This document shows, in pieces, positions 1-64,000 of a stretch of 64,000 nt of DNA (position 1 is its first letter; the number at the start of each line of letters is the position of its first letter). Location of the stretch: positions 248,001 to 312,000 of the forward strand of contig NZ_JALPRP010000002.1 of NCBI RefSeq assembly GCF_023195915.1, read 5' to 3'. Below the pieces are notes generated by a model that saw only the letters and a list, made by a program, of their open reading frames with translations, was not told where the DNA came from and did not search any database. The position numbers and the translations under genes are program-made. Source of the DNA: Methanoculleus sp. 7T (GTDB lineage: Archaea; Halobacteriota; Methanomicrobia; Methanomicrobiales; Methanoculleaceae).

Positions 1-1
1 C

Positions 2-238
2 GGATGGCGCGAGACGATCGTGATCAACCTCGAGATAGCCACCATCGACGGGTTCTCGGGCCACTCCGACCGGAAGCAGCTGATGAACTACGTCGCTCAT
101 CTTCAGCCGCGTCCGGAGAAGATCTTTACCATTCACGGCGATGAGAACAAGACCATCGACCTTGCCAGTTCCATCTACAAGCGGTACCGTATCGAGACCC
201 ACTCTCCCATGAACCTCGAGACCTACCGCATGATCTAG
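2..238 (+). CDS. beta-CASP ribonuclease, aCPSF1-type (C-terminal end, partial)
   Basis: Only the last 78 codons are inside the window; the reading frame is open at the left edge (codons begin at base 2). The visible part carries the characteristic C-terminal segment of archaeal metallo-beta-lactamase/beta-CASP RNases, with the conserved DGFSGHSD stretch (HSD-type metal-site motif) and a downstream histidine in FTIHGDE. The family (aCPSF1/FttA) cleaves RNA 3' ends and contributes to archaeal transcription termination. The stop is 2 bases before the next start, so the MFS gene is probably co-transcribed. The KH domains and most of the nuclease domain lie outside, so which aCPSF subfamily it belongs to cannot be decided here. 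Confidence 0.85.
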
Positions 239-240
239 GG

Positions 241-1308
241 ATGTCTCGGAACCTGCCCATTCTCCTCGGGGTATTCGTGGTGATGGCGCTCTCCAACGCC
301 GTCGTCCCGGTTCTTCCCGATTTCGGAGAGGGGGCGGCAATGCAAGGGGCGGTCTACGCCGCATACTTTTTTGGCGCGTTTGTTGCGGTGCTCCCGGCAG
401 GGATAGCGAGCGACCGGATCGGCCGCGTGCCGCTCATTCGTGCCGGGCTTCTCCTGACCCTCATAAGCGGGGTTCTCATCCTGCTCTTTCCCTCGGGCCT
501 CCCGCTCCTCATCTTCCGCGTGGTCGAGGGGGTTGGGGCCGGGCTCTTCCTCTCGGCGGCGCTTGCGTGGGCGAACTCGCACCCGTCGTCAGGGCAGATC
601 AGCGGCTACGTCATGGCGGCCCAGAACCTCGGTCTGGTTGCCGGGCTCCTTGCCGCCGGATGGCTTGACGCAGTCTTCGAGAGCCATCTTGCAGGAATCG
701 CCCTCTTTACGGTGTTCGCCGTCCCTGCACTCGGGATGAGCGTCGTGGTCAGGGAGAGCGGTCATGGGGGGTTTGCGAAGGCCGACCTCCCGGCAATCGT
801 CAGGAACTACTTCTGGCTCTTTGCAGCGGCAGCCGTCCTTGTGGGCATGACGGGAGCGGTAGCGGCCATCTATCCGGGATACACGGGGAGCGACCCGTCG
901 CTCCTTGCCCTCCAGTTAGCGACGATCAACATCGCGACCGTCGTTGCCGTGCTCATCGCACCCCGTGTCGCCCTCCGGCCGGTTCCGACCATCCAGGTCT
1001 CCTCGATTCTCATGGCCGGGGCGGTCGCGGCGGGTTACTTCACACCCTATGCCCTCCCGGTCATCGGCGGCCTTGCGGGCGTGATCATCGTCGCAATACT
1101 TGCGTTCCTTGCCGAGACGAGGATCCAGCAGGGTGTGATGGCCGGGCTCTTCAACACCGCGACCTACGCCGGATTCACATTCCTTGCCGCCTTTGCCGGA
1201 CTGGCTGCGGGAGAACTCGGTTTCCCGACCGCGTTTCTCCTGCTTGCCGTGATGGCGGCGGTGATGGCGTTTACCGTCGGCGGGTGCCGATGCGAGTATC
1301 GCGGGTGA
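241..1308 (+). CDS. MFS-type transporter
   Basis: A 355-residue, very hydrophobic protein. Near residues 55-70 it has the major-facilitator loop 2-3 signature (GIASDRIGRVPLIRAG), and about ten to eleven membrane segments can be counted, fewer than the usual twelve, so the protein is slightly short for the family. The ATG start lies directly after the stop of the RNase gene. The substrate cannot be read from the sequence; small MFS proteins of this kind are usually proton-coupled exporters of drugs or metabolites. No partner gene points to a specific substrate. Confidence 0.85.
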   Translation: MSRNLPILLGVFVVMALSNAVVPVLPDFGEGAAMQGAVYAAYFFGAFVAVLPAGIASDRIGRVPLIRAGLLLTLISGVLILLFPSGLPLLIFRVVEGVGAGLFLSAALAWANSHPSSGQISGYVMAAQNLGLVAGLLAAGWLDAVFESHLAGIALFTVFAVPALGMSVVVRESGHGGFAKADLPAIVRNYFWLFAAAAVLVGMTGAVAAIYPGYTGSDPSLLALQLATINIATVVAVLIAPRVALRPVPTIQVSSILMAGAVAAGYFTPYALPVIGGLAGVIIVAILAFLAETRIQQGVMAGLFNTATYAGFTFLAAFAGLAAGELGFPTAFLLLAVMAAVMAFTVGGCRCEYRG

Positions 1309-1353
1309 CCCGAAGCGCATTTCATATTACTATCCCCATCATAGGATCACCGC

Positions 1354-2784
1354 ATGAAGTTGCTGATCAACGGCGAGCGGCGCGACTCGGTCTCCGGGAA
1401 GGTGTTTACGGTGCGTAATCCCGCCACAGGGGATGTGGTCGGTGAGGCGCCGCTCGGGGGAGAGGACGACGTCCGACACGCCGTGGAGGCTGCCGGCGAG
1501 GCGTTCGCGGACTGGTCCGCAAAAAACCCGAGGGACAGGGCGAAGATTCTCTTCTTCGCCGCAGAAGAGGTGCGCCGCAGGAACACGGAACTCGGGTCGC
1601 TCCTGACCGCCGAGCAAGGGAAGCCCATCCGGGAAGCGGTCGACGAGATCAACGGGTTTGCGAACATCCTCGAGTACTACTACGCTCTCTCCGCGGGTGA
1701 GCGGGGGGAGTACCTGAACCTCCGGGGTTACGGTCGAACCCTTGTCCGGAGACGCCCGCTCGGTATTTGCGGCGCGATCATCCCTTGGAACATGCCGGCG
1801 ATCATCATGGGCTGGAAGATCGGGCCGGCCCTGACGGCAGGGAATACCTTGGTCCTGAAGCCGGCAGGGACCGCTCCGCTGACCTGTGGGAAACTTGCGG
1901 AGATCCTCGAGGGTGCGGGGCTTCCGCCGGGCGTCCTGAACGTCGTCACCGGGCCGGGGGAGACGGTCGGCCGTGAGATCGCGAGGAACCCGGGCATTCG
2001 GAAGGTCTCGTTCACCGGCGAGGTCGGGACCGGCCGGCAGGTCGCCATGGACGCCGCGCCTGCGCTGAAGCGGCTCACGCTGGAACTCGGAGGAAGTGAT
2101 CCGATGATCGTCTGCGACGATGCCGATATTCCGATGGCGGTCGAGGGCGTCATCAGGGGGCGGTTCTACAACTGCGGCCAGACCTGCACTGCGGTGAAGC
2201 GTCTCTACGTCTACGAGTCGATCGCGGACGAGTTTATCCGGCGCCTCACGGCGAGGGTCGAGGGGATTGTGGTCGGGAACGGCATGGAACGCGGCGTCAC
2301 CATGGGCCCGCTGAACAACCAGGCAGGCCTCGAGCGGGTCGTGCGCCAGGTGGATACGGCCCGGGAGCGGGGAGAGGGGGAGATCATCGCAGGCGGTCTG
2401 GCTCCTCGAGGGGAGAACTACGAGCACGGGTTCTTCTTCCTGCCGACGCTCATTGCCGGGGTCCCGCACGACTCCGTCCTCTTCTCGGAGGAGGTCTTCG
2501 GCCCGGTGCTGCCGATTGCCACCGTCACGGGCCTCGATGAGGCGCTTGAGCGGGCGAACGACAGCCGCTACGGCCTTGGGGCATCGGTATGGACCCGAAG
2601 CGCGGACGTAGTCGTCCGGGCGACCGAGGAACTCGAAGCAGGGATCGTCTGGGTCAACCAGCACCTGCGCACCCCTCCGGAGGTGCCGTTTGGGGGGACG
2701 AAGGAGAGCGGTATCGGGAGAGAGAACGGTTCCCGTGCGCTTGACGAGTACACGGAAGAGAAGTCCGTGCTCATACGGCTGTAA
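1354..2784 (+). CDS. NAD(P)-dependent aldehyde dehydrogenase (succinate-semialdehyde / lactaldehyde type)
   Basis: This 476-residue protein has the full aldehyde dehydrogenase fold. The IIPWNMP nucleotide-site motif lies near residue 147, the ELGGSDP motif with the general-base Glu near 245, and the catalytic Cys in GQTC near 278; the EVFGPVLP segment and a closing GIGRENG motif follow. It oxidises an aldehyde to the acid with NAD(P). Closest in character to succinate-semialdehyde or lactaldehyde dehydrogenases; in methanogens such enzymes have been linked to lactaldehyde oxidation for F420 synthesis, but nothing here proves that role. An AT-rich TATA-like element (about 1321-1332) lies roughly 30 bases before the ATG, which suggests a leaderless transcript. 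Confidence 0.85.
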   Translation: MKLLINGERRDSVSGKVFTVRNPATGDVVGEAPLGGEDDVRHAVEAAGEAFADWSAKNPRDRAKILFFAAEEVRRRNTELGSLLTAEQGKPIREAVDEINGFANILEYYYALSAGERGEYLNLRGYGRTLVRRRPLGICGAIIPWNMPAIIMGWKIGPALTAGNTLVLKPAGTAPLTCGKLAEILEGAGLPPGVLNVVTGPGETVGREIARNPGIRKVSFTGEVGTGRQVAMDAAPALKRLTLELGGSDPMIVCDDADIPMAVEGVIRGRFYNCGQTCTAVKRLYVYESIADEFIRRLTARVEGIVVGNGMERGVTMGPLNNQAGLERVVRQVDTARERGEGEIIAGGLAPRGENYEHGFFFLPTLIAGVPHDSVLFSEEVFGPVLPIATVTGLDEALERANDSRYGLGASVWTRSADVVVRATEELEAGIVWVNQHLRTPPEVPFGGTKESGIGRENGSRALDEYTEEKSVLIRL

Positions 2785-2830
2785 GGACTCTGCTCCCTTT
2801 GGAAGCGGATCCCTCCCCGCCCCCTATGTT

Positions 2831-2856
2831 GCCGGAAGAGAGGCCTCTCTTCCGGC
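2831..2856. repeat. 26-bp perfect palindrome
   Basis: GCCGGAAGAGAGG is followed immediately by its exact reverse complement, giving 13-bp arms with no spacer. It lies 46 bases after the aldehyde dehydrogenase stop and has no T-run behind it, so it is not a classic terminator. It could form a cruciform or RNA hairpin, or be a regulator site. Confidence 0.75.
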
Positions 2857-2984
2857 GGAGCACCGGCTTAAGGACGGACCTGCGAGCCCTGCACCGTCTC
2901 TGGAGCCTGTTCGAACATTTTTTGGGATCTATAGCAAATCGAGGGTCCGTTCTGCAATCAGGGCTTCTATTGAAATTATAGCAA

Positions 2985-3037
2985 CGTTTATATAATATAC
3001 AACGTATCATTCAACCCTCCCAAGGGGGGATAAAAGT
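2985..3037 (+). promoter_or_regulatory. promoter and ribosome-binding site of fasciclin gene 1
   Basis: An archaeal TATA element (TTTATATAATA, about 2987-2997) sits some 40-50 bases before the start codon and is followed by a strong purine-rich ribosome-binding site (AAGGGGGGA, about 3022-3030). The same order, with the same words TATAG-AA-GTTT and AAGGGGGGATA, precedes the second fasciclin gene at 4079, so the two are probably controlled together. Confidence 0.7.
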
Positions 3038-3751
3038 ATGAGACGATGGATAGCTCTATGCACATGCATTCTCGCCCTTCTGGCGATGCCGTTTGCTGTG
3101 ACGGCGGCAGTAGTGGGAGACGAGAATGCGACGACGACGCCCGGGGATCAGACCGGGCAGATGGATAATCAGACAGCAGATTTGACAATCGCTGCCTATA
3201 TAGCCCAGGATCAGAACCTGACGAGGCTGGCTGAAGCGCTCGATGTGACAGGACTCTATGACGCCCTGGATACGGGAGGACCCTACACGGTCTTTGCCCC
3301 GAGCGACGAAGCGTTCAATGCTCTTGGCAACGAGACTGTGAACCGGCTCTTCAACGAGACGGGGAACCTTACGATGGTTCTTCAGTACCACGTTGTTGAG
3401 GGCGAGTACACCTCAGCAAACCTCACCAGCATGGCTGAGAACCAGACCGGACAGCAGAACCAGACCGGGAACCAGTCTGACGACGGTATCTCCGATATCC
3501 TCGGCGGGCTCTTCGGTGATGAGAACCAGACCGGGAACATGACGACGCTGCAGACGCTCTATGGCGAGAGCCTGAACGTCACCGTCAGCGACGGCGAGAT
3601 CATGGTCGAGAACGCCACCGTTACTATGAAGGACATCAACACGACCAACGGTGTGATCCACATCATCGACCAGGTGCTGGTGCCTCCGGACTTGAATCTG
3701 ACCGTATCCGAGAACCAGACCGAGATGGCGGGCAACGCGACAGCGGCCTGA
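3038..3751 (+). CDS. secreted fasciclin (FAS1) domain protein
   Basis: A 237-residue protein with an N-terminal signal peptide (hydrophobic residues about 7-25 ending near VTA). One fasciclin/FAS1 domain follows: the first conserved block reads YTVFAPSDEAF near residue 85, and the second, around YHVVEGEY to GVIHIIDQVLVPP, covers residues 118-215. A low-complexity insert rich in NQTG splits the domain. Many N-x-S/T sequons point to heavy N-glycosylation on the cell surface. FAS1 domains mediate adhesion. The gene is followed by a strong terminator, so it is probably monocistronic. Confidence 0.9.
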   Translation: MRRWIALCTCILALLAMPFAVTAAVVGDENATTTPGDQTGQMDNQTADLTIAAYIAQDQNLTRLAEALDVTGLYDALDTGGPYTVFAPSDEAFNALGNETVNRLFNETGNLTMVLQYHVVEGEYTSANLTSMAENQTGQQNQTGNQSDDGISDILGGLFGDENQTGNMTTLQTLYGESLNVTVSDGEIMVENATVTMKDINTTNGVIHIIDQVLVPPDLNLTVSENQTEMAGNATAA

Positions 3752-3783
3752 AGCACCGGGGAGAAACTAGGACGGATGGCTGT

Positions 3784-3830
3784 CGAGAGGTCCCCGGATA
3801 CTGCCGGGGACCTCTCGGCGGCCTTTTTTG
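3784..3830 (+). terminator. hairpin terminator after fasciclin gene 1
   Basis: A perfect 14-bp stem (CGAGAGGTCCCCGG, loop ATACTG, then the exact reverse complement) at 3784-3817 is followed within a few bases by a CTTTTTTG run. It resembles an intrinsic terminator and lies 33 bases past the fasciclin stop codon. Confidence 0.75.
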
Positions 3831-4027
3831 GCTACGCGAATCCTATTTTTCAGAGAGACCCTCCCGGTTCCGCTCCGGACCATGGAGAACAAGCCATGTC
3901 CGCTTGGGAGATCACTGCTATCTTTTTGGTGCGATCGGCGAACGTGCGGATCATGGCTGAACGTGTCGGGAAAATGGTGTATATGCTCGCTCCTTTTCAG
4001 ATATGGCCGTTTAAGAAAAATTATAGT

Positions 4028-4078
4028 AATGTTTTTATATTACATTGATTATTCATCTGTCTGCAAGGGGGGATATGC
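4028..4078 (+). promoter_or_regulatory. promoter and ribosome-binding site of fasciclin gene 2
   Basis: A TATA element (TTTTTATATTA, about 4032-4042) and a GGGGGGA ribosome-binding site (4067-4073) precede the ATG at 4079. Order and wording match the promoter at 2985-3037. The preceding interval 3831-4027 shows no gene. Confidence 0.7.
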
Positions 4079-6442
4079 ATGAAACGACCTTTACTGTTCA
4101 GTTTGTGCATCGTTCTTCTCCTCTCACTCGCTGCCGCAGGTACGGCAGTCCAGATTGGGGAAGGGCCTGTCACACTGGATCCTGATGAGTATGTGAACAT
4201 TACACCGGTAAACAGCACTGAAGCGTATGAGGTGCCGCAGGCGACCGTGCTCGGAGCGCTTGATGTAGCCTCGGTCCTCGGAGCGTTTGATTACCAGGTC
4301 ACTGCAGACCTGCCTCCGGAAGAGGGGAATCTCAGTGTTACTTCGATTGCAGGCATTGAGAACGAGATGAGAAATGAGACCCCGTACGCATGGGCGTACT
4401 GGGTGAACGGCGAGGAGGGCACGACCGGGCCAGCGGTGGCGAACGTGACCGACGGCGACAACGTGACCTACTCCTATGGGCCTCAGGGTCATTCTATTGA
4501 GAACGCCACATATACGCTGGCGATCTACGTGAGCGTGCCCGGGGCGGCCGTGAACGTTACCCCGGCACCGACGGAGAACGTTACCCCGACACCGACGGAG
4601 AACGTTACCCCGACGCCGACGATGAACGTGACCCCGACTACTGAAGCGAACGTCACGATCGCCTCGCCGGAGGAGGGTGCCAGCGTTGCCGCGGGGAACG
4701 TCACGGTGAGCGTGAACGTCACGAACTTCACGCTGGTCGAGCCCACGGGGCAGCCGAACGCCCCGGGTGAAGGCCACCTGCACTACTACCTCGATGCCGT
4801 AGTGCCGACGAACGCGAGCGCGCCCGCCATCCCGGAGACCGGCGGGTATGTCGTCTCCACGAACACCTCCTATACCTGGGAGAACGTGACGCCGGGTGCG
4901 CACAACCTCTCGGTCCAACTGGTCAATAACGACCACACGCCGCTCATCCCGCTCGTCTTCGACATGGTGAACGTCACGGTCGGCGGTGTGACTCCGACAC
5001 CTACGGTGAACGTGACGCCGACACCTACGGTGAACGTGACGCCGACACCTACGGTGAACGTGACGCCGACACCTACGGTGAACGTGACGCCGACACCTAC
5101 GGTGAACGTGACGCCGACACCTACGGTGAACGTGACGCCGACACCTACGGTGAACGTGACGCCGACACCTACGGTGAACGTGACGCCGACACCTACGGTG
5201 AACGTGACCGATGAGATCATCGCAGGGCTTTCGGGAGAGGAGAATCTGACGACGTTCACCGAAGTCTTGAACAAGTCTACCGTTGACCTGAGGCTTGATG
5301 CGAACGGAACGTATATCGTATGCGCCCCGACCAACGTCGCGTTTGACAGCCTGGGCAACGAGACGCTCTCGGCCATCGTGAACGATACGGCGCTCCTTGA
5401 CAGCGTCCTTGAGTATCACATCATCGAGGGGAACTACACGCTTGACGAACTCGTGATGATGTGCCAGAATGCAACCGACGGCAAAATTTCATTGCCGACC
5501 GTTGAAGGGTCGGATGTGAATGTCTCGTTCACCGATGGCGGGCAACTGGTCATCAACAACGTTGCTGTCGTGACCCAGATCAAGATCACGAACAACATCA
5601 TCGTCTACGTGATCAGCGGCGTCCTGATTCCACCAGGCGCCCCGATCCCGACACCGACGCCCACCCCATCACCGACGATGAACGTAACTCCGACGCCGAC
5701 GATGAACGTAACGCCGACGCCGACGATGAACGTAACGCCGACGCCGACAACGAACGTAACTCCGACACCGACAACGAACGTAACTCCGACACCGACGATG
5801 AACGTGACGCCGACGCCGACAACGAACGTGACGCCGACACCGACGATGAACGTGACGCCGACACCTACGGTGAACGTGACGCCGACGCCGACAACGAACG
5901 TGACGCCGACACCGCCGCCGGCGGAGGGCATAGACCTCCAACTCTACACCGGCTGGAACTTCGTCTCTATCCCAAGACCGCTCTCCGAGGGTAACAACAC
6001 CGCGATAGATGTCTTCGGAGAGGTCGATACCGGCGGACGGCCGATCTACACCCACTCCCCGGAGGCCGGCTTTGAGCCTCTGGATGCGAATGCGACACTA
6101 GAAGTCCTTGAAGGATACTGGGTCTATTCGAACGAGTCCACGACCGTGCGGCTGAACCTCAGCACCGACCCGGTGGCGACCCCTGCATCCAAGGCACTGG
6201 CTCCGGGATGGAACGCCATCGGCTACTCCGACCTGACCCCGTCGACCGCGAATGAGACGCTCGCGTCGGTGGAAGGCAACTGGGTCTATGTCGTCGGCTA
6301 CGACGCACAGAACCAGAGCTACCGGCCGGCGCTCATCAACGATCAGATGGGTGCCCGGGGTGAGAACCAGAAGCTCTTCCCGACCGAAGGCTACTGGCTG
6401 TTCGTGCGCGAAGATGGCACACTGGCTGCCATCAGCGCCTAA
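4079..6442 (+). CDS. large modular surface protein with fasciclin domain and Thr/Pro-rich repeats
   Basis: A 787-residue secreted protein. In order: signal peptide (residues 1-22); a DUF4430-like domain (about 40-150, with the YAWAYWVNG core); a short NVTPTPT linker; a domain with HLHYYLDAVVP resembling DUF4399-type copper/stalk domains (about 195-300); nine tandem TPTPTVNV units; one FAS1 domain (about 380-520); a second block of about eleven TPTPTxNV units; and a C-terminal domain beginning with the YTGWNFVSIP motif, common in archaeal surface proteins. The Asn-Val-Thr units supply dozens of N-glycosylation sequons. I see no PGF-CTERM or S-layer anchor, so the retention mechanism is unclear. 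Confidence 0.85.
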   Translation: MKRPLLFSLCIVLLLSLAAAGTAVQIGEGPVTLDPDEYVNITPVNSTEAYEVPQATVLGALDVASVLGAFDYQVTADLPPEEGNLSVTSIAGIENEMRNETPYAWAYWVNGEEGTTGPAVANVTDGDNVTYSYGPQGHSIENATYTLAIYVSVPGAAVNVTPAPTENVTPTPTENVTPTPTMNVTPTTEANVTIASPEEGASVAAGNVTVSVNVTNFTLVEPTGQPNAPGEGHLHYYLDAVVPTNASAPAIPETGGYVVSTNTSYTWENVTPGAHNLSVQLVNNDHTPLIPLVFDMVNVTVGGVTPTPTVNVTPTPTVNVTPTPTVNVTPTPTVNVTPTPTVNVTPTPTVNVTPTPTVNVTPTPTVNVTPTPTVNVTDEIIAGLSGEENLTTFTEVLNKSTVDLRLDANGTYIVCAPTNVAFDSLGNETLSAIVNDTALLDSVLEYHIIEGNYTLDELVMMCQNATDGKISLPTVEGSDVNVSFTDGGQLVINNVAVVTQIKITNNIIVYVISGVLIPPGAPIPTPTPTPSPTMNVTPTPTMNVTPTPTMNVTPTPTTNVTPTPTTNVTPTPTMNVTPTPTTNVTPTPTMNVTPTPTVNVTPTPTTNVTPTPPPAEGIDLQLYTGWNFVSIPRPLSEGNNTAIDVFGEVDTGGRPIYTHSPEAGFEPLDANATLEVLEGYWVYSNESTTVRLNLSTDPVATPASKALAPGWNAIGYSDLTPSTANETLASVEGNWVYVVGYDAQNQSYRPALINDQMGARGENQKLFPTEGYWLFVREDGTLAAISA
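4993..5208 (+). repeat. coding 24-bp tandem repeat, about nine units
   Basis: Nine nearly identical 24-bp units (core CGACACCTACGGTGAACGTG) encode TPTPTVNV. The near-perfect DNA identity indicates recent expansion or homogenisation, in contrast to the more varied second block. Confidence 0.9.
5672..5910 (+). repeat. second coding repeat block, varied 24-bp units
   Basis: About ten or eleven 24-bp units encode TPTPTMNV, TPTPTTNV or TPTPTVNV. Synonymous and replacement differences between units show that this array is older or less homogenised than the one at 4993-5208. Confidence 0.85.
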
Positions 6443-6681
6443 CCCTTTTTTGATGGTCCGGATGTCGAGACCTCTTCCGTGACAATACCGTACGAAGAAC
6501 AGTTTTCCTGATCGGTTGGAGACATTATGTTGCAGAGAGGCGTAAGGGACCGGTAGACAGGTCTTTCGCTCGGTGACCTTTGGGTCGTGCCCCAGAACTC
6601 GTCTGCGGTCCGATAGATCCCAAAAATGAGGGCCTCACGGGAAGGCGGTCTGCGTCCCGCCTCCCTCCGGACAGCCCGTAT

Positions 6682-8928
6682 TTACAGAGAGGTGGATGCG
6701 GTCTCCGCCCTCTCGTCCGTGCCCTGCCGGCCGAACCGGTCCATCAGGGAGAGGACCGCCGGCATGACCAGGATCGCACCAAGGAGCGAGAACCCGACCG
6801 TGATGACCGTCACGATGCCGAAGTTGCTGATGATGTTGAACGTCGAGAGGAGCAACGCCGAGAACCCGAAGACCGTCGTCATCCCGGATACCGTGATGGC
6901 CGTCCCGATCTTCTGCACAGCCTGCTGAATCGCCTCGTACCGCTCCTTCCCGCGTCTCCGCTCTTCTTGGAACCGCTCCATGATCAGGATGGTATACTCC
7001 GAGGCCACCCCGATCGTCATCGACCCGAGCACCGCGGTCAGCGGTGTGTAGTCGAGGCCGAGCAGGTACATGATCGCTCCGTTCCAGCCCACGATGAAGA
7101 TGATCGGGATGACCGGAGAGACCGCAGTCAACTTCCGGTAGACGAGGAGCAGGAAGACGAAGATCATCCCGAACCCGAGGACCGTCATCGTCGTCTTACT
7201 CTCAGAGATGTCGGTCATCAGGTTGGTGAACATCTCGATCATTCCAGTCGGCGTCGCAGTGATCCCCGGGGGCGGGTTCTTCCACGCAACGTCGCTCCTC
7301 ATCCGGTCCACGAGCGAGAGGGCGACCTCGTTCTCCATCTCTACGAGGCCGAACTCGATGACCGTCTCGGTGTCGCCGTTCAGATAGGGCTTCTTCGTCT
7401 CCTCAGGGATGCGCTCCAGGACCTCGGCGACCTCCTGCTGGGTCGTCGGCATCCGGCCGCCGTTGTACTGGATCAGGTAGGTGACGATACTCGTGGCCGA
7501 TGTGATCTTTTCGTTGTTGGCTACCTCGTAGTCCTCGAACTCCTTCATCCACGTCAACGTATCCAGATTCGTGACGCCGTCGCCGCGGATGTAGAGCGGC
7601 AGGGTATCCGTCGACCCCATGGTGCGCCGCATCTTCTGCAGGTCGACGACCGCGGGCATATCGTCGGGGACGAACGTCTCTTCGTCCGAGTTGATGGGAA
7701 TCGTGGCGTCGAGCTGCACGCCGACGAGCGCGACCATCCCGAGCACCAAGAGGATCGGGACCGGGTGTTTTGCGATCTTTCCTGCAACGCCGCCGAGGAA
7801 CCGGTCGTATGCCTCCATGCTGGAGCCGGTGGAAGCGTTACCCTCTGCTTTCGGGCGATACTTGACCAGCATGCCGAACGTCGGGACGATAATCAAGGCC
7901 GAGATGTAGCAGAAGATAACTCCCATGACGCAGACCATCCCGAAGTCGCGGACCATCGGCACGGGAGAGATCCACATGGCGATGAACCCAAGCGACGTTG
8001 CAATCATTGCATACAGGATTGCGGGACCTGAGTTCCGGATGGTTGTTATCGCCGCTTCCTGGATCGAGGAATGCCGTGCCTCCTCGTCGAACCGTGATTG
8101 GAACTGGATGGCGTAGTCGATCCCGATCCCGATCAGCACCGGGAACGCACCGATCACGACCATGCTGATCGGGATTCCGACAAGTCCCATGGTGCCGAAG
8201 GTCAGGATAAGTCCCGTCCCCACCACGAAGACCGGCAGGAACCGGTAGCGGACGTGTCCGAAGAGGAGGCCCACGGCCAGCACCATGAGGAGCATGGCGG
8301 CGCCGATCAGCACGCCCATCGAGTCGTTGATCTCCTCCCCCATCTGCTTGGCGAACGCAGGCGATCCGGTCACGGTCACCTTGACGCCGGGGGGTGCATC
8401 CGAGAAACTGATGCGCGACTCGATGTTGTCGAGGACCTGGTCTCGGGTATCTTTGGAGACGCCAGGTGTGAGGGTGACGACGCTGATCGTCATCATATTG
8501 GACGGGAGGTACCGGGAGAGGAGTTCCGGCGGCACCCGTTCCTTTGCCATGATGATCTCCGCCTCGGACGCAGGTAGCGCGCCGCCGTTCACCTGCTTCA
8601 CCATATCGATGATGCTCACGGTTCCGGCGACGTACTCCTCACGACCGATCTCGGTCTGGAGCTGGTCTATGTAAGCGAGGACATCGGTATCGAGGACATC
8701 GTCGCACTCGACGAGCAACATGATCGAATCGGACTTGAATGTGTCCAGGTACTTATCGAGCAGGGCACCGCGAGGAGTATTCTTATCGATGTAGGTATCT
8801 CTCCCCGTCTCCATGGTGGTCTGGCCCATACCATAGAGTGCGATGATAAAGACGAGAAGGAAGATCGCGGCGACTGCCACCGGCCGCCGCGTGATACTCT
8901 CGCCGATTAGTTGGAATGGTGATCTCAC
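6682..8928 (-). CDS. RND-superfamily (MMPL/HAE3-type) membrane exporter
   Basis: About 750 residues with two related halves. Each half has one N-terminal membrane helix, a large extracytoplasmic domain and a five-helix bundle. The first bundle contains the family-typical GIGIDYAIQF motif and the second GVASEYTILI. Archaeal HAE3-type proteins are thought to move hydrophobic compounds such as lipids or hopanoid-like molecules; the substrate here is unknown. I prefer the GTG at 8928 because GGAGG (8935-8939) sits six bases upstream; the frame stays open to a GTG at 8964, but that alternative would place the TATA-like sequence (8947-8953) inside the gene. No accessory genes adjoin it. Confidence 0.85.
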   Translation of the reverse strand: MRSPFQLIGESITRRPVAVAAIFLLVFIIALYGMGQTTMETGRDTYIDKNTPRGALLDKYLDTFKSDSIMLLVECDDVLDTDVLAYIDQLQTEIGREEYVAGTVSIIDMVKQVNGGALPASEAEIIMAKERVPPELLSRYLPSNMMTISVVTLTPGVSKDTRDQVLDNIESRISFSDAPPGVKVTVTGSPAFAKQMGEEINDSMGVLIGAAMLLMVLAVGLLFGHVRYRFLPVFVVGTGLILTFGTMGLVGIPISMVVIGAFPVLIGIGIDYAIQFQSRFDEEARHSSIQEAAITTIRNSGPAILYAMIATSLGFIAMWISPVPMVRDFGMVCVMGVIFCYISALIIVPTFGMLVKYRPKAEGNASTGSSMEAYDRFLGGVAGKIAKHPVPILLVLGMVALVGVQLDATIPINSDEETFVPDDMPAVVDLQKMRRTMGSTDTLPLYIRGDGVTNLDTLTWMKEFEDYEVANNEKITSATSIVTYLIQYNGGRMPTTQQEVAEVLERIPEETKKPYLNGDTETVIEFGLVEMENEVALSLVDRMRSDVAWKNPPPGITATPTGMIEMFTNLMTDISESKTTMTVLGFGMIFVFLLLVYRKLTAVSPVIPIIFIVGWNGAIMYLLGLDYTPLTAVLGSMTIGVASEYTILIMERFQEERRRGKERYEAIQQAVQKIGTAITVSGMTTVFGFSALLLSTFNIISNFGIVTVITVGFSLLGAILVMPAVLSLMDRFGRQGTDERAETASTSL

Positions 8929-9220
8929 GCTCTGCCTCCGTTTTTGTATATATCTCTGCCGCACGGTGATAAATCATTTGTTGCGAACGAGACAACAACT
9001 TGGTCGTCAGGCCGTCGGTCCGGCGACGGTCGGAACCGGGGGCCGGCCGCCGGAGAACGGGCCTATTGTATATTTGGTATATTATATAACAGTATTACTA
9101 AAAATCATTGAGTGGTGTTTACCGTATCGGAGGTTCTACTATCTTTGAACTGCTGATCGGGTGATGGCGGATCGTGGGCATGTATTATATAGGTGCGGTT
9201 CGGTGTATCGAGACCGGTGA

Positions 9221-10039
9221 TGCGCAATCGGACCCGGTAGGCCTGGGGCGAAAGACCCATGGGATGCTCTCCGCGGCAAGCACGCCGATTATCCTCTGAG
9301 AGCGGTCATAGGGAGGGATGATGTCTATAACCACTACATCGACTCTACGCAGAAGGCCCTCTATGCGCGTTCTCTTCCTCTCGGAGAGGACTTCACTGTT
9401 CTTGATTTCGGGTGCGGGAACGGCAGGTGGGCGCTCTGGTTCGCCCCGCAGGTGGACCGCGTCGTCGGGGTCGATCTCTCGCCCGAAATGGTGAGAGCGG
9501 CGCGGGGGTTTACGTCAGATCAGGGAATCGAGAACGTCGATTTTGTTGTTCTCGACGATAAGACGCCCCCGTTTCCCGAAAACTCCTTCGACGTGGTTAA
9601 CTGCGTCTGGGTCCTCAAGTACATCCTCTCCGATGCCGAGGCGGCCACGACCATCGCGGAACTCTCGCGCGCGACGAAACCCGGCGGGTATGTCGCCCTC
9701 ATCGAGCAGGTGAACCGGTCGCGGGACCTCTTCGTCGAGAACGAGGGCTATTTCCAGGGGCAGGCGCTCTACCGGACGCCCGAATTTTACATCGACGCGT
9801 TCGGAGAGTGCGGTATGCGTCTCCGGCATCATGCCATAACCAACGCCTCGCCTCTCTTCTGGGCTTATTCGCGGCTCCGGAGGCTTATCGGTGCTCCGCC
9901 CGGCACTGGGCCGCCACGGCGCATCACGGCGGTCAGCGTTCACGGGGACCTCTTGGCCGGGCGGGTTATGAGGTTCCGGAGCGGCCACCACTTCTTCCTG
10001 TTTCAGAAGCAGGAGGAGCCGGTGAACTACGGCCGATAG
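9221..10039 (+). CDS. class I SAM-dependent methyltransferase, start codon missing or frameshifted
   Basis: SAM motif I (VLDFGCGNGRW, about 9398-9430) followed by GVDLSPEMV and a late-strand CVWVLKYIL segment identify a class I methyltransferase. The only in-frame start-like codon downstream of the open region is the GTG at 9452, which lies after motif I and would delete it. The coding frame is open back to 9221, right after a TGA, and includes a plausible N-terminus (WDALRGKHADYPLRAVIG), but contains no ATG, GTG or TTG. An ATG at 9220, well placed about 25 bases behind a TATA element (TATTATATAGG, 9182-9192), is one frame off and hits TAG after six codons. A single-base indel near 9226-9240 would repair it. 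Substrate unknown. Confidence 0.7.
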   Translation, partial: CAIGPGRPGAKDPWDALRGKHADYPLRAVIGRDDVYNHYIDSTQKALYARSLPLGEDFTVLDFGCGNGRWALWFAPQVDRVVGVDLSPEMVRAARGFTSDQGIENVDFVVLDDKTPPFPENSFDVVNCVWVLKYILSDAEAATTIAELSRATKPGGYVALIEQVNRSRDLFVENEGYFQGQALYRTPEFYIDAFGECGMRLRHHAITNASPLFWAYSRLRRLIGAPPGTGPPRRITAVSVHGDLLAGRVMRFRSGHHFFLFQKQEEPVNYGR

Positions 10040-10255
10040 CGGCGCCTGAACAGGTTTCTGTCCAGGGTCGTCCCGATGATACGGCAATCCAAGGGTGCCC
10101 TCGCTCCCGGCCGGCATCATCCCTGACACAAAATCGTCAACCGCTGGATAACTGTCATTTTCGTAAAAGAACTTAGTAACATTTTTATTCACCTAGAGCT
10201 ATGGGGCGGGCGTGTGTCCCGCATGGCGGGATGCAGTCAAAAGGTGGTGAGAAGT

Positions 10256-10510
10256 ATGCCAGAAGAAAGACCCTCTGTTAGAGGCGGACAGGCCTCTGCA
10301 GCACAGGCTGCATCTGTTGAAGCGTTGAGTGCATCTGCATTCCAGAAGTATCTTCACGGCATAGATTACCCTGCAGGAAAGCAGGACCTGATCAACCATG
10401 CCCGGAAGAACAACGCACCCAGTGCGGTGATCCAGGTCCTCGAGATGTTCGAGGACAAGACATTCCATTCCGCAGCGGATGTGAGCCAGGAGTTCGGCAG
10501 GGTCAAATGA
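10256..10510 (+). CDS. DUF2795-type small protein
   Basis: An 84-residue protein. The stretch from about residue 28 to the end (FQKYLHGIDYPAGKQDLI, then VLEMFEDKTFHSAADV) matches the DUF2795 pattern, a small helical domain of unknown function found in archaea and actinobacteria. The ATG at 10256 is preferred over an upstream in-frame GTG because AGGTGGTGAG lies just before it. A TATA-like ACATTTTTATT (about 10179) precedes it. The gene stands alone between a methyltransferase and a tRNA gene. Confidence 0.75.
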   Translation: MPEERPSVRGGQASAAQAASVEALSASAFQKYLHGIDYPAGKQDLINHARKNNAPSAVIQVLEMFEDKTFHSAADVSQEFGRVK

Positions 10511-10759
10511 CCCTGCTACCTTCGGCTATTTAGGCACGTCCTTGCACCGACCGGCCCCGGCGGACCTCTCCTCGGGGCATCCCGAGCGATGGCGTGACGG
10601 CCGGGGCGGCCGGCGGGAACATGGCACTGGTAAAGCTACGATAGGATCTTCGGCGAGGATCGGGAGTCCGCATACCTGAGATACGGCTGTTCATAGAACC
10701 GGAATTTGCGACCTTGTCCTTACCAAGGATGCGCTCCGTATAAATCTGATTTTCTGATG

Positions 10760-10785
10760 CGCGCCGACGCGGGACTCGAACCACA
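10760..10785 (-). other. tRNA 3'-end-like fragment
   Basis: On the minus strand the sequence contains a T-loop word (GGTTCGAGTCCC) followed by an acceptor-like GC-rich end, but the 5' half of a tRNA is absent and the T stem does not pair. It lies 20 bases from the intact tRNA-Leu. It may be an integration-site relic or chance. Confidence 0.3.
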
Positions 10786-10805
10786 GATGGTCGCAGAAGA
10801 GAGAA

Positions 10806-10890
10806 TGCGAGGAGCCGGATTCGAACCGGCGAACTCCTACGAGACTAGGCCCTGAACCTAGCGCCTTTGACCTGGCTTGGCAACCCTCGC
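10806..10890 (-). tRNA. tRNA-Leu (anticodon CAG)
   Basis: The 85-nt minus-strand sequence folds as a class II tRNA: acceptor GCGAGGG with TCCTCGC, D stem GCC/GGC, anticodon stem CTAGG/CCTAG with loop TTCAGGG (anticodon CAG), a long variable arm and a T arm GCCGG-TTCGAAT-CCGGC. The discriminator base is A, as expected for leucine. CCA is not encoded. No intron is seen. Confidence 0.95.
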
Positions 10891-10927
10891 GCCTAATACT
10901 GTAGTATCTTCACCAAAATAAAGGTAA

Positions 10928-12622
10928 TTACTCCCCGCACTTCTTGGAACCGTGGGAGTTGTTGTCCATGAACCGTTTCATCTCTATCTCGCGGAGTTCA
11001 TGCCGCTTGATCTTGCCGGAGATCGTCTTCGGGAGAGATTCTACGAACTCGACCGCGCGGGGATACTTGTAGGGCGCCGTCACCCGCTTGACATGCTTCT
11101 GGATATCCTTGACCAGGGATTCCGAGGGCCGGTACCCGGGTTTGAGGATGATGAAAGCCTTGACGATCAGCCCCCGGATCACGTCCGGCGACCCGACGAC
11201 CGCCGCCTCCTGCACGGCGGGGTGCTCCATGAGCGCGCTCTCCACCTCGAACGGCCCGATCCGGTAGCCGGAGGACTTAATGACGTCGTCGTCGCGGCCG
11301 ATGAACCAGAAGTAGCCGTCCTGATCCATGCACGCCTTATCGCCGGTGTAGTAGAACCCGTTCTGGAAGACCCTGCGGTTCTCCTCTTCGTTGTTGAGGT
11401 AGCCGCGGAAGAGCCCGACCGGGCGCGGGTCCAACTTGACCGCGATCCTCCCCTCCTCACCGACGCCGACCGGGTTTCCATCGTCGTCGTGGAGTTCGAT
11501 ATGCCATCCCGGCGCCGGTCTCCCCATGGAACCGGGTTTGCATTTCATGCCTGCGAACGTCCCGATGCAGAGCACCGTCTCGGTCTGGCCGTAACCCTCG
11601 TAGATCGTTCTGTTCGTTCCCTCCCGCCATGCCCGAATCACCTCGGGGTTGAGCGGTTCGCCTGCGCTGCAACAGTGCCGGAGGTCGGCAAGGTCGAACT
11701 TGTCGAGGTCGGCGAGGATCAGCATCCGGTAGATGGTCGGAGGACAACAGAAGGTCGTGACCCCGTATCTCTCCAGCAGGGGCAGGATCTCGGTGGCGTG
11801 GAACCGGCCCCGGATGTCGTAGACGAAGATGCATGCGCCGACGATCCACTGGCCGTAGAGTTTCCCCCACGCGCTCTTGCCCCAGCCGGTATCGGAGATC
11901 GTCAGGTGAAGGTCGTTCGGGTGCAGGTCGTGCCACAGCTGCCCGGTGACGAGATGCCCAAGGGGATAGGAGTGGTCGTGGACCACCATCTTGGGCTCAC
12001 CCGTGGTGCCGGAGGTGAAGAAGATCAGCAGCGGGTCCGAAGATTTGGTCCGGTGCATGCCGGGAAGGTTCACCAGTTTGTGCGAGCAGGGCGCGGGGTA
12101 GTCGAGTTCGACAGGGTAGCTGACCCACCCGTCTCTCGTGCCGTCGACCATGAGCCGGACCGTGAGCGTGGGGCACTCTTCTCGGATCTCCTCGACCTTC
12201 TCCGCATGCTCGGCAAGAGTGATGATCATCTTGATGTCGGCTGCCTGGATGCGGTATTTCAGGTCTTTCGGCGTCAGCATCGTTGTTGCCGGGCAGTATA
12301 CGGCGCCGATCTTGATGAGGGCGATGACGAAGATCCACCATTCGGGGACCCGGGGGAGCATCAGCATGACCCGGTCGCCCTTCTTGATGCCGTACTTTAT
12401 GCAGATGTTGACCGCCTGGTTCGAGAGGCGCATGAGGTCAAAGAATGTGTACTTCTTCTCGTTTCCCTTCTGGTCGGTCCAGATTAGGGCAAGTTTGTTC
12501 CGGTCCTTCTTCGCCCATGCGTCGATCACGTCGAAGCCGAAGTTATAGTATTCCGGGACGTTTATCTTGAAATTCGCACAGAGGTCTTCGTAGGACATCG
12601 GTTTTTCTTCATCATCTGCCAT
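10928..12622 (-). CDS. AMP-forming acyl-CoA synthetase (medium-chain acyl-CoA synthetase family)
   Basis: A 564-residue ANL-superfamily enzyme. It has the P-loop-like motif FFTSGTTGEPKM near residue 200, the GYGQTE motif near 345, the YTGDKACMDQDGYFWFIGRDDDV hinge region split around residue 425, and the C-terminal SGKIKRHELR lysine motif near 540. Such enzymes activate a carboxylic acid with ATP to acyl-AMP and then to acyl-CoA. The SDTGWGKSAWGK region is typical of the medium-chain/MACS branch, including branched-chain or 2-methylbutyrate-CoA ligases described in Methanosarcina. The ATG at 12622 is clear. The physiological acid is unknown. Confidence 0.88.
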   Translation of the reverse strand: MADDEEKPMSYEDLCANFKINVPEYYNFGFDVIDAWAKKDRNKLALIWTDQKGNEKKYTFFDLMRLSNQAVNICIKYGIKKGDRVMLMLPRVPEWWIFVIALIKIGAVYCPATTMLTPKDLKYRIQAADIKMIITLAEHAEKVEEIREECPTLTVRLMVDGTRDGWVSYPVELDYPAPCSHKLVNLPGMHRTKSSDPLLIFFTSGTTGEPKMVVHDHSYPLGHLVTGQLWHDLHPNDLHLTISDTGWGKSAWGKLYGQWIVGACIFVYDIRGRFHATEILPLLERYGVTTFCCPPTIYRMLILADLDKFDLADLRHCCSAGEPLNPEVIRAWREGTNRTIYEGYGQTETVLCIGTFAGMKCKPGSMGRPAPGWHIELHDDDGNPVGVGEEGRIAVKLDPRPVGLFRGYLNNEEENRRVFQNGFYYTGDKACMDQDGYFWFIGRDDDVIKSSGYRIGPFEVESALMEHPAVQEAAVVGSPDVIRGLIVKAFIILKPGYRPSESLVKDIQKHVKRVTAPYKYPRAVEFVESLPKTISGKIKRHELREIEMKRFMDNNSHGSKKCGE

Positions 12623-12721
12623 AACGTGATCAATAGGTTTGCGCGCTCATGGTTTAAAGCATTCACGAAGTTGAAGAACGCTCAATATCCGAAACGGCCA
12701 TAAAGATTATCCATTAGTATT

Positions 12722-13303
12722 ATGGTCCAAAAAATGATACTCATATCGATGGATGAGAAGGGATACGAGTCACTGAAAATCGAGAACATCGTTGCTTCCG
12801 GGGTGATTGCGGACTCGATCGACCTCGAAAAAGTATCTGATAAAATAAAAAACTGCGAACTGAATACGAAGAGGTTCCCTGGAGCGGTCTACCGCATCGA
12901 GAAGCCCAAGATCGCGTCCCTGATATTCTCCTCGGGGAAAGTGGTGCTCACCGGAATCAGGAAGAAGCAAGATCTCCATGACGGTCTGGACATCATCATG
13001 CATTCGCTCCGGGATGCCGGCATCGATACCTACGATGTGCCGCATGTTGCGATCACGAACATCGTCTGCTCGTACGACATGGGCAGGTACATCAATCTGA
13101 ACAAGGTGGTCATCACCCTCAACCTCGAGAACATCGAGTACGAACCCGAGCAGTTCCCGGGACTCGTCTACCGTATCGAGGACCCGAAGATCGTCGCCCT
13201 CCTCTTCAGTTCCGGGAAGATTATCCTTACCGGCGGGAAGAACATCGAGGATATCAAGAAGGGACTCGATTTCCTGGAGCAGCGGCTCGAAACCATTATG
13301 TAA
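12722..13303 (+). CDS. tbp: TATA-box-binding protein (TBP)
   Basis: This general transcription factor recognises the TATA box. The protein is made of two direct repeats of the saddle fold. Each contains FPG-VYRIE-PKI and a SSGKV/IxLTG strand: repeat 1 about residues 15-105 and repeat 2 about 107-190. ATGs at 12722, 12734 and 12749 are all possible; TBPs usually begin just before the SLKIENIV strand, so 12749 would give a family-like length. The C-terminal acidic tail seen in some archaea is absent. Methanomicrobiales often carry several TBPs, so this may be one paralogue. Confidence 0.93.
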   Translation: MVQKMILISMDEKGYESLKIENIVASGVIADSIDLEKVSDKIKNCELNTKRFPGAVYRIEKPKIASLIFSSGKVVLTGIRKKQDLHDGLDIIMHSLRDAGIDTYDVPHVAITNIVCSYDMGRYINLNKVVITLNLENIEYEPEQFPGLVYRIEDPKIVALLFSSGKIILTGGKNIEDIKKGLDFLEQRLETIM

Positions 13304-13759
13304 ACCCGATTTTCGGACTTTTTTCAGGAGGGGCCTACCGGAGGCCTCAAGTTTTTGTGCGGGTGCGGTTTGCCTGCTTGGGATGATTTGCTTGCATGGG
13401 CCTGCCTGTGTATCCGGGCCGGGGTTCTGTCTGTGGTCCGCGCCTTTGAGTGCTTGGATTCCGGACGCGTCACCTGTTGTCGCTCATACCTTTGGTGCTC
13501 AAACTTCGCTCTTTTGGGTAGCCGCTCTTCAGAGCGCCGCAACTCCCGTGCACGGATTTCCACCGGGTATCGCATCTGGGGGTGGGGACAGGGGAGGGGG
13601 GCGGGCCCCCCTCCCCCCAAGCACGATAGCCGCCACGGTCTAGTGTACTGGGCATTTCATGGAATCACGGTCACTCTATTCCGCTTTATCGTGCAGCATA
13701 CCGCTACAACCGTTGCAAGTTGCCCTCCTACTGGCTTGCCCGCAAATCCCCCGCTCCCC
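13304..13759. other. gene-free interval with hairpin-prone sequence
   Basis: No convincing gene. After a T-rich end (GGACTTTTTTCAGG, about 13315) the interval contains short inverted repeats such as GCTCT-TC-AGAGC (about 13527) and the words GGTGCTC and CTTCGCTC, which recall the hairpin cluster at 43938-44155. A G/C-homopolymer stretch follows near 13580-13620. Confidence 0.5.
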
Positions 13760-16489
13760 CTACCAAAACCTATGCGTCTTGACGTAGTTCCGCTCGGCCT
13801 TCAGGATCTCCCGGTAGAAGGCGTCTCCTTCGGTCAGTGTGGCGAGGATCCGGGAGGCCGCCTCCGGGCCGACGCCCTTTGCGGCGAGGGCGGTCACCGC
13901 CTTCTTCCCGCTGGAGAGGACGATGTTTGCGTTTCTGAGGAACCTGACCTCGATCGCCCGCTCCTCCTCTGACTTGTTCTTCTTTCTCATCGCCGGGATG
14001 AACTGCTCGTCCCAGGGTTTCAGCGCCGCGATGAGGCGGGCGCTACAGAGCGGGCACTGCGGCCGGTCGGGGACCCGCTCCACAACGGTCCGGCTCTTCC
14101 ACTTCCGGCAGTGCATGCAGAAGAGGACGACGTCCTCCTTTTCGAGGCGGCGCATCAGCGTCCCGATCACCGCCTGGTCGACAAGCGGCGGCGGGATCAT
14201 GTCCCGCGACGACGAGAGCCCCTCGCTCCCGAGCGGGCTCAACCGTCCGGCGGCGACGGCGATCCGGCCGTCCCTGACCGCCGAGAGGATCTCCTGCGCC
14301 GCATCCACGTCCATGTAGTTGCTGAAGAGCTCCCGGTAGGCCTCGTCCGCGATGACGGTCTCGTCGAAGAGGCCGATGAGCCGGTGGATGCTGAACCGCT
14401 CGTAATCGGCGTCCGCATCGATGGCGCCGAACTTCTTCGCCACCTGCACCAGTTTCCACTTAAAGAGCGCCGTCCGCTTCAAGGCGAGTTTCAGAACCCC
14501 CGGGAGGTGGGCGGGCTCGAGCCCGGCGATCGTCTCCTGCACCTCAAGCGCCCGGACGTTCTCGGGCAGGCGCAGGAGGAACCGGTAGGCGCCGACCTCG
14601 ATCCCGACGGTCGTCCCGTAGCGGGCCGAGAGGAGGGCCGAGAGCGCCCGTGCAAGCGCCTCGTTCGCCTTATGCCCGCCGCAGACGTTGCAGACCACCC
14701 CCTCGCCCGTGTTCTCGAGGGTGACAAGAAGGTCCGAGGGGACCGGGTAGTTGCCCTCGTCCATCCGGTCAAGCGACCGCTCCGCATAGGCGATCGCACC
14801 GGGAACGCTTGAGTAGCGGTCGAACGCCCGGGTCCTCCGGAGCGCCCCGACCTCTCGGGCGACGGCGAACGGCACCGGGATCTGCTCCCCTTCCCACGAC
14901 GGGACCTCTCCTCGCGCCTTGGCGGTCGGTTCGACCGTGATCCTGCCGCCCTCGATCTCGAGCGCCCGCCAGAGTTGGCCCTTCGTGATGAAGACCGCGC
15001 CGGTGTGCATCCATCCGACGACGAACGACTCATCCAGGGTCCCGACCGTCCGGCGCGAGACGATATCGAAGATCTCCATCTTGCGCTCGTCATGGATCAT
15101 CGAGAGGTTCTCGATGAGGTAGCGCCGCGCCCGCCCGGTCCTGATGAGCCGGGAGCCGTCAAGCCGGATCAGGCGGTGCTCCGCCATCTGGCTGCAGACC
15201 GCATCGAGCAGCGGCCCGCATCCGGCAAAGACGCTCGACCGTTCGACGATCTCCCGGACGCGGGAGACCTCGATCTCCCCGTACTCGACCGCGATCGCCG
15301 CTACCTGGTTTGCCAGGACGTCGGCGGCACCGGCTGGCGGGACGATCCGCTCGCACTCGTTCGCCTTTGCTCGGCGTGCGATCACGAACGACTCCAAGAG
15401 GTCGTCAAACCCAGTGGCGAGGACGGTGCCTCGCGAGACGGCGTCGAGGCGGTGGCCGGCCCGGCCGACCCGCTGCACCAGGCGCGAGACCTGCCGGGGA
15501 GAGCCGAACTGGACGACGTGCTCGATATGCCCGATATCGATACCGAGTTCCATCGACGACGTGGCGATGAGTGTCCGAATCTCGCCCTTCCTGAACCGCT
15601 CCTCGGCATCGACCCTGACGTCCCGCGAGAGCGAACCGTGGTGAACTTCGACGTCGCCGCGGGGGTAGAGTTGGTGCCCGAGGGCCTCGGCGGTCACCCG
15701 TGTGTTGACGAAGACGAGGGTGGAGCCGGGCGCGTTCAGACACTTGCCGACTGCCTGCGTCTGCGCGGCGAAGTCTTCCCCGGCAAATCGGACGCCGATA
15801 TCGAGGTGGCTTGCGACCGGCACCTCCGCAAGCGAGAACGGCCGCGCCCCGCAGAGGAACCGCCCGATCTCGTCCGGGTTCCCGACGGTCGCCGAGAGGC
15901 CGATCCGCTGGAACTCCCCTGCGTAAGCGGCCAGGCGTTCGAGCGCCACCGCGAGTTGAGCTCCCCGCTTGCTGTCTGCGAGTTCGTGGATCTCGTCGAC
16001 GACGACGTACTTGACGTTCTTCAAGTGCTCGCGGAGGCGCTTGCCCATGAAGAGCGCCTGCAGGGACTCGGGCGTCGTGATGAGCAGGTCGGGCGGGGTG
16101 AGCGACTGTTTCCGCCGTTCGTTCTGCGCAGTATCCCCGTGCCTGACCCCGACCGAGAGCCCGAGTTCCCGGCACCACCACTCCATCCTTGAGAGGATGT
16201 CCCGGTTTAGGGACCGGAGGGGCGTTATGTAGAGCGCCTTGAACCCGGGCCCGACGGTCCCGAGGAGCCGGTCGAAGACCGGGAACATCGCGCTCTCGGT
16301 CTTTCCCGTACCGGTCGGGGCCACCAGGATCAGGTTTCTGCCCTCGAGGAGGAGCGGGATGGCCTGCTCCTGGGCCTCGGAGAGTTCGGTAAACCCGCGC
16401 CTCCGGGCGACCTCCCGCACCCTCGGGTCGAGGAGGTCAGCCGCCGCCTTCGGGGCAGAGCGTGGCCGGGGAGCCGACGTACGTGCCAT
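13760..16489 (-). CDS. Lhr/Ski2-like superfamily 2 helicase with C-terminal zinc finger
   Basis: A 909-residue DEAD/DEAH-type helicase. Motif I is APTGTGKTE (residues 57-65), motif II DEIHEL (165-170), motif III SATVGNP (199-205). The second RecA domain has a SSMELGIDIG motif and the QRVGRAGHR motif VI. The Lhr-type winged-helix and core domains follow, then a four-cysteine zinc finger (CMHC ... CPLC, about residues 790-815) and a basic end. Lhr-family helicases unwind RNA or RNA:DNA hybrids in archaeal repair and RNA metabolism. Its start overlaps the end of the metallophosphoesterase gene by 53 bases, so a later start is possible. Co-orientation with that gene and an RPA-associated gene suggests a DNA-repair operon. 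Confidence 0.88.
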   Translation of the reverse strand: MARTSAPRPRSAPKAAADLLDPRVREVARRRGFTELSEAQEQAIPLLLEGRNLILVAPTGTGKTESAMFPVFDRLLGTVGPGFKALYITPLRSLNRDILSRMEWWCRELGLSVGVRHGDTAQNERRKQSLTPPDLLITTPESLQALFMGKRLREHLKNVKYVVVDEIHELADSKRGAQLAVALERLAAYAGEFQRIGLSATVGNPDEIGRFLCGARPFSLAEVPVASHLDIGVRFAGEDFAAQTQAVGKCLNAPGSTLVFVNTRVTAEALGHQLYPRGDVEVHHGSLSRDVRVDAEERFRKGEIRTLIATSSMELGIDIGHIEHVVQFGSPRQVSRLVQRVGRAGHRLDAVSRGTVLATGFDDLLESFVIARRAKANECERIVPPAGAADVLANQVAAIAVEYGEIEVSRVREIVERSSVFAGCGPLLDAVCSQMAEHRLIRLDGSRLIRTGRARRYLIENLSMIHDERKMEIFDIVSRRTVGTLDESFVVGWMHTGAVFITKGQLWRALEIEGGRITVEPTAKARGEVPSWEGEQIPVPFAVAREVGALRRTRAFDRYSSVPGAIAYAERSLDRMDEGNYPVPSDLLVTLENTGEGVVCNVCGGHKANEALARALSALLSARYGTTVGIEVGAYRFLLRLPENVRALEVQETIAGLEPAHLPGVLKLALKRTALFKWKLVQVAKKFGAIDADADYERFSIHRLIGLFDETVIADEAYRELFSNYMDVDAAQEILSAVRDGRIAVAAGRLSPLGSEGLSSSRDMIPPPLVDQAVIGTLMRRLEKEDVVLFCMHCRKWKSRTVVERVPDRPQCPLCSARLIAALKPWDEQFIPAMRKKNKSEEERAIEVRFLRNANIVLSSGKKAVTALAAKGVGPEAASRILATLTEGDAFYREILKAERNYVKTHRFW

Positions 16490-17192
16490 CCGCTAAAAAC
16501 ACCTCCGCACTTTTCTTGTCGATACACCGGGAGAGGGGCCCAAGGTTGCTCTCCGAGAGCCGCCCTATATCGATACCCCCCGCAAACTCGTTGAATGCCG
16601 GGACGAAGAGGAGTCGGGTGCGGCTCCCGGGCGGGTTCTCTTCAGGGAGGCAGGATGCGGCGAGCCCCGAGTAGAGGTAGGCCGGCCGGGCGCGTGCGGC
16701 GCACCCGACGGTATCCACGAGCGAGACGACCGGGTGGTGGTGGCCGAGGACGATGAGGTGGCCGAAGAGTTCGGGGTCGGGGCGGGTGTGGCCGTGGAGG
16801 TAGCCGACGCCGTCGATGAGCGCGCCGCCGGGCGGCAGGAGTTCTCCGGGGTCGAGGAACCGCCCGATGCCCCCGTCATGGTTCCCCGGGGCGACGGCGA
16901 GCGGCACGCGGTCTCGGAACGCATCGAGGACGCCGGGGAGTTCCCGGTACTCCTGCCTGCTCGTGACCGGGACGTTGTGCTTGACGTCGCCGAGGAGGAG
17001 GAGAAGGTCGGGCTGTGTCTCCTCGATGCAGGCGATCACCCGGTCGGTTCGGGAGGCGCTCCGGCTCGTTATGTGGACACCGTGACGTTCGAGGCCCGAC
17101 TCGATACCCATGTGCAGGTCGGCGACGACCAGCACGCGCCGGTCCTGCTCGACCAGGAGGGCCGGGCCGTTCTCGATGAAATGCAGATGCAT
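16437..17192 (-). CDS. calcineurin-like metallophosphoesterase (ICC/YfcE-like archaeal family)
   Basis: A 251-residue protein with the metallophosphoesterase metal-binding motifs in order: VADLHMG (D-x-H, near residue 24), LLGDVKHN (GD, near 67), GNHDGG (GNHD, near 103) and LGHHHPV (GHxH, near 150). It is of the archaeal phosphoesterase family commonly found beside an Lhr-type helicase, as here. The substrate is not known; a nucleic-acid or nucleotide phosphodiester is a reasonable guess from context. Two bases separate it from the upstream RPA-associated gene. Confidence 0.85.
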   Translation of the reverse strand: MHLHFIENGPALLVEQDRRVLVVADLHMGIESGLERHGVHITSRSASRTDRVIACIEETQPDLLLLLGDVKHNVPVTSRQEYRELPGVLDAFRDRVPLAVAPGNHDGGIGRFLDPGELLPPGGALIDGVGYLHGHTRPDPELFGHLIVLGHHHPVVSLVDTVGCAARARPAYLYSGLAASCLPEENPPGSRTRLLFVPAFNEFAGGIDIGRLSESNLGPLSRCIDKKSAEVFLADGTYVGSPATLCPEGGG

Positions 17193-17194
17193 CG

Positions 17195-17965
17195 TTATAT
17201 CGGTTTAATCATGCCCGATGCAGGCTGGTAGCATTCCCCTGCAGCGAGGAGTTCTTCGAGCGCTCTCTGTGCGTCCCGTGCGGAGAGGCCGGACCGCACC
17301 CCGAGGGCGACGGCGTCGCTCTCCGGGATCCCTCGTGCTCCTCCCTCGTCCTCGATGGCGGCAAGGAGGAGGTCGCGCCCGGCGACGGGCGCGATCTCGC
17401 CGACGGCGAGATCGGGGAGGACGCTTGCAAGCGCCGTCCGCACCATTCCGGCCTTGTCTTGGATATCCTTGCCCGTGGTCCCGTAGAGTCCGATGACGGT
17501 TGCGGCCCGCTCGTCGCCGCCGCCTCCGAGAGCCTTCTCGAGCGCTTCGAGGCGGCCGAGCGTCGCGCCGGCGGTCGCGAGCACCCAGATGTCGCGTGCG
17601 GTGCGGTCCACCACGTTGATCGCCTCGGCGTCTACCGCTGCATACGCCCTCGATCCGGAACCGTTGAGCGTCGCCCGGCCGGTGACGGCGACGAACGCAG
17701 GCGGTTCGATGTAGCCGAGCGTCTCGACCACATCCGGGCTCTGCCAGTCTGCCGAGACCCTGAACGTGCCGGTGGGGTCGGCGATCCGGGCCTGCATCAC
17801 GTCGCCGCTCCCCCTGCACTCGGTGAGGGCGCCGACGATGAAGAGGCGGCGGCACCAGGCGCCGCCGGGCGTCACCACGTGCGAGCCGTCCCGACCGTCT
17901 CGGGAGTCCACCGTATGCCGCGCGGCAGAGAAATCCCGCGCAAACACCCGTCCTATAGGTTCCAT
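17195..17965 (-). CDS. RPA-associated OB-fold protein (COG3390-like)
   Basis: About 256 residues. The N-terminal two thirds resemble an OB-fold protein of the RPA-associated type: RRLFIVGALTEC, then ARIADPTGTFRV and a PPAFVAVTGRATLNG strand. The C-terminal part (about 170-255) looks like a helical or winged-helix domain. Related archaeal proteins are encoded with, and bind to, replication protein A. Here it precedes a phosphoesterase and an Lhr-type helicase, fitting a DNA-repair role. The start is uncertain among 17983, 17974 and 17965; I use the ATG at 17965 because the MEPIGRVFARDF beginning is family-like. Confidence 0.7.
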   Translation of the reverse strand: MEPIGRVFARDFSAARHTVDSRDGRDGSHVVTPGGAWCRRLFIVGALTECRGSGDVMQARIADPTGTFRVSADWQSPDVVETLGYIEPPAFVAVTGRATLNGSGSRAYAAVDAEAINVVDRTARDIWVLATAGATLGRLEALEKALGGGGDERAATVIGLYGTTGKDIQDKAGMVRTALASVLPDLAVGEIAPVAGRDLLLAAIEDEGGARGIPESDAVALGVRSGLSARDAQRALEELLAAGECYQPASGMIKPI

Positions 17966-18152
17966 ACTACTCATCCGTCTCAAGAAGGGGGCATGGGATA
18001 TACCGGGGCGGGGGTTCCGATCGGCCGGATCTCCATGCGAACTCCCGGTGTTTCCATACGTGTCTGTACTTTACTTATTCTCCCTCAACCCTCTAAAAAG
18101 GATCACCGGAATTGTATGACGATGCTTTTACGATACACGAGCGCCAACTTCT

Positions 18153-19127
18153 ATGCAAATGGAAGGTAACCACACCATCTGGATAGAGAAGTATCGGCCC
18201 CGGCGACTCGACGAGATGGTCGGGCAGAAGGATATCGTGGTGCGCCTTCAATCCTACGTGAAGACCGGCAACCTGCCGCACCTCCTCTTCACCGGGAGCG
18301 CAGGGATCGGTAAGACGACCGCCGCCGTGGCGCTTGCGCGGGAGTTCTTCGGCGAATCGTGGCAGATGAACTTCCGAGAGATGAACGCCTCTGACGAGCG
18401 CGGCATCGACGTCGTCAGAAACCAGATCAAGCAGTTCGCCCGGACGTCGCCGCTTGCCGGTGCGACGTTCAAGATCCTCTTTTTGGACGAGGCGGATGCG
18501 CTCACCACGGATGCACAGGCCGCCCTCAGGAGGACGATGGAGACCTACGCCCGCACCTGCCGGTTCATCCTCTCGTGCAACTACTCCTCAAAGATCATCG
18601 ACCCGATCCAGAGCCGATGCGCCATCTACCGGTTCAGGCCGCTCGACCGGGAGGCGGTCATCGAGGAGACCCGGAGGATTGCCGCAGAGGAGGGCCTCAC
18701 CGTCACGGAAGGGGCGCTCGACGCCATCGTCTACGTCGCCTCCGGGGATATGAGGAAGGCGATCAACGCCTTGCAGGGCGCCGCCATCCTCAGGCCGGAG
18801 ATCGATGAGGAGATGATCTACGAGATCACCGCGACGGCCCGCCCTGAGGAGATCGATGAACTCCTCGACCTCTCGATTGCGGGAAGGTTCGATGAGGCCG
18901 AGCAGGCGCTCTCCGAACTAACCCGCGGCCGGGGTATCGCCCCGAACGAGCTGATCAACCAGTGCTACCGGGCGCTGGTCCAGCGCGATATCGACCGGAC
19001 GCTCAAAGTGAGACTGATTGATGCTCTCGGCGAGACCGATTTCCGCCTCTCGGAGGGGGCAAGCAGCGACATCCAGATGGAGGCGCTGCTCGCCCGGTTC
19101 GTCCTCGCCGCAGAGCAGCACCGATGA
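18153..19127 (+). CDS. rfcS: replication factor C small subunit
   Basis: This 324-residue AAA+ ATPase is the small subunit of the clamp loader that places PCNA on DNA. The N-terminus [15 protein letters not shown] is the RFC box; Walker A is GSAGIGKTT (48-56), Walker B LDEADAL (111-117) and the arginine finger SRC (154-156). The C-terminal collar domain runs from about residue 230. All catalytic residues are present. The gene is 12 bases upstream of mcm, so the two are probably co-transcribed. ATGs at 18153 and 18159 are both possible. A second, divergent RFC-like subunit is encoded at 28939. Confidence 0.95.
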
Positions 19128-19139
19128 GGTGTTCCGGCC

Positions 19140-21245
19140 GTGCCCGAAGAGGTAACCGTCGAGGTCACCGATGTCGTCGGTGAGTGGACGAAGTTTTTAA
19201 AGAAGCAGTACAAGCGGGAGCTCGCCGAGCTCTCCCGGGAGTATCCTCACAACAGGTCGCTCCTCATCGATTACCGGAAGATCCTGAACAACCGGCTGGC
19301 GTTTGAGCTCCTGCGGAGTCCGGGGAAGGTCATCGGGGACATCAGGGACGCAATCGTCCAGAACAAACTCCTCAAACTCAAGGATGGCCAGGACCCGGAA
19401 CTGATCAACATCCGGTTCACGAACCTGCCGCAGAAGACCGATGTCCGGGATATCAGGGCCGAGCAGATCAACACCTTCGTCAGCATCGAGGGTATCCTCC
19501 GGAAGACGACCGAGGTGCGTCCCCGGATCGTCAGCGCGGTCTTCAAGTGCCGCTCCTGCGGGAAACTCACCGACCCCGTCGGCCAAGGCTACGGGCGGTT
19601 CGATGAGCCAGACTTCTGCCCGAACTGCGAGCGCAAGACCAGGCTCGATCTGGTCATGAACCGGTGCCGGTTTGTCGATAGCCAGAAACTCCGGATCCAG
19701 GAGTCGCCCGAAGGCCTCCGGGGTGGCGAGCAGCCCCAGACGCTCGATGTCGACGCCACCGACGATCTCACCGGTCTGGTCGCACCGGGCGACCGGGTGG
19801 TGGTGAATGGTATCCTACGGTCCGTGCAGAGGGTCAACTACGGCCAGAAGAGCACGCTCTTTGATATCTTCCTTGAGTGCAACTCCATCGAGGTCGCCGA
19901 GAAGGAGTTCGAGGAGGTCTCGATCACCGAGGAGGACGAGGCGAAGATCATGGCGCTCGCCCGCGACCCCCTAATCTACAAAAAGATCGCCCGATCGATT
20001 GCGCCGACGATCTACGGCACCGACGACGTTAAAGAGGCGATAGCGCTCCAGCTCTTCGGTGGGATTGCGAAGGAGATGCCGGACGGTTCCCGTCTCCGCG
20101 GCGACATCCACGTTCTCCTGGTCGGCGACCCGGGTATAGCAAAGAGTCAGATCCTCCGCTACGTCGTGAAACTCTCACCCCGGGGTATCTACACGAGCGG
20201 CAAGTCGTCGACGTCCGCCGGGCTGACGGCGACGGCCGTCAAGGACGAGTTCGGCGACGGGCGCTGGACGCTCGAGGCCGGTGCGCTGGTTCTCGCCGAT
20301 ATGGGGATCGCCGCCGTCGATGAGATGGACAAGATGGCGAAAGAGGACCGGAGCGCGCTCCATGAGGCGATGGAACAGCAATCTATATCGGTCGCAAAAG
20401 CCGGCATCACCGCGACCCTGAAGTCCCGGTGCGCTCTCCTCGGTGCGGCGAACCCGAAACTCGGGCGGTTCGACCAGTTCGTCCCGATCGGCGAACAGAT
20501 CGATATGCCGCCGTCGCTCCTCTCCCGGTTCGACCTCATCTTCGTGATGACCGACCAGCCGGAAGCCGAGCGCGACGGGGCGATTGCGCAGCACATCATC
20601 AAGACCCACAGCGTCGGCGAGCTGATCAAACAGCACGAATACGCGCCGCTGCCTGAGGTCGACGACGCGTACATCGAGCGCGCCCTTGCGCCCGTCACCC
20701 CCGACATCGATCCCACGCTGCTCCGGAAGTACATCGCCTACGCCAAACGGACCTGCTTCCCCATCCTCTCCGACGGCGCGAAGGATGCGCTGATCGCCTA
20801 CTACATGCGGCTCCGGAACCTCGCGAGCGGGAACAAACCGGTCCCGGTCACGGCCCGGCAGCTCGAGGCGCTGGTCCGCCTTGCGGAGGCGAGCGCAAGG
20901 ATGCGGCTCTCGAACGCCGTCGATACGGAGGACACCGACCGCATCCTCAAGATCGTGGACGCCTGTCTCCGGCAGGTCGCCTACGACGCCGAGACCGGGA
21001 ACTTCGATATCGACAAACTCGTGACCGGCGTCACGAAGTCGCAGCGCGACATCATCAGGTCGGTCAAGGAGACTATCCGGAACGTCTCCGGCGAGTCCGG
21101 CGGCCAGGCGAAGGTCGACGAGGTCATCGACATCCTGGTGCAGCAGGGCTTCTCCCGCGACAAGGTCGAGCACACCATCGAGCAGCTGAAGCGGGGCGGG
21201 GAACTGCTCGAACCCAGGCACGGGCTTATCAAGTTGATCGGGTAG
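19140..21245 (+). CDS. mcm: replicative DNA helicase MCM
   Basis: A 701-residue MCM protein starting at GTG. The N-terminal domain has an OB fold with a zinc site (Cys137, Cys140, Cys160, Cys163). The AAA+ motor has Walker A GDPGIAKSQ (about 329-337), Walker B DEMDKM (about 394) and the arginine finger in SRFDLIF (about 462). A winged-helix domain closes the protein (about 630-700). It forms the hexameric 3'-5' helicase that unwinds DNA at the fork. The length is normal for an archaeal MCM, with no intein. Linkage to rfcS fits a replication operon. Confidence 0.96.
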   Translation: MPEEVTVEVTDVVGEWTKFLKKQYKRELAELSREYPHNRSLLIDYRKILNNRLAFELLRSPGKVIGDIRDAIVQNKLLKLKDGQDPELINIRFTNLPQKTDVRDIRAEQINTFVSIEGILRKTTEVRPRIVSAVFKCRSCGKLTDPVGQGYGRFDEPDFCPNCERKTRLDLVMNRCRFVDSQKLRIQESPEGLRGGEQPQTLDVDATDDLTGLVAPGDRVVVNGILRSVQRVNYGQKSTLFDIFLECNSIEVAEKEFEEVSITEEDEAKIMALARDPLIYKKIARSIAPTIYGTDDVKEAIALQLFGGIAKEMPDGSRLRGDIHVLLVGDPGIAKSQILRYVVKLSPRGIYTSGKSSTSAGLTATAVKDEFGDGRWTLEAGALVLADMGIAAVDEMDKMAKEDRSALHEAMEQQSISVAKAGITATLKSRCALLGAANPKLGRFDQFVPIGEQIDMPPSLLSRFDLIFVMTDQPEAERDGAIAQHIIKTHSVGELIKQHEYAPLPEVDDAYIERALAPVTPDIDPTLLRKYIAYAKRTCFPILSDGAKDALIAYYMRLRNLASGNKPVPVTARQLEALVRLAEASARMRLSNAVDTEDTDRILKIVDACLRQVAYDAETGNFDIDKLVTGVTKSQRDIIRSVKETIRNVSGESGGQAKVDEVIDILVQQGFSRDKVEHTIEQLKRGGELLEPRHGLIKLIG

Positions 21246-21608
21246 GGACCCTGCCCGCGAGGTGCGGGTCGGGCCGTCTGAAGGATGAAAGGCCCGCCCC
21301 TCACCCCGGCCACCCTGCCTGTAAAAGGCCCGATCCGCCACGAGCATTGCGAGACAATCCAGACGGTCGCCTGTCGGAGGTAGAGGGGGAACGGGATATC
21401 GGGATCAGCACCAAGGCCGGGAGGGTGGCGTTCATCTGCATCGCCCGGTTCATCTCGCAGGAAACTGTGTTGATTTGAGTTCGATCAGGAAGCGGAGGCC
21501 TTCCCGGACGCTCCCGGCGGGCGTGCCGTAGCCTCCACACTTCGGCGGCGAACGCCTCTCTCGCCGCTGCGCACAACCTCATGGAGAAGTGTCGTTTGTC
21601 TGGTAGGG
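21246..21608. other. gene-free interval after mcm
   Basis: No convincing coding sequence on either strand. A short inverted repeat (CCCGC-GAGGT-GCGGG, about 21253-21267) directly after mcm may act in transcript 3'-end formation. The remaining 300 bases show nothing I can name. Confidence 0.5.
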
Positions 21609-21797
21609 TTACCTGCTCCAGGGTGACCGACCGGCGACCAGGAGTCTCCCTGGCGGCTGGCGTCCCCTTTCACCGGGATCCTGTTTTTCTGCTGCCATCC
21701 GGCACTCGGCGCTGCAAAATCGCATCTCCTCGGGCGTGGCTTGCCGCTCCGTCAAAACCTCTCGCCCGCAATACTCGCAATGAATTGGTTCCGGCAT
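21609..21797 (-). CDS. small CxxC zinc-finger protein (DUF2116-like)
   Basis: A 62-residue protein. Residues 7-10 (CEYC) and 28-32 (CSAEC) form a four-cysteine arrangement like the small archaeal DUF2116 zinc ribbons (CxxC...FCSxxCR). The C-terminal 25 residues are basic and unstructured. A ribosome-binding site GGTGAG lies five bases before the ATG, and a TATA-like AAAAGTTTATC lies about 40 bases upstream. Function unknown; these proteins often accompany housekeeping genes. Confidence 0.55.
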   Translation of the reverse strand: MPEPIHCEYCGREVLTERQATPEEMRFCSAECRMAAEKQDPGERGRQPPGRLLVAGRSPWSR

Positions 21798-21918
21798 TAT
21801 GACTCACCGGTGATGGGAAAGGCGCGCCAGGAGATAAACTTTTTCACAGGTCCCAGAAAACCGCCTTCATAAATCCGATCGAGGCTGTTCTCGTCGATGA
21901 ATCCGGCGGGGAAGGCCG

Positions 21919-22446
21919 GTGGGAGAGGTATGCCCTGAAGGCGAGTATGCCGGGGTGGTTTCTGCAGCCCGCTTCAGCGTAAACCGGAACGCCGCCCCTT
22001 TTTCCGGCCGTCCGGGGCCCGTACCGCTCTTTGCCCTCCTCACCTTCTTTCTGGTGATCCTGACCCTTGCAGTTGCGGGGGCCGCTACGCCGTTTCCGCT
22101 CGTTGCGGACGTCCTCTCGTTTCACGGGAGAATTCAGACAATGCTCGTTACCGCCGCAGCGATGACCCCGCTTGTATTCCCCCTGTTCATAACCCCACAC
22201 CGCTGGAGGGGCGAGCCCCCGCTGCTCGCGGACAGGCTGCCGATCTTTGGGGGGGTCTTTGACGAGATCATGAACGCCCTGCCGCTCGCCGAAGGCACAT
22301 CGGCATATGATCTGGCGTTTTCCACGTTCACGCTCCTCGGGTTCTACCTCGAATGCGTGCTGGTCGCCGCCGTCTTCTACATCCTCCTCCGGGTGGTCAT
22401 TTCTCTGCGCCGCCCGGACTTTGGAGGTGGGGGTAATATGGAATGA
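21919..22446 (+). CDS. predicted membrane protein, three to four helices
   Basis: About 175 residues from a GTG; an in-frame GTG at 21955 is an alternative start. Hydrophobic segments lie near residues 38-58, 75-92 and 138-162, with a hydrophilic loop between the last two. I do not recognise the family. It has no close neighbour in the same orientation apart from a HicBA relic starting 105 bases downstream. Confidence 0.5.
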   Translation: MGEVCPEGEYAGVVSAARFSVNRNAAPFSGRPGPVPLFALLTFFLVILTLAVAGAATPFPLVADVLSFHGRIQTMLVTAAAMTPLVFPLFITPHRWRGEPPLLADRLPIFGGVFDEIMNALPLAEGTSAYDLAFSTFTLLGFYLECVLVAAVFYILLRVVISLRRPDFGGGGNME

Positions 22447-22551
22447 AACACCATCAATAGCCGGCGGAGAAACCGGGCTAAATATATCGCCAAACAACTC
22501 GAATACCACACTGATCGCCCCACTCTGATTGAATACGGGAGAGACGAATCC

Positions 22552-22793
22552 ATGAAGGTCCTAAAGATTATTGTCGAGAAACACCCGGACAGCTATGTCG
22601 CCTAGGAGTGCTTGGATTTCAGGTCGTCAGGACGGGCAACCATATCGCACTTCTCTGCGGCAATCAGGACGGCACAACGATGCCGCTCGGAATCTCGAAC
22701 CACTCCAAACTCAAAGGCTCGACCCTGCGAGCCATCTGCACCCCGGCAGGGATTCCACGCCAGGAGTTCCTGCGGGTGTATGAACAGAGTTAA
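22552..22793 (+). pseudogene. fused remnant of a HicB-HicA toxin-antitoxin pair
   Basis: The first 17 codons (MKVLKIIVEKHPDSYVA, 22552-22602, then TAG) are the N-terminus of a HicB-type antitoxin. Directly after, in another frame (about 22600-22793), comes the body of a HicA-type toxin (VLGFQVVRTGNHIALL ... GTLR-like STLRAI ... PRQEFLRVYEQ). The middle and end of hicB and the start of hicA are gone, as if one deletion had joined the two genes. HicA's catalytic region is altered but still shows its histidine. No functional product is expected. Confidence 0.7.
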
Positions 22794-22853
22794 AATGGAA
22801 TCCTCTTATTCGGGCGACAGCCCCTTATTACCCTACACCCCAAACCTACTATT

Positions 22854-23192
22854 ATGTTCACCGACCGCGAGAAAGCGGCGTTCGAAGCCGGCATCAAACT
22901 CGGCGCCCTCTACCACCAGTTCGTCGGGACGCCCATCGCCCGCGAGACCGCCGCGACCGTCGAAGCAGCCATCGAGCAGGCCGTCGGCCTCCAGCCCTAC
23001 GTGACCAATATCAGTGTCAGGCTGAACCGCGACATGATGGTCTCAAACAGGTTCGGCTACTCGGAACTCGCCGGGAAGATGTTCGACGTCGAGATCACGA
23101 CCGAGGTCGGAGCGGCCGTCTGCCGGGCCAGGCTGCGCCTCGAGGACGACTACCCCATGATGGAGATCATCGAGATCCATGAAACTACCTGA
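22854..23192 (+). CDS. mptD: archaeal dihydroneopterin aldolase
   Basis: A 112-residue protein matching the archaeal MptD family (formerly DUF372): an N-terminal FTDREKAAFEAGIKLGALYHQF helix, the GTP(I/V)AR motif near residue 36, and the ending DDYPMMEIIEIHE. It cleaves 7,8-dihydroneopterin to 6-hydroxymethyl-7,8-dihydropterin in methanopterin synthesis, so it supports methanogenesis. Length is normal. Its 3' end overlaps the next gene by 14 bases, which indicates translational coupling. Confidence 0.88.
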   Translation: MFTDREKAAFEAGIKLGALYHQFVGTPIARETAATVEAAIEQAVGLQPYVTNISVRLNRDMMVSNRFGYSELAGKMFDVEITTEVGAAVCRARLRLEDDYPMMEIIEIHETT

Positions 23193-24009
23193 GATACCGA
23201 TCACTGACGACCATATCCACATCGACCCGCAGAACGGCCGGGGGATCGAGGCCGCAAAGGACTTTAGGCGCAGCGGAGGGACTCACATCTTCCTCGTCTC
23301 GAAACCCTCCTGGTCGTTCGGCATCGAACCCTCCTCCGGCGAAGACTACCGGGAGGTCTTCGACGCGACGCTCCGGGTGGCCGATATGGTCCGGGAGACC
23401 GGGCTCGTCGTCTACCCGGTCCTCGGCGTCCACCCGGCTGAGATGAACCGTCTCGCTGAGAGGATGAGCCTTGAAGCGGCCGCCGGGGTGATGACGGCAG
23501 GACTCGACCTCGCCGCTCGCTACGTCGAAGAAGGGCAGGCCGTCGCCCTCAAAAGCGGGCGGCCCCACTATGAAGTGGCTCCGGAGGTGCTTGATGCTTC
23601 AAACGCAGTCCTCTTCCATGCGCTCGAACTCGGGGCCGCGTGCGGCTGCGCGGTGCAGCTCCACGCCGAGAGCGGGCCCTGCGCCGATGTCGTGGATATG
23701 GCCGGCCGGGCGGGAATCCCGGTCGAACGGGTCGTCAAACACTTCGCAACCCCGGATACGCCCCTTATGCCCTCCTTCATCGCGCGGCACGAGGATATCC
23801 CGGCGCTCGCCCGGGCAGGACGGCGGTTCACCATGGAGAGCGACTACATGGACGAGAATGAGAGGCCCGGCGCGGTTATCGGCCCGAAGTCGGTCCCCCG
23901 GTTCACGCGCCGCTACCTCGAAGAGGGGCTTATCACCGAAGAGGATGCCTGGCGCATTCACGCCGAGACCCCGTCGCGCACCTACGGCGTGGATATCGTC
24001 CTTTCCTAG
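23179..24009 (+). CDS. TatD-related metal-dependent hydrolase (COG1099-type)
   Basis: A 276-residue amidohydrolase-fold protein. The metal-binding motif DDHIHIDP is near residue 10, VLGVHPAEM near 90, CAVQLHAESGP near 157, a VVKHFA histidine near 185, and TMESDYMD near 215. TatD-like enzymes are deoxyribonucleases or phosphodiesterases; this archaeal branch has no firmly assigned substrate. It overlaps mptD by 14 bases, a coupling that may reflect co-expression rather than a shared pathway. Confidence 0.85.
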   Translation: MKLPEIPITDDHIHIDPQNGRGIEAAKDFRRSGGTHIFLVSKPSWSFGIEPSSGEDYREVFDATLRVADMVRETGLVVYPVLGVHPAEMNRLAERMSLEAAAGVMTAGLDLAARYVEEGQAVALKSGRPHYEVAPEVLDASNAVLFHALELGAACGCAVQLHAESGPCADVVDMAGRAGIPVERVVKHFATPDTPLMPSFIARHEDIPALARAGRRFTMESDYMDENERPGAVIGPKSVPRFTRRYLEEGLITEEDAWRIHAETPSRTYGVDIVLS

Positions 24010-24054
24010 CGGAACAGCGCACCTTTTTGACGACTCCCGCCAAAGAGATCTGTG

Positions 24055-24348
24055 ATGTACTTGAAAGTGCACCACGTACCGGGCGCCGGTGAAGTGGTGG
24101 CTGCCTGCGACTCCGAACTGCTCGGCGTCACCCTGACGCACGGAGACGTAGAGGTCTGCATCACCGGAGGGTTTTACGGCACACAGCGTGCCGCCGAGGA
24201 GGAGGTCGGCCGGGCTCTATTGGGCGCGACGAACGCGAATATCATCGGGAAGCGCGTCGTAGCCCTCGCCATCGCCATGGGGCTGATCAGAGAGGAGGAC
24301 TGCGTCATGATCGGCGACGTGCCCCACGCCCAGATATTCGGGATATAA
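24055..24348 (+). CDS. DUF424 family protein
   Basis: A 97-residue protein with the DUF424 layout: a MYLKVH start, CDSELLG near residue 20, GGFYGTQRAAEEEV near 40, and the ending NIIGKRVVALAI...GL. DUF424 proteins are small archaeal proteins of unknown function, commonly near translation or ribosome-biogenesis genes. Here it lies 3 bases upstream of nmd3. The ATG at 24055 is preferred over the in-frame GTG at 24052. Confidence 0.8.
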   Translation: MYLKVHHVPGAGEVVAACDSELLGVTLTHGDVEVCITGGFYGTQRAAEEEVGRALLGATNANIIGKRVVALAIAMGLIREEDCVMIGDVPHAQIFGI

Positions 24349-24351
24349 CCC

Positions 24352-25395
24352 ATGACTATCCAGACAAACATCTGCCCCCGTTGCGGAAAACCGACCGAGG
24401 AAGGACTCTGCCCGCAGTGCCGGGCCGCCGATACCAAGCTGCTCGCCTGCGAGCCCCGCGTGACCGCGGTCTACTGCCCGGTCTGCGACTCGCAGAAGCG
24501 CGGCAAGACCTGGTCGGACCTGCGGATGCCGCGTGAGGACCTCATCGCCGAACTGGCGGTATCGGCGGTAAGCATCCACGAGGACGCAAAAAACCTCAAG
24601 GTTGCGGTCCGGTCGGAGGATACCGCGTCGAACAGGACGGCCTGCACCGTCGAGGTGGAGGGGACCCTCTACTCGGTCCCGGTCAGCGAGACCTGCGAGG
24701 TCGAGATCCTCTGGCAGAAGGAGGCCTGCGACCGGTGCAGCCGGATCTCCGGAGGTTACTACGAGGGCATCGTCCAGGTGCGGGCGACCGATCGGAAGAT
24801 CAACGCTTACGAGCGCGAGGTCGCCGCGAGCATCGCAGAGCAGGCCGAAGAGTCCCTCCAGCAGTCGGGGGACCGCCTCTCGTTCATATCCGAACTTGAG
24901 GACTCAAAGGACGGCGTCGATATCACCGTCGGGTCCCAGCACCTCGGCCAGGAGATCGCACGGATGGTCACGGGGGCGCTCGGCGGGCGGTATACGACCC
25001 ACCCGAAACTCGTCGGCGAGAAGGACGGCAAAGCGCTCTACCGCGTCACCTACTCCATCCGCCTCCCCTTCTACCAGAAGGGGGATGTGGTGGTATCCCG
25101 GGGCGGCTACTTCGAGGTCCGCGAGATCGACGGGCGGCGGCTCCGGGTCTTCGACCTGCAGACCGGTGCGACCCGGACCCTTGCCGAGACCGAGGTCGAG
25201 CGCCTCCTCGGGAACGTCCGCGACGCCGAGTCTGCGCTCGTCGTCTTCACGCAGCCGAACATGGTGGGGCTCATGGACCCGAAGACCTACCGGACACGGG
25301 AACTCAGCGCGGTGCCGTGGACGTTCCCGGTTGAGGGGCAGCCGATCCGGGTGCTTCGCGACGAAGAGCAGGACCGCCTGGTCATCGTCGGGTGA
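24352..25395 (+). CDS. nmd3: Nmd3-like ribosome biogenesis protein
   Basis: A 347-residue protein. The N-terminus carries a zinc-binding segment with four CxxC pairs: CPRC, CPQC, CPVC and, near residue 128, CDRC. The family-typical ISGGYYEGIVQVR follows, then the DITVGSQHLGQEI segment and a beta-rich C-terminal domain. Eukaryotic Nmd3 is the export adaptor of the large ribosomal subunit; archaeal homologues, which lack the export signal, are presumed to act in 50S assembly or in eIF5A/eIF6-like quality control. The last bases overlap the next start by 4. Confidence 0.88.
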   Translation: MTIQTNICPRCGKPTEEGLCPQCRAADTKLLACEPRVTAVYCPVCDSQKRGKTWSDLRMPREDLIAELAVSAVSIHEDAKNLKVAVRSEDTASNRTACTVEVEGTLYSVPVSETCEVEILWQKEACDRCSRISGGYYEGIVQVRATDRKINAYEREVAASIAEQAEESLQQSGDRLSFISELEDSKDGVDITVGSQHLGQEIARMVTGALGGRYTTHPKLVGEKDGKALYRVTYSIRLPFYQKGDVVVSRGGYFEVREIDGRRLRVFDLQTGATRTLAETEVERLLGNVRDAESALVVFTQPNMVGLMDPKTYRTRELSAVPWTFPVEGQPIRVLRDEEQDRLVIVG

Positions 25396-26273
25396 GTATC
25401 GCCATGCGTGCGCGGAAGGTGCCGGCGGCCGCCCTCGCCGGGCTTCTGGACGCGGCGTGGGTGGACCGCACCCGCCGACCCTACGTCCGCGACGGCACCG
25501 CTTGGGTCCCGGTCAGGGAGGGGTATCCGGCCGACGAAGACCTGCCCGAGCGGGAGGGCTACCGGGGGCGCGGATATTACCTCGTCGGCGATATCGCGGT
25601 GCTCCACGGCGATGCGCCGTCGGAGGAGGAACTGGCTGCGATCGTCAGGCACTGCCGCCCCCGGGGAGTCGTCCGGGTGAAGGGGTTTTCGGGCGCAATG
25701 CGTGTCCCGGACACCGAGGTCCTCTACGGGACCACCGGCGAGGTGCGCCACCGCGAGCAGGGCTACACCTTCATTCTCGACCCGACACGGGTGATGTTTG
25801 CCCAGGGTAACCGCGTAGAAAAGGCGAGGATTGCTTCCCTCATCCGTCCCGGCGAGCGGGTCGCCGATATGTTCGCCGGGATCGGCTACTTCTCTATACC
25901 CGCCGCCTCGAGCGGCGCATGGGTCCACGCGATGGAGATCAATCCGACAGCATTTGAATACCTGCAACGAAACATTATGGCAAACCATGTCGCGGATCGC
26001 GCCACGGCAGAGGTCGGAGATTGTCGGGATCTTCTCTCCGGGGTCTACGACCGTATCCTGATGGGGCACTTCGACGCCCCGTCGATGCTCGCCGACGCCC
26101 TCGCCCATGTCCGCAGCGGGAGCGTGCTGCACGTCCACAGCATCGGCGATGCGGCGTCCGCGATCCGCGATGCGGTGGCGGAGGCGGGCTTTGCGGCGGC
26201 GGTGACCTCCCGCCGGGTGAAGAAGTACGGCCCGCACGCATGGCACATGGTGCAGGATGTGACGATATCGTGA
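25392..26273 (+). CDS. Taw2/Trm5-like tRNA wyosine-pathway transferase
   Basis: A 293-residue class I SAM enzyme. The SAM motif reads VADMFAGIGYFSIP (about 157-170), followed by ALEINP-like AMEINPTAFEYLQRN and a DRILMG segment where Trm5 would have NPP(Y/F). The latter resembles the DRxNLG motif of Tyw2/Taw2, which transfers the aminocarboxypropyl group of SAM to the tRNA-Phe wyosine base at position 37. I therefore favour Taw2 over the m1G37 methyltransferase Trm5, but only moderately. It overlaps nmd3 and coaBC, each by 4 bases. Confidence 0.8.
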   Translation: MSIAMRARKVPAAALAGLLDAAWVDRTRRPYVRDGTAWVPVREGYPADEDLPEREGYRGRGYYLVGDIAVLHGDAPSEEELAAIVRHCRPRGVVRVKGFSGAMRVPDTEVLYGTTGEVRHREQGYTFILDPTRVMFAQGNRVEKARIASLIRPGERVADMFAGIGYFSIPAASSGAWVHAMEINPTAFEYLQRNIMANHVADRATAEVGDCRDLLSGVYDRILMGHFDAPSMLADALAHVRSGSVLHVHSIGDAASAIRDAVAEAGFAAAVTSRRVKKYGPHAWHMVQDVTIS

Positions 26274-27400
26274 AGACACTCTTGGGAAAGACGGTGGTCC
26301 TCGCCGTGACGGGGAGCATCGCAGCCGTGGAGACCGTGAAACTCGCTCACGCCCTGCGCCGCCGGGGCGCAACGGTGCAGGCGGTCATGACCCCGGCGGC
26401 GGCCGGGATCATCCACCCCGACGCCCTGACGTATGCGACCGGGCGGCCGGCGATCACCAGGATCACCGGCCTCGTGGAGCACGTCCTCTACTGCGGCGAA
26501 GGCGGGGCCGCGGACCTCCTCCTGATCGCTCCCTGCACGGCAAACACCATCGGAAAGATCGCCTGCGGTATCGACGACACCCCGGTCACGACCTTTGCGA
26601 CGACCGCGCTCGGGCGGGGGATGCCGGTGGTTGTGGCCCCGGCGATGCACGAGAGCATGTACCGCCATCCGGGGGTTGCCGAGAACTTACGGAGGCTCCG
26701 CTCCTGGGGCATCGACGTCGTCGACCCGAAGATTGAGGAGGGGAAGGCGAAGGTTGCCGAGAACGACGTCGTCGTCCTCCACGCCGAGCGGGCGGTCTCC
26801 GGCAGGCCGCTTGCAGGGAAACGGGTCCTGATCACGAGCGGGGCGTGTGCGGAGCCTCTCGACGACGTCAGGGTCCTCACCACGCGGTCGACCGGGCAGA
26901 TGGGGCGGGCGCTTGCGCTCGAGGCCTTCCGGTTCGGCGCCGACGTGACGGTGGTGCACAGGGATTCGTTTCCCTGTGTACGGAATATCCATGTCACGAC
27001 CGCCGCGGAGATGCGGGAAGCGGTCCTCCGGGTCTGCCGGGACGAGGGGGTCGATATCTACGCGAGCGCGGCGGCTATATCCGACTTCGCGCCTGAGCGC
27101 CGCGAGGGGAAGATCCCGAGCGGATCGCCCCTGACGGTCAGGCTCGATCCCCTTCCGAAGGTCATCGATGCGGTGATGGCCGCCTGCCGCCCCGTGACGG
27201 TGGCGTTCAAACTTGGGTGGAACGAGGAGGAGCGGGCGAGGGCCATGCTCAAGGCCGGTGTGCGGATGGTCGTGGTGAACGCCCCGCCGGTGATGGGGGC
27301 GGCGGAGGGGTCGTTCTCGCTCATGACCGCCGGCGGGGTCACCGAGGTGACCGGGAGCAAAGAGGAGGTCGCGGCAGCGGTATGGTCCGGACTGCTGTAG
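26270..27400 (+). CDS. coaBC: bifunctional phosphopantothenoylcysteine decarboxylase / phosphopantothenate-cysteine ligase
   Basis: About 376 residues from a GTG that overlaps the previous stop (GTGA). The N-terminal flavin-dependent CoaC half has the VTGSIAAVE motif (near residue 12), LIAPCTANTIGKIACGI (near 85) and PAMHESMY (near 125, the PAMNxxM-type motif). The C-terminal CoaB half has LITSGACAEPLD (near 188) and an AAISDF motif (near 268). It ligates cysteine to phosphopantothenate and decarboxylates the product, two steps of CoA synthesis. The 3' end overlaps the pantoate kinase gene by 19 bases; all the archaeal pantothenate-to-phosphopantetheine genes follow in order. Confidence 0.93.
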   Translation: MKTLLGKTVVLAVTGSIAAVETVKLAHALRRRGATVQAVMTPAAAGIIHPDALTYATGRPAITRITGLVEHVLYCGEGGAADLLLIAPCTANTIGKIACGIDDTPVTTFATTALGRGMPVVVAPAMHESMYRHPGVAENLRRLRSWGIDVVDPKIEEGKAKVAENDVVVLHAERAVSGRPLAGKRVLITSGACAEPLDDVRVLTTRSTGQMGRALALEAFRFGADVTVVHRDSFPCVRNIHVTTAAEMREAVLRVCRDEGVDIYASAAAISDFAPERREGKIPSGSPLTVRLDPLPKVIDAVMAACRPVTVAFKLGWNEEERARAMLKAGVRMVVVNAPPVMGAAEGSFSLMTAGGVTEVTGSKEEVAAAVWSGLL

Positions 27401-28224
27401 CCTTCTCCCCCGGACATATATCCGGCTACTTCAAGCGCGTCGAGGGGAGCGAGCCCGGGAGCACCGGGAGCGTCGGGGCCGGCGTGGTCATCGACGAGGG
27501 GGTGCGCTCGACGGTTGTCCCTGCCGCGGCGACGAGCATCCGGGTGGTCCGGCCGGGCCGTGCGAGCGTCGGGTCGCCGCCGGTCGAGTACGCCCTCGAT
27601 CGGTTGGGGGTCACCGCTCATGTCACCACGGAGTGCCGGCTCCCCATCGGCGCCGGGTTCGGCCTCTCGGCGGCCGCACTTCTCTCGACGCTCACGGCGG
27701 CAAACTATCTCTTCGGCCTCGGCCTCTCGGCGGACGAGGTGGCAGCCAGGGCCCACGAGGCCGAGGTCTTCCACCGCACCGGCCTTGGGGATGTTGCCGC
27801 GAGTCAGGCCGGCGGGGTCGTCTGCAGGATGGGACCCGGCATCCACGCGGATATCACCCGCTTCTACCCCGAAGAGCCCCTCTACGCCATGAGCCTCGGC
27901 CCGCTCCCGACCGCCTCGGTCCTCTCGTCGCCCGATGCGATGGAGCGGATAGCAGCCGCGTATCCGGACCGCTGTCCCCGGGACCTCGCCGACTTCTGCC
28001 GGCTCTCAAGGGGGTTTGCCGAGAAGAGCGGGCTCATCGCGCCGGAGGTGCAGCAAGTGCTTCGCGCCTGCGACGCCGCGAGCGTCCCGGCGAGCATGAC
28101 GATGCTCGGAAACGGCGTCTTTGCCGCAGGAGTACCCGCCGAGGGGGTGCTCTCGGGGTTCGGGGAGGTCTACCGCCTCAACGTCGCACGCCGCGGCGCA
28201 TACTTAATCGAGATGAAACCATGA
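27382..28224 (+). CDS. pantoate kinase
   Basis: A 280-residue GHMP-superfamily kinase. The ATP loop reads LPIGAGFGLSAAALLS (about residues 88-103), and the N-terminal FSPGHISGYF and the GLGDVAASQAGG motif are typical of archaeal pantoate kinase. This enzyme phosphorylates pantoate to 4-phosphopantoate, which the next gene product condenses with beta-alanine; together they replace the bacterial PanC-CoaA route. The ATG lies inside the end of coaBC, so translation is coupled. The downstream start overlaps its stop (ATGA). Confidence 0.9.
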   Translation: MVRTAVAFSPGHISGYFKRVEGSEPGSTGSVGAGVVIDEGVRSTVVPAAATSIRVVRPGRASVGSPPVEYALDRLGVTAHVTTECRLPIGAGFGLSAAALLSTLTAANYLFGLGLSADEVAARAHEAEVFHRTGLGDVAASQAGGVVCRMGPGIHADITRFYPEEPLYAMSLGPLPTASVLSSPDAMERIAAAYPDRCPRDLADFCRLSRGFAEKSGLIAPEVQQVLRACDAASVPASMTMLGNGVFAAGVPAEGVLSGFGEVYRLNVARRGAYLIEMKP

Positions 28225-28952
28225 TTCCGAAAGACCATCCACGTTACCGCTCTCTCATCGCCCGCGAGCGGCTGGCCCGGTGCGCCCGCGAGGGCGTCGT
28301 CGCACTGGAAGGGCTTGCCGCCCACGGGCGCGGGGAGGCGTTCGATTACCTTATCGGCGAACGGACGAGCGAAAGCGCGCATCTAGCCGCCCGGACGGCC
28401 GCCGCGATGCTCCTCTCCGCCCGCCATGCAGTGATCTCAGTGAACGGGAACACCGCGGCGCTTGCGGCGGACGAGGTCGCGGCGCTTCAACGGGCGAGCG
28501 GCGCCGACGTCGAGGTGAACCTCTTCCACCGGACCGAGGAGCGGATAGCGATGATCACCCGGCTCCTTGAGGAGCACGGCGTCCGGGTCCTCTCCGGGAC
28601 GCCGGAACGGCTCGTCCCGCTCGCCCACGACCGCGGGCTCTGCCTCCCGGAGGGCATCGGGGACGCCGACGTGGTCCTCGTGCCGCTCGAGGACGGGGAC
28701 CGCTGCGAGGCGCTCCGAAAGATGGGCAAAGTGGTCATCACCGTCGACCTAAACCCGCTCTCCCGGACCGCACGCACGGCGACCCTGACGGTCGTCGATG
28801 AACTGACGCGTGCGCTCCCCGCGATCACCGCGGCGTGCGCCTCCCTCGACCCCGGCGAGCGCGAGCGCCTGGTCGCCTCGCTTGACAATACCTATCTTCT
28901 TCGGGCGGCAATAGATGAGATGAGAGAGAGACTGGCCCATGCTCTGGAGTGA
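28221..28952 (+). CDS. 4-phosphopantoate-beta-alanine ligase (phosphopantothenate synthetase)
   Basis: A 243-residue protein of the archaeal DUF137/PPS family: an IPKDHPRYRSL start, AFDYLIGE near residue 40, VISVNGNTAALAADEV near 72, EVNLFHRTEER near 97, and VVITVDLNPLSRTA near 175. It condenses 4-phosphopantoate and beta-alanine using ATP. The partner kinase is immediately upstream. Its 3' end overlaps the RFC-like gene by 14 bases. Confidence 0.92.
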   Translation: MIPKDHPRYRSLIARERLARCAREGVVALEGLAAHGRGEAFDYLIGERTSESAHLAARTAAAMLLSARHAVISVNGNTAALAADEVAALQRASGADVEVNLFHRTEERIAMITRLLEEHGVRVLSGTPERLVPLAHDRGLCLPEGIGDADVVLVPLEDGDRCEALRKMGKVVITVDLNPLSRTARTATLTVVDELTRALPAITAACASLDPGERERLVASLDNTYLLRAAIDEMRERLAHALE

Positions 28953-29952
28953 GGTCTACCGCCCGAAGCGGTGCGACGATATCATCGGACAGGACGAGGT
29001 CGTCCGCTACCTTGTCTCGTTTGCGGACGCGCGGAGCGTGCCCCATATGCTCATCTCAGGCCCGCACGGCACCGGCAAGACCATAGCCGTCGAGTGTATG
29101 GCGCGAAGGCTCTACGCCGAGAACTGGGAGGCGAACACGAGCGTCTTCAGCGCCGCCGACCTCCTCGGGAGAGGGAGGAGCGCTCTTGAGACCGATGAGC
29201 GCTTTGCCCAGATCTACCGGAAGGACCAGAGCCTGATCGTCAACTTCAAGTACATCGTGAAGTGGTACGCCTCGATGCGTCCGCTCGACGCCGACTTCAA
29301 ACTGATGGTCTTTGAGGACGCCGAGGACCTGACGTTTGAGGCGCAGCAGGCCCTGCGGCGGACCATGGAGCGCTACAGCGCCACATGCCGGTTCATCTTC
29401 GTCACCACCCGGCCTTCGGCGGTCATCCCCGCCATCGCGTCGCGGTGCCTGCCGCTCTTCTTCGCCCCGCTCGAGAGCGCAACCGTCCGCGCCCGCCTTG
29501 AGGAGATCCTCGCCGCCGAGGGGGCCGCGCTCCCGGCCGACGACCTCGACCTGATCGTCCATGCCGCACAGGGCGACCTGCGGCGGGCGATCGTCTACCT
29601 GCAACTCGCCGTCGAGTTGGGGGACGACTTCGACCTCGCGGAGGTCTCGCGCTCCGAGACCGGGAACGTGGCCGCATCTGCGTTCGACGCCGTACGGGCC
29701 GGCAACTTCGACGCCGCACGCCGGATCGCCGAGTCGCTGATGATCGAGTACGGGCTCTCGGCGCGGGAGGTCGTCCACGAACTCCGGCAGGTGGTCAGGC
29801 GCGAATGCTACAGCCACCCGGTCCTTGCCGTCGCGCTCGCCGACGCGGACCACCGGCTCTGCCACAACGCAAACGACTTTGTGCAGGTCAATGCACTTCT
29901 TGCCCGGATTGCTCGGGAGGTGTTCGGTGAAGAAAGTACAGCAACACTATGA
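28939..29952 (+). CDS. second, divergent replication factor C small subunit
   Basis: A 337-residue RFC-type AAA+ protein. The RFC box is SEVYRPKRCDDIIGQ, Walker A GPHGTGKT (41-48) and the arginine-finger motif SRC (168-170). Walker B differs: where RfcS has LDEADAL this protein has FEDAEDL (125-131), so the usual DE pair is reversed to ED. An insert of about 15 residues with LGRGRSALETDE follows the first helix. Methanosarcina has two different RFC small-subunit-type proteins plus a large subunit, and this is probably the equivalent of its second one. Position in the CoA operon suggests shared transcription, not shared function. Confidence 0.85.
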   Translation: MLWSEVYRPKRCDDIIGQDEVVRYLVSFADARSVPHMLISGPHGTGKTIAVECMARRLYAENWEANTSVFSAADLLGRGRSALETDERFAQIYRKDQSLIVNFKYIVKWYASMRPLDADFKLMVFEDAEDLTFEAQQALRRTMERYSATCRFIFVTTRPSAVIPAIASRCLPLFFAPLESATVRARLEEILAAEGAALPADDLDLIVHAAQGDLRRAIVYLQLAVELGDDFDLAEVSRSETGNVAASAFDAVRAGNFDAARRIAESLMIEYGLSAREVVHELRQVVRRECYSHPVLAVALADADHRLCHNANDFVQVNALLARIAREVFGEESTATL

Positions 29953-30643
29953 CGAGGTCGCGGATATCTACGACGACCGCTACGACGGCCACCGCGGGAG
30001 GTGTTACCACGGGCACATCTCCGACCATGTGATGAACGCGCTCCCGAAGGGGGGTCTCCTCCTCGACATCGGGTGCGGGACCGGGCTCTTTGTGGAGCGC
30101 TACGTCGAGGAGGGCGGCCGGGCGGTCGGCCTCGATATCAGCCCCGGCATGGTCCGGCACGGGCGGCAGCGCTGTCCTGACAGCGAGTTCTGCGTCGGGA
30201 CCGCCGATATCCTCCCATTCCGGGACGCCACTTTCGATGCCCTCGCAAGCCTGCTCGCCTTCAGTTACGTCCCCGACCCGGAGGCTATGCTCCGGGAGTC
30301 CTACCGGGTCTTGAAGCCCGGCGGCCGGATCGCCGTCTGCACCCTCTCGCGGACGGTCTTTACGAGCGTCGTCCCGCTCATCTACCGGATGGGAGAGAAG
30401 GCCGGCCTAAAGAGCGTCTGCGTCGGAGACTTCGACGAGCACTACTACACCAACGACGAGATTGCCTCACTCTTCAGCGAGGCCGGGTTCGAGGACGTCT
30501 CGGTCAGCCGGTGCACGTTTGCGCATTTAAGCCTCGCAGACCCGATATTTACACTCGCCCGGAAGGTGGAGCCCTTCGTTGAGGAGAACCTCCCCTACCT
30601 CGCCTATAACGTCTGTGCGGCCGGAAAAAAACCGGAAGATTGA
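29927..30643 (+). CDS. class I SAM-dependent methyltransferase (UbiE/COQ5-like)
   Basis: A 238-residue protein starting at GTG, 26 bases inside the end of the second RFC gene. SAM motif I is LLDIGCGTGLFVERY (about residues 41-55); GLDISPGMV follows near 67, DILPFRDATFD near 93, and the post-motif SYRVLKPGGR near 125. The YDEVADIYDDRYD beginning is common in methyltransferases acting on small molecules. The substrate is unknown. Overlap with the upstream gene indicates translational coupling at the end of a long operon. Confidence 0.82.
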   Translation: MKKVQQHYDEVADIYDDRYDGHRGRCYHGHISDHVMNALPKGGLLLDIGCGTGLFVERYVEEGGRAVGLDISPGMVRHGRQRCPDSEFCVGTADILPFRDATFDALASLLAFSYVPDPEAMLRESYRVLKPGGRIAVCTLSRTVFTSVVPLIYRMGEKAGLKSVCVGDFDEHYYTNDEIASLFSEAGFEDVSVSRCTFAHLSLADPIFTLARKVEPFVEENLPYLAYNVCAAGKKPED

Positions 30644-30883
30644 GGGGGCGCACACTTACATCCCAACAGGTCGGTTCCGTGAGGAGGGGGCAGGGGCACT
30701 ATCCCACCCGGACCGACGCAAGGTGGGGCCGTAGAGCGGTTACGCCCCGCCCTCGCGGCAAATCTGCTCTCCGTACTTCTTGCTTAGGCAGTCGCTAGGC
30801 GCCGGCCGCATCGAGAGACTTCGCTTTACGCTACGGAGACGATAGCTGAATAGTTATATCCCGCCTTTTCGAACAACTCCTCA

Positions 30884-31157
30884 ATGGAGCCGGTCGATAT
30901 CGTCCTGACGAAGGATACGTTCGAGGTCCTTGGACCCGGGACCCGGCTTGATATTTTAAAGACCTTATCCTCACGCAGGATGACGGTCACGGAACTCGCG
31001 GACAGCCAGTCCACGGTTCATCACCACCTGCAGAGGCTAGCCGACGCCGGTCTTGTCGCCGCCGACGATGGCGGGCACGCCTGGGTGTATTACGCGCTCG
31101 CGATGATCGGGGAGTCCCGGCAGCAGAGGACTTCTCTGTGGATGAGGGAGTCATGTA
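30884..31157 (+). pseudogene. decayed copy of the membrane-anchored winged-helix regulator
   Basis: The first 75 or so codons are close to the intact regulator at 33775 (both begin MEPVDIVLTKDTFEVL). Two deletions spoil this copy. Twelve bases are lost after ELADS, removing four residues of the helix-turn-helix. About 210 bases are lost between two GCGCTC words, removing the first membrane segment and shifting the rest. The frame stays open by chance to 31402, across the conserved leader. The promoter before it (AGTTATAT, about 30852) is almost the same as that of the intact gene. Confidence 0.75.
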
Positions 31158-31398
31158 ATCTATATACGCTTTTCACATCCGTTCGACCGAGATCGAACGC
31201 TTTCAACGGTCTTATCGCACCAAAAGACCAAAAAACAGTTGTAGATACTCCACGCGGCACCCCTGCCGGCGCGGTGTTTATTCATCGGCGGCCCGGGGCC
31301 GAGGTGCGCTCTGCGTGCCCAAAGACACCGGTTTCGCCGGTGTTCACGAGGAACAACCGCTGCGGCTCTCTGCCCCGGCGGCTATGGAGGTTAGATGA
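31158..31398 (+). promoter_or_regulatory. serpin 1 promoter with palindromic operator and long conserved leader
   Basis: TATA box TCTATATAC (31159-31167), then the palindrome CGTTCGACCGAGATCGAACG (31180-31199, 7-bp arms, 6-bp spacer) centred 26 bp downstream, where transcription should begin. The 200-base leader that follows is similar to that before the C39 gene and ends with a small hairpin (CACCGG-TTTCG-CCGGTG, about 31329-31345) and GGAGG at 31386-31390. Confidence 0.7.
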
Positions 31399-32670
31399 AT
31401 GAGAACAGATCCTTTCCCGAATATTTGCATTCTGCTGGTTCTGGCATCGCTGGTCGCACTCGGCTGTATGGTCGCGGGATGCGCCGGGATACCGGGAACG
31501 ATGCCCGCAAGCACCACCCTGCCGACAGGGACGATCAACGTAACACCTGGAAATAGCTGGTTCGCGTTCGATCTCTACCGGTGCCTCGCGACCGACCCGG
31601 TTCATGCGGGCGAAAACATCTTCTTCTCGCCCTACAGCATCTCGTCGGCCCTTGCGATCACCCGTGAAGGTGCCCGCGGCACGACCGCCGACGAGATCGA
31701 ATCGGTGCTGCACCTTCCGGAGAACGAGACCATCCGGAGAGCCGGGTTTGCCGGGCTGGATGCCTGGCTGAACCGGGGGAACGGCAACTACACCCTCCAC
31801 ACGGCAAACGCCCTCTGGGCAGAGGAGACCTACCCGTTCCTCCCGGACTACATCGACGTGGCCGCTCGCTGGTACGGAGCAAACGTCACGAACCTCGACT
31901 TCAAGAACAAACCCGAGGGGTCGCGGGAGACGATCAACCAGTGGGTGGAGGAGCGGACCGAAGATCGGATCCGCGACCTGTTACCAGATGGTTCAGTCAA
32001 CCCCCTGACCCGGCTCGTGATCACGAACGCGATCTACTTCAAGGGCACCTGGGCCGAGCAGTTCGACCCCGACAGGACGACCGATGAGGGGTTCCGGGTT
32101 GCACCGGACGAGACCGTGACCGTCCCGATGATGCACGGGGACGCCGTCTATGGGTATACAGAGACCGAAGCCCTCCAGGCGCTCGAGATGCCATATGCCC
32201 ACGAGAGCGGGAACGGCCTTGCGATGCTCGTCCTTCTGCCGAAGGAAGATAACCTGACGGCTGCCGAAGAGGCCTTCGACGACGAAACGGTTGCAGGACT
32301 CCGGAAGTCATTGATACAGAAGCGCGTCATGGTCTTCTTCCCGAAGTTCACGCTTGATGCAGAGTACAGCCTTCGGGGAACCCTTTCGGCGATGGGGATG
32401 CCGACGGCGTTTACCGACGATGCCGACCTCTCCGGGATGGACGGCACAAGGGGTCTCTTCATCAGCAACGTCGTCCATAAGGCGTTCGTGGACGTGAACG
32501 AGGAGGGGACCGAGGCCGCGGCAGCGACCGGTGTTGTGATAGCGGAGGGTGTACAGCCGGAGCTCGCACCCGTCTTCCGTGCGGACCACCCGTTTGTCTT
32601 CCTCATCGTCGAGAAGGACACCGGCACGATCCTCTTCATGGGGAGGGTCGTTAACCCCGAAGGCCCGTGA
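31399..32670 (+). CDS. secreted serpin (serine/cysteine protease inhibitor), lipoprotein-like
   Basis: A 423-residue serpin. The N-terminus has a hydrophobic signal sequence ending in a lipobox-like VAGC near residue 28, suggesting a lipid-anchored exported protein. The serpin fold begins near residue 50 with FAFDLYR and has the breach/shutter words FFSPYSISSALAI, GARGTTADEI, ITNAIYFKGTW and PVFRADHPFVFLI. The hinge of the reactive loop, NEEGTEAAAAT (near 372-382), has the small-residue run expected of an inhibitory serpin. The target protease is unknown. A second serpin with strong similarity lies at 36306, and a C39-like protein lies between them. Confidence 0.93.
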   Translation: MRTDPFPNICILLVLASLVALGCMVAGCAGIPGTMPASTTLPTGTINVTPGNSWFAFDLYRCLATDPVHAGENIFFSPYSISSALAITREGARGTTADEIESVLHLPENETIRRAGFAGLDAWLNRGNGNYTLHTANALWAEETYPFLPDYIDVAARWYGANVTNLDFKNKPEGSRETINQWVEERTEDRIRDLLPDGSVNPLTRLVITNAIYFKGTWAEQFDPDRTTDEGFRVAPDETVTVPMMHGDAVYGYTETEALQALEMPYAHESGNGLAMLVLLPKEDNLTAAEEAFDDETVAGLRKSLIQKRVMVFFPKFTLDAEYSLRGTLSAMGMPTAFTDDADLSGMDGTRGLFISNVVHKAFVDVNEEGTEAAAATGVVIAEGVQPELAPVFRADHPFVFLIVEKDTGTILFMGRVVNPEGP

Positions 32671-32701
32671 AGGGGAGGGTGTTCTCTCCCCTACCCGGGG
32701 G

Positions 32702-32800
32702 CGGCAGGGTGCCCTCCCATCCATAGTCTCGATGCCCGCCGCACTCGCCCACCCGCGTAATCCCTGCAGGAGGCCAGAGAAAAGAACACGGGCACGGCAC
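32702..32800 (+). repeat. duplicated 3' flank of serpin 1
   Basis: This stretch (from GGCAGGGTGCCCTCCCATCC onward) is closely similar to 37677-37772 behind serpin 2. It shows that the duplication unit extends about 120 bases beyond each serpin stop. No gene is seen in it. Confidence 0.75.
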
Positions 32801-32883
32801 AGGCGGATGAAGAGGCGGTTGACGATTACGAAGGCGTTGCCGAGAACGCCACCTTGATGGCCGGCGAGGGGGACGACATCACC
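32800..32883 (+). pseudogene. internal fragment of a C39-like secreted protein gene
   Basis: Translated in the frame starting at 32800, it reads YEGVAENATLMAGEGDDI, which matches YEAVAKNVTLMADEEDDI in the C39-like protein at 34561-35886 (about 13 of 18 residues). Nothing of the rest of that gene remains. It marks a lost further copy of the C39-like gene next to serpin 1. Confidence 0.6.
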
Positions 32884-32937
32884 ATCAGACTTATCTCTGA
32901 AAAACCCAATCTCCCAGTAACAAAGAGGTGTAACGTC

Positions 32938-33213
32938 ATGCTGGTCACATTTGAAGTAACCTATGCTGAGGGATGGTGGAGCGCCAGCGCACATGCACCT
33001 GGGAATGCCATCTGTACCCAGGGCAAGAGCGTTGGAGAACTCATCGACAACATCCTGGAAGCAACGTCGCTCCATTACGCGGAAGAACTCGAAGCGGGAG
33101 AACGGATCACCATTGTAACCGGGTATAAGTCGGAGACCCACGAACAGGAGAGCCCGATCCCATCAAATTTCGAATACAAGGTCGATATCATTGCCGCGAC
33201 ACCCGGTTGTTAG
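32938..33213 (+). CDS. HicB-like antitoxin
   Basis: A 91-residue protein with the HicB/UPF0150-type partial RNase H fold: a TFEVTYAEGWWSASAHAP strand pair, then GKSVGELIDNILEATSLHY. The ATG at 32938 is preceded by AGAGGTG. It overlaps the HicA-like gene by 23 bases, the usual coupling of a toxin-antitoxin pair. A DNA-binding tail is not obvious. It probably neutralises the adjacent toxin and may autoregulate the pair. The module lies between two gene fragments, consistent with insertion. Confidence 0.65.
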   Translation: MLVTFEVTYAEGWWSASAHAPGNAICTQGKSVGELIDNILEATSLHYAEELEAGERITIVTGYKSETHEQESPIPSNFEYKVDIIAATPGC

Positions 33214-33433
33214 TGGATTTAAGACGATCAAAGTCCTTGAAAAACTCGGTTTTTCTTTTCTCCGGCAGGTCGGGAGCCATGTCCAGATGCGTAAGGTTGT
33301 TGGAGATAAACGGCTCCGGGTTACCATACCCCTTCACGACGAACTCAGCATGGCCACGCAGAACACAATCGTCACCGACGTCGCAGAATTTGAGGGTATG
33401 ACAAAAGAGCAAATCTACGATCTCTTACGGTAA
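33191..33433 (+). CDS. HicA-like mRNA interferase toxin
   Basis: An 80-residue protein with the HicA/YcfA double-stranded-RNA-binding-like fold: RHPVVSGFKTIKVLEKLGFSF, the active-site QVGSHVQMRK (histidine near residue 29), and the TIPLHDELSMATQNTIV segment. It starts at TTG, a weak start that could keep toxin level below antitoxin level. HicA toxins bind and cut mRNA. Both genes look intact. Confidence 0.72.
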   Translation: MPRHPVVSGFKTIKVLEKLGFSFLRQVGSHVQMRKVVGDKRLRVTIPLHDELSMATQNTIVTDVAEFEGMTKEQIYDLLR

Positions 33434-33489
33434 CCCTCTTCTTAAGCCAACAAATATCCTTCCGCGAATCGAGAATGTATCCCATCTCC

Positions 33490-33735
33490 TCACGAAGGCC
33501 GGAGCCGAGAGTGGATCTGGAGCTTCTTTGCAAGCGCCAAGTCCCGGATCTCGCCGCCGACCGAGAGGACGGATTCGGGCGCTCCTTCTCCAATGTAACC
33601 TCCGACCACAGTGAACACCCTCCCATAGTGGGGCTCCTCCTTGACCTCGGGGCGGGGCTGGTTGCCGTAACCGGGACGAGCAGCAGAGAAGAGGGCGAAC
33701 GATCCGGCCGCATGGAGGAGATGCGTGGACGATAA
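33490..33735 (-). pseudogene. open fragment resembling the 3' part of the AIR-synthase-like gene
   Basis: On the minus strand an open frame without a start codon ends at 33490. Part of it reads GYIGEGAPESVLSVGGEIRD, resembling GYVEEGKPESVLKVDGEIRD in the intact protein encoded at 37846-39174; the DNA is also similar (33537-33590 versus about 38003-38050). The flanking parts do not match, so this is at best a small relic. Confidence 0.4.
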
Positions 33736-33774
33736 GGGAACAGTTATATGTCGCCTTTCCTGAATAACTCCTCA
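33735..33774 (+). promoter_or_regulatory. promoter of the winged-helix regulator
   Basis: ACAGTTATATG (about 33740-33750) is a TATA box about 30 bases before the ATG at 33775, implying a leaderless or nearly leaderless transcript. The sequence up to and beyond the start (CTCCTCAATGGAGCCGGTCG) is shared with the decayed copy at 30850-30900. Confidence 0.6.
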
Positions 33775-34317
33775 ATGGAGCCGGTCGATATCGTCCTGAC
33801 GAAGGATACGTTCGAGGTCCTTGCATCCGAGACCCGGCTTAACATCCTAAAGGCCTTATCCCCACGCAGGATGACGGTCACGGAACTCGCGGACAGCCTT
33901 GACCTGGCAAAGTCCACAGTTCATCACCACCTGCAGAGGCTGGCCGACGCCGGTCTTGTCGCCGCCGATGATGGCGGGCACGCTTGGGTGTATTACGCGC
34001 TCACGCCGGAGGGGCGGGGCCTCCTGCAGCCGCACGACGGCGCCCGGATCAGGGTTCTCCTGACTGCAGGGCTGGCAAGCCTCGCCGGAGGGGTCTGTGC
34101 CGTCGCGGCCTTCCTGACGGCGCCGGCCCGGGACGGGGCGTTGCCCCCGCTCCCGGGAGGGGGAGGCATCCCGGTCCCGGAGGGGCCTCCCGTGGAACTG
34201 CTCGTTGTCGGGATCGCGCTCGCGGTGATCGGGGGAGTCCTGGTGGCGTATGCCTGCGCCCGGCGACGGAACAGACGTGCGGTGGGGGGTTTCCCTGCGG
34301 ACAGAAAAGCCACGTAA
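33775..34317 (+). CDS. membrane-anchored ArsR-like winged-helix transcriptional regulator
   Basis: A 180-residue protein. Residues 10-85 form an ArsR-type winged helix: FEVLASETRLNILKAL, then MTVTELADSLDLAKSTVHHHLQRL as the helix-turn-helix and a GGHAWVYYALTPEG wing. Two hydrophobic segments follow (about 102-122 and 140-162) before a basic RRRNRRAV end, so DNA binding is probably tethered to the membrane. It may sense an envelope or external signal. Its stop is followed at once by the TATA box of the C39-like gene. A damaged second copy lies upstream of serpin 1. The target DNA is inferred to be the GTTCGA palindromes; not shown. Confidence 0.82.
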   Translation: MEPVDIVLTKDTFEVLASETRLNILKALSPRRMTVTELADSLDLAKSTVHHHLQRLADAGLVAADDGGHAWVYYALTPEGRGLLQPHDGARIRVLLTAGLASLAGGVCAVAAFLTAPARDGALPPLPGGGGIPVPEGPPVELLVVGIALAVIGGVLVAYACARRRNRRAVGGFPADRKAT

Positions 34318-34560
34318 TCCCTATATGTAGTTTTCGGATACGTTCGACCGGGATCGAACATTTTCGCCGGTTTTATCGCACCGGGAGACCAAAAGGCTGC
34401 TGTAGATGCCGCATGCGGCGCCCGTAGCCAGCGTAGTGTTCATTCATCGATGGTTCGGGACCGAAGTGTGCGCTCTGCATGCCCGGAGGCATCGGTTTCG
34501 CCGGTATTCACGAGGAATAATCGTTGCGGCTCCATGCCTCAATGGCTATGGAGGTTAAGA
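34318..34560 (+). promoter_or_regulatory. C39-like gene promoter with palindromic operator and long conserved leader
   Basis: TATA box CCCTATATGTAG (34319-34330) follows the regulator's stop directly. The palindrome GTTCGACCGGGATCGAAC (34342-34359) is centred about 26 bp downstream. The remaining leader matches that of serpin 1 along most of its length, with the same small hairpin (ATCGG-TTTCG-CCGGT) and GGAGG at 34550-34554. Confidence 0.7.
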
Positions 34561-35886
34561 ATGATGAAAACGGATTCCTTCTTGAAGACCGGCGCTCTGC
34601 TGGCGGTGCTGCTCGCCATGGGGGTAGTCGTCGCTCCCGTCATGGCGGGAGAGGTGACCAAACAGCTCTCCGTGCCCTACTACCAGCAGGAGACGCCGTA
34701 CTACTGTGGCCCGGCGGTCGCACAGATGTGGATAGACTTCCACAACGGTTACATCCCACAGGATACGCTATGGAATTGTATTCAAAATAATAACAGAGAA
34801 CTATGGCACACCGACCCATACGGGCTCGCGGCTTGCGTGAGCGACTACCTCAACAACTTCGTCGCCGAGGATCGCAGATGGAGTTATTTCAACACGGCAA
34901 ACATCGCTATGGCGATGGATATCGTGGACGTAGACAATCCTACGCCTGCGCTGATCTATTCCGGGGATCACTGGGTCCTGGTAAAAGGTGTGTCATATGA
35001 GGATTACTACGGGAGTGTATACAACGTATATGGCTTCTGGGTTCATGATCCTCAATTCGGTGCAAACCAGCATTATCTCATGGACCGTTGGAGTAGCGAA
35101 TTCACCCCGGTGGACGTAGACGGAAGTTACTGGGACGGTCACTGGACTCACTTGCGGGGCTACTGGAGTACTGATGCTGCTGGGACTGTGTCCCAGGATG
35201 TGGTATCATTGGAGACTAGAGGAGCGCCTGGGGGAGGCGTCACCCATCCCGCGGTCTGGAGCGACACCCTGGTCCGGCCGACGCTGACCGCAGGGGTCGA
35301 CCGGGAGACCTACTACGACCAGATGACGGCGTACTATGAGGCCGTGGCGAAAAACGTCACCCTGATGGCCGACGAGGAGGACGACATCCCCCTGACCGAG
35401 GATACCAATCTCGCCGACCTCGGCATGCGGGTCAAGCAGATGATGACTGAAAAATTCAAACTTCACTTGGATGAATTCGAGGGCGCAGTTCCCGGTGAGC
35501 CGGTCTTCGTACACTCACTGGACGAGAAATGGTATGATTACTACTTGATCCCCTTTGAGAGGGATGGATACATTACTGTCGTTGTAGAAGTATCCATTAA
35601 GGGCAACGTTGCAGATCCCGGTGTTTCCTATGCGCCTGAGGCAAAGACCCAATCGGTCGTCCGCCCAACGTTGGAGGAAGCACAGGCAGTCCTCGCGGAA
35701 GGCAGCTACGACAGCACCATGCCTGCCCGGTTGGTCTGGAAGCCCTGTGAGCAGACCACATCACCAATGCTCCCAGTCTGGGAGTTTACCGGTGACGGCG
35801 GAGATACAGTCTACGTCGGCTACGCTCCCTGGAAGGACAGGGTCGAGATCTACGAAGAACTGACGATGAAGAAGATTCCAGGATAA
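34561..35886 (+). CDS. secreted C39/papain-like cysteine peptidase family protein
   Basis: A 441-residue exported protein: signal peptide (residues 1-30, ending near VMA), then a C39-like domain. The probable catalytic Cys is in TPYYCGPAVAQMWIDF (near 49), the His in SGDHWVLVKG (near 141) and the Asp in WVHDPQ (near 166). This is the Cys-His-Asp order of papain-like C39 peptidases. The C-terminal half (about 230-440) is not recognised and ends with an RLVWKPCEQ to VWEFTG beta-rich segment. It may cleave proteins outside the cell; the flanking genes encode serpins. The ATG has GGAGG six bases upstream. An internal piece of a second copy survives at 32800. Confidence 0.8.
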   Translation: MMKTDSFLKTGALLAVLLAMGVVVAPVMAGEVTKQLSVPYYQQETPYYCGPAVAQMWIDFHNGYIPQDTLWNCIQNNNRELWHTDPYGLAACVSDYLNNFVAEDRRWSYFNTANIAMAMDIVDVDNPTPALIYSGDHWVLVKGVSYEDYYGSVYNVYGFWVHDPQFGANQHYLMDRWSSEFTPVDVDGSYWDGHWTHLRGYWSTDAAGTVSQDVVSLETRGAPGGGVTHPAVWSDTLVRPTLTAGVDRETYYDQMTAYYEAVAKNVTLMADEEDDIPLTEDTNLADLGMRVKQMMTEKFKLHLDEFEGAVPGEPVFVHSLDEKWYDYYLIPFERDGYITVVVEVSIKGNVADPGVSYAPEAKTQSVVRPTLEEAQAVLAEGSYDSTMPARLVWKPCEQTTSPMLPVWEFTGDGGDTVYVGYAPWKDRVEIYEELTMKKIPG

Positions 35887-36159
35887 TGTGTGGACCTCCG
35901 GAATCGGGCCGTCCTCCTATTCCCTGGAGGGCCTCATCCCATCCCCTTTTTGACTGATACCTGATTCAAGAAAAATGTTATTCAGGGGTAATTTGATAAT
36001 GCCCAACAGGTATCCCTCTGCCATCACTCCCGCTTCCCGATGTCGTGAATCTCCAGAACCATGCTGAGGGGATATCTGCAAAGGTTCGCGAACCCAAGTA
36101 ACCGGGTTAGTGACGTAGACCTTGCTATGGCGTATGGTTCCGCCCTGTCCGGTGAGACA

Positions 36160-36305
36160 TGAAGATCGTGTTCATATATGTTCCGGACCTGTTCGACCGG
36201 GATCGAACGCTTTCACCGGTATTATCGTCTTTCTGCGAGAGAGAATCCATGTGGATGCCCGGGGGATATCCGGCCTTTTCCCGATGCGATCCACGGGAGA
36301 GAACG
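36160..36305 (+). promoter_or_regulatory. serpin 2 promoter with palindromic operator
   Basis: TATA-like TTCATATATG (36171-36180), then GTTCGACCGGGATCGAAC (36191-36208), centred about 23-24 bp downstream, followed by GCTTTCACCGGT as in the other two copies. The leader is shorter, about 100 bases, and a GGGAGAG ribosome-binding site precedes the ATG at 36306. The interval 35887-36159 contains no gene I can support. Confidence 0.68.
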
Positions 36306-37598
36306 ATGAAAGGACAGATACTGCTATTCTCCAGAATAGGCATCCTGGTTCTGGCGCTCATTCTTGCAGGGCTGACCGCCGCCGGTACCATACCTCAGAA
36401 CACGGCTTCGGTCTCCGGCGAACCCGGATCCGGGGACGTCGGTATCGCCCGTCCAGATACGCCGAACGGCGCCGGTAACGCGACGGCCGGGAACAACCGG
36501 TTCGCATTCGATCTCTACCGGCGCCTCGCGACCGACCCGGCGTATGCGGAAGGCAACCTCTTCTTCTCGCCCTACAGCATCTCGTCGGCCCTCGCGATCA
36601 CCCGTGAAGGTGCCCGCAGCACGACCGCCGATGAGATTGAATCGGTGCTCCACCTCCCAACGAACGATACCCTCCGGCGGGAGGGATTCGCCGACCTCAA
36701 TGCCGCCCTGAACCGTGAGAGCAGTAACTGCACTCTCCGCATTGTAAACGCCCTCTGGGCGGAGGAAACCTACTCGTTCCTCCCCGACTACATCGATGTG
36801 GCCGCCCGCGGGTATGGGGCAAACGTCACAAATCTCGATTTCATCGAGAACCCCGAGGGATCGCGGCAGACGATCAACCGGTGGGTGGAGGGGCAGACCG
36901 AAGATCGGATCCGCGACCTCCTCCCGCCCGGCTCGGTCGACCCGCTGACCCGGCTCGTGATCACGAACGCGGTCTACTTCAAGGGCACCTGGGTCGAACA
37001 GTTCGACCCCGCCGGGACGACCGATGAGGGATTCCGGGTTGCACCGGGCAAGACCGTGACCGTCCCGATGATGCACGGAGACGCCGTCTATCCCTACACA
37101 GAGACCGAGACCCTCCGGGTGCTCGAAATGCCGTATGCGCACGGGAACAAGACCGAACTCGCGATGCTCGTCCTTCTCCCGAAAGAGGAGAACCTGACGG
37201 CGGTGGAAGAAAACCTGGACACGGAGAAGCTTGCCGACCTCCGGGAGTCGCTCGCCTCGCAGAGGGTCAGGGTCTTCTTCCCGAAGTTCACGCTTGATGC
37301 GGAGTATCTCCTTCCAGGAGCGCTTGCGGCGATGGGGATGCCGACGGCGTTCACCGGCGATGCCGACCTGTCGGGGATGGACGGGATGAAGGACCTTTTC
37401 GTCACCGGAGTCTTCCATAAGGCGTTCGTTGACGTGAATGAGGAGGGTACCGAGGCTGCGGCAGCGACCGGGGTCATAGCCGGGCGGGGTGTCACACCTG
37501 TCTTCCGTGCGGACCACCCGTTTGTCTTCCTCATCGTCGAGAAGGATTCCGGCGCGATCCTCTTCATGGGGAGGGTCGTCAACCCCGAAGGCCCGTGA
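36306..37598 (+). CDS. secreted serpin 2
   Basis: A 430-residue serpin, paralogous to the one at 31399 with long identical stretches. It has an N-terminal hydrophobic signal (about residues 8-28) but no lipobox. The serpin core starts near residue 62 (FAFDLYRRLATDP). The hinge EEGTEAAAAT is intact, so inhibition is plausible. The reactive loop behind it (TGVIAGRGVTP) is about four residues shorter and differs from serpin 1 (TGVVIAEGVQPELAP), so the two probably inhibit different proteases. The in-frame upstream region from 36159 contains the operator and is unlikely to be translated. Confidence 0.92.
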   Translation: MKGQILLFSRIGILVLALILAGLTAAGTIPQNTASVSGEPGSGDVGIARPDTPNGAGNATAGNNRFAFDLYRRLATDPAYAEGNLFFSPYSISSALAITREGARSTTADEIESVLHLPTNDTLRREGFADLNAALNRESSNCTLRIVNALWAEETYSFLPDYIDVAARGYGANVTNLDFIENPEGSRQTINRWVEGQTEDRIRDLLPPGSVDPLTRLVITNAVYFKGTWVEQFDPAGTTDEGFRVAPGKTVTVPMMHGDAVYPYTETETLRVLEMPYAHGNKTELAMLVLLPKEENLTAVEENLDTEKLADLRESLASQRVRVFFPKFTLDAEYLLPGALAAMGMPTAFTGDADLSGMDGMKDLFVTGVFHKAFVDVNEEGTEAAAATGVIAGRGVTPVFRADHPFVFLIVEKDSGAILFMGRVVNPEGP

Positions 37599-37676
37599 GG
37601 GGGAACAGGGGCGGTCCTCTCCCCCCTCCGTCGGTAACGGATACCGGGGCGGCTGCCGGCCACCTGCTTCAGGGAG

Positions 37677-37772
37677 TGGCAGGGTGCCCTCCCATCCGTA
37701 GTCTCGACGCCCATCGCACTTGCCCACCCGTATACTCCTGCAGGAGACCAGAGAAAAGATCACGGGCTTGGC
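37677..37772 (+). repeat. duplicated 3' flank of serpin 2
   Basis: Matches 32702-32800 behind serpin 1 for nearly 100 bases, including GGCAGGGTGCCCTCCCATCC and CAGAGAAAAGA. It shows that both serpins were copied with their flanks. No coding function is seen. Confidence 0.75.
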
Positions 37773-37845
37773 AGGACGAGAAGTGACTTTTCCAGGGAGC
37801 CGGAAGCCGCGTCCTTCAGGGGAAGGGTTATCCGTCACCTAAAGA

Positions 37846-39174
37846 TTAGGAGGACCGGAGCCGGGCAAGAACCCGGTCCTTCTTCGCGATCGCCGCCTCT
37901 GCGGCCCGCTCGACCCCGATCTTCATCTCCTCGAAATCTCTTTTGTCGCCGTCTACGACCTTCTTCACCGGGGTGTAGGCCGACTCCCGGAACCTGGGCG
38001 AGAAGTCCCGGATCTCGCCGTCGACCTTGAGGACGGATTCGGGCTTTCCTTCCTCGACGTAGCCGATCTCTTTCATCGCGACGCCTGCAGACCCGACGAC
38101 CCGCCGGATCTCAGGGGCAAGTTCGGGCGGCGCGACGACCAGCAGGGCGTCGAGGGAGACACCGAGGTAGTCGATCTCGAGGGCGTCGAGCATCTTGAGG
38201 ACTTTCGGCTGCACGAGCGTCCGGAGTTCGTCCTCGACGACGACGATCCGGCACCCGGCGGTCTCGGCCATCTCGTAGGCGTCGCCCCGCAGCCCGCCGT
38301 TCGTGACGTCGGTCATGGCGTGGATGCCGGAGAGGACGCTGCTCGCAAGGAGCGCCTCGCAGGCTTTGAGGAAGTGGAGGTTGATCGTCTCCTCGACGAC
38401 CTCGGGGAACCCGGAGTAGATCGCGGCGGTGGCGATGGTTCCGCCGCCGGCCCCTTCGGTCATGAGGAGGACGTCGCCGGGCTCTATCTGTTTCCGGGCG
38501 GTGAGGTGCCTGGCGACACCGACGGCGCCGACGCAGCCGGTCAGCCGGGAGCCGAGCACCATGTCCCCGCCGATGCGCAAGGTGGAGCCGGTCACGAGGG
38601 GGACGCCCATCGCCTCGCCGACGGCGGTGACGCCCGCTGTGTAGTCGAAGATCTTCGCGACGTCGCCGTCGTCGGCGACGTGGATATCTGAGAGGAGCGC
38701 GACGGGTTTTGCGCCCATCACGTAGACGTCCCGGAGCGTCGCTCGGGTGACGTGGAACCCGGCAAGGAAGGGGAAGTCGGAGAGGCGGGAGTGCATCCCG
38801 TCGACGGTGGTGATGATATAGTCCCCTTCGGCACGGACGGCCCCGGCGTCGTCCATCTCGTCGACGCCGACCGCTGCCGACGTCCTGCCGATGATCCGGG
38901 CAAGCTGCCGGTGGGCGAAGAAGTCCCCGGCTCCCCGCGAGCCGACACCGAACTCGCCCATGGTCGAGCCGGAGGGCTCGAAGGTGAAGAGGTCGCCGGC
39001 AAGTCCGGTCGAGTTCTTCGCCTCGGTAAGGACCGCTCGGGCGAACTCTTCGGCATAGGCGGGGCTGATGCGGTTGCGCTTGATTGTAAGGATATCTTGG
39101 GACAGAAGGCGCACGATATCGTCGTCAGGGGTGCCGGCAGCGAGGTGCCGGCGGCTGATCTCTTCTACATCCAT
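37846..39174 (-). CDS. AIR synthase-related protein (PurM/HypE/SelD superfamily)
   Basis: About 442 residues. The N-terminal 90 residues (MDVEEISRRHLAAGTPDD start) are an extension. The ATP-binding AIRS domain starts with SGSTMGEFGVGSRGAGDF and has DEMDDAGAV, the usual DD-type metal site near 125-130, then the LSDIHVADDGDVA region. The C-terminal domain has the MTDVTNGGLRGD motif near 297. The superfamily includes PurM, HypE, SelD and ThiL; this longer archaeal branch has no firmly known substrate. The ATG at 39174 fits better than the upstream GTG/ATG frames, which run into the intergenic region shared with thiD. Confidence 0.78.
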   Translation of the reverse strand: MDVEEISRRHLAAGTPDDDIVRLLSQDILTIKRNRISPAYAEEFARAVLTEAKNSTGLAGDLFTFEPSGSTMGEFGVGSRGAGDFFAHRQLARIIGRTSAAVGVDEMDDAGAVRAEGDYIITTVDGMHSRLSDFPFLAGFHVTRATLRDVYVMGAKPVALLSDIHVADDGDVAKIFDYTAGVTAVGEAMGVPLVTGSTLRIGGDMVLGSRLTGCVGAVGVARHLTARKQIEPGDVLLMTEGAGGGTIATAAIYSGFPEVVEETINLHFLKACEALLASSVLSGIHAMTDVTNGGLRGDAYEMAETAGCRIVVVEDELRTLVQPKVLKMLDALEIDYLGVSLDALLVVAPPELAPEIRRVVGSAGVAMKEIGYVEEGKPESVLKVDGEIRDFSPRFRESAYTPVKKVVDGDKRDFEEMKIGVERAAEAAIAKKDRVLARLRSS

Positions 39175-39270
39175 CGTAAGAGTGGTCGGTGCGGGACCAG
39201 ATAAAGGGAGTGGCGGCGGTGCTCTCTCTGCCGGCAAAGATTCAAGCAGATCCGCGCCAAAATGTGATGG

Positions 39271-40071
39271 ATGACGGGTGCGCAGATGGTCTCCGCATGC
39301 TCCATCGCCGGTTCCGACTCGGGGGGAGGGGCGGGAGTCCAGGCCGACTTAAAGACGTTTACGGCGCTTGAGGTCTTCGGGCTGACGGTCATAACGGCGG
39401 TCACGGCCCAGAATACCCGCGAGGTCCGGGGGACGTGGATGCTTCCTCCCGAGGCTGTGCGGGCCCAGATCGAGACGGTTGCCGACGGCTTCTCCATTCG
39501 TGCGTGGAAGACCGGGATGCTTGGGTGCGCCCAAAACGTCCGGGCCGTCGCGGAGGCCCTGCCCGAGGGGGCAACGCTTGTCATCGACCCGGTGATGGTC
39601 TCGACGTCGGGCCACCGGTTGCTCGATGAGGATGCCGTCGCGGACCTCGCGGGACTGCTCATCCCCCGGGCGGCGGTCGTCACCCCGAACCTTCCGGAGG
39701 CGGAGGTGCTTGCGGGTATGCGGGTTGCGACCCCGGACGATATGGCCGAGGCCGGCCGGCGGATCCTCGACCTCGGCGCCGGGTCCGTGGTGGTGAAGGG
39801 AGGGCACCTCACCGGTGAAGCGGCGGTCGACCTCTTCATCGACCGGGACGGGACGGCGGAGGCCTCCGGGCCTCGCTACCCCTACTCGGTGCACGGGTCC
39901 GGGTGTTGTTTCTCTGCGGCGCTCGCCGCATACCTTGCCCGGGGAATGGATGCGCGGGGAGCGTTCGCCGCGGCGAGGGAGTTCATCGATACGGCCATCG
40001 GGAGAGCGGTCGGAGGCCTCGGGCCGATTCGGATCGTCAATCCCGGAGGAATGATCTTTCGCTATCGGTGA
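39271..40071 (+). CDS. thiD: hydroxymethylpyrimidine phosphate kinase
   Basis: A 266-residue ribokinase-fold enzyme: ACSIAGSDSGGGAGVQADLKTF at the N-terminus (about residues 9-30, the HMP-binding site), DPVMVSTSGHRLL near 108, PNLPEA near 138, VVVKGGHL near 172, and the anion-hole motif VHGSGCCFSAAL near 208-219. It phosphorylates HMP-P to HMP-PP for thiamine synthesis. No ThiN domain is fused, unlike many archaeal ThiD proteins. It diverges from the AIR-synthase-like gene with about 96 bases between. Confidence 0.93.
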   Translation: MTGAQMVSACSIAGSDSGGGAGVQADLKTFTALEVFGLTVITAVTAQNTREVRGTWMLPPEAVRAQIETVADGFSIRAWKTGMLGCAQNVRAVAEALPEGATLVIDPVMVSTSGHRLLDEDAVADLAGLLIPRAAVVTPNLPEAEVLAGMRVATPDDMAEAGRRILDLGAGSVVVKGGHLTGEAAVDLFIDRDGTAEASGPRYPYSVHGSGCCFSAALAAYLARGMDARGAFAAAREFIDTAIGRAVGGLGPIRIVNPGGMIFRYR

Positions 40072-40270
40072 AAAATTATTCTCTTATCTCGGCATTATTT
40101 CGATTATAATTTCCTTATTTTTCGGGATTAGTCTCATTTAATCACCGGACTAAACCTCGCCTAAATCATCATCTACACCACATTATCGAATAGAAATTAA
40201 AAATACCTGTCCGACCATTTAAAAACAAATACGGAATTTTAATAAATGAAAACCTGTAACTACTGTAAGA
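40072..40270. promoter_or_regulatory. AT-rich upstream region of the Lrp-type operon
   Basis: This interval is markedly richer in A/T than its neighbours. It contains several TATA-like words, the best being GGAATTTTAATAAATG (about 40233-40248), roughly 25-30 bases before the ATG at 40271. It probably holds the promoter and autoregulatory site of the Lrp-type regulator. Confidence 0.5.
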
Positions 40271-40702
40271 ATGGACGAGATCGACGATGCGATTCTTCGG
40301 GAGCTGCAGAAAGACGGACGGATGTCTATGGCAGAGCTCGGCTCAATCGTGGGTATTGCACCGTCGACGGTCTTCAAAAGGATCGAGAAACTGAAGAACG
40401 CCGGTATCCTCGAGCGGTTCACGATCGTCATCAACCAGAAGTGTTTTGAGCATACCCTGGTCGCTTTTCTGAACGTCAGGGTTCACCCGGATAGGAAGGT
40501 AGAGGTCGAGCAGTTCATGCGTGACCTCCCGAGCATCCTCGAACTCTACGAGGTGCTGGAGCCGGGAGACTTCTTCGTCAAGGTAAGGGTCCAGAATATA
40601 TCCGAACTGAAGCGGAGCGTGCTCATTCCCCTCTCCAGCCTTCCGGGAGTGAAGGATATCCAGACGATCATCTCGGTGAGGAAGATCAAGGAACAAACTT
40701 AG
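40271..40702 (+). CDS. Lrp/AsnC family transcriptional regulator
   Basis: A 143-residue protein. The N-terminal helix-turn-helix has DDAILRELQKDGRMSMAELG and VGIAPSTVFKRIEKLKNAGIL (residues 4-48), and the C-terminal RAM ligand-binding domain runs from FTIVINQKCFEHTLVAFLNV to the LPGVKDIQTIISVRKIKE end. Such proteins are feast/famine regulators that bind amino acids or related molecules. It is the first gene of a likely three-gene operon with a small membrane protein (11 bases downstream) and an unknown protein. Confidence 0.9.
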   Translation: MDEIDDAILRELQKDGRMSMAELGSIVGIAPSTVFKRIEKLKNAGILERFTIVINQKCFEHTLVAFLNVRVHPDRKVEVEQFMRDLPSILELYEVLEPGDFFVKVRVQNISELKRSVLIPLSSLPGVKDIQTIISVRKIKEQT

Positions 40703-40713
40703 GTGGGAACCGA

Positions 40714-40992
40714 ATGCAGATTGAGATCGTGCAGCAGATGCTTGCGATTGTGACGCTTCTCTTGGGAGCGCTTCTGATCGCCATCATCTTCAACGCCTAC
40801 CGGATTGTGAAGCAGCCGACCCTGCTCCTCTTCATCTACGGGCTGTTCACGCTGATCGTGGGGATTACGTTCCCGGACCTCGTGAGTATCTTCACGCCCG
40901 ACGACTTCGTTATCCTCTGGTCGGCGGTCTTCTCCCGTATCGTGGTAATCCTCGGCCTCTGCGTGATGGCCTATGGTGTCCTGAGAGGGTGA
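40714..40992 (+). CDS. small membrane protein, three helices
   Basis: A 92-residue protein with three clear membrane segments (about 7-28, 35-56 and 64-88) and an external start. I do not recognise the family. It lies 11 bases after the Lrp-type regulator and 1 base before the next gene, so it is surely co-transcribed. Its topology resembles small sensory or accessory membrane proteins encoded with regulators, but this is only a contextual remark. Confidence 0.7.
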   Translation: MQIEIVQQMLAIVTLLLGALLIAIIFNAYRIVKQPTLLLFIYGLFTLIVGITFPDLVSIFTPDDFVILWSAVFSRIVVILGLCVMAYGVLRG

Positions 40993-40993
40993 G

Positions 40994-41446
40994 ATGCGCA
41001 CCGGTACCTCGTTTGCCCGCGATTGGCAGTTGATTAAGGTCGCCAGGTCCATGCGGCGGCACGACGTCGCCGGACCGCTGGTGAGGAGGCTCCTCGCGGA
41101 AGCCCCCCCGGCCCTTGTGGAGCGAGTCACCGCCATCGCCGGACGGCTCGGTGAAGAGGACGGAACGGCGCTCCTTGCCCGCACCGAGGAGCGGTTCGAC
41201 CCCTCCACCCTGATGGAGGGGCTCCTCCTGATGTGGGGGGTTCCCTGCGCCTCCAGTGAGGCCGCCGACGGGAGCACTACGATCACCATCGGGGGCGACG
41301 GGTCGGCGGTCTGCGAGACCTTCGCGGACGCCCGGGTGGCCGCACCCTACCTCGCCGGCTACGCCCGGGCGCTCCAGCGGGATGCGGTGCTCGAACGCGG
41401 CACCGACGGCAGGATGACGATCCGGTTCCCGCCCCGCGGGGAGTAG
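40994..41446 (+). CDS. conserved-looking protein of unknown function
   Basis: A 150-residue, Ala/Arg-rich soluble protein. Residues 1-60 are helical (FARDWQLIKVARSMRRHDVA), and the second half is mixed, with a central GVPCASSEA and a late VCETFADARVAAPYLAGYARAL stretch containing a cysteine. The base composition matches neighbouring genes. Tight linkage to the Lrp-type regulator and membrane protein suggests one operon. I cannot assign a function. Confidence 0.65.
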   Translation: MRTGTSFARDWQLIKVARSMRRHDVAGPLVRRLLAEAPPALVERVTAIAGRLGEEDGTALLARTEERFDPSTLMEGLLLMWGVPCASSEAADGSTTITIGGDGSAVCETFADARVAAPYLAGYARALQRDAVLERGTDGRMTIRFPPRGE

Positions 41447-41587
41447 AAAGGGAGCACGCAGATATCCGGGACTCCCCGGCTACAGAACGGTTTTCGTTTC
41501 CGCACCGGCTCACCGGGATCTTTTGAGAATAGTTATCTCCTGCGCCGCCGCTCGTTTAGTTAAAGCATATCCTCAGGAGAAGGCTGT

Positions 41588-42115
41588 ATGGAGAACGGCG
41601 GTATACGAACGTGCCAGAGCTGCGGGATGCCGATGGGCACGAAGGACGACTTCGGGACAGAGGCCGACGGCGCGCTCTCGAAGGATTACTGCACGCACTG
41701 CTATCGGAACGGGGCTTTCGCCGCGCCTGATATCACCATCGATGAGATGGCGGCGAAGTGCGGGTCGATCATGTCGCAGTTATATGATATCCCTGTCGCG
41801 AATGCAAAGCAGTTCTGCCGAGAACAGATGTCGTGCCTGAAGAGGTGGGCCGGGAGGGAGATTGCGACCTGCGGGAGCTGCGGGATGCCCCTTGCACGGG
41901 AGGAAGACGCCGGAACGGAGGCTGATGGCTCGCTCTCGCACGTTTACTGCACCTACTGCTACCGCGACGGGAGGTTCGTCGAGCCCGAGCTTACGCGGGA
42001 GCGGGCGGTCGAGGAGTACGCGCCGATGATGGCCTCGAACCTCGGGATGCCTCCTCTGGAAGCAAAGAAGATGGTGCGGCAGTACCTCTCGACGCTGCCG
42101 AGGTGGCGGGGGTAA
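41588..42115 (+). CDS. duplicated zinc-ribbon protein
   Basis: A 175-residue protein with two copies of the same unit (about residues 7-75 and 95-165). Each unit has CQSCGMPM or CGSCGMPL, then a glycine-aspartate bridge (FGTEADG or AGTEADG) and the second cysteine pair YCTHCYRNG or YCTYCYRDG, matching the putative zinc-ribbon domain (zf_ribbon_2). After each ribbon comes a helical segment with a long PPLEAKKM-like helix. Proteins of this kind are common in anaerobes; the role is unknown. It has its own likely promoter (TTTAGTTAAAGCATAT, about 41555). Confidence 0.8.
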   Translation: MENGGIRTCQSCGMPMGTKDDFGTEADGALSKDYCTHCYRNGAFAAPDITIDEMAAKCGSIMSQLYDIPVANAKQFCREQMSCLKRWAGREIATCGSCGMPLAREEDAGTEADGSLSHVYCTYCYRDGRFVEPELTRERAVEEYAPMMASNLGMPPLEAKKMVRQYLSTLPRWRG

Positions 42116-42360
42116 AGACCGGTTGGTCCGGACTGTTGCGGGGCGTGTGACGGGCTGATCAGGGGGAGACACCGGTAGAAGATAAGGGCTCCGTCCCGTA
42201 TCCGGCAACCGATCCGGTAACCTTGGATCTTCCGGATGTCTCATTCTGCAAATACATTCTCCGATGCCGGGATCTTTTCAAAAAACCAGATTTTCTGCCT
42301 TTTCCCGGTAATCGGGATGGACTTTTGCCGGATCTCGGCAAAGGGCATGTTATCGTTTTT

Positions 42361-42549
42361 TCATCTGCGCATAGCGCTGCCGTGACTCGTTGAGCGAGAG
42401 AGATTCTTCTTCCTCGTTCTCCCCATATACCGTGTAAGTCCGCATCCTTCGAGGGGTTCCTCAATCTTCTCGAAGACCCCTATGTCAAGGACGACCACGA
42501 TCTTTCTGTTATCGTCGGCTACTACCGTCTGGATCACACCGCCGGACAA
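42361..42549 (-). pseudogene. frameshifted small antitoxin gene relic
   Basis: The minus-strand frame (IQTVVADDNRKIVVVLDIG, then FEKIEEPLEGCGLTRYMG) looks like the start of a small archaeal antitoxin of the Phd/RelB type. Its expected acidic end (ENEEEESLSLNESRQRYAQ, then MKKR) lies in another frame directly after, so one indel near 42430 breaks the gene. Its 5' end was truncated by the recombination that also made the fragment beginning at 42482 on the opposite strand. Confidence 0.5.
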
Positions 42550-42966
42550 AAGTCACTTGGAAGCCCTGCAACGGCGCCCGAAGGAGTCGTACAACGAGGT
42601 TATCTGCTACCTGCTGGAGATGGAACCAGGCAGGAGCCTTCTCGCTCACATCGCGCATATCCAAGACCTGGAGGAGGCTCTCGGGTGCAAGGTGGACGTG
42701 ATGACCGAAAAAGCGCTCAAGGAGCGATACCGCAAAAGGGTTCTTGATGTGATAGCCTTATGAGGGTGAAAATGAGCGGCCCCTGGATACCCTTGAGGCG
42801 ATCGGCGAGATGGAGCGATATGCGGTCCGGGGCCGGGCCCCTCCCGGCAGAAGAGTTCCGGGATAACCTCGCAACTATTACGCATCATCACGCATGGATC
42901 ACGCGGATAGATGTATCGGTGGCCAGGTCATCGGGGAGCAGCATACTCTCTATAGGAGGAGGATAG
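42545..42966 (+). pseudogene. degraded antitoxin / MNT / HEPN fragments
   Basis: Three pieces in a row. 42545-42640: an antitoxin-like stretch (SHLEALQRRPKESYNEVICYLLE). 42640-42763: the last 35 residues of an MNT-type nucleotidyltransferase antitoxin (LEEALGCKVDVMTEKALKERYRKRV). 42773-42870: the N-terminus of a HepT-type toxin (RPLDTLEAIGEMERYAVRGRA), soon interrupted by TAA. The nucleotidyltransferase active site is missing. It is a more decayed relative of the pair at 43170-43826. Confidence 0.55.
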
Positions 42967-43169
42967 TCTCGATGCTGTCGCGAGAATCGGTTGGGAAGTA
43001 CAGAACGGAATGGTGCTTGCCGGTGAACAGAGTGGATGAGAAAGAAAGGATATGCGCCAATTTCAGGTTGTCAATATCGACGGCACCCGCCCCGGGTACC
43101 CGGGGCCCGGGATCGGGCAGGAGGATCCGCAAAACCCCTATATAGTGCTGTAGACAACTCTCCAGTGAG

Positions 43170-43499
43170 GTGATCAAGGTGTTGAGGTCAGGAGATACAG
43201 ACCCTAAAACTGATATCTATACCCTTCTTATTCAGAAACGGGGCGAGATCCTCTCCCTTGCAGAGCGGAGGGGTGCAAAGAACGTCCGTGTTTTCGGATC
43301 TGTGGCGCGGAACGAGGCCCGGACGGACAGTGATGTCGATCTCCTGGTTGATCTGGACCCTGACCGGAGTCTTCTTGATCTGGGAGGCCTTGCGATGGAT
43401 CTCTCCCTCCTCCTCGATCGCCCGGTCGATGTTGTGACCGAAGCGGGACTCCGGGGACGGATACGTTCCCGGGTCCTACGTGAGGCGCGGGCCTTATGA
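43170..43499 (+). CDS. MntA-like minimal nucleotidyltransferase antitoxin
   Basis: A 109-residue protein with the minimal nucleotidyltransferase motif GSVARNEARTDSDVDLLVD (GSx10DxD, about residues 43-60) and the C-terminal end VDVVTEAGLRGRIRSRVLREA. MntA proteins add AMP residues to HepT toxins and so inactivate them. The GTG at 43170 lies about 25 bases after a TATA-like CCTATATAG (about 43137), so the transcript is probably leaderless. The stop overlaps the start of the HepT gene (ATGAG). Confidence 0.8.
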   Translation: MIKVLRSGDTDPKTDIYTLLIQKRGEILSLAERRGAKNVRVFGSVARNEARTDSDVDLLVDLDPDRSLLDLGGLAMDLSLLLDRPVDVVTEAGLRGRIRSRVLREARAL

Positions 43500-43826
43500 G
43501 AGATGACCGTGAACTGGTACTGGATGTCCTGGAAGCCATTGAACGGATTGAACATGTGGTCGGTCCGGGGCCGTGAGTACTTTTACGATGATGAGATGGC
43601 GCAGGTCTGGGTGATCTATCACCTCCAGATCATCGGGGAAGCGGTACGGGGGATCTCTTCGGAATTCAGGGCCGCAAACCCAGGGGTTTCGTGGTCGGAT
43701 ATCATTGGGATGAGGAATATCCTCGTCCACCACTATTTTGGAATCGACCGGGATGCGGTCTGGAATGTGGTCGAAGATGACCTGCCGGCACTAAAGGAGT
43801 ACCTTTTGCCGCGGGCTGAGGAATAG
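43496..43826 (+). pseudogene. HepT-like HEPN toxin with a frameshift
   Basis: The proper start is the ATG at 43496 overlapping the MntA stop: MRDDRELVLDVLEAIERIEH is the normal HepT N-terminus. That frame ends at a TGA about 80 bases later. The rest (GREYFYDDEMAQVWVIYHL, then GEAVRGI... and the catalytic RNILVHHYF, the Rx4HxY motif) continues in the +1 frame to 43826. One base too many near 43557-43573 splits the gene. Unless ribosomes shift frame there, no full toxin is made. Confidence 0.75.
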
Positions 43827-43937
43827 CGGCACTTCGAAATAGTGGACCGTTTCAGCTAAAATTTTCCATGAAAACCGCCCTGATTTGGCGACGGGGAGGC
43901 TCCCCGGGTCCAGCTTGTGCGGGGAGGGGGTCTCCCC

Positions 43938-44155
43938 CTGCGCACCTGCGGTGCTCACGCCCGCTTACGCTCACGCCTCGAAACTCTTCGAGTTTCTCAA
44001 GCTCGCTTTCGCTCGCACTGCGCACCTGACGGTGCTCGAACGACGCTCCTTCGGGAGCATCCTACTGCGCATCTGGCGATGCTCGAACGACGGGCGTGCC
44101 GTCCGTCGCACTGCGCACCTAGCGGTGCTCGAGCTCCGCTCCTCCGGAGCATCGC
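43938..44155. repeat. cluster of paired-hairpin repeats with covarying stems
   Basis: Four to five degenerate units of about 45 bases. Each starts with CACTGCGCACCT-like sequence. The first stem appears as GCACC-TGC-GGTGC, GCACC-TGAC-GGTGC, GCATC-TGGC-GATGC and GCACC-TAGC-GGTGC, so a base change in one arm is matched in the other. A second stem follows in each (GCTCC-TTCG-GGAGC; GACGG-GCGTG-CCGTC; GCTCC-TCC-GGAGC). No protein is convincingly encoded. The interval 43827-44805 otherwise holds only GC-rich sequence and the pilin promoter. Confidence 0.7.
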
Positions 44156-44714
44156 ACTCCCCGGTCCCCACCCCCCAAGATGACTTTCCGTCGGGGAAGG
44201 CGCCCCTCCGCCGCCGGCCCGGTGCCGGCGACTCTTCATACCCGCTTTATCGGAGGAGACGGGAAGCGATCACCACCGCTGTCGAGCGGGATCGAAAGAA
44301 GGGAGCACAGGGGGATCACCTGCCGCAGGCGCTTTATAGTTCCCGGTCGGAACCCCGGGCTGTGCCGCCCGGTAACGCTCACCCCCTGCCCCGGGCCGGA
44401 GCGTAGCCATCCAAGCTCCCGCCCCCGTGGCCCGACGCCCCGGGCGGTACCGCCGCCGGCTACCCTTCCGCTGCGGCAGGTCGCGCAACCGGCGAAATCC
44501 GGGCCCGCCCCGGCCCGGAATGCACCGCCACCCGCCGCACCTACGGCGCGCCGCCGAGGGCTCTGATTTATATATCGGGAGTTATGGGCTTGTATTTTCC
44601 CAAAGTCGGCGTTCCTCGCTTGGACCTTCTTTGCAACAACTCCTTTATGCCGTGAAAGATCCTTTCGTAGAGCCGCAGGCAAGGATATTAAATCGTTCCG
44701 GAAAAAATCACTAC

Positions 44715-44805
44715 GATATCTTTATATCTCAAGACAAATTAGGTTGTTTCATCGACTGACAAGCCCATCGGGGTATGGTGCGGTGTCAGGAGAGGTGTAT
44801 ATTGC
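44715..44805 (+). promoter_or_regulatory. promoter and ribosome-binding site of pilin gene
   Basis: TATA element TCTTTATATCTC (about 44719-44730) and a ribosome-binding site AGGAGAGGTG (44789-44798) precede the ATG at 44806, giving a leader of about 50 bases. Confidence 0.6.
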
Positions 44806-45240
44806 ATGATGAACTTCAAGCAGAATGAAGAAGCAGTCTCACCGGTGATCGGCGTCATCCTCATGGTCGCCATCACGGTGATCCTCGCCGCGGTGATTGC
44901 GGCGTTTGTGTTTGGGATGTCTGGGAATATTCAGACAACGAAGAGCGTTGCTGCGACTGCAAAACAAGTGGGGTCGGATATTGTCATTACCTACCAGGGC
45001 GGTACAGATAACCCAAGCCTGAATTATCTTACAATGGATGTCGTAGGTAAAAAGACATATACCATGGGTGTATCGGGGAGCACACAAGCCACTGAACCTA
45101 CTGGGACAACCAGCAGTCTTAAAGTACCTGTTGGATCAACGTTTACATTCAGTGGCGGCACATCAGGACAAGACCATGTAGTCGTGACGGGTCACTTTAA
45201 CGACGGCTCTGCGCAGGTTATTCTAGACACCTATGTCTAA
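44806..45240 (+). CDS. archaeal type IV pilin-like protein
   Basis: A 144-residue protein. The N-terminus carries a short charged leader, EEAVSPVIGVILMVAITVILAAVIAAFVF, split by the usual prepilin peptidase region before the AVSPVIG hydrophobic helix (residues 11-40), matching archaeal pilin N-terminal domains. The rest is beta-rich with Ser/Thr and two N-x-S/T-like sites. It would assemble into a surface filament used for adhesion or motility. It is followed 8 bases later by a multi-spanning membrane protein that may act on the same structure. Confidence 0.85.
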   Translation: MMNFKQNEEAVSPVIGVILMVAITVILAAVIAAFVFGMSGNIQTTKSVAATAKQVGSDIVITYQGGTDNPSLNYLTMDVVGKKTYTMGVSGSTQATEPTGTTSSLKVPVGSTFTFSGGTSGQDHVVVTGHFNDGSAQVILDTYV

Positions 45241-45248
45241 GTAACTCT

Positions 45249-47003
45249 ATGAGGCAACCCAACAAGTTTATTTTTTTCATTCTTACGTCGGCACTCTGTA
45301 TTTCGCTTATCGCCAATTATCCAGTGGTTTACTTAACTGACGAGTGGATCACCGCAGACCAACTCAACCACCTCGTCACCGACAATGACCTCCTCTATGG
45401 CTATTCACCTTATGGCGCCTCCAGTTACGCTGCCTCGCACCACAACACCCTCTGCTACACCCTCGCTCTTCCGATCGTCTCCCTCCCGGCCTACCACCTC
45501 TTCTCGCTCTTCGGCGACGACTTCCGCCTCGCTGTGCTCCTCCTCTGGTCTGCCCTCCTCCTCGCCCTGCTCCTCATGATCGAGTTCTGGTACCCGCAGT
45601 ACGCCCGCTGGCGAGGGATCCCCTGGACATGGGCCGGGATCATCTCATGGGGCGTGCTCATCATCCTCAACGCGGCGCTCTACCGGCCGTTCTGGTTCTT
45701 GCGGGGAGTGCAGCCCTACGACGTCGGGGTCTACCCCGAAGTCGCCGCGATCGTCTTTGCAAACAGCCTTGCCTTCGCCCTCCTCGCGGTCGTCGTCTTC
45801 CTCATCTTCAGAGAGGTCCTCGGGTCAGACCGCTGGGGGGTCTTCGGCCTCGCTGCGACGGTGTGCTGCTCCTCGTACCTCTTCTGGTCCGGGAACGCGA
45901 AAGACCACGTGCTCGTAGCCCTCCTCTTCGCCGTCGCGCTCTACTGCTTCACCCTCTATCTTTCGCAGGAGAACCCCCTCTACCTCTTTGCGTCGTTCAT
46001 CGCCGTCGGGTGGACGGCTTGGGCGCGGCCGGAACTCGGGCCGGCGCTCGCAGTCGGGTTCTTCTTCTTCGCCCTCGCTGTCGCGGCCGGGAAGGGGCGG
46101 CGGGAGGCCTGGCGGGTCGTCCTCGCCGCCGCAGGGGTCCCGCTCGGTGCCCTCCCGCTCTTCGTGAACAACTGGGGGCTCTCCGGCCACCCCCTCACCC
46201 TCCCCTGGGTTGCGGGATATGCCTCCGCCGGAGCGGAAGTGCTTCCCACCGGGTCGGAGAACCTCTGGAGCACTGTGGCCGGGCAGTACGCCCTCCCGCC
46301 CGGCGATCTCCTCTCCGGGCTCTACGGGGCCTTCTTCGCGCCGGTCCGGCCTGGGTCCGCCGCGTTCTTCCAGGTCTCGCCGCTTTCGTTCTTCGCCCTC
46401 CTCCTCGCCGCGGTGGCCGGATACGCCCTCCTCCGCTGGAGATCGACCGGGATCGACCCCCGGGATGCACGAATCCTCGCCTTCTTCGCGCTCGCCGCCG
46501 TCCTCGTGGTGCTCACCTACGCCCGTTCCCTCCCCGGAATGTCGGCAAGCCCCGGTATCATCCCCGACATGCGCTACCTCTCCCCGGCCTATCTCCCCAT
46601 GCTCGTCATCGGGGTCTATGCCCTGAAACACGCTGGCCTCGACGGCGACGGGGTCCGGGAGGCGCTCAAGGTCCTCTTCTGGCTCGCGATCATCGACCTC
46701 CCGCTCATATTCATCGCTCTCCAGGTCATCGCCGGCAAAAACCTCGCAGGACAGGTCACGTTCCTCATGTACCTCACCTACCTCTTCCTCGCCGGGGCCG
46801 CGGCGCTCTATATCGCCGTCCTCGCCAAGCGTGCCTCCCCCCGCCTCCTCGCCTACGCAGTCCCGGTGCTGATGTTCTTCGGACTCGCCTGGCTCGCGGT
46901 CGTCGACTTCCGGTTCGCCACCAGCTGCTGGGAGGGCTACCACTTCTGGATACCGGTGGTGGAGTACCTCTGGTACATCCAGTACACGATCTTCCCGCTG
47001 TGA
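45249..47003 (+). CDS. large multi-spanning membrane protein, possibly a GT-C-type glycosyltransferase
   Basis: A 584-residue protein with about twelve membrane helices. The first extracytoplasmic loop contains acidic DEWITADQ and a SYAASHHNT region, a layout seen in GT-C-type lipid-linked-sugar glycosyltransferases of archaea, but no motif proves this. It begins 8 bases after the pilin gene, so it might glycosylate the pilin or other surface proteins. Its 3' portion, from DMRYLSPAYLP to the end (about 46566-47003), is duplicated at 49719-50157. Confidence 0.7.
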   Translation: MRQPNKFIFFILTSALCISLIANYPVVYLTDEWITADQLNHLVTDNDLLYGYSPYGASSYAASHHNTLCYTLALPIVSLPAYHLFSLFGDDFRLAVLLLWSALLLALLLMIEFWYPQYARWRGIPWTWAGIISWGVLIILNAALYRPFWFLRGVQPYDVGVYPEVAAIVFANSLAFALLAVVVFLIFREVLGSDRWGVFGLAATVCCSSYLFWSGNAKDHVLVALLFAVALYCFTLYLSQENPLYLFASFIAVGWTAWARPELGPALAVGFFFFALAVAAGKGRREAWRVVLAAAGVPLGALPLFVNNWGLSGHPLTLPWVAGYASAGAEVLPTGSENLWSTVAGQYALPPGDLLSGLYGAFFAPVRPGSAAFFQVSPLSFFALLLAAVAGYALLRWRSTGIDPRDARILAFFALAAVLVVLTYARSLPGMSASPGIIPDMRYLSPAYLPMLVIGVYALKHAGLDGDGVREALKVLFWLAIIDLPLIFIALQVIAGKNLAGQVTFLMYLTYLFLAGAAALYIAVLAKRASPRLLAYAVPVLMFFGLAWLAVVDFRFATSCWEGYHFWIPVVEYLWYIQYTIFPL

Positions 47004-47745
47004 CGAGGAGAGCGGCCGCGAGACCGGACCGACGAAGAACAAGGCGGCAGCGGGAGCATCTCTTCTCGTTCGACCTTGAGGTCTACCGGCAGTGGGCACG
47101 CGGGGCAGAGGTATGGCTCGATGAGGGCGGGGACCGGGACGACGGTCCCGGCCCTGGCGACTCTTTCAGCATTCCAGCAGGTTTTCAGCAGAATTCCAGC
47201 AGGTGCTGCAAGGATCGATCTCCCCGGAACGGCGCTGAATCAGAGAGTACTAGTACAGAGAGAGACGCGTCTCTCTCTATTGATCATAATGTACAGCAAA
47301 AGAGAGACCCACACAGTTCGACCGGTTCCGGGGTCTCCGGGTGCGTGCGTGTGTGCGAAACCCGGAATGCTGTAACCACAACCCGGGTACCGCCGGATAC
47401 ATCCCCGAATGGGAATTCCCGGAATTTAATCCCGCCGTTAGATTTCAACGGGCTCCGTAAACCGCTGAAAACTGCCGAAAACAGAGGAGGATTGCTGGAA
47501 GCACGTGCGGGGGGAACCGTGCCCCTGCCCGGGGTTCTGGACTCCCGGATGTTTGAGCGGGTGAAGGTGGACCCCGGTCGGTGTGATATCTGTCAGACGG
47601 GGAAGGCGGTCTACCGCTCGCGTGCGGCGCAGGCGAAAGTCTGCGGAGGTGCGATGGTTTGCAGGACCGGAGCATGAGCACCGAAAGGTTGCGAAGGTGC
47701 TACGCCCGACTGGTGCGGGAGGGGAACGCGAGGGAGGGGGTGAAG
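47004..47745 (+). pseudogene. decayed copy 1 of an unrecognised zinc-finger/HTH gene
   Basis: An open frame without a clear start carries HLFSFDLEVYRQWARGAEVW (about 47060-47120), a Gln/Ser-rich middle, and near its end FERVKVDPGRCDICQTGKAV (about 47550-47610). The last expected part, CEGxYARLVREGNAREGVK, is in another frame (about 47690-47745). Compared with the copy at 50158, about 150 bases coding for a helix-turn-helix are deleted. The linker contains repeated CAGCA words. Function unknown. Confidence 0.45.
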
Positions 47746-48001
47746 TGAACGACGGGCCGAAGGGCCGGAGTTCGAGAAAACCCGGAGGGTTTTCGAGTGG
47801 CGGCTTCCCCGCAGGGGGAGGAGTTAGAGCACCGCCAAGTGCGGCGAATTCGTGGCGTTCCCCTCCCCACGAAACACCGATCCTCTCAATTTCAGGTGGC
47901 AGATGTCGGACACCTCAAAACGGAAGATGCCCGGGAGGTCCGATAAATGTCCATTACGTTTTCCAGAACCTTTTTCATCCATTGGTTCAAATATAGACCA
48001 T

Positions 48002-48547
48002 GTGGAACAGAATGTGTCCATTCAGATCGTTGCTCTCCTGCTCAGGGGCGACTCTCATCCCCGCAAACTTGCACAGGATCTGGGCCTCTCGCATACCACC
48101 GTGTTGCGGAAACTTAGGGGTCTATTAGATGGAAATGTCGTCGACTTCAGGATGGAAGGGAAGAATAAGACCTATTTCCTGAAGAAAACCCTTGAAGCGC
48201 GGGTGCACGTCTATGTGGCGGAATGGTACGCGCTCGGAAACCTGATAAAAGAGGCCCCGTATCTGCGATCCATCATCAGAACGATTCAGGAGCGAGAGGA
48301 TGTCCCGCTCGCCGTAATCTTCGGCAGTTATGCGAAGGGGACCGCAGATCGAAAGAGCGATATCGATCTCTATATCGAGACGGATGATAGAATAGTGAAA
48401 CGGGAGCTGGAACGGTACCATTCGAAGCTCAGCGTGAAGATTGGGCTCTGGGATCCGGAGAATCTGCTGATTCAGGAGATCGCAAAGAACCATGTCATCG
48501 TGAAGGGAGTCGAGCGATTTTATGAGAAAACAGGGTTTTTTGAATAA
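48002..48547 (+). CDS. helix-turn-helix nucleotidyltransferase (MNT-type antitoxin)
   Basis: About 181 residues from a GTG at 48002; the frame extends to 47852 but the upstream part is unlike protein. Residues 1-60 form a winged helix (RKLAQDLGLSHTTVLRKLRGL). The nucleotidyltransferase motif GSYAKGTADRKSDIDLYI follows near residues 100-117 with the GSx10DxD pattern complete. Its end overlaps the HEPN gene by 26 bases. Such MNT/HEPN pairs are toxin-antitoxin modules in which the nucleotidyltransferase silences the HEPN RNase; the DNA-binding part may autoregulate the pair. Confidence 0.8.
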   Translation: MEQNVSIQIVALLLRGDSHPRKLAQDLGLSHTTVLRKLRGLLDGNVVDFRMEGKNKTYFLKKTLEARVHVYVAEWYALGNLIKEAPYLRSIIRTIQEREDVPLAVIFGSYAKGTADRKSDIDLYIETDDRIVKRELERYHSKLSVKIGLWDPENLLIQEIAKNHVIVKGVERFYEKTGFFE

Positions 48548-49007
48548 ACTCCACCGCGAGGGAAAGATCCGGATTGTTGAGCCCAGCGCTCAGGTCCAGG
48601 AGGCATACCGGAAGAAATCGGAAAGTTACCTCGCCTCGGCAAAGATCCTGCTCGAGAACGGGCGGCTTGAGGAGACCGTATCGATGGCATACTACAGCAT
48701 GTACTATATGGTGCTGGCCCTCCTCTTCACGACGGGCATAAAATGTGAAAATCACTCCGGCGCAATGATCCTCCTTGAGAGCCTGTATGGGATCGACAAC
48801 ACCCGGATTGCTGCCGCCAAACGGGATCGTATCGATAAACAGTACTATGTAGATTTCGCGATCACAGCAGAGGATGTCCGCGACTCCATAGAAGAGGCGG
48901 AGGAGTTCTGTGCAGACCTGCTCGATTACATGGAGCGGTTGCACCAGGGAGATATCTCACGCCTCAGGGAGGAAGCAGCGCGGCTCCTGGAAGGGCCGCC
49001 GGGATGA
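48522..49007 (+). CDS. HEPN domain protein (toxin partner)
   Basis: A 161-residue helical protein. The HEPN core (about residues 28-140) has SESYLASAKILLENGRLEE, then SMAYYSMYYMVLALLF and the conserved NHSGAMILLESLYG region. No Rx4-6H motif is clear, so RNase activity is uncertain. It is translationally coupled to the nucleotidyltransferase before it (26-base overlap), which is the main evidence for a functioning pair. Both genes are intact, unlike most modules nearby. Confidence 0.78.
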   Translation: MRKQGFLNKLHREGKIRIVEPSAQVQEAYRKKSESYLASAKILLENGRLEETVSMAYYSMYYMVLALLFTTGIKCENHSGAMILLESLYGIDNTRIAAAKRDRIDKQYYVDFAITAEDVRDSIEEAEEFCADLLDYMERLHQGDISRLREEAARLLEGPPG

Positions 49008-49122
49008 GAGTTACAGGCTGTTTTCTGCGCCCGGAATGCCCCGGCATAACCCTTACGGTCCAGGCTTTTTCTCTTCCCCGTCCCATCATACTCAGGGAGG
49101 GTTACGGGAATGACTGGCGAGA

Positions 49123-49513
49123 AGGCCCCCCGGGAGCCCAATCTCACGGGCGGGATATATGGAAAAGTTCGGTACCGGTCTGGAAAGAATTCGAGCCGAG
49201 TTCGACCATGCAGGGTATCCTCCACCGGAGTTTGATTACTCGTCCCTTGGGTTCAGCCTCGTCCTCCGGAATGATCCGTACACCGGAGAGCGGCTCGATT
49301 CACTCGGGCTGAATGAGCGGCAGATCGCTGCCGTAAACTACCTGAAGACAGGGTTCCATTTCAAACCAGGAGTACCAAAAACTCAACAACGCAAAGAAGG
49401 CGACCGCAACACGGGATCTTAAGGCGATGGTTCAACGCGGCATTCTTCGCAAAGAGGGAACGACCGGGCCAGGCGTACGCTACTCGCTGATATACGCAAC
49501 GAGAGATGGGTAG
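49123..49513 (+). pseudogene. C-terminal remnant of a COG2865 (AlbA/Schlafen-type) regulator
   Basis: The frame reads PISRAGYMEKFGTGLERI (from about 49135), DHAGYPPPEF and LGLNERQIAAVNYLKTG, the typical C-terminal part of ATP-binding transcriptional regulators of COG2865. The closing winged helix (TRDLKAMVQRGILRKEGTTG) is in another frame from about 49410 and runs to TAG at 49511. The N-terminal AlbA_2/ATPase domain is missing. Confidence 0.65.
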
Positions 49514-49528
49514 CAAGAGATCATAGAA

Positions 49529-49580
49529 GGATCGCAATAGGATCAATGGGATCATATTGGGATCATAATAGGATCATAAC
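49529..49580. repeat. five tandem GGATCATA-type repeats (iteron-like)
   Basis: Units start at about 49529, 49540, 49549, 49560 and 49571, with the consensus GGATCATAATA and a period of 9-11 bases. They fall in a short AT-rich gap between a regulator remnant and the duplicated membrane-protein fragment. Confidence 0.65.
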
Positions 49581-49659
49581 GCCTGTCCTGAACACATTTA
49601 GACAAATTTTACGCCTTAAATACGCAAAATACTCTTCTTCTCCATTTTTTAATGGGATC

Positions 49660-50157
49660 ATGGCCTCCACCGAGCACCCGCACGATCACCACCACCCCGC
49701 CGACGACCGCGCCGGCCCCGACATGCGCTACCTCTCCCCAGCCTACCTCCCCATGCTCGTCATCGGGGTCTACGCCCTGAAGCACGCGGGTCTGGACGGT
49801 AACGGGGTGCGGGAGGCCCTCCAGGCGCTCTTCTGGCTCGCGGTCGTCGACCTCCCGCTCATATTCATCGCTCTCCAAGTCATCGCCGGCCGGAACTCCG
49901 CTGGACAGGTCACGTTTCTCATGTACCTCACCTACCTCTTCCTCGCCGGAGCCGCGGCGCTCTACATCGCCGTCCTCACAAAATGTGCCTCCCCTCGCCT
50001 CCTCGCCTACGCCGTCCCGGTGCTGATGTTCTTCGGACTCGCCTGGCTCGCGGTCGTCGACTTCCGGTTCGCCGCCAGCTGCTGGGAGGGCTACCACTTC
50101 TGGATACCGGTGGTGGAGTATATCTGGTACGTCCAGTACACGGTCTTCCCGCTGTGA
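49660..50157 (+). pseudogene. truncated duplicate of the GT-C-like membrane protein
   Basis: From 49719 to 50157 the sequence is about 90 percent identical to the 3' end of the gene at 45249 (from PDMRYLSPAYLP to the end). The frame is open from an ATG at 49660, giving about 165 residues with a novel start containing DHHHPADD. Four membrane helices remain of about twelve. It might be translated, but no full transferase could form. The downstream sequence is duplicated too. Confidence 0.7.
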
Positions 50158-50970
50158 CGAGAAGAGCGGCCGCGAGACCGGACCGACGAAGAACGAGGCG
50201 GCGGCGCTCGGCCTCTCCTACCACCAGACCTACCGGATCCTCCACGGCTACGTGAGCCGGGGGACAACCTACTCGGGGCTGCTGGAGAACTGTCCGGCGG
50301 TCGGCTACGTTGACGCGCTGTTCACCGAGGACGCATGCGGGTATACCGTGCGGCAGGCAACGGGAGCACCTCTTCTCGTTCGACCTTGAGGTCTACCGGC
50401 AGTGGGCACGCGGGGCAGAGGTATGGCTCGATGACGGCGGGGACCGGGACAGTGGTCCCGGCCCTGGCGACTCTTGCAGCATTCCAGCAGGTTTTCAGCA
50501 GAATCCCAGCACCGGGTGCAACGATCAACGGCCGGGAACGGCGCCGGATCTGCCAGTACTTGTACAGATAGAGAGAAGCATCTCTCTCTAAGTACTAAAG
50601 TACAGCAGAACAGACACACAGCCCCCGGTACCGGTTCCGGTGCGGGTGAGTGTGCGAGTGTGTGTGAAATCAGGAATGCAGGAAATGATCCTGAGATATC
50701 GCCATAGCGGGTCGGGAACTTCAATCAAACGCCATTTGGTAGCCCTTTGATTGGCATCACCTGCTGCAACGCGCTGTAAAGAGATGCAAAGCGAGAGCCT
50801 GCGCTGCAAGAGTCTCTGCCCCGGGTGCTTGACCCCTGGGTGTTTGAGTGGGTGAAGACTGAACTCGGCCGGTGTGACGTCTGTAAGGCTGGGAAGGCGG
50901 TCTACCGCTCGCAGGAGGCCAGGCGAAAGGTTGCGAAGGCGCTACGCCCGGCTGGTGTGGGAGTGGAATA
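50158..50970 (+). pseudogene. decayed copy 2 of an unrecognised zinc-finger/HTH gene
   Basis: The frame starting after 50160 includes a helix-turn-helix-like NEAAALGLSYHQTYRILHGY (about 50193-50252), then VGYVDALFTEDACGYTVRQ (about 50300-50357). After a frame change comes HLFSFDLEVYRQWARGAEVW (about 50370-50430) as in copy 1. The far end has LDPWVFEWVKTELGRCDVCK (about 50830-50890), then a stop at 50968. Several indels prevent one product. The whole block after the membrane-protein fragment matches 47004-47745. Confidence 0.45.
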
Positions 50971-51009
50971 GGGGGCAGGTTAAAACCTGAGGTAGGTGAA
51001 TACAATGCA

Positions 51010-51235
51010 GACCATCGCCTGAAGGCACGCCTGAATTCTTCCCCATCAATCCTGGCTTGTTTGAGGATGCCAATCAGGGGTCTCTCTTCAGTTCGCGGTG
51101 CCGAGGTACGGAAAAGACCCGTCACTCCTTCTGCACAACAACATGGGATGAGGTCTGCCGTTGTGGGATGAAACCGTACCGGGCAAGGTACGTTACCATC
51201 TCTTCCCCGGAAACGACCGGCAGCTTATATGACAT
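51010..51235 (-). pseudogene. HicA-like toxin with a frameshift
   Basis: On the minus strand the ATG at 51235 overlaps the HicB end. The first 37 codons (YKLPVVSGEEMVTYLARYGF ... SSHVVVQKE) are a normal HicA start with the catalytic His. A TGA at 51122-51124 ends the frame. The remaining toxin (VPRHRELKR, then LIGILKQARIDGEEFRRAF) continues in another frame to about 51010. One indel near 51118 inactivates it. Confidence 0.7.
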
Positions 51236-51449
51236 CGGCTACGTCAACTTTTGCTATCTCGCGGCGGACGGTTGATATCTTCCGGTGCAGTTCATCCCGT
51301 TGCACGTCAAGAACAAGCTCTATTGCTTCTTTGATGTTGGCAAGTGCTTCTTCCCGCGTTTCGCCCTGGCTGATCGCTCCCGGGATCTCGACGCATTGGA
51401 CGGTGAATCCACCCTCTTCCTGCGGTTCGAGCACTACCGTATACTTCAT
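51225..51449 (-). CDS. HicB-like antitoxin, partner toxin broken
   Basis: A 74-residue protein: MKYTVVLEPQEEGGFTVQC, PGAISQGETREEALANIKEA and a helical end with ELHRKI. This is the small HicB form without an added DNA-binding domain. A TATA-like CTTGTATAATCC (about 51478-51489 on the minus strand) stands about 30 bases before the start, so it may still be transcribed. Its toxin partner, directly downstream, has a frameshift, so it is an orphan antitoxin. Confidence 0.75.
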   Translation of the reverse strand: MKYTVVLEPQEEGGFTVQCVEIPGAISQGETREEALANIKEAIELVLDVQRDELHRKISTVRREIAKVDVADVI

Positions 51450-51610
51450 GTCCCCGCTATTGGTCGCGCGGATTATACAAGTTTTTGTGGTAGCAGTTCA
51501 GGCTGTCCTGTGAGAGTACCTGCTGCTCTATTAGGGCACTCATTCTGGCACATTTATTCATTATGGCAAATGTGCACATCAATAAATACCAGAACGATCC
51601 ACAGAGATGC

Positions 51611-51841
51611 ATGTCTTCCGCCACAAGCGATACCGGCAGCCAGATCAAGCGCATCCCTGTGAAAGAACCCACCTGGAGGGATCTGCACGACCTCAAAGAA
51701 GCCGGAGAGAGCTACGATGAGCTGCTTAGCCGGATGATCCGGCGCGAGCGTGACTATCGCGACTGGAAGATGGTTGTCGAGATCGAGGAGGCCGGCGAGT
51801 TCGTAGCCTTCGACCCGGACGAGATCCTGCGGGACGATTGA
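51611..51841 (+). CDS. antitoxin of a RelBE-type pair
   Basis: A 76-residue acidic protein. The first half (GSQIKRIPVKEPTWRDLHDL then ESYDELLSRMIRRE) resembles archaeal VapB/RelB-type antitoxins with a ribbon-helix-helix-like start; the end EFVAFDPDEILRDD is acidic. The start may be the ATG at 51611 or an in-frame ATG at 51563. It is followed after 21 bases by a RelE-type toxin. Confidence 0.65.
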   Translation: MSSATSDTGSQIKRIPVKEPTWRDLHDLKEAGESYDELLSRMIRRERDYRDWKMVVEIEEAGEFVAFDPDEILRDD

Positions 51842-51862
51842 GGGGCTGGGGAGCAGGAGAGC

Positions 51863-52144
51863 GTGTTCACCGTTCTGATCGAGAAAAAGGCACGGGAGTT
51901 CTTAAAGGGGCTCCCCCCAAAAACTCGGCGCATCATCGTTGAAAGGATCCAGGATCTCGCGGATGACCCGTTTCCAGGAGGAAACAAGGAAAAACTTGAG
52001 TGTCCCCATCCCCCTGCAGTTTATCGCCTCCATATCAGCAGATCCTTCACCGTCTTTTACATCATTGAGCACGAGGAGAGCGCCGTCAAGATCGAGAAGA
52101 TCGTGACGATCGAGAGGGCCCACAAGGAGTATTCACGCCGGTGA
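51863..52144 (+). CDS. RelE/ParE-type toxin
   Basis: A 93-residue protein with the RelE fold: FTVLIEKKAREFLKGLPPKT helix, IQDLADDPFPGGNKEKLE, YRLHISRSFTVFYIIEHEE and a basic VTIERAHKEYSRR end, which contains the arginine- and histidine-rich part used by RelE toxins to cut mRNA on the ribosome. It starts at GTG. With the upstream antitoxin it forms one of the few intact pairs in this region. Confidence 0.78.
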   Translation: MFTVLIEKKAREFLKGLPPKTRRIIVERIQDLADDPFPGGNKEKLECPHPPAVYRLHISRSFTVFYIIEHEESAVKIEKIVTIERAHKEYSRR

Positions 52145-52154
52145 GGTCCGAGCC

Positions 52155-52375
52155 GTGCCCGCGGCTCCGGATGATGGCGAAGCCGGCCCGCAGGCCTCGG
52201 TGCTCTACGAGATCCCAAAAGAGGTGGTGGCGGAGGCGATCGTCAACGCCGTCGCCCACGGTGACTACACGAGCAACGGCAGTGTCCAGGTGATGCTCTT
52301 TTCAGACCGGCCTCGCGATCTGGAACCCGGGCACCCTCCTGCCGTCGCTGACCATCGATAATTATCAAGGCGTTT
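52155..52375 (+). pseudogene. remnant of the central domain of a COG2865 regulator
   Basis: SVLYEIPKEVVAEAIVNAVA and HGDYTSNGSVQVMLFSDR are the ATP-binding segment of COG2865 regulators (the usual HRDY is HGDY here). The following part, AIWNPGTLLPSLTID, is in another frame. Neither the AlbA_2 nor the C-terminal domain is present. It is a different relic from that at 49123. Confidence 0.6.
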
Positions 52376-52398
52376 CTCTACCTCTCCGGAAAGGAGGG

Positions 52399-52580
52399 AT
52401 TACTTGGTCATTCTGTCGCAGACCTTCTGAACCGGGCCTCTTCGCTCAATAGCGTTTTCGATACCGTCTGGCAGGCAAGGACTCTTGATCTCTATTATAT
52501 CCCAACCCGCGATCCAAATGGGATCCCTGGAGGCCTGCCGCATGACGTGTTCGAGCAGGGTGATGGGAAAAGGCTCTGAT
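52399..52580 (+). pseudogene. C-terminal remnant of a HEPN domain gene
   Basis: The frame reads LLGHSVADLLNRASSLNSVF and then LDLYYIPTRDPNGIPGGLPH. The YYIPTRxPNG-PGG-PH sequence is typical of the end of HEPN (PF05168-type) proteins. A TGA follows at about 52578. No start or first half can be found. Confidence 0.6.
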
Positions 52581-52639
52581 GCTCGCCGCCGTTATCAACC
52601 TCGCCAAAGAAAAATTCACGGATTAGTTGGTCAGGCGTA

Positions 52640-53280
52640 GCCGCAGACCTGCGCACGTGTGTGTAGCCCACGCCGTTGTCTGCACTTGTCCGGATGCTAC
52701 TATTGGGATAGAGGGCTCGTGCTCTGACTTCTGTCAGTCTTGTCCGCTGGATACAGCATTTACCGGGTCTGGTTGGCACAGGCCACGTTCTGGCTGGACG
52801 ATGAGCCCACGATAATGACAGCAATGACAGCAGGTTTCAGCAGAATGACAGCAACTGCTGTCAACGAGAAAGCGCCCGGAGCGAGGAGGGTTCTGAAAAC
52901 AGCTCTCAATATGAGGGTAGTAACTGTACAAGTACACATATGTACAGCAGAATGAGAGAACGGAGAGCACGGGCGAGAAGACTTCCGGTGATGATTGAGG
53001 TGCCTGCGTTTCCCGCACTGCTGTCATTCAACCGTCGAAAAACCCATATTGCAGTCCGAACGGCGAAAACCCCCATTTCGTCGCGCCGTTGAATGACAGC
53101 ACCTGCTGTCAACGTGCTGTCACCTGCTGTCACTCTCCACTCCCGATCAACCCCGCGGACTCCAGCCCCCTCCCGGCGGCAAAGGACAAACCCTGTCACG
53201 TCTGCAACCGGCGGCCGACGCCGCCGGTGATGCGGGGCGGCGGCGGGAACAGATACCCCTGTTACGACCGTCTTTCGGAG
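52640..53280 (+). pseudogene. decayed copy 3 of an unrecognised zinc-finger/HTH gene
   Basis: A short frame with IYRVWLAQATFWLDDEP (about 52760-52810) matches VYRQWARGAEVWLDDG of the other two copies. It is followed by a region full of TGACAGCA words (see 52814-53140), and about 53190-53265 encodes CHVCNRRPTPPVMRGG ... CYDRL, comparable to their CDVC...CYARL zinc finger. Stops and frame changes lie between. The family is unknown to me. Confidence 0.4.
52814..53140. repeat. scattered TGACAGCA/TGCTGTCA octamers
   Basis: At least eight copies of TGACAGCA or its reverse complement TGCTGTCA occur: three direct and one inverted within 52815-52862, then more at about 53019 and 53093-53140. They are spaced irregularly. 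Such grouping is unlikely by chance and resembles iterons or a cluster of protein-binding sites. Confidence 0.55.
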
Positions 53281-53319
53281 GCGAAGCGGCCCGGGAAGGT
53301 GCACCCCCTCCAGCGGCCG

Positions 53320-53469
53320 TTGCCCTCCCACGAGATCCGGGACCGCCACCACGTCCACGTCTGGGACGCACTTCTCGCAGCAATCGAGTCCGGCATCGAC
53401 ACTATCATCACGGAGGAGGCACATCTCCGGCGCATCCCCGGGATCACGGTCGCGAACCCCTGCCGGTAG
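53320..53469 (+). pseudogene. C-terminal fragment of a PIN-domain (VapC-like) toxin
   Basis: The final 40 residues, VHVWDALLAAIESGIDTIIT then EEAHLRRIPGITVANP, are the end of a PIN-domain toxin, with the conserved Asp of the DALLAA helix and the TE-D/E-H strand. The first two thirds of the domain are replaced by the zinc-finger gene relic upstream. Confidence 0.65.
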
Positions 53470-53714
53470 ACGGGATGCGGAAGACCGCACCGGAGATCGG
53501 CGGCTCAGCCTGCACCTGCGACAGCTTCGCGTTCCCTCGTAACAGCACCGCTCCCCGGTCACTTCTTCGCCCACCCGCATCTGCTCCACGCAAGACCACG
53601 TCGCCATCCTTGCAACCGTTGCCTCCCGCGAAGACGCAAAGACCGCGGATGTATTGCCGATCCCTCTCGCGCACGAAAAAAGAGCCTGCCCGCGGATAAT
53701 GGCCGCCCGACGCA

Positions 53715-54098
53715 TTAGAGCGCCTTATCGAGCACTATCCACGACTCGTTATCGACAAACCTCCCGACAACCACAACCCGGACCGCCTCCTTCGAGGTAT
53801 ACGTCTCAGTCGCCCCGGCCCGGGCATCGAGTGTAAAGTTATCGTTCGCCCCTCCCACCCCGCCGATCCAGCACCGGATCTCGGATGCCCGGTCCATGTT
53901 CATGCCGCCGTGGTTCACGAACGTGATCACATCTCCCGACCGCGTCGCCGTCACCACGGCAGTCTTCGGCTCCTCAGGAAGAAGTTCCATCCCGAAGACC
54001 ATCGACCCCGCAATCGCCGCAAGGATGACCACCATGGCCACCATGAGGATCGTGCCCACCACCTCCGAGACGCCGCCTTCCCGGTCCCTACCCACCAT
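53715..54098 (-). CDS. archaeal pilin-like protein
   Basis: A 127-residue protein starting at the ATG at 54098. The leader GRDREGGVSEVVGTILMVAM and following hydrophobic helix (residues 9-35) match archaeal pilin N-terminal domains, with the peptidase site before VSEVVG. The remainder is a short beta domain (GDVITFVNHGGMNMD ... RCWIGGVGGANDN). A TATA element (CTTTTATACAG, about 54119-54129) lies about 25 bases upstream of the start, suggesting a short leader. The protein is encoded alone. Confidence 0.82.
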   Translation of the reverse strand: MVGRDREGGVSEVVGTILMVAMVVILAAIAGSMVFGMELLPEEPKTAVVTATRSGDVITFVNHGGMNMDRASEIRCWIGGVGGANDNFTLDARAGATETYTSKEAVRVVVVGRFVDNESWIVLDKAL

Positions 54099-54374
54099 AT
54101 ACGGGATAATCTTGGGTCTCTGTATAAAAGGCTGCCCATATCGCAACGGCCGGGAGAAATACTTCCCCTCCGGCGGCAATAAGGGCGGGAAATTTTGTTG
54201 TAGGAACCGGCCCGCCCCGGAGCCGGAAGAATTCGTCAGCAGCTCGGCCGGAGTGAACACCCTCTATATTCATGTTCCGCTCTGCAACGGGCCCTCTGCG
54301 CAGCGCTGGATGGCTAAATCAGAAGATATATCGTCGTTGCTACGATACCTCTTCATTTAGATACCACCGAGGTA

Positions 54375-54800
54375 ATGGAATTGCCGAACTTCTGTCCTGA
54401 ATGCGGAAACCAGCTCATCAGCCCGAAAGCCGAGATCTGCCCTAATTGCGGGGTCAGGCTCAAAACAAACCCCGAGAAGAGTCCCGTCATTGCAGCGCTC
54501 TGCTCCTTTGCATTCACCGGCCTGGGGCAGGTTTACAACGGGGACGCCGGCCGGGGCGTTCTCATCCTTCTCGGGACGTATCTGGGCCTCCTAGTTCTCA
54601 TCATCCCGGGTCTCGCCGTCTTCATCTACGGGATTTACGATGCGTACAAAACGGCAAAACGGATGAACGCGAGCGAGATCCCTTACCGGGAGACAAACGT
54701 CCTCCACATGGTCCTGTTCGTGGTCCTCTGGTTCTTCGGTGTCATCGCGTTCTTCGTCATGGCCGCAATCGTGGCGGCATTCGCCTTTGCGGTATACTAA
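54375..54800 (+). CDS. zinc-ribbon membrane protein (TM2-like)
   Basis: A 141-residue protein: a zinc ribbon with CPECG and CPNCG (residues 8-26), then three membrane segments (about 40-60, 65-90 and 110-140). The short LGQVYNGDAGRGVLI loop is typical of TM2/small zinc-ribbon membrane proteins. The role is unknown; such proteins are widespread in methanogens. It has a purine-rich site shortly before its ATG. Confidence 0.8.
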   Translation: MELPNFCPECGNQLISPKAEICPNCGVRLKTNPEKSPVIAALCSFAFTGLGQVYNGDAGRGVLILLGTYLGLLVLIIPGLAVFIYGIYDAYKTAKRMNASEIPYRETNVLHMVLFVVLWFFGVIAFFVMAAIVAAFAFAVY

Positions 54801-54866
54801 CCGACACCCTTTTTTCCCGGCGGCCGCTCGACCCGCGTCTCTTTCATCCCCCGCATACTACTCCGT

Positions 54867-55098
54867 ATGCCAGTAGAGACGATCGCGTTCGAGATCACCG
54901 GGTCCGACCGAGGCCGGTTGAACCGTCTGCGCCGCTACCCAAGAGAACCATACCGGTCCATAGTTCGCCGACTCCTGGACCAGAGCGAGGACCCCGAGCC
55001 CCGGGACACTCGCCGAGATCCGGGCATCGCTTGATGAGATCAGGCGGGGCGGGTTTGTGACGCACGAGGAGTTGAAGCGGGATCTGGGGATTGAGTGA
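54867..55098 (+). pseudogene. RelB-like antitoxin with a frameshift
   Basis: The ATG at 54867 begins PVETIAFEITGSDRGRLNRL and RRYPREPYRSIVRRLLDQSE, an archaeal antitoxin N-terminus. That frame stops at 55034. The expected end, LAEIRASLDEIRRGGFVTHE then ELKRDLGIE, is in another frame and finishes at the TGA at 55096-55098, overlapping the toxin start. An indel near 54995-55010 breaks it. Confidence 0.65.
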
Positions 55099-55352
55099 GA
55101 TGCTCGCTCACCTACCCGAAAAAAGTCCGGCGCAAGTTAAAGCGTCTCCCAAAGGAGGCTGCCGCCGGGATAATCAGAGCGCTTGAACTGCTGGCTGAAG
55201 AAGAATCTCCCCACCTGCAGGTGAAGCACCTGACGAACTCACCGCTATTCTCCCTGCGCGTAGGGGTGTACCGAGTGATCCTGGCGTTTGAGCACCAACA
55301 ACTCGTTAGTGTGGCGATCGATCCCGACCATCGAAAGAATGCCTATGATTAA
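55095..55352 (+). CDS. RelE-like toxin with a broken antitoxin
   Basis: An 85-residue basic protein: YPKKVRRKLKRLPKEAAAGI, HLQVKHLTNSPLFSLRVGVY and the IDPDHRKNAYD end follow the RelE fold with the usual basic and histidine residues near the C-terminus. The GTG start overlaps the antitoxin stop (GTGA), as in active pairs. Since the antitoxin is frameshifted, the toxin would be unopposed unless it is silent or neutralised by another antitoxin. Confidence 0.75.
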   Translation: MRCSLTYPKKVRRKLKRLPKEAAAGIIRALELLAEEESPHLQVKHLTNSPLFSLRVGVYRVILAFEHQQLVSVAIDPDHRKNAYD

Positions 55353-55950
55353 CCTGTGAGATGCCGTGTGAACTTCCCCGTCGTCTACATTCCTGCTGCA
55401 TCGGAAGGGGCTGTTACAGTAGACGAGTTACCGTATCATCTTCCGATGGTCCGGTACGATACAGTAAAATCCTCCCCGGATTGTAAACCGATATTCAGCC
55501 GGTGACACCTCCGGGCCGGGCTTCTCCGCCCCTCCGGGGCACCCGACGATACGGTACATTCGAACAGCCAGCACAAAAGACGCCGTCAGCCGAGCGCAAC
55601 CGCACGAACCGGCGCCGCGAGTGACGGACGAGTTCGGCCTCTTTTGCACGCCGCTGGGTGCTATATATAGTTGACGCCGGAACGGTTGCGTGGACCTGCC
55701 CATACGGAAGACCACGGCCAGCGTTCTCCCAGCTCGCGGGAGGCGTACTGGGCGGTGCCGGTTTCGGCCTGCCGCCCGGGGTTTCGGTAGAAAACCAGCA
55801 TTCAAAACCACCCCGCGGAACGACGCGTGCCGGCGCTCATTCCTTTGCATCTCTCACCGAGGGCGCTTGAGAGGGGCCTTTTGGATCCTCCTACACCCGC
55901 TAGGCTGCATGAGACATTCTATTTTTTATTATAATAATCTCTGAATATTA
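55353..55950. other. gene-free interval
   Basis: About 600 bases without a supported gene. Minus-strand frames at 55428-55850 lack family resemblance and sit in atypical sequence. A TATATATAG word occurs near 55662 and an AT-rich run near 55920-55950. Confidence 0.45.
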
Positions 55951-55954
55951 CCCC

Positions 55955-56150
55955 CGTAAAGGTTATATATTTATACCGCCATTCCCAGTTTCACCGGCTA
56001 CCTTATGACCGGGCCTTAAATCGGAATTTGCACTCCGTCCGCCGGGTGCTCCCCGGAGCACTCGCTTTAGCCAGCCCGTTTGTTCCTACCGATAGGTATG
56101 TACCTCGGGTCTCGGTTGCGGAGAACGGAGATCACACAAGGGGGAAAAGA
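55955..56150 (+). promoter_or_regulatory. promoter, leader and ribosome-binding site of large surface protein
   Basis: TATA element GGTTATATATTTATACC (about 55961-55977), a leader of about 150 bases, then AAGGGGGAAAAGA directly before the ATG at 56151. The AAGGGGG type of ribosome-binding site is the same as for the fasciclin genes. Confidence 0.6.
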
Positions 56151-59100
56151 ATGACTAAAATTACGCATCTGGCACTATTTTGTGCAGTTGTCGTCATCGG
56201 GATGCTGATACCGCCGGCAATGGCGGTAGATGCTGCGCCGGGGGAGCATGTCTATCGCTTCTTCGACAAGGCGCAGGACCGTCCCGATATCGACGGCGAC
56301 ATGATCGTCTGGGAAGATGACCGGAACGACGAACAGAAGAACGGGAACAAGGACATCTACTTTGCGACGATAGACGATATCCGGAATACAAAAGACGGCC
56401 GCTCTTTCGGCGAGCAGATAACGGACAATCCTGCCTCGCAGGAGAAACCGTCCATCTCGGGCGACCACATCGTCTGGCAGGATAACCGGAATGGGAACTG
56501 GGATATCTATCTCTACAAGCGATCTACAGGAAAGGAAGAACTCCTCACCGGCACGGGCAACCAGTGGATGCCCGAAATCTCCGGAAACTACGTTGCCTGG
56601 TACGACGACAGCAGCGGCAGGACAAACATCGTACTCTACGACATCGCCGCCGGGCGCGTGAAGGACGTCATCGACTGCGACGCAAGGACAACCATCCCCG
56701 GCGCATCGACTGAGTTCAAGCCCGCACTCTCGGAGAAGTATGTCGCTTGGGTGGAAGATGTGGACGCGAGGATCCGGTACTATGACATCGCGGCCGGCAA
56801 AACCATAGGCCCGGTCTCCACGAGCACGGCGGTTCAGTGCTGGCCTTCGCTCTCAGGAAGCCTTATCGCTTGGGAGGATTACCGAAACGGTAATCCCGAC
56901 ATCTATATGACCGATCTCGCGAATCCGTCCGAAGGAGAGCGGAGAATCACCCCCGACACTTCCGAACAGGTCTCGCCGGCGATCAGTGAGAGCATCATCG
57001 CCTGGGAGGACAAGCGGAGTGCGCCGCGGAGCATCTACATGTACGACCTCTCCACTGGGAAGGAGGTGTATGTATTTCGCTCGGTAGACGAGGACGATGA
57101 ACAACTCTACCCCGCCGTCAGCGGCAACACGATCGTCTGGCAGCGCGGCACGAGCCCTAACTCGAACATCTACATCTTCAACTACCAGCTCGGAGGGGAG
57201 GTCCCCAAGGTCACGAACATCACGATCAGCCCCCCCACCGCCACCCTTAAGGTCGACGGCACGAAGCAGTTCGAGGCAACCGCCTTCGACCAGTCTGGGA
57301 AACCCATGGCCGGGGTTGCGTTCGACTGGGATAGCAGTAACAAAACCGTAGGGACCATTGACGCGGCAGGCATCTTCACCGCTCATGCCGCGGGCACGAC
57401 TGATGTCATCGCAACGGCCGACGGGTTCTCTGTCAGAGTCGCCGTCACCGTCAACGCTCCGGCGCCGGTCGAGCGGGTGTTTACAAGTATCGCGATCGAG
57501 TCGCCCGTGGCTACCGTGGCTGTCGACGAGACGAAGGCGTTCAACGCAACTGCCCTTGACCAATTCGACGAAAAAATGATCGGGATTACGATCGACTGGA
57601 CGAGCAGCAACGAGACCGTCGGAACCATCGTAAAGGAGACCGGCCTCTTCAGCGCTCACGCTCCGGGCACGACGACCGTCACCGCGTTTAACGGCAACAT
57701 ATCCGCGAACGCAAGCGTCACCGTCACTGCCGAACCCCCGGTTCTCGATAGCATCGAAGTTGCATCGACCGAGATCACCCTTAAGGTCGACGGCACGGAG
57801 CAGTTCACAGCAATCCTCCGCGACCAGTTCGGCAATGAAATCGACGGGATCACGATCGACTGGACCAGCAGCAACACAACCGTCGGAACCATCGTAAAGG
57901 AGACCGGCCTCTTCACCGCTCACGCTCCGGGCACGACGACCGTCACCGCCTCCGCAGACGGCAAGTCCACAGATGCGGTCGTCACGGTCACCGCCGCAGC
58001 CCCGGTCGATCCGGTCGACCCGGTCCTAAAGAGGATCAAACTCGACCCGACCAAGGCCGCCCTCGTGATCAACGAGACGAAGGCGTTCAAGGCGACCGCC
58101 CTCGACCAAGATGACAATCCCATGACCGGGGTTGCGATCAACTGGACGAGCAGCAACAAGACTGTGGGGACCGTCGATGCCGCCGGCCTCTTCACCGCTT
58201 ACGCCGCGGGCACGACTGACGTCATCGCATCGAACGGCGACATCTCTGCCAAGGCCGCCGTCACCGTCACCGCTGCAGCCCCGGTCGACCCGGTCCTGAG
58301 CGAGATCAAGGTCACGCCGTCCCGGGCCACCCTGGAGGTCGGCGACGACCAGAGGTTCATGGCGACCGCCTTCGACCAGAACCACAACGTTATATCCGCA
58401 GGTAAGGTCGTCTGGACGAGCAGCAACGAGACCGTCGGGACCGTCGACGAAACTGGAATCCTCACCGCTCATGCCGCGGGCACGACGACCGTCACCGCGT
58501 CCGCAGACGGCAAGTCCGCGGAAGCGACCGTCACCGTCAACGCTGCAGGTCCGGCGTTCGGCATGATCACGGTCTCTCCGTCCGCGGCCACGCTCGCGGT
58601 CGGTGACGAACTGGAGTTCGACGCCATCGCGTTCGACCGGTTCGGTAACATCGTCGAGGACGCCAAGGTGACGTGGGAGAGCAGCGACGAATCCGTCGGG
58701 ACCATCAATGAGGCTACCGGCCTCTTCACTGCCGTCTGCGGCGGCACGACGACCGTCACCGCAACGGGAGACGGGGTCTCCGGAACCGCAACCGTCACCG
58801 TGAACTCTGGTGAGCCGGTCCCCACCAGCATCGTCATTACGCCGGCGGCAATCACGCTCGCCAAAGGCGACACCGGGACCTTTACCGCGACCATAGACGG
58901 TCAGAATGTGCGTGAGATACCGGACGTCGTGATCGACTGGAGCTGCAGTGATGAGTGCGTCGGCACGATCGAACTCTGCAGCGGCTCCTTCACCGCTCTT
59001 GACATTGGTACGGCGACCATCACCGCGACGGCGGGAGGCGTCACCGCGACGGCGGATGTAGAGGTCACCGACGAATGCTCAGGGGTCGTGATCTCTCCGT

Positions 59101-60563
59101 CGGCGATCATCCTGGAACCCAAGGACGAGTGGCAGTTCAGCGCGACCGTGTATGATCTGCAGGACAACGCAGCCGCTCCTGTGTTCTACTCTGAAGGCGG
59201 CGCCGGCACGATAACCCCGGACGGCCTCTTCACCGCCGAGTGCGAAGGGACTGCAACCATCATCGCAACGGCAGGCGACGAGACCGGGACCGCGACAGTG
59301 ACGGTCAGGCCGGCGGCGCAGCCGGATCTTGCGCGGATCGTTGTCGGCCCGTCCGACTTCTGTATCGCCGCCGGGAACAACCTGACGCTCACCGCAACCG
59401 TCTTCGACCAGTGCGGCGAAACTTCGGACGCCGAAGTGACATGGACGAGCAGCGACAAGACCGTCGGAACTATCGATGAGGCCACCGGGTTCTTCACCGC
59501 CCTCGCGGAAGGAGAAGTGACCCTCACCGCAGCGGCAGAAGGTATCTCCGGCTCCGCCTGCGTGACCGTCGGACCCTCGCTCCCGGTCCCGGCCTGCATC
59601 GAGGTCGAACCCTCCACTGCCACGCTCGCGCCCGGGGAGACCCGGGAGTTCGTCGCCACGGTCCTTGACCAGTGCGACAACACGATGGACTGGGTCAGGG
59701 TTGCCTGGTCGTGCTCCGACGAGAGCGTCGGCACACTCGACCGGGCCGGCCTCTTTGCAGCGTTCGCAGAAGGATCTGCGGACGTGAAGGCCCGGGCAGG
59801 CGACGTGGTAGAAACGGCGACGGTCACCGTCACGGCCGCACCCGTCCCCGACCCAACGCCTACCCCGACCCCGACGCCGGGAGGCAACGGCGGGTCGGCG
59901 CACTATGACTGGGGCGACGGCGGCGGCGCCACCGGACCCACCTTCTCCGCAGGGATACGCGAGAACCTGATGAGCGGCGAAACGTTCACGTTCTCGGATA
60001 TCGACGTCACGTCGGTCAGGAGCGTCGCCGTCACCGCGGCCGATGCCATACCGAGGATGATGCTGACCGTGAAGGAGGCGGGGCTCCCCTCCGTGGCTGA
60101 CCCCCCTGTGGGCGAGACCTACGAGTACTTCGATATCAGCCTCTACTGGGCGAACCCCGGCGAGATCGGCAGCGCGATGGTAACCTTTACCGTCACTGCC
60201 GACTGGCTCGAAGACCACGGCATGTCCCCCGAGGACGTCAGGCTCATGCGCTACGTCGGCGGCGCCTGGCAGTCGCTGGAGACCGAGGTCGTCGGTGAAG
60301 AGGGCGGGTTGTACCGCTTCCGGGCGACAACCCCCGGGTTCTCCACCTTCGCCATCGCTGCCGCGGCGGAGAATGAGACTGTAACCGGAGAAGAACCGAC
60401 CGTCACCGCCGGAGAAGAGACGAACGTCACGACCAACGTGACAACCGAGCCGACGACGGAGGCGACCACCGTGCCGCCGACGACGACGCCTGCAACGCCG
60501 CTCGTCTACGCACCCATCCTCGCCCCGCTCGCCTTCCTCCTCTGGCGGAGGAAGAACCACTAA
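56151..60563 (+). CDS. giant surface protein: TolB-type beta-propeller, many Ig-like repeats, PGF-pre-PGF domain
   Basis: About 1470 residues. A signal peptide (1-26) is followed by a propeller of TolB/WD40-like blades (about 30-330) repeating IVW-DxRNGxxDIY. Next come about eleven bacterial Ig-like (Big_2-type) domains of roughly 80 residues (about 340-1210), each with TLxVGxxxxFxATxxDQ...WTSSN-TVGTI...GLFTAHAPGTTTVTA. A proline/threonine linker and a PGF-pre-PGF domain follow (about 1270-1420; FSDIDVTSVRSVAV to FSTFAIAAA). The tail is Thr-rich with a final hydrophobic helix and RRKNH, a membrane anchor. The protein would stand far out from the cell and bind other cells or surfaces. The start at 56151 is chosen over the upstream GTG/ATG at 56028 because of its ribosome-binding site and signal peptide. 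Confidence 0.88.
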   Translation: MTKITHLALFCAVVVIGMLIPPAMAVDAAPGEHVYRFFDKAQDRPDIDGDMIVWEDDRNDEQKNGNKDIYFATIDDIRNTKDGRSFGEQITDNPASQEKPSISGDHIVWQDNRNGNWDIYLYKRSTGKEELLTGTGNQWMPEISGNYVAWYDDSSGRTNIVLYDIAAGRVKDVIDCDARTTIPGASTEFKPALSEKYVAWVEDVDARIRYYDIAAGKTIGPVSTSTAVQCWPSLSGSLIAWEDYRNGNPDIYMTDLANPSEGERRITPDTSEQVSPAISESIIAWEDKRSAPRSIYMYDLSTGKEVYVFRSVDEDDEQLYPAVSGNTIVWQRGTSPNSNIYIFNYQLGGEVPKVTNITISPPTATLKVDGTKQFEATAFDQSGKPMAGVAFDWDSSNKTVGTIDAAGIFTAHAAGTTDVIATADGFSVRVAVTVNAPAPVERVFTSIAIESPVATVAVDETKAFNATALDQFDEKMIGITIDWTSSNETVGTIVKETGLFSAHAPGTTTVTAFNGNISANASVTVTAEPPVLDSIEVASTEITLKVDGTEQFTAILRDQFGNEIDGITIDWTSSNTTVGTIVKETGLFTAHAPGTTTVTASADGKSTDAVVTVTAAAPVDPVDPVLKRIKLDPTKAALVINETKAFKATALDQDDNPMTGVAINWTSSNKTVGTVDAAGLFTAYAAGTTDVIASNGDISAKAAVTVTAAAPVDPVLSEIKVTPSRATLEVGDDQRFMATAFDQNHNVISAGKVVWTSSNETVGTVDETGILTAHAAGTTTVTASADGKSAEATVTVNAAGPAFGMITVSPSAATLAVGDELEFDAIAFDRFGNIVEDAKVTWESSDESVGTINEATGLFTAVCGGTTTVTATGDGVSGTATVTVNSGEPVPTSIVITPAAITLAKGDTGTFTATIDGQNVREIPDVVIDWSCSDECVGTIELCSGSFTALDIGTATITATAGGVTATADVEVTDECSGVVISPSAIILEPKDEWQFSATVYDLQDNAAAPVFYSEGGAGTITPDGLFTAECEGTATIIATAGDETGTATVTVRPAAQPDLARIVVGPSDFCIAAGNNLTLTATVFDQCGETSDAEVTWTSSDKTVGTIDEATGFFTALAEGEVTLTAAAEGISGSACVTVGPSLPVPACIEVEPSTATLAPGETREFVATVLDQCDNTMDWVRVAWSCSDESVGTLDRAGLFAAFAEGSADVKARAGDVVETATVTVTAAPVPDPTPTPTPTPGGNGGSAHYDWGDGGGATGPTFSAGIRENLMSGETFTFSDIDVTSVRSVAVTAADAIPRMMLTVKEAGLPSVADPPVGETYEYFDISLYWANPGEIGSAMVTFTVTADWLEDHGMSPEDVRLMRYVGGAWQSLETEVVGEEGGLYRFRATTPGFSTFAIAAAAENETVTGEEPTVTAGEETNVTTNVTTEPTTEATTVPPTTTPATPLVYAPILAPLAFLLWRRKNH

Positions 60564-61986
60564 CCCTACTTTTTTGATCTTCCAAGAGCGACTCCCAGTA
60601 GTCGCGGTTGTTGACGCACCCGGGGTCCGGCGCATGGATATCCCCGAAGTATGCCCACCCGCGGGCCCTGCACCCGCCGCAGATATACTTGTTCTCGCAA
60701 CCGGCGCATGCCCCCGAGAGCAGGCTCCGGTCACGCAGCCTCTGCAGCACCTCGGATGAGTGCCAGATCTCAAGAAACGGCGTGTCCCGCACGTTCCCAA
60801 CGACGATCGGCATGAAGACGCAGGGCTGGACGTTTCCTTCGGGCTCGATGCTGCAGTAGAGCCTTCCCGCACCGCACCCGCCGATGAAGTCGGCGAGGAG
60901 TCCGGCCTTCCCCTCTATCGCCTCCCCGGCGTAGAAGTGCCCGACGGGGACGCCTCCCTCGTCTGCAAGCGCTACGGACGCAACCTGCGGGGCGGTGCTG
61001 AGCGCCTCAGGACCCCCGCCCTCCCGGGTCCGGGCCATCAGGTAGCGCATCAGGTCCCTGCGCTCCTCAGGGGAGATATCCTGGCCTGCCATCTCCACGC
61101 CCCTCCCTGTCGGTATGAAGTTGAAGCACATAAGCCGGTCCACCCCGAGGTCCGATGCAAGGCCGTAGATATCCGGGACCTCGGCGTAGTTCGCCCGGGT
61201 GACCGTGGTCGCTATACAGGTGTAGAACCCCGCAGCGACAGAGTTCCTGATGCCCGCAACGGTCCGGTCGAACGCGCCCGGGATGCCCCGCACGGCGTCG
61301 TGGCTCTCCGCATCCTTACCGTCCACGGATATCTCCACATACTCGATACCGGCATCCCGGATCCTTCCCGCCATCTCCGGGGTGATGAGGGTGCCGTTCG
61401 TGGCGAGCGCTACGTAGACGTCGTTCCTGCAGGCATGGGCGGCCACCTCGAAGAAGTCTTTCCGCATGAGAGGCTCCCCTCCCGAGAAGGCGATGACCAC
61501 TACGCCGGCATCGGCAAGTTCCTCTACGAGGCGTTTCGCCTCCTCGGTATCGAGTTCGTGGGGGAGGGCCTTCTGCGCATCCTGGTAGCAGTGGGCGCAG
61601 CGGAGGTTGCAGCGGTGGGTGAAGTCCCAGACCACCATGAAGGGGGCGTTCACGACCTGGGGCATGGTGACGCCGTAGCGGGCGATCCCCGCAAGCACGT
61701 TCTGGAGTCCCCGCAGAAAGACGGTCTCACGGAGCCCGCTTTTTATATCATCCTCGCTCACCCCGAAGAGGTCGCTGCTCCGGTGGAGGGTATGCCCCAC
61801 CATGCGGCCCGCAAGCCTGCATTTCCAGCACAACTCGTTGGTCGGGCCCAGGTAGTATCGGATCGCGTTTGCGAGGCGGTTTCCACAATCGTCGTCCCGG
61901 GCGACGAACCGGAGGAGGGCACGGGCAACCGGGTTCCCGAGCCGCCGCCGGACCGCCGGGAGCGCGTGAATACGATCGTCTGCCAT
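60427..61986 (-). CDS. radical SAM protein with SPASM-type C-terminal domain
   Basis: About 519 residues. An N-terminal helical region (1-110) holds CGNRL and CWKCRLAG cysteines. The radical SAM motif THRCNLRCAHCYQD (Cx3Cx2C) lies near residue 130, with SGGEPLM near 170. A SPASM-type segment with many cysteines (YCSIEPEGNVQPCVF, CAGCENKYICGGC, then PGC) fills about 375-475. Related enzymes include AhbC/AhbD (haem synthesis) and peptide-modifying PqqE-like proteins; which it is cannot be decided. ATG at 61986 has GAGGTG seven bases upstream. The last 45 codons overlap the 3' end of the surface gene on the other strand, and the final 35 or so residues (Ser/Arg-rich) look like read-through. Confidence 0.82.
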   Translation of the reverse strand: MADDRIHALPAVRRRLGNPVARALLRFVARDDDCGNRLANAIRYYLGPTNELCWKCRLAGRMVGHTLHRSSDLFGVSEDDIKSGLRETVFLRGLQNVLAGIARYGVTMPQVVNAPFMVVWDFTHRCNLRCAHCYQDAQKALPHELDTEEAKRLVEELADAGVVVIAFSGGEPLMRKDFFEVAAHACRNDVYVALATNGTLITPEMAGRIRDAGIEYVEISVDGKDAESHDAVRGIPGAFDRTVAGIRNSVAAGFYTCIATTVTRANYAEVPDIYGLASDLGVDRLMCFNFIPTGRGVEMAGQDISPEERRDLMRYLMARTREGGGPEALSTAPQVASVALADEGGVPVGHFYAGEAIEGKAGLLADFIGGCGAGRLYCSIEPEGNVQPCVFMPIVVGNVRDTPFLEIWHSSEVLQRLRDRSLLSGACAGCENKYICGGCRARGWAYFGDIHAPDPGCVNNRDYWESLLEDQKSRVSGSSSARGGRRAGRGWVRRRAALQASSSAARWSPPSSARLSRWS

Positions 61987-62400
61987 ACCCGCCACCTCGA
62001 TCCGTACCCCTATGATGTCGCCGTCATCAAGGGTACTCTAAGTCCCCTCGAACGGGTGAGGCGGCTTAAAGGTTGTCCCTCCTGGGACGTAGCAGATCGG
62101 CATCCCGGCCGTCTGTTCCTGCTCTCCGACCAGTTGCGCGAAGCGTTGCAGGTGCTCACGATCCCTCCGGGTGCTCGAGCACCCGTCGTTTTCCCCGGGG
62201 TCCGCAGCGCCGAGACCCCGGAAAAAACCCGTAAAACAGGGTGAAGTTCCCGGACGTAGGGCTCTTCTTCTTCGAGCGATGCCGGCCTTGTCTACAAAAC
62301 GGATCCTCGTGCCGCTCCTATTCGGGTTCTCCGAGGAAAGGGTGGAGGGAGGGGCCGAACCGACTCCCATATCCCTCCGCGATCAGTGTCCTGTTCGGTT
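61987..62400. other. intergenic region between radical SAM and sugar dehydrogenase genes
   Basis: About 400 bases with no convincing gene. It should contain the promoter of the radical SAM gene (a GCTTTAAGCC-like word lies near 62068 on the minus strand) and the 3' end of the following minus-strand gene. Nothing else stands out. Confidence 0.4.
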
Positions 62401-64000
62401 CTACGCCGCGTACTCGGTCTGGTTCCCGGCCGCGGTCTGCGTGACCGTGGGCGTCACCGTCGTCGGGGCCGGAGTGACGGCGGCGGGCGGCACGATCTTC
62501 CAGAGTTTGCCGGTGCTGGTGGAGTTGTCAGGCCCTCCCACGTCGTTTGTCAGCACATAGAGGTCCTGGTTGGCGTCCTCACCGAACCCGCGCAGGAACA
62601 TACCCAGGGTCTCGTTCGTCCCGCCGGTGATGTTCACCGTCTGAACCTCCCACATGGCGTTCGCGTCGGGCGTCAGGCTCGCGGCGGTCTCCGGCAGCGC
62701 TCCCTCGGCCCATCCTGCCGGAGGCGTGGCTGCGAGGAGGGTGCCGTTCCCGACAGTCCGGCTGTCGCTCCAGTAGCCGAAGATGTACCTGCCCTCAAGC
62801 CCGGGGACGGCGGTCCCGCGGTAGACGTTGCCGCCGACGACGACAACACCGAGGTCATGGCCGCCCTCGAAGATGGGGCCGATCAGCGGCTCGCCCTGGA
62901 GTCCGGTGATGTTGCAGGACTTCCCGGGCGCCGTGGTGGCGTTCGGGTCGAAGCAGTGCGTGCCCTCGCGGATGTTCCAGCCGTAGTTGCCGCCGCTTAA
63001 GACGATGTCTACCTCTTCAAAGAGGTTCTGCCCTGCGTCGGCGACAAAGAGCGCGTTGTTGCCGCCGGAGTCAAAGGCCATGTAGGCGGGGTTGCGGAAC
63101 CCGCAGGCATAGATCTCGGGCGGGACGGAGTTGTAGGCATAGGTGTCGAGGATCCTGGGCTGGGTCTCTGCAAACGGGTTGTCGGTCGGTATGCCGTAGA
63201 GGCTCCCGGCAAACGTCGTCCATGTCGGCTCGGGCGGGTTCTCGGTCCGGTTCACGCTCATGTTCTGTGTCTGGTTCTGGGTCATGTTCTGCTGGGGCAT
63301 GCCCTCGGCGGTGACGTTATCCACGTCGATCCTGAGGATCTTACCGTAGATCTTCGTGAGATCCTGAGCGTTCCCGATACCGGGGGTGTGTCCGTTCCCG
63401 ACGTCGTTCGCCCTTCCACCGTCACCGAGCGAGATGTAGAGGTAGCCGTCGGCCGGGCCGAAGGCGAGTTGGCCGCCGTTGTGGTTATGGTAGGGCTTGT
63501 CGATGTACATCAGGACCTTCTCGGAGGTCATGTTCACCCGATCCGGGTTCTCGGGGTCGACCTGGAACTCGGAGATGTGATTCGTGCAGTTCCAGCCCTC
63601 GGGGGCCTCCGGTCTTAAGGGCGCGCTGTAGAACGCGTAGACCTTGCCGTTCTCCGAGAAGTTCGAGTGGAACGCGATGGAGAGCAGGCCGCGCTCGTCG
63701 TAGGTCGGCCTGAGGTCGACCATCTTATCCCGGAGGTCCAAGAATGGTTCGGGGAGCGTGGTCCCGTTCGCATCGACGACATTCACGACGCCGATCTGGT
63801 CCACGACAAAGAGCCTCCCGGTCCCGTCGTCCGGCGATGTAACCATCATGGGCGAGGTGAAGTTCTGCGCAACGAGTTCAAGGCCGATATCGGCCGTAAC
63901 GTTCTGAACCGGCGTCAGGTTCGTCCGGGATGTATTGTCCTGGAGAACTGCGGCAAGCATGGACCCGGCGTTCGTGAGATCCGTTACGTTGCCGCTAATA
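62401..64000 (-). CDS. secreted soluble aldose sugar (glucose/sorbosone) dehydrogenase-like protein, 5' end outside window
   Basis: Over 530 residues are visible; the frame is open at the right edge, so the start is missing. A six-bladed propeller of the PQQ-dependent glucose/sorbosone dehydrogenase family is recognised by DGTGRLFVVDQIGVV, RGLLSIAFHSNF, HNHNGGQLAFGPADGYLY, SLGDGGRAND, YGKILRIDVD, CGFRNPAYMAFD, VADAGQN and GGNYGWNIREG. The part before (SGNVTDLTNAGSM) may be the end of a CHRD-like domain. It has many N-glycosylation sites and a Thr-rich end, so it is a surface or exported protein. Most archaeal members lack a proven PQQ cofactor, so the activity is open. Confidence 0.85.
   Translation of the reverse strand, partial: ISGNVTDLTNAGSMLAAVLQDNTSRTNLTPVQNVTADIGLELVAQNFTSPMMVTSPDDGTGRLFVVDQIGVVNVVDANGTTLPEPFLDLRDKMVDLRPTYDERGLLSIAFHSNFSENGKVYAFYSAPLRPEAPEGWNCTNHISEFQVDPENPDRVNMTSEKVLMYIDKPYHNHNGGQLAFGPADGYLYISLGDGGRANDVGNGHTPGIGNAQDLTKIYGKILRIDVDNVTAEGMPQQNMTQNQTQNMSVNRTENPPEPTWTTFAGSLYGIPTDNPFAETQPRILDTYAYNSVPPEIYACGFRNPAYMAFDSGGNNALFVADAGQNLFEEVDIVLSGGNYGWNIREGTHCFDPNATTAPGKSCNITGLQGEPLIGPIFEGGHDLGVVVVGGNVYRGTAVPGLEGRYIFGYWSDSRTVGNGTLLAATPPAGWAEGALPETAASLTPDANAMWEVQTVNITGGTNETLGMFLRGFGEDANQDLYVLTNDVGGPDNSTSTGKLWKIVPPAAVTPAPTTVTPTVTQTAAGNQTEYAA

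Follow-up and report, generated by a model that had tools for sequence, protein, structure and literature searches.

What controls the secreted serpins of the archaeon Methanoculleus sp. 7T, and what might these serpins be for? The window, i.e., the whole stretch of 64,000 nt analyzed here from an assembly of 2.6 Mb, contains two serpin genes next to a regulator gene with predicted membrane helices. A preliminary description had listed a regulator, a damaged copy of it, two serpins, a C39-like gene and a fragment of a second such gene, and we recovered each of these parts at its position.

Architecture of the locus

The locus is bordered on its left by a methyltransferase gene (29897-30643, + strand), which is found in the same place in every unit whose contig extends there and which adjoins a marker gene in genomes lacking the unit. 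It is followed on the + strand by the damaged regulator copy (30884-31402), serpin A (31399-32670), the fragment of the second C39-like gene (32827-32883; 79% identity over 57 bp), the intact regulator (33775-34317; hereafter REG), the predicted secreted C39-like protein (34561-35886) and serpin B (36306-37598). The right flank gene (37846-39237, - strand) is a constant neighbor of the unit. A 67-bp piece of its 3' end, belonging to repeat family D10, is also found at 33534-33600 (- strand), where it marks the end of a repeated block; the block must therefore have extended to the right flank gene.

REG is predicted to be a membrane-anchored winged-helix protein

The winged helix of REG was identified by profile searches (HTH_5, E = 2e-14; HTH_20, E = 6e-15) and scored 53.6 bits against PF01022 (cut-off 22) and 64.8 bits against NF033788 (cut-off 55). 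A Foldseek search revealed SmtB, CzrA and HlyU among its fold matches. Residues 1-92 of REG contain no cysteine, so that the winged helix lacks a metal-sensing cysteine motif. In an AF2 model of moderate confidence (pLDDT 72), residues 88-115 and 140-171 form two C-terminal helices of membrane length, which are retained in nearly all REG relatives. The loop between them is conserved at 0.85, compared to 0.91 for the winged helix. The membrane anchoring proposed earlier is thus backed by hydropathy, by the AF2 model and by the relatives. The damaged copy retains a winged-helix remnant whose recognition helix has lost four codons at its start, and it encodes neither membrane helix.

A palindrome precedes each of the secreted genes

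A pattern search identified the 18-bp palindrome GTTCGA-N6-TCGAAC once ahead of each serpin or C39 gene. These predicted operators are located at 31181-31198 (+ strand, GTTCGACCGAGATCGAAC) ahead of serpin A, at 34342-34359 (+ strand, GTTCGACCGGGATCGAAC) ahead of the C39-like gene and at 36191-36208 (+ strand, again GTTCGACCGGGATCGAAC) ahead of serpin B. No further exact copy exists anywhere in the 2.6 Mb assembly, and a control search with the reversed pattern gave none, so that a chance origin is excluded. Judging from sequence and promoter geometry, the corresponding TATA-like elements are found at 31161-31166, 34322-34327 and 36175-36179 (all + strand).

A comparison of sites showed that the half-sites are invariant (2.0 bits), while the region 30-60 nt upstream carries only 0.3-0.6 bits. 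A TATA-like hexamer begins 18 nt upstream of the palindrome in 15 of 25 sites, and downstream the conserved block reaches ~20 nt into the leader of the transcript. The palindrome lies ~18 nt past a TATA box and covers the expected transcription start site. By established archaeal promoter logic, an operator over the start fits a repressor, and this predicted position makes REG most likely a repressor. The promoter of REG itself lacks the palindrome, which argues against autoregulation there.

We consider it unlikely that REG is instead an activator that, bound to the palindrome, would recruit transcription of the secreted gene upon an envelope signal. Some membrane-tethered regulators do activate, as do some ArsR-fold proteins such as HlyU, which is among the fold matches of REG, and the linkage and co-occurrence data (see below) would fit an activator equally well. 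However, archaeal activators generally bind upstream of BRE/TATA, whereas the palindrome is found downstream of the TATA box and over the expected start site.

The palindrome is exclusively linked to the regulator at one chromosomal site

The preliminary description had named the joint occurrence of regulator and palindrome in related genomes as a test of its proposal. Both are present together in all 21 Methanoculleus genomes with REG, 8 of which formed a held-out set; the palindrome is located just downstream of REG and is exact in 19 genomes and carries one mismatch in 2. Only 1 of 12 genomes without REG contains it. The palindrome is followed by a serpin gene in 19 of the 21 genomes and by a C39 gene in 4. 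Furthermore, the extended motif was found at 26 sites in 22 of the 199 genomes of the order, all of which encode a REG-clade regulator (reversed control, 0). The regulator, the palindrome and the serpin or C39 genes indeed form one conserved unit, and the palindrome is essentially missing without the regulator. Since a single insertion gave rise to the Methanoculleus loci, the conservation of the promoter does not represent 21 independent events.

The chromosomal site of the unit is fixed. In genomes without REG, the two flanking genes enclose nothing, only hicBA, or serpin scraps. This site might be an insertion hotspot for defense or competition cargo, with REG as a mere local switch for a serpin or C39-like protein that targets predators, competitors or viruses. 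A HicA/HicB-like pair has entered this position independently, and related genomes differ in whether they carry the unit. We nevertheless judge this quite unlikely, as we saw no genes of mobile elements, the unit keeps to this one site, and REG relatives elsewhere in genomes are linked to secreted peptidase-like genes.

Serpin and C39-like genes appear to be alternatives for one promoter slot

Serpins A and B each comprise a full-length PF00079 domain (E = 1e-118 and 2e-117, respectively). Serpin A carries a lipoprotein-type signal (VAGC) and a leader of the C39 type rather than the serpin type, and serpin B has a signal peptide and a short reactive loop. Both serpins and their relatives contain the inhibitory-type hinge EEGTEAAAAT, which corresponds to the inhibitory hinge motif of serpins (ExGTEAAAA; PMC8233489), and are putative protease inhibitors. 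Serpins had been described as rare in archaea; here they are not, being present in 99 of the 199 genomes of the order.

The view that the locus was diversified by duplication holds for the 5' parts of the regulator genes, which are recent copies (93-95% DNA identity between the damaged copy and REG over two stretches). The serpins fit it less well: they are only 78% identical and are disfavored as sisters by an AU test (p = 0.03). A first tree, which included one long row, grouped serpin A with unlinked serpins and had suggested a separate origin; we discarded this idea, as serpin A joins the serpins of the unit in the tree without that row (95/92). The repeated block resembles a mosaic that combines two known types of allele.

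The C39-like protein scored 25.7 bits against Peptidase_C39_2 (cut-off 24). Its relatives keep Cys49 and His137, the putative catalytic residues, and Asp163 is replaced in one of them (L193). An AF2 model derived from a three-sequence alignment reached a pLDDT of 37, too low for use, and a sequence search against solved structures returned no significant match. The protein has a signal peptide and lacks a bacteriocin ABC exporter domain, and is thus not a classical C39 peptidase. A counterpart of the C39 fragment also follows the serpin in another species (L084).

It had been proposed that the C39-like protein is a protease, that the serpins are its cognate inhibitors and that REG sets the balance of both. 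Some serpins do inhibit papain-like enzymes, and in both the window and G011 the C39 and serpin genes have operator and locus in common. However, only 2 of 21 units combine the two, another 2 have C39 alone, and the 17 serpin-only genomes lack a C39 homolog anywhere. Serpins A and B also have different reactive loops, and these loops vary across species. Such a balance is therefore very improbable, and the two genes look instead like alternatives for a single promoter slot.

Distant relatives suggest an operator code

Distant REG relatives in other Methanomicrobiales, Archaeoglobi and DPANN are often found next to secreted peptidase-like genes and related palindromes. Near REG relatives of other genera and Archaeoglobi, the same motif occurs at 45 sites in 0.92 Mb, compared to a total of 12 for eight control palindromes. 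Signal peptides are present in 84 of 186 neighboring ORFs, but in only 2 of 55 ORFs next to the soluble wHTH controls. Moreover, the motif subtype matches the recognition helix in 32 of 32 loci, corresponding to one change on the tree and not to 32 independent confirmations. That the palindrome serves another factor or an RNA element, with REG linked by synteny only, would suit the extension of the conserved block about 20 nt into the leader but is scarcely plausible, given that the presence of the motif follows REG across genus and order and its subtype follows the recognition helix. A weaker association was observed for GTTCGG, present in 13 of 17 cases with REG2 versus 4 of 15 (p = 0.012, kinship ignored). 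The motif TTAGA-N6-TCTAA, which has the same geometry and belongs to a serine-protease-linked clade, ranks 9 of 1024 half-sites, beneath AT-rich background words, and is suggestive only.

As a tentative generalization, membrane-tethered ArsR-type repressors may be widespread in archaea (Methanomicrobiales, Archaeoglobi and some DPANN) and may run secreted peptidases and inhibitors via TTNGA-N6-TCNAA. The recognition helix would set the subtype, [KR]STVHHH pairing with GTTCGA and [KR]STV[HY][EQ]H with GTTCGG, and serpins would have been recruited in Methanoculleus. Our data suggest a common, apparently undescribed mode of controlling extracellular proteolysis in related archaea.

A model for envelope-controlled serpin production

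Taken together, REG is probably a one-component membrane-tethered repressor that, bound to the palindrome, keeps the serpin or C39 gene off until an envelope change releases it. We infer that its cytoplasmic ArsR-type winged helix would bind the 18-bp palindrome as a dimer and, placed on the transcription start, silence the gene behind it. An envelope change would loosen REG and allow the secreted protein to be produced. As for the trigger, our best guess is an attack by foreign or self-released proteases at the short conserved loop that joins the membrane helices, or close to it. The usual product in Methanoculleus would be a serpin shielding the cell surface, and the C39-like protein may be an earlier occupant of the promoter slot.

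A dedicated regulator with a predicted operator makes the role of an archaeal serpin testable, and the releasing signal, once found, would reveal the threat that the serpin answers. If our model is correct, serpins under tethered-repressor control in Methanoculleus offer a concrete setting for probing the purpose of archaeal serpins. The REG family would represent a compact one-protein path from the archaeal surface to the promoter, with an operator code legible from sequence.

Comparison with known systems

Transmembrane transcription regulators (TTRs, e.g., ToxR, CadC and TcpP) are enriched in Methanomicrobia according to a survey whose text mentions neither ArsR nor serpin (PMC10269533). 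Like them, REG is predicted to join a DNA-binding domain and membrane segments in one polypeptide. Unlike them, it combines an N-terminal ArsR-type domain with a two-helix hairpin, and its operator and targets are proposed here. With the ArsR/SmtB repressors (SmtB, CzrA and archaeal Phr), REG shares the winged-helix fold and a palindromic putative operator at the promoter; it differs from the metal sensors among them by lacking the cysteine metal site of the winged helix and by its C-terminal membrane hairpin. In the SdpR/SdpI system of Bacillus, a soluble repressor is captured by a separate membrane protein. REG matches the SdpR model with an E-value of 5e-12, yet below the cut-off of that model, and would likewise link ArsR-type repression to the membrane, although in REG repressor and membrane part form one chain. 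In Bifidobacterium breve, a protease-inducible two-component system is located beside a serpin operon (PMC8012564). No histidine kinase and response regulator were found between the two flanks of our unit. Both loci place a dedicated envelope-signal regulator, putative in the case of REG, next to a serpin gene, but where the bacterium employs a two-component system, the archaeal unit relies on a single protein predicted to be tethered to the membrane.

Conserved association of REG, its palindrome and a serpin or C39 gene

In a Methanoculleus assembly of 2.6 Mb, the locus lies between a methyltransferase gene ending at 30643 and a minus-strand marker gene (37846-39237). Its first half holds a damaged regulator (REG'), the 18-bp palindrome GTTCGA-N6-TCGAAC (31181), serpin A (31399-32670), a C39 fragment and a HicB/HicA-like pair (32854-33433; HicA Pfam 45.6 bits). 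The second half follows with a 67-bp piece of the marker gene, the intact regulator REG (33775-34317), a second palindrome (34342), a C39-like gene (34561-35886), a third palindrome (36191) and serpin B (36306-37598). The three palindromes are the only exact copies in the genome, and the reversed pattern, used as control, has no match across the whole genome. In many Methanoculleus genomes, such a HicB/HicA-like pair appears independently at this chromosomal position, whether the serpin unit is there or not.

REG orthologues (75-82% identity) occur in 13 of the 25 genomes of our first sample. All 13 carry the palindrome shortly 3' of REG (exact in 12, one mismatch in the other); a serpin or C39 gene comes next, and the same two genes flank the unit throughout. 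One of the 12 genomes without intact REG has an exact palindrome. Eight further REG genomes, located after analysis of the first sample, served as a held-out test set: each carries the palindrome (exact in 7, one mismatch in the other), and the next gene is a serpin in 7 genomes and C39 in 1. A search of 199 genomes of the order with GTTCGRNNNNNNYCGAACNNTTTC returned 26 sites in 22 genomes (19 Methanoculleus plus G064, G075 and G123), every one with a REG-clade regulator; the two REG genomes escaping this search have a palindrome with a mismatch. Between the flanking genes, genomes without REG hold nothing, hicBA alone or serpin scraps. Thus, the co-occurrence expected in the preliminary description extends to other genomes, and it is well supported on comparative evidence that regulator, putative operator and target form one unit. 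At L314:49-1432 (G157), a serpin adjoins a regulator remnant and the palindrome is lost, which we read as a decayed unit.

REG is a likely repressor

REG (180 aa) combines an ArsR-type winged helix with two C-terminal membrane helices. Its AF2 model (pLDDT 72) shows winged-helix helices at 10-84, including a recognition helix at 46-58, followed by long helices spanning residues 88-115 and 140-171; Foldseek matches include SmtB, CzrA and HlyU. The winged-helix sequence contains no cysteine. Since the membrane helices are bordered by positive residues at their cytoplasmic ends, the 23-residue, Pro/Gly-rich loop between them should face outward. Across 21 orthologues, the majority residue has a frequency of 0.91 in the winged helix; the two membrane helices reach 0.92 and 0.88, the loop 0.85 and the tail 0.70. 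Our best guess for the signal, a doubtful one, is protease attack.

Over 25 sites, the half-sites reach 2.0 bits compared to 0.3-0.6 at 30-60 nt upstream, and the conserved stretch begins at the TATA element and continues until ~40 nt beyond the first base of the palindrome. TATA-like hexamers most frequently begin 18 nt 5' of the palindrome, which therefore covers the expected start site. From what is established about archaeal promoters, a repressor would bind at such a position, and this makes REG a likely repressor. The block directly 3' of the palindrome (GnTTTCgcCGGTnTTATCG; 31199-31217, 34360-34378, 36209-36227) is strongly conserved, partly in other genera, and may function as an initiation element or within the leader.

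Family loci totalling 0.92 Mb contain 45 GTTCG-N8-CGAAC sites, versus 12 for eight control palindromes summed. All 14 GTTCGA loci encode a [KR]STVHHH helix, and in all 18 GTTCGG loci the middle helix position is E or Q. This is consistent with a match of helix and palindrome subtype; a single change on the tree would suffice, and the match is not independent evidence. A paralogous Methanoculleus regulator, REG2 (L096, L105, L115, L235), is accompanied by several GTTCGG-N6-CCGAAC sites close to genes for peptidase-like secreted proteins; the window's genome has neither REG2 nor such sites.

The duplicated block appears to be a mosaic

Diversification by duplication, as proposed initially, is partly supported: the 5' parts of the regulators are 93-95% identical, but the serpins share 78% identity and are disfavoured as sisters (AU p 0.03); serpin A groups with the unit's serpins (support 95/92). 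The first copy (REG', palindrome, serpin, C39 remnant, hicBA, marker-gene end) resembles the G008 allele and the second (REG, palindrome, C39, palindrome, serpin) that of G011. We interpret the block as two allele types combined in a mosaic, in which the regulator part was later copied or converted.

Serpin and C39 as proposed targets

Serpins are present in 19 of 21 units and C39 in four: together with a serpin in G000 and G011, alone in G016 and G091. Whole-genome searches confine C39 homologues to these four genomes, with none in the 17 serpin-only genomes. Restraining this C39 protein can therefore not be the general purpose of the serpin, which speaks against the suggested protease/inhibitor balance. 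All serpins examined have an inhibitory hinge; most unit serpins have a short reactive loop in which the residue near the expected P1 varies between R, K, G and L. In the regulator tree, Methanoculleus REGs group with L192, L193 and L194 of other genera (support 100/97). Because these regulators adjoin C39-like genes or part of one, C39 is probably the older partner.

A wider family beside secreted proteins

Searching with a profile built from REG and relatives recovered members from 62 of the 199 genomes and, beyond the order, from Archaeoglobi, Methanophagales and DPANN; two C-terminal membrane segments are present in nearly all of them. By hydropathy-based calls, with home-made ORF choice and a small control set, 84 of 186 ORFs within 1.3 kb of family regulators have a signal-peptide-like start versus 2 of 55 ORFs near soluble wHTH proteins (loci with such a neighbour: 44/55 versus 2/18). 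Neighbours include C39-like proteins, PepSY proteins, DUF6345, secreted proteins with a GDSGAP serine-protease motif and an HExxH protein weakly matching reprolysin; in our reading, DUF6345 and others with His-Gly and Cys motifs resemble clan CD peptidases. At L195, L198, L102, L207, L209, L214 and L216, regulator relatives adjoin one secreted family, two full-length members of which end in GDSGAP, with TTAGA-N6-TCTAA palindromes nearby. In Archaeoglobus and Geoglobus (L138:2060-2077, L144:1950-1967), GTTCGTAAAAAACCGAAC starts 3 bp past the regulator gene, ahead of a secreted protein.

In another family of the order (L308:1-3175, G131), a fragment of a family regulator, located where the contig ends, adjoins two tandem serpins, a second and independent linkage of regulator and serpin. 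Two tandem serpins adjoin a short ArsR-like protein at L309:3231-6706 (G035), a locus that had served among the soluble controls. Arrays of 2-3 serpins in other Methanomicrobiales (L310, L311, L312, L313) have neither regulator nor palindrome nearby.

We found no description of the unit in the openly licensed literature on how archaeal serpins are regulated or on membrane regulators for archaeal proteases. Prokaryotic serpin functions were termed enigmatic in a serpin phylogeny (PMC8233489). The survey of transmembrane transcription regulators (TTRs), whose text mentions neither ArsR nor serpins, reports TTRs to be enriched in Methanomicrobia (PMC10269533).
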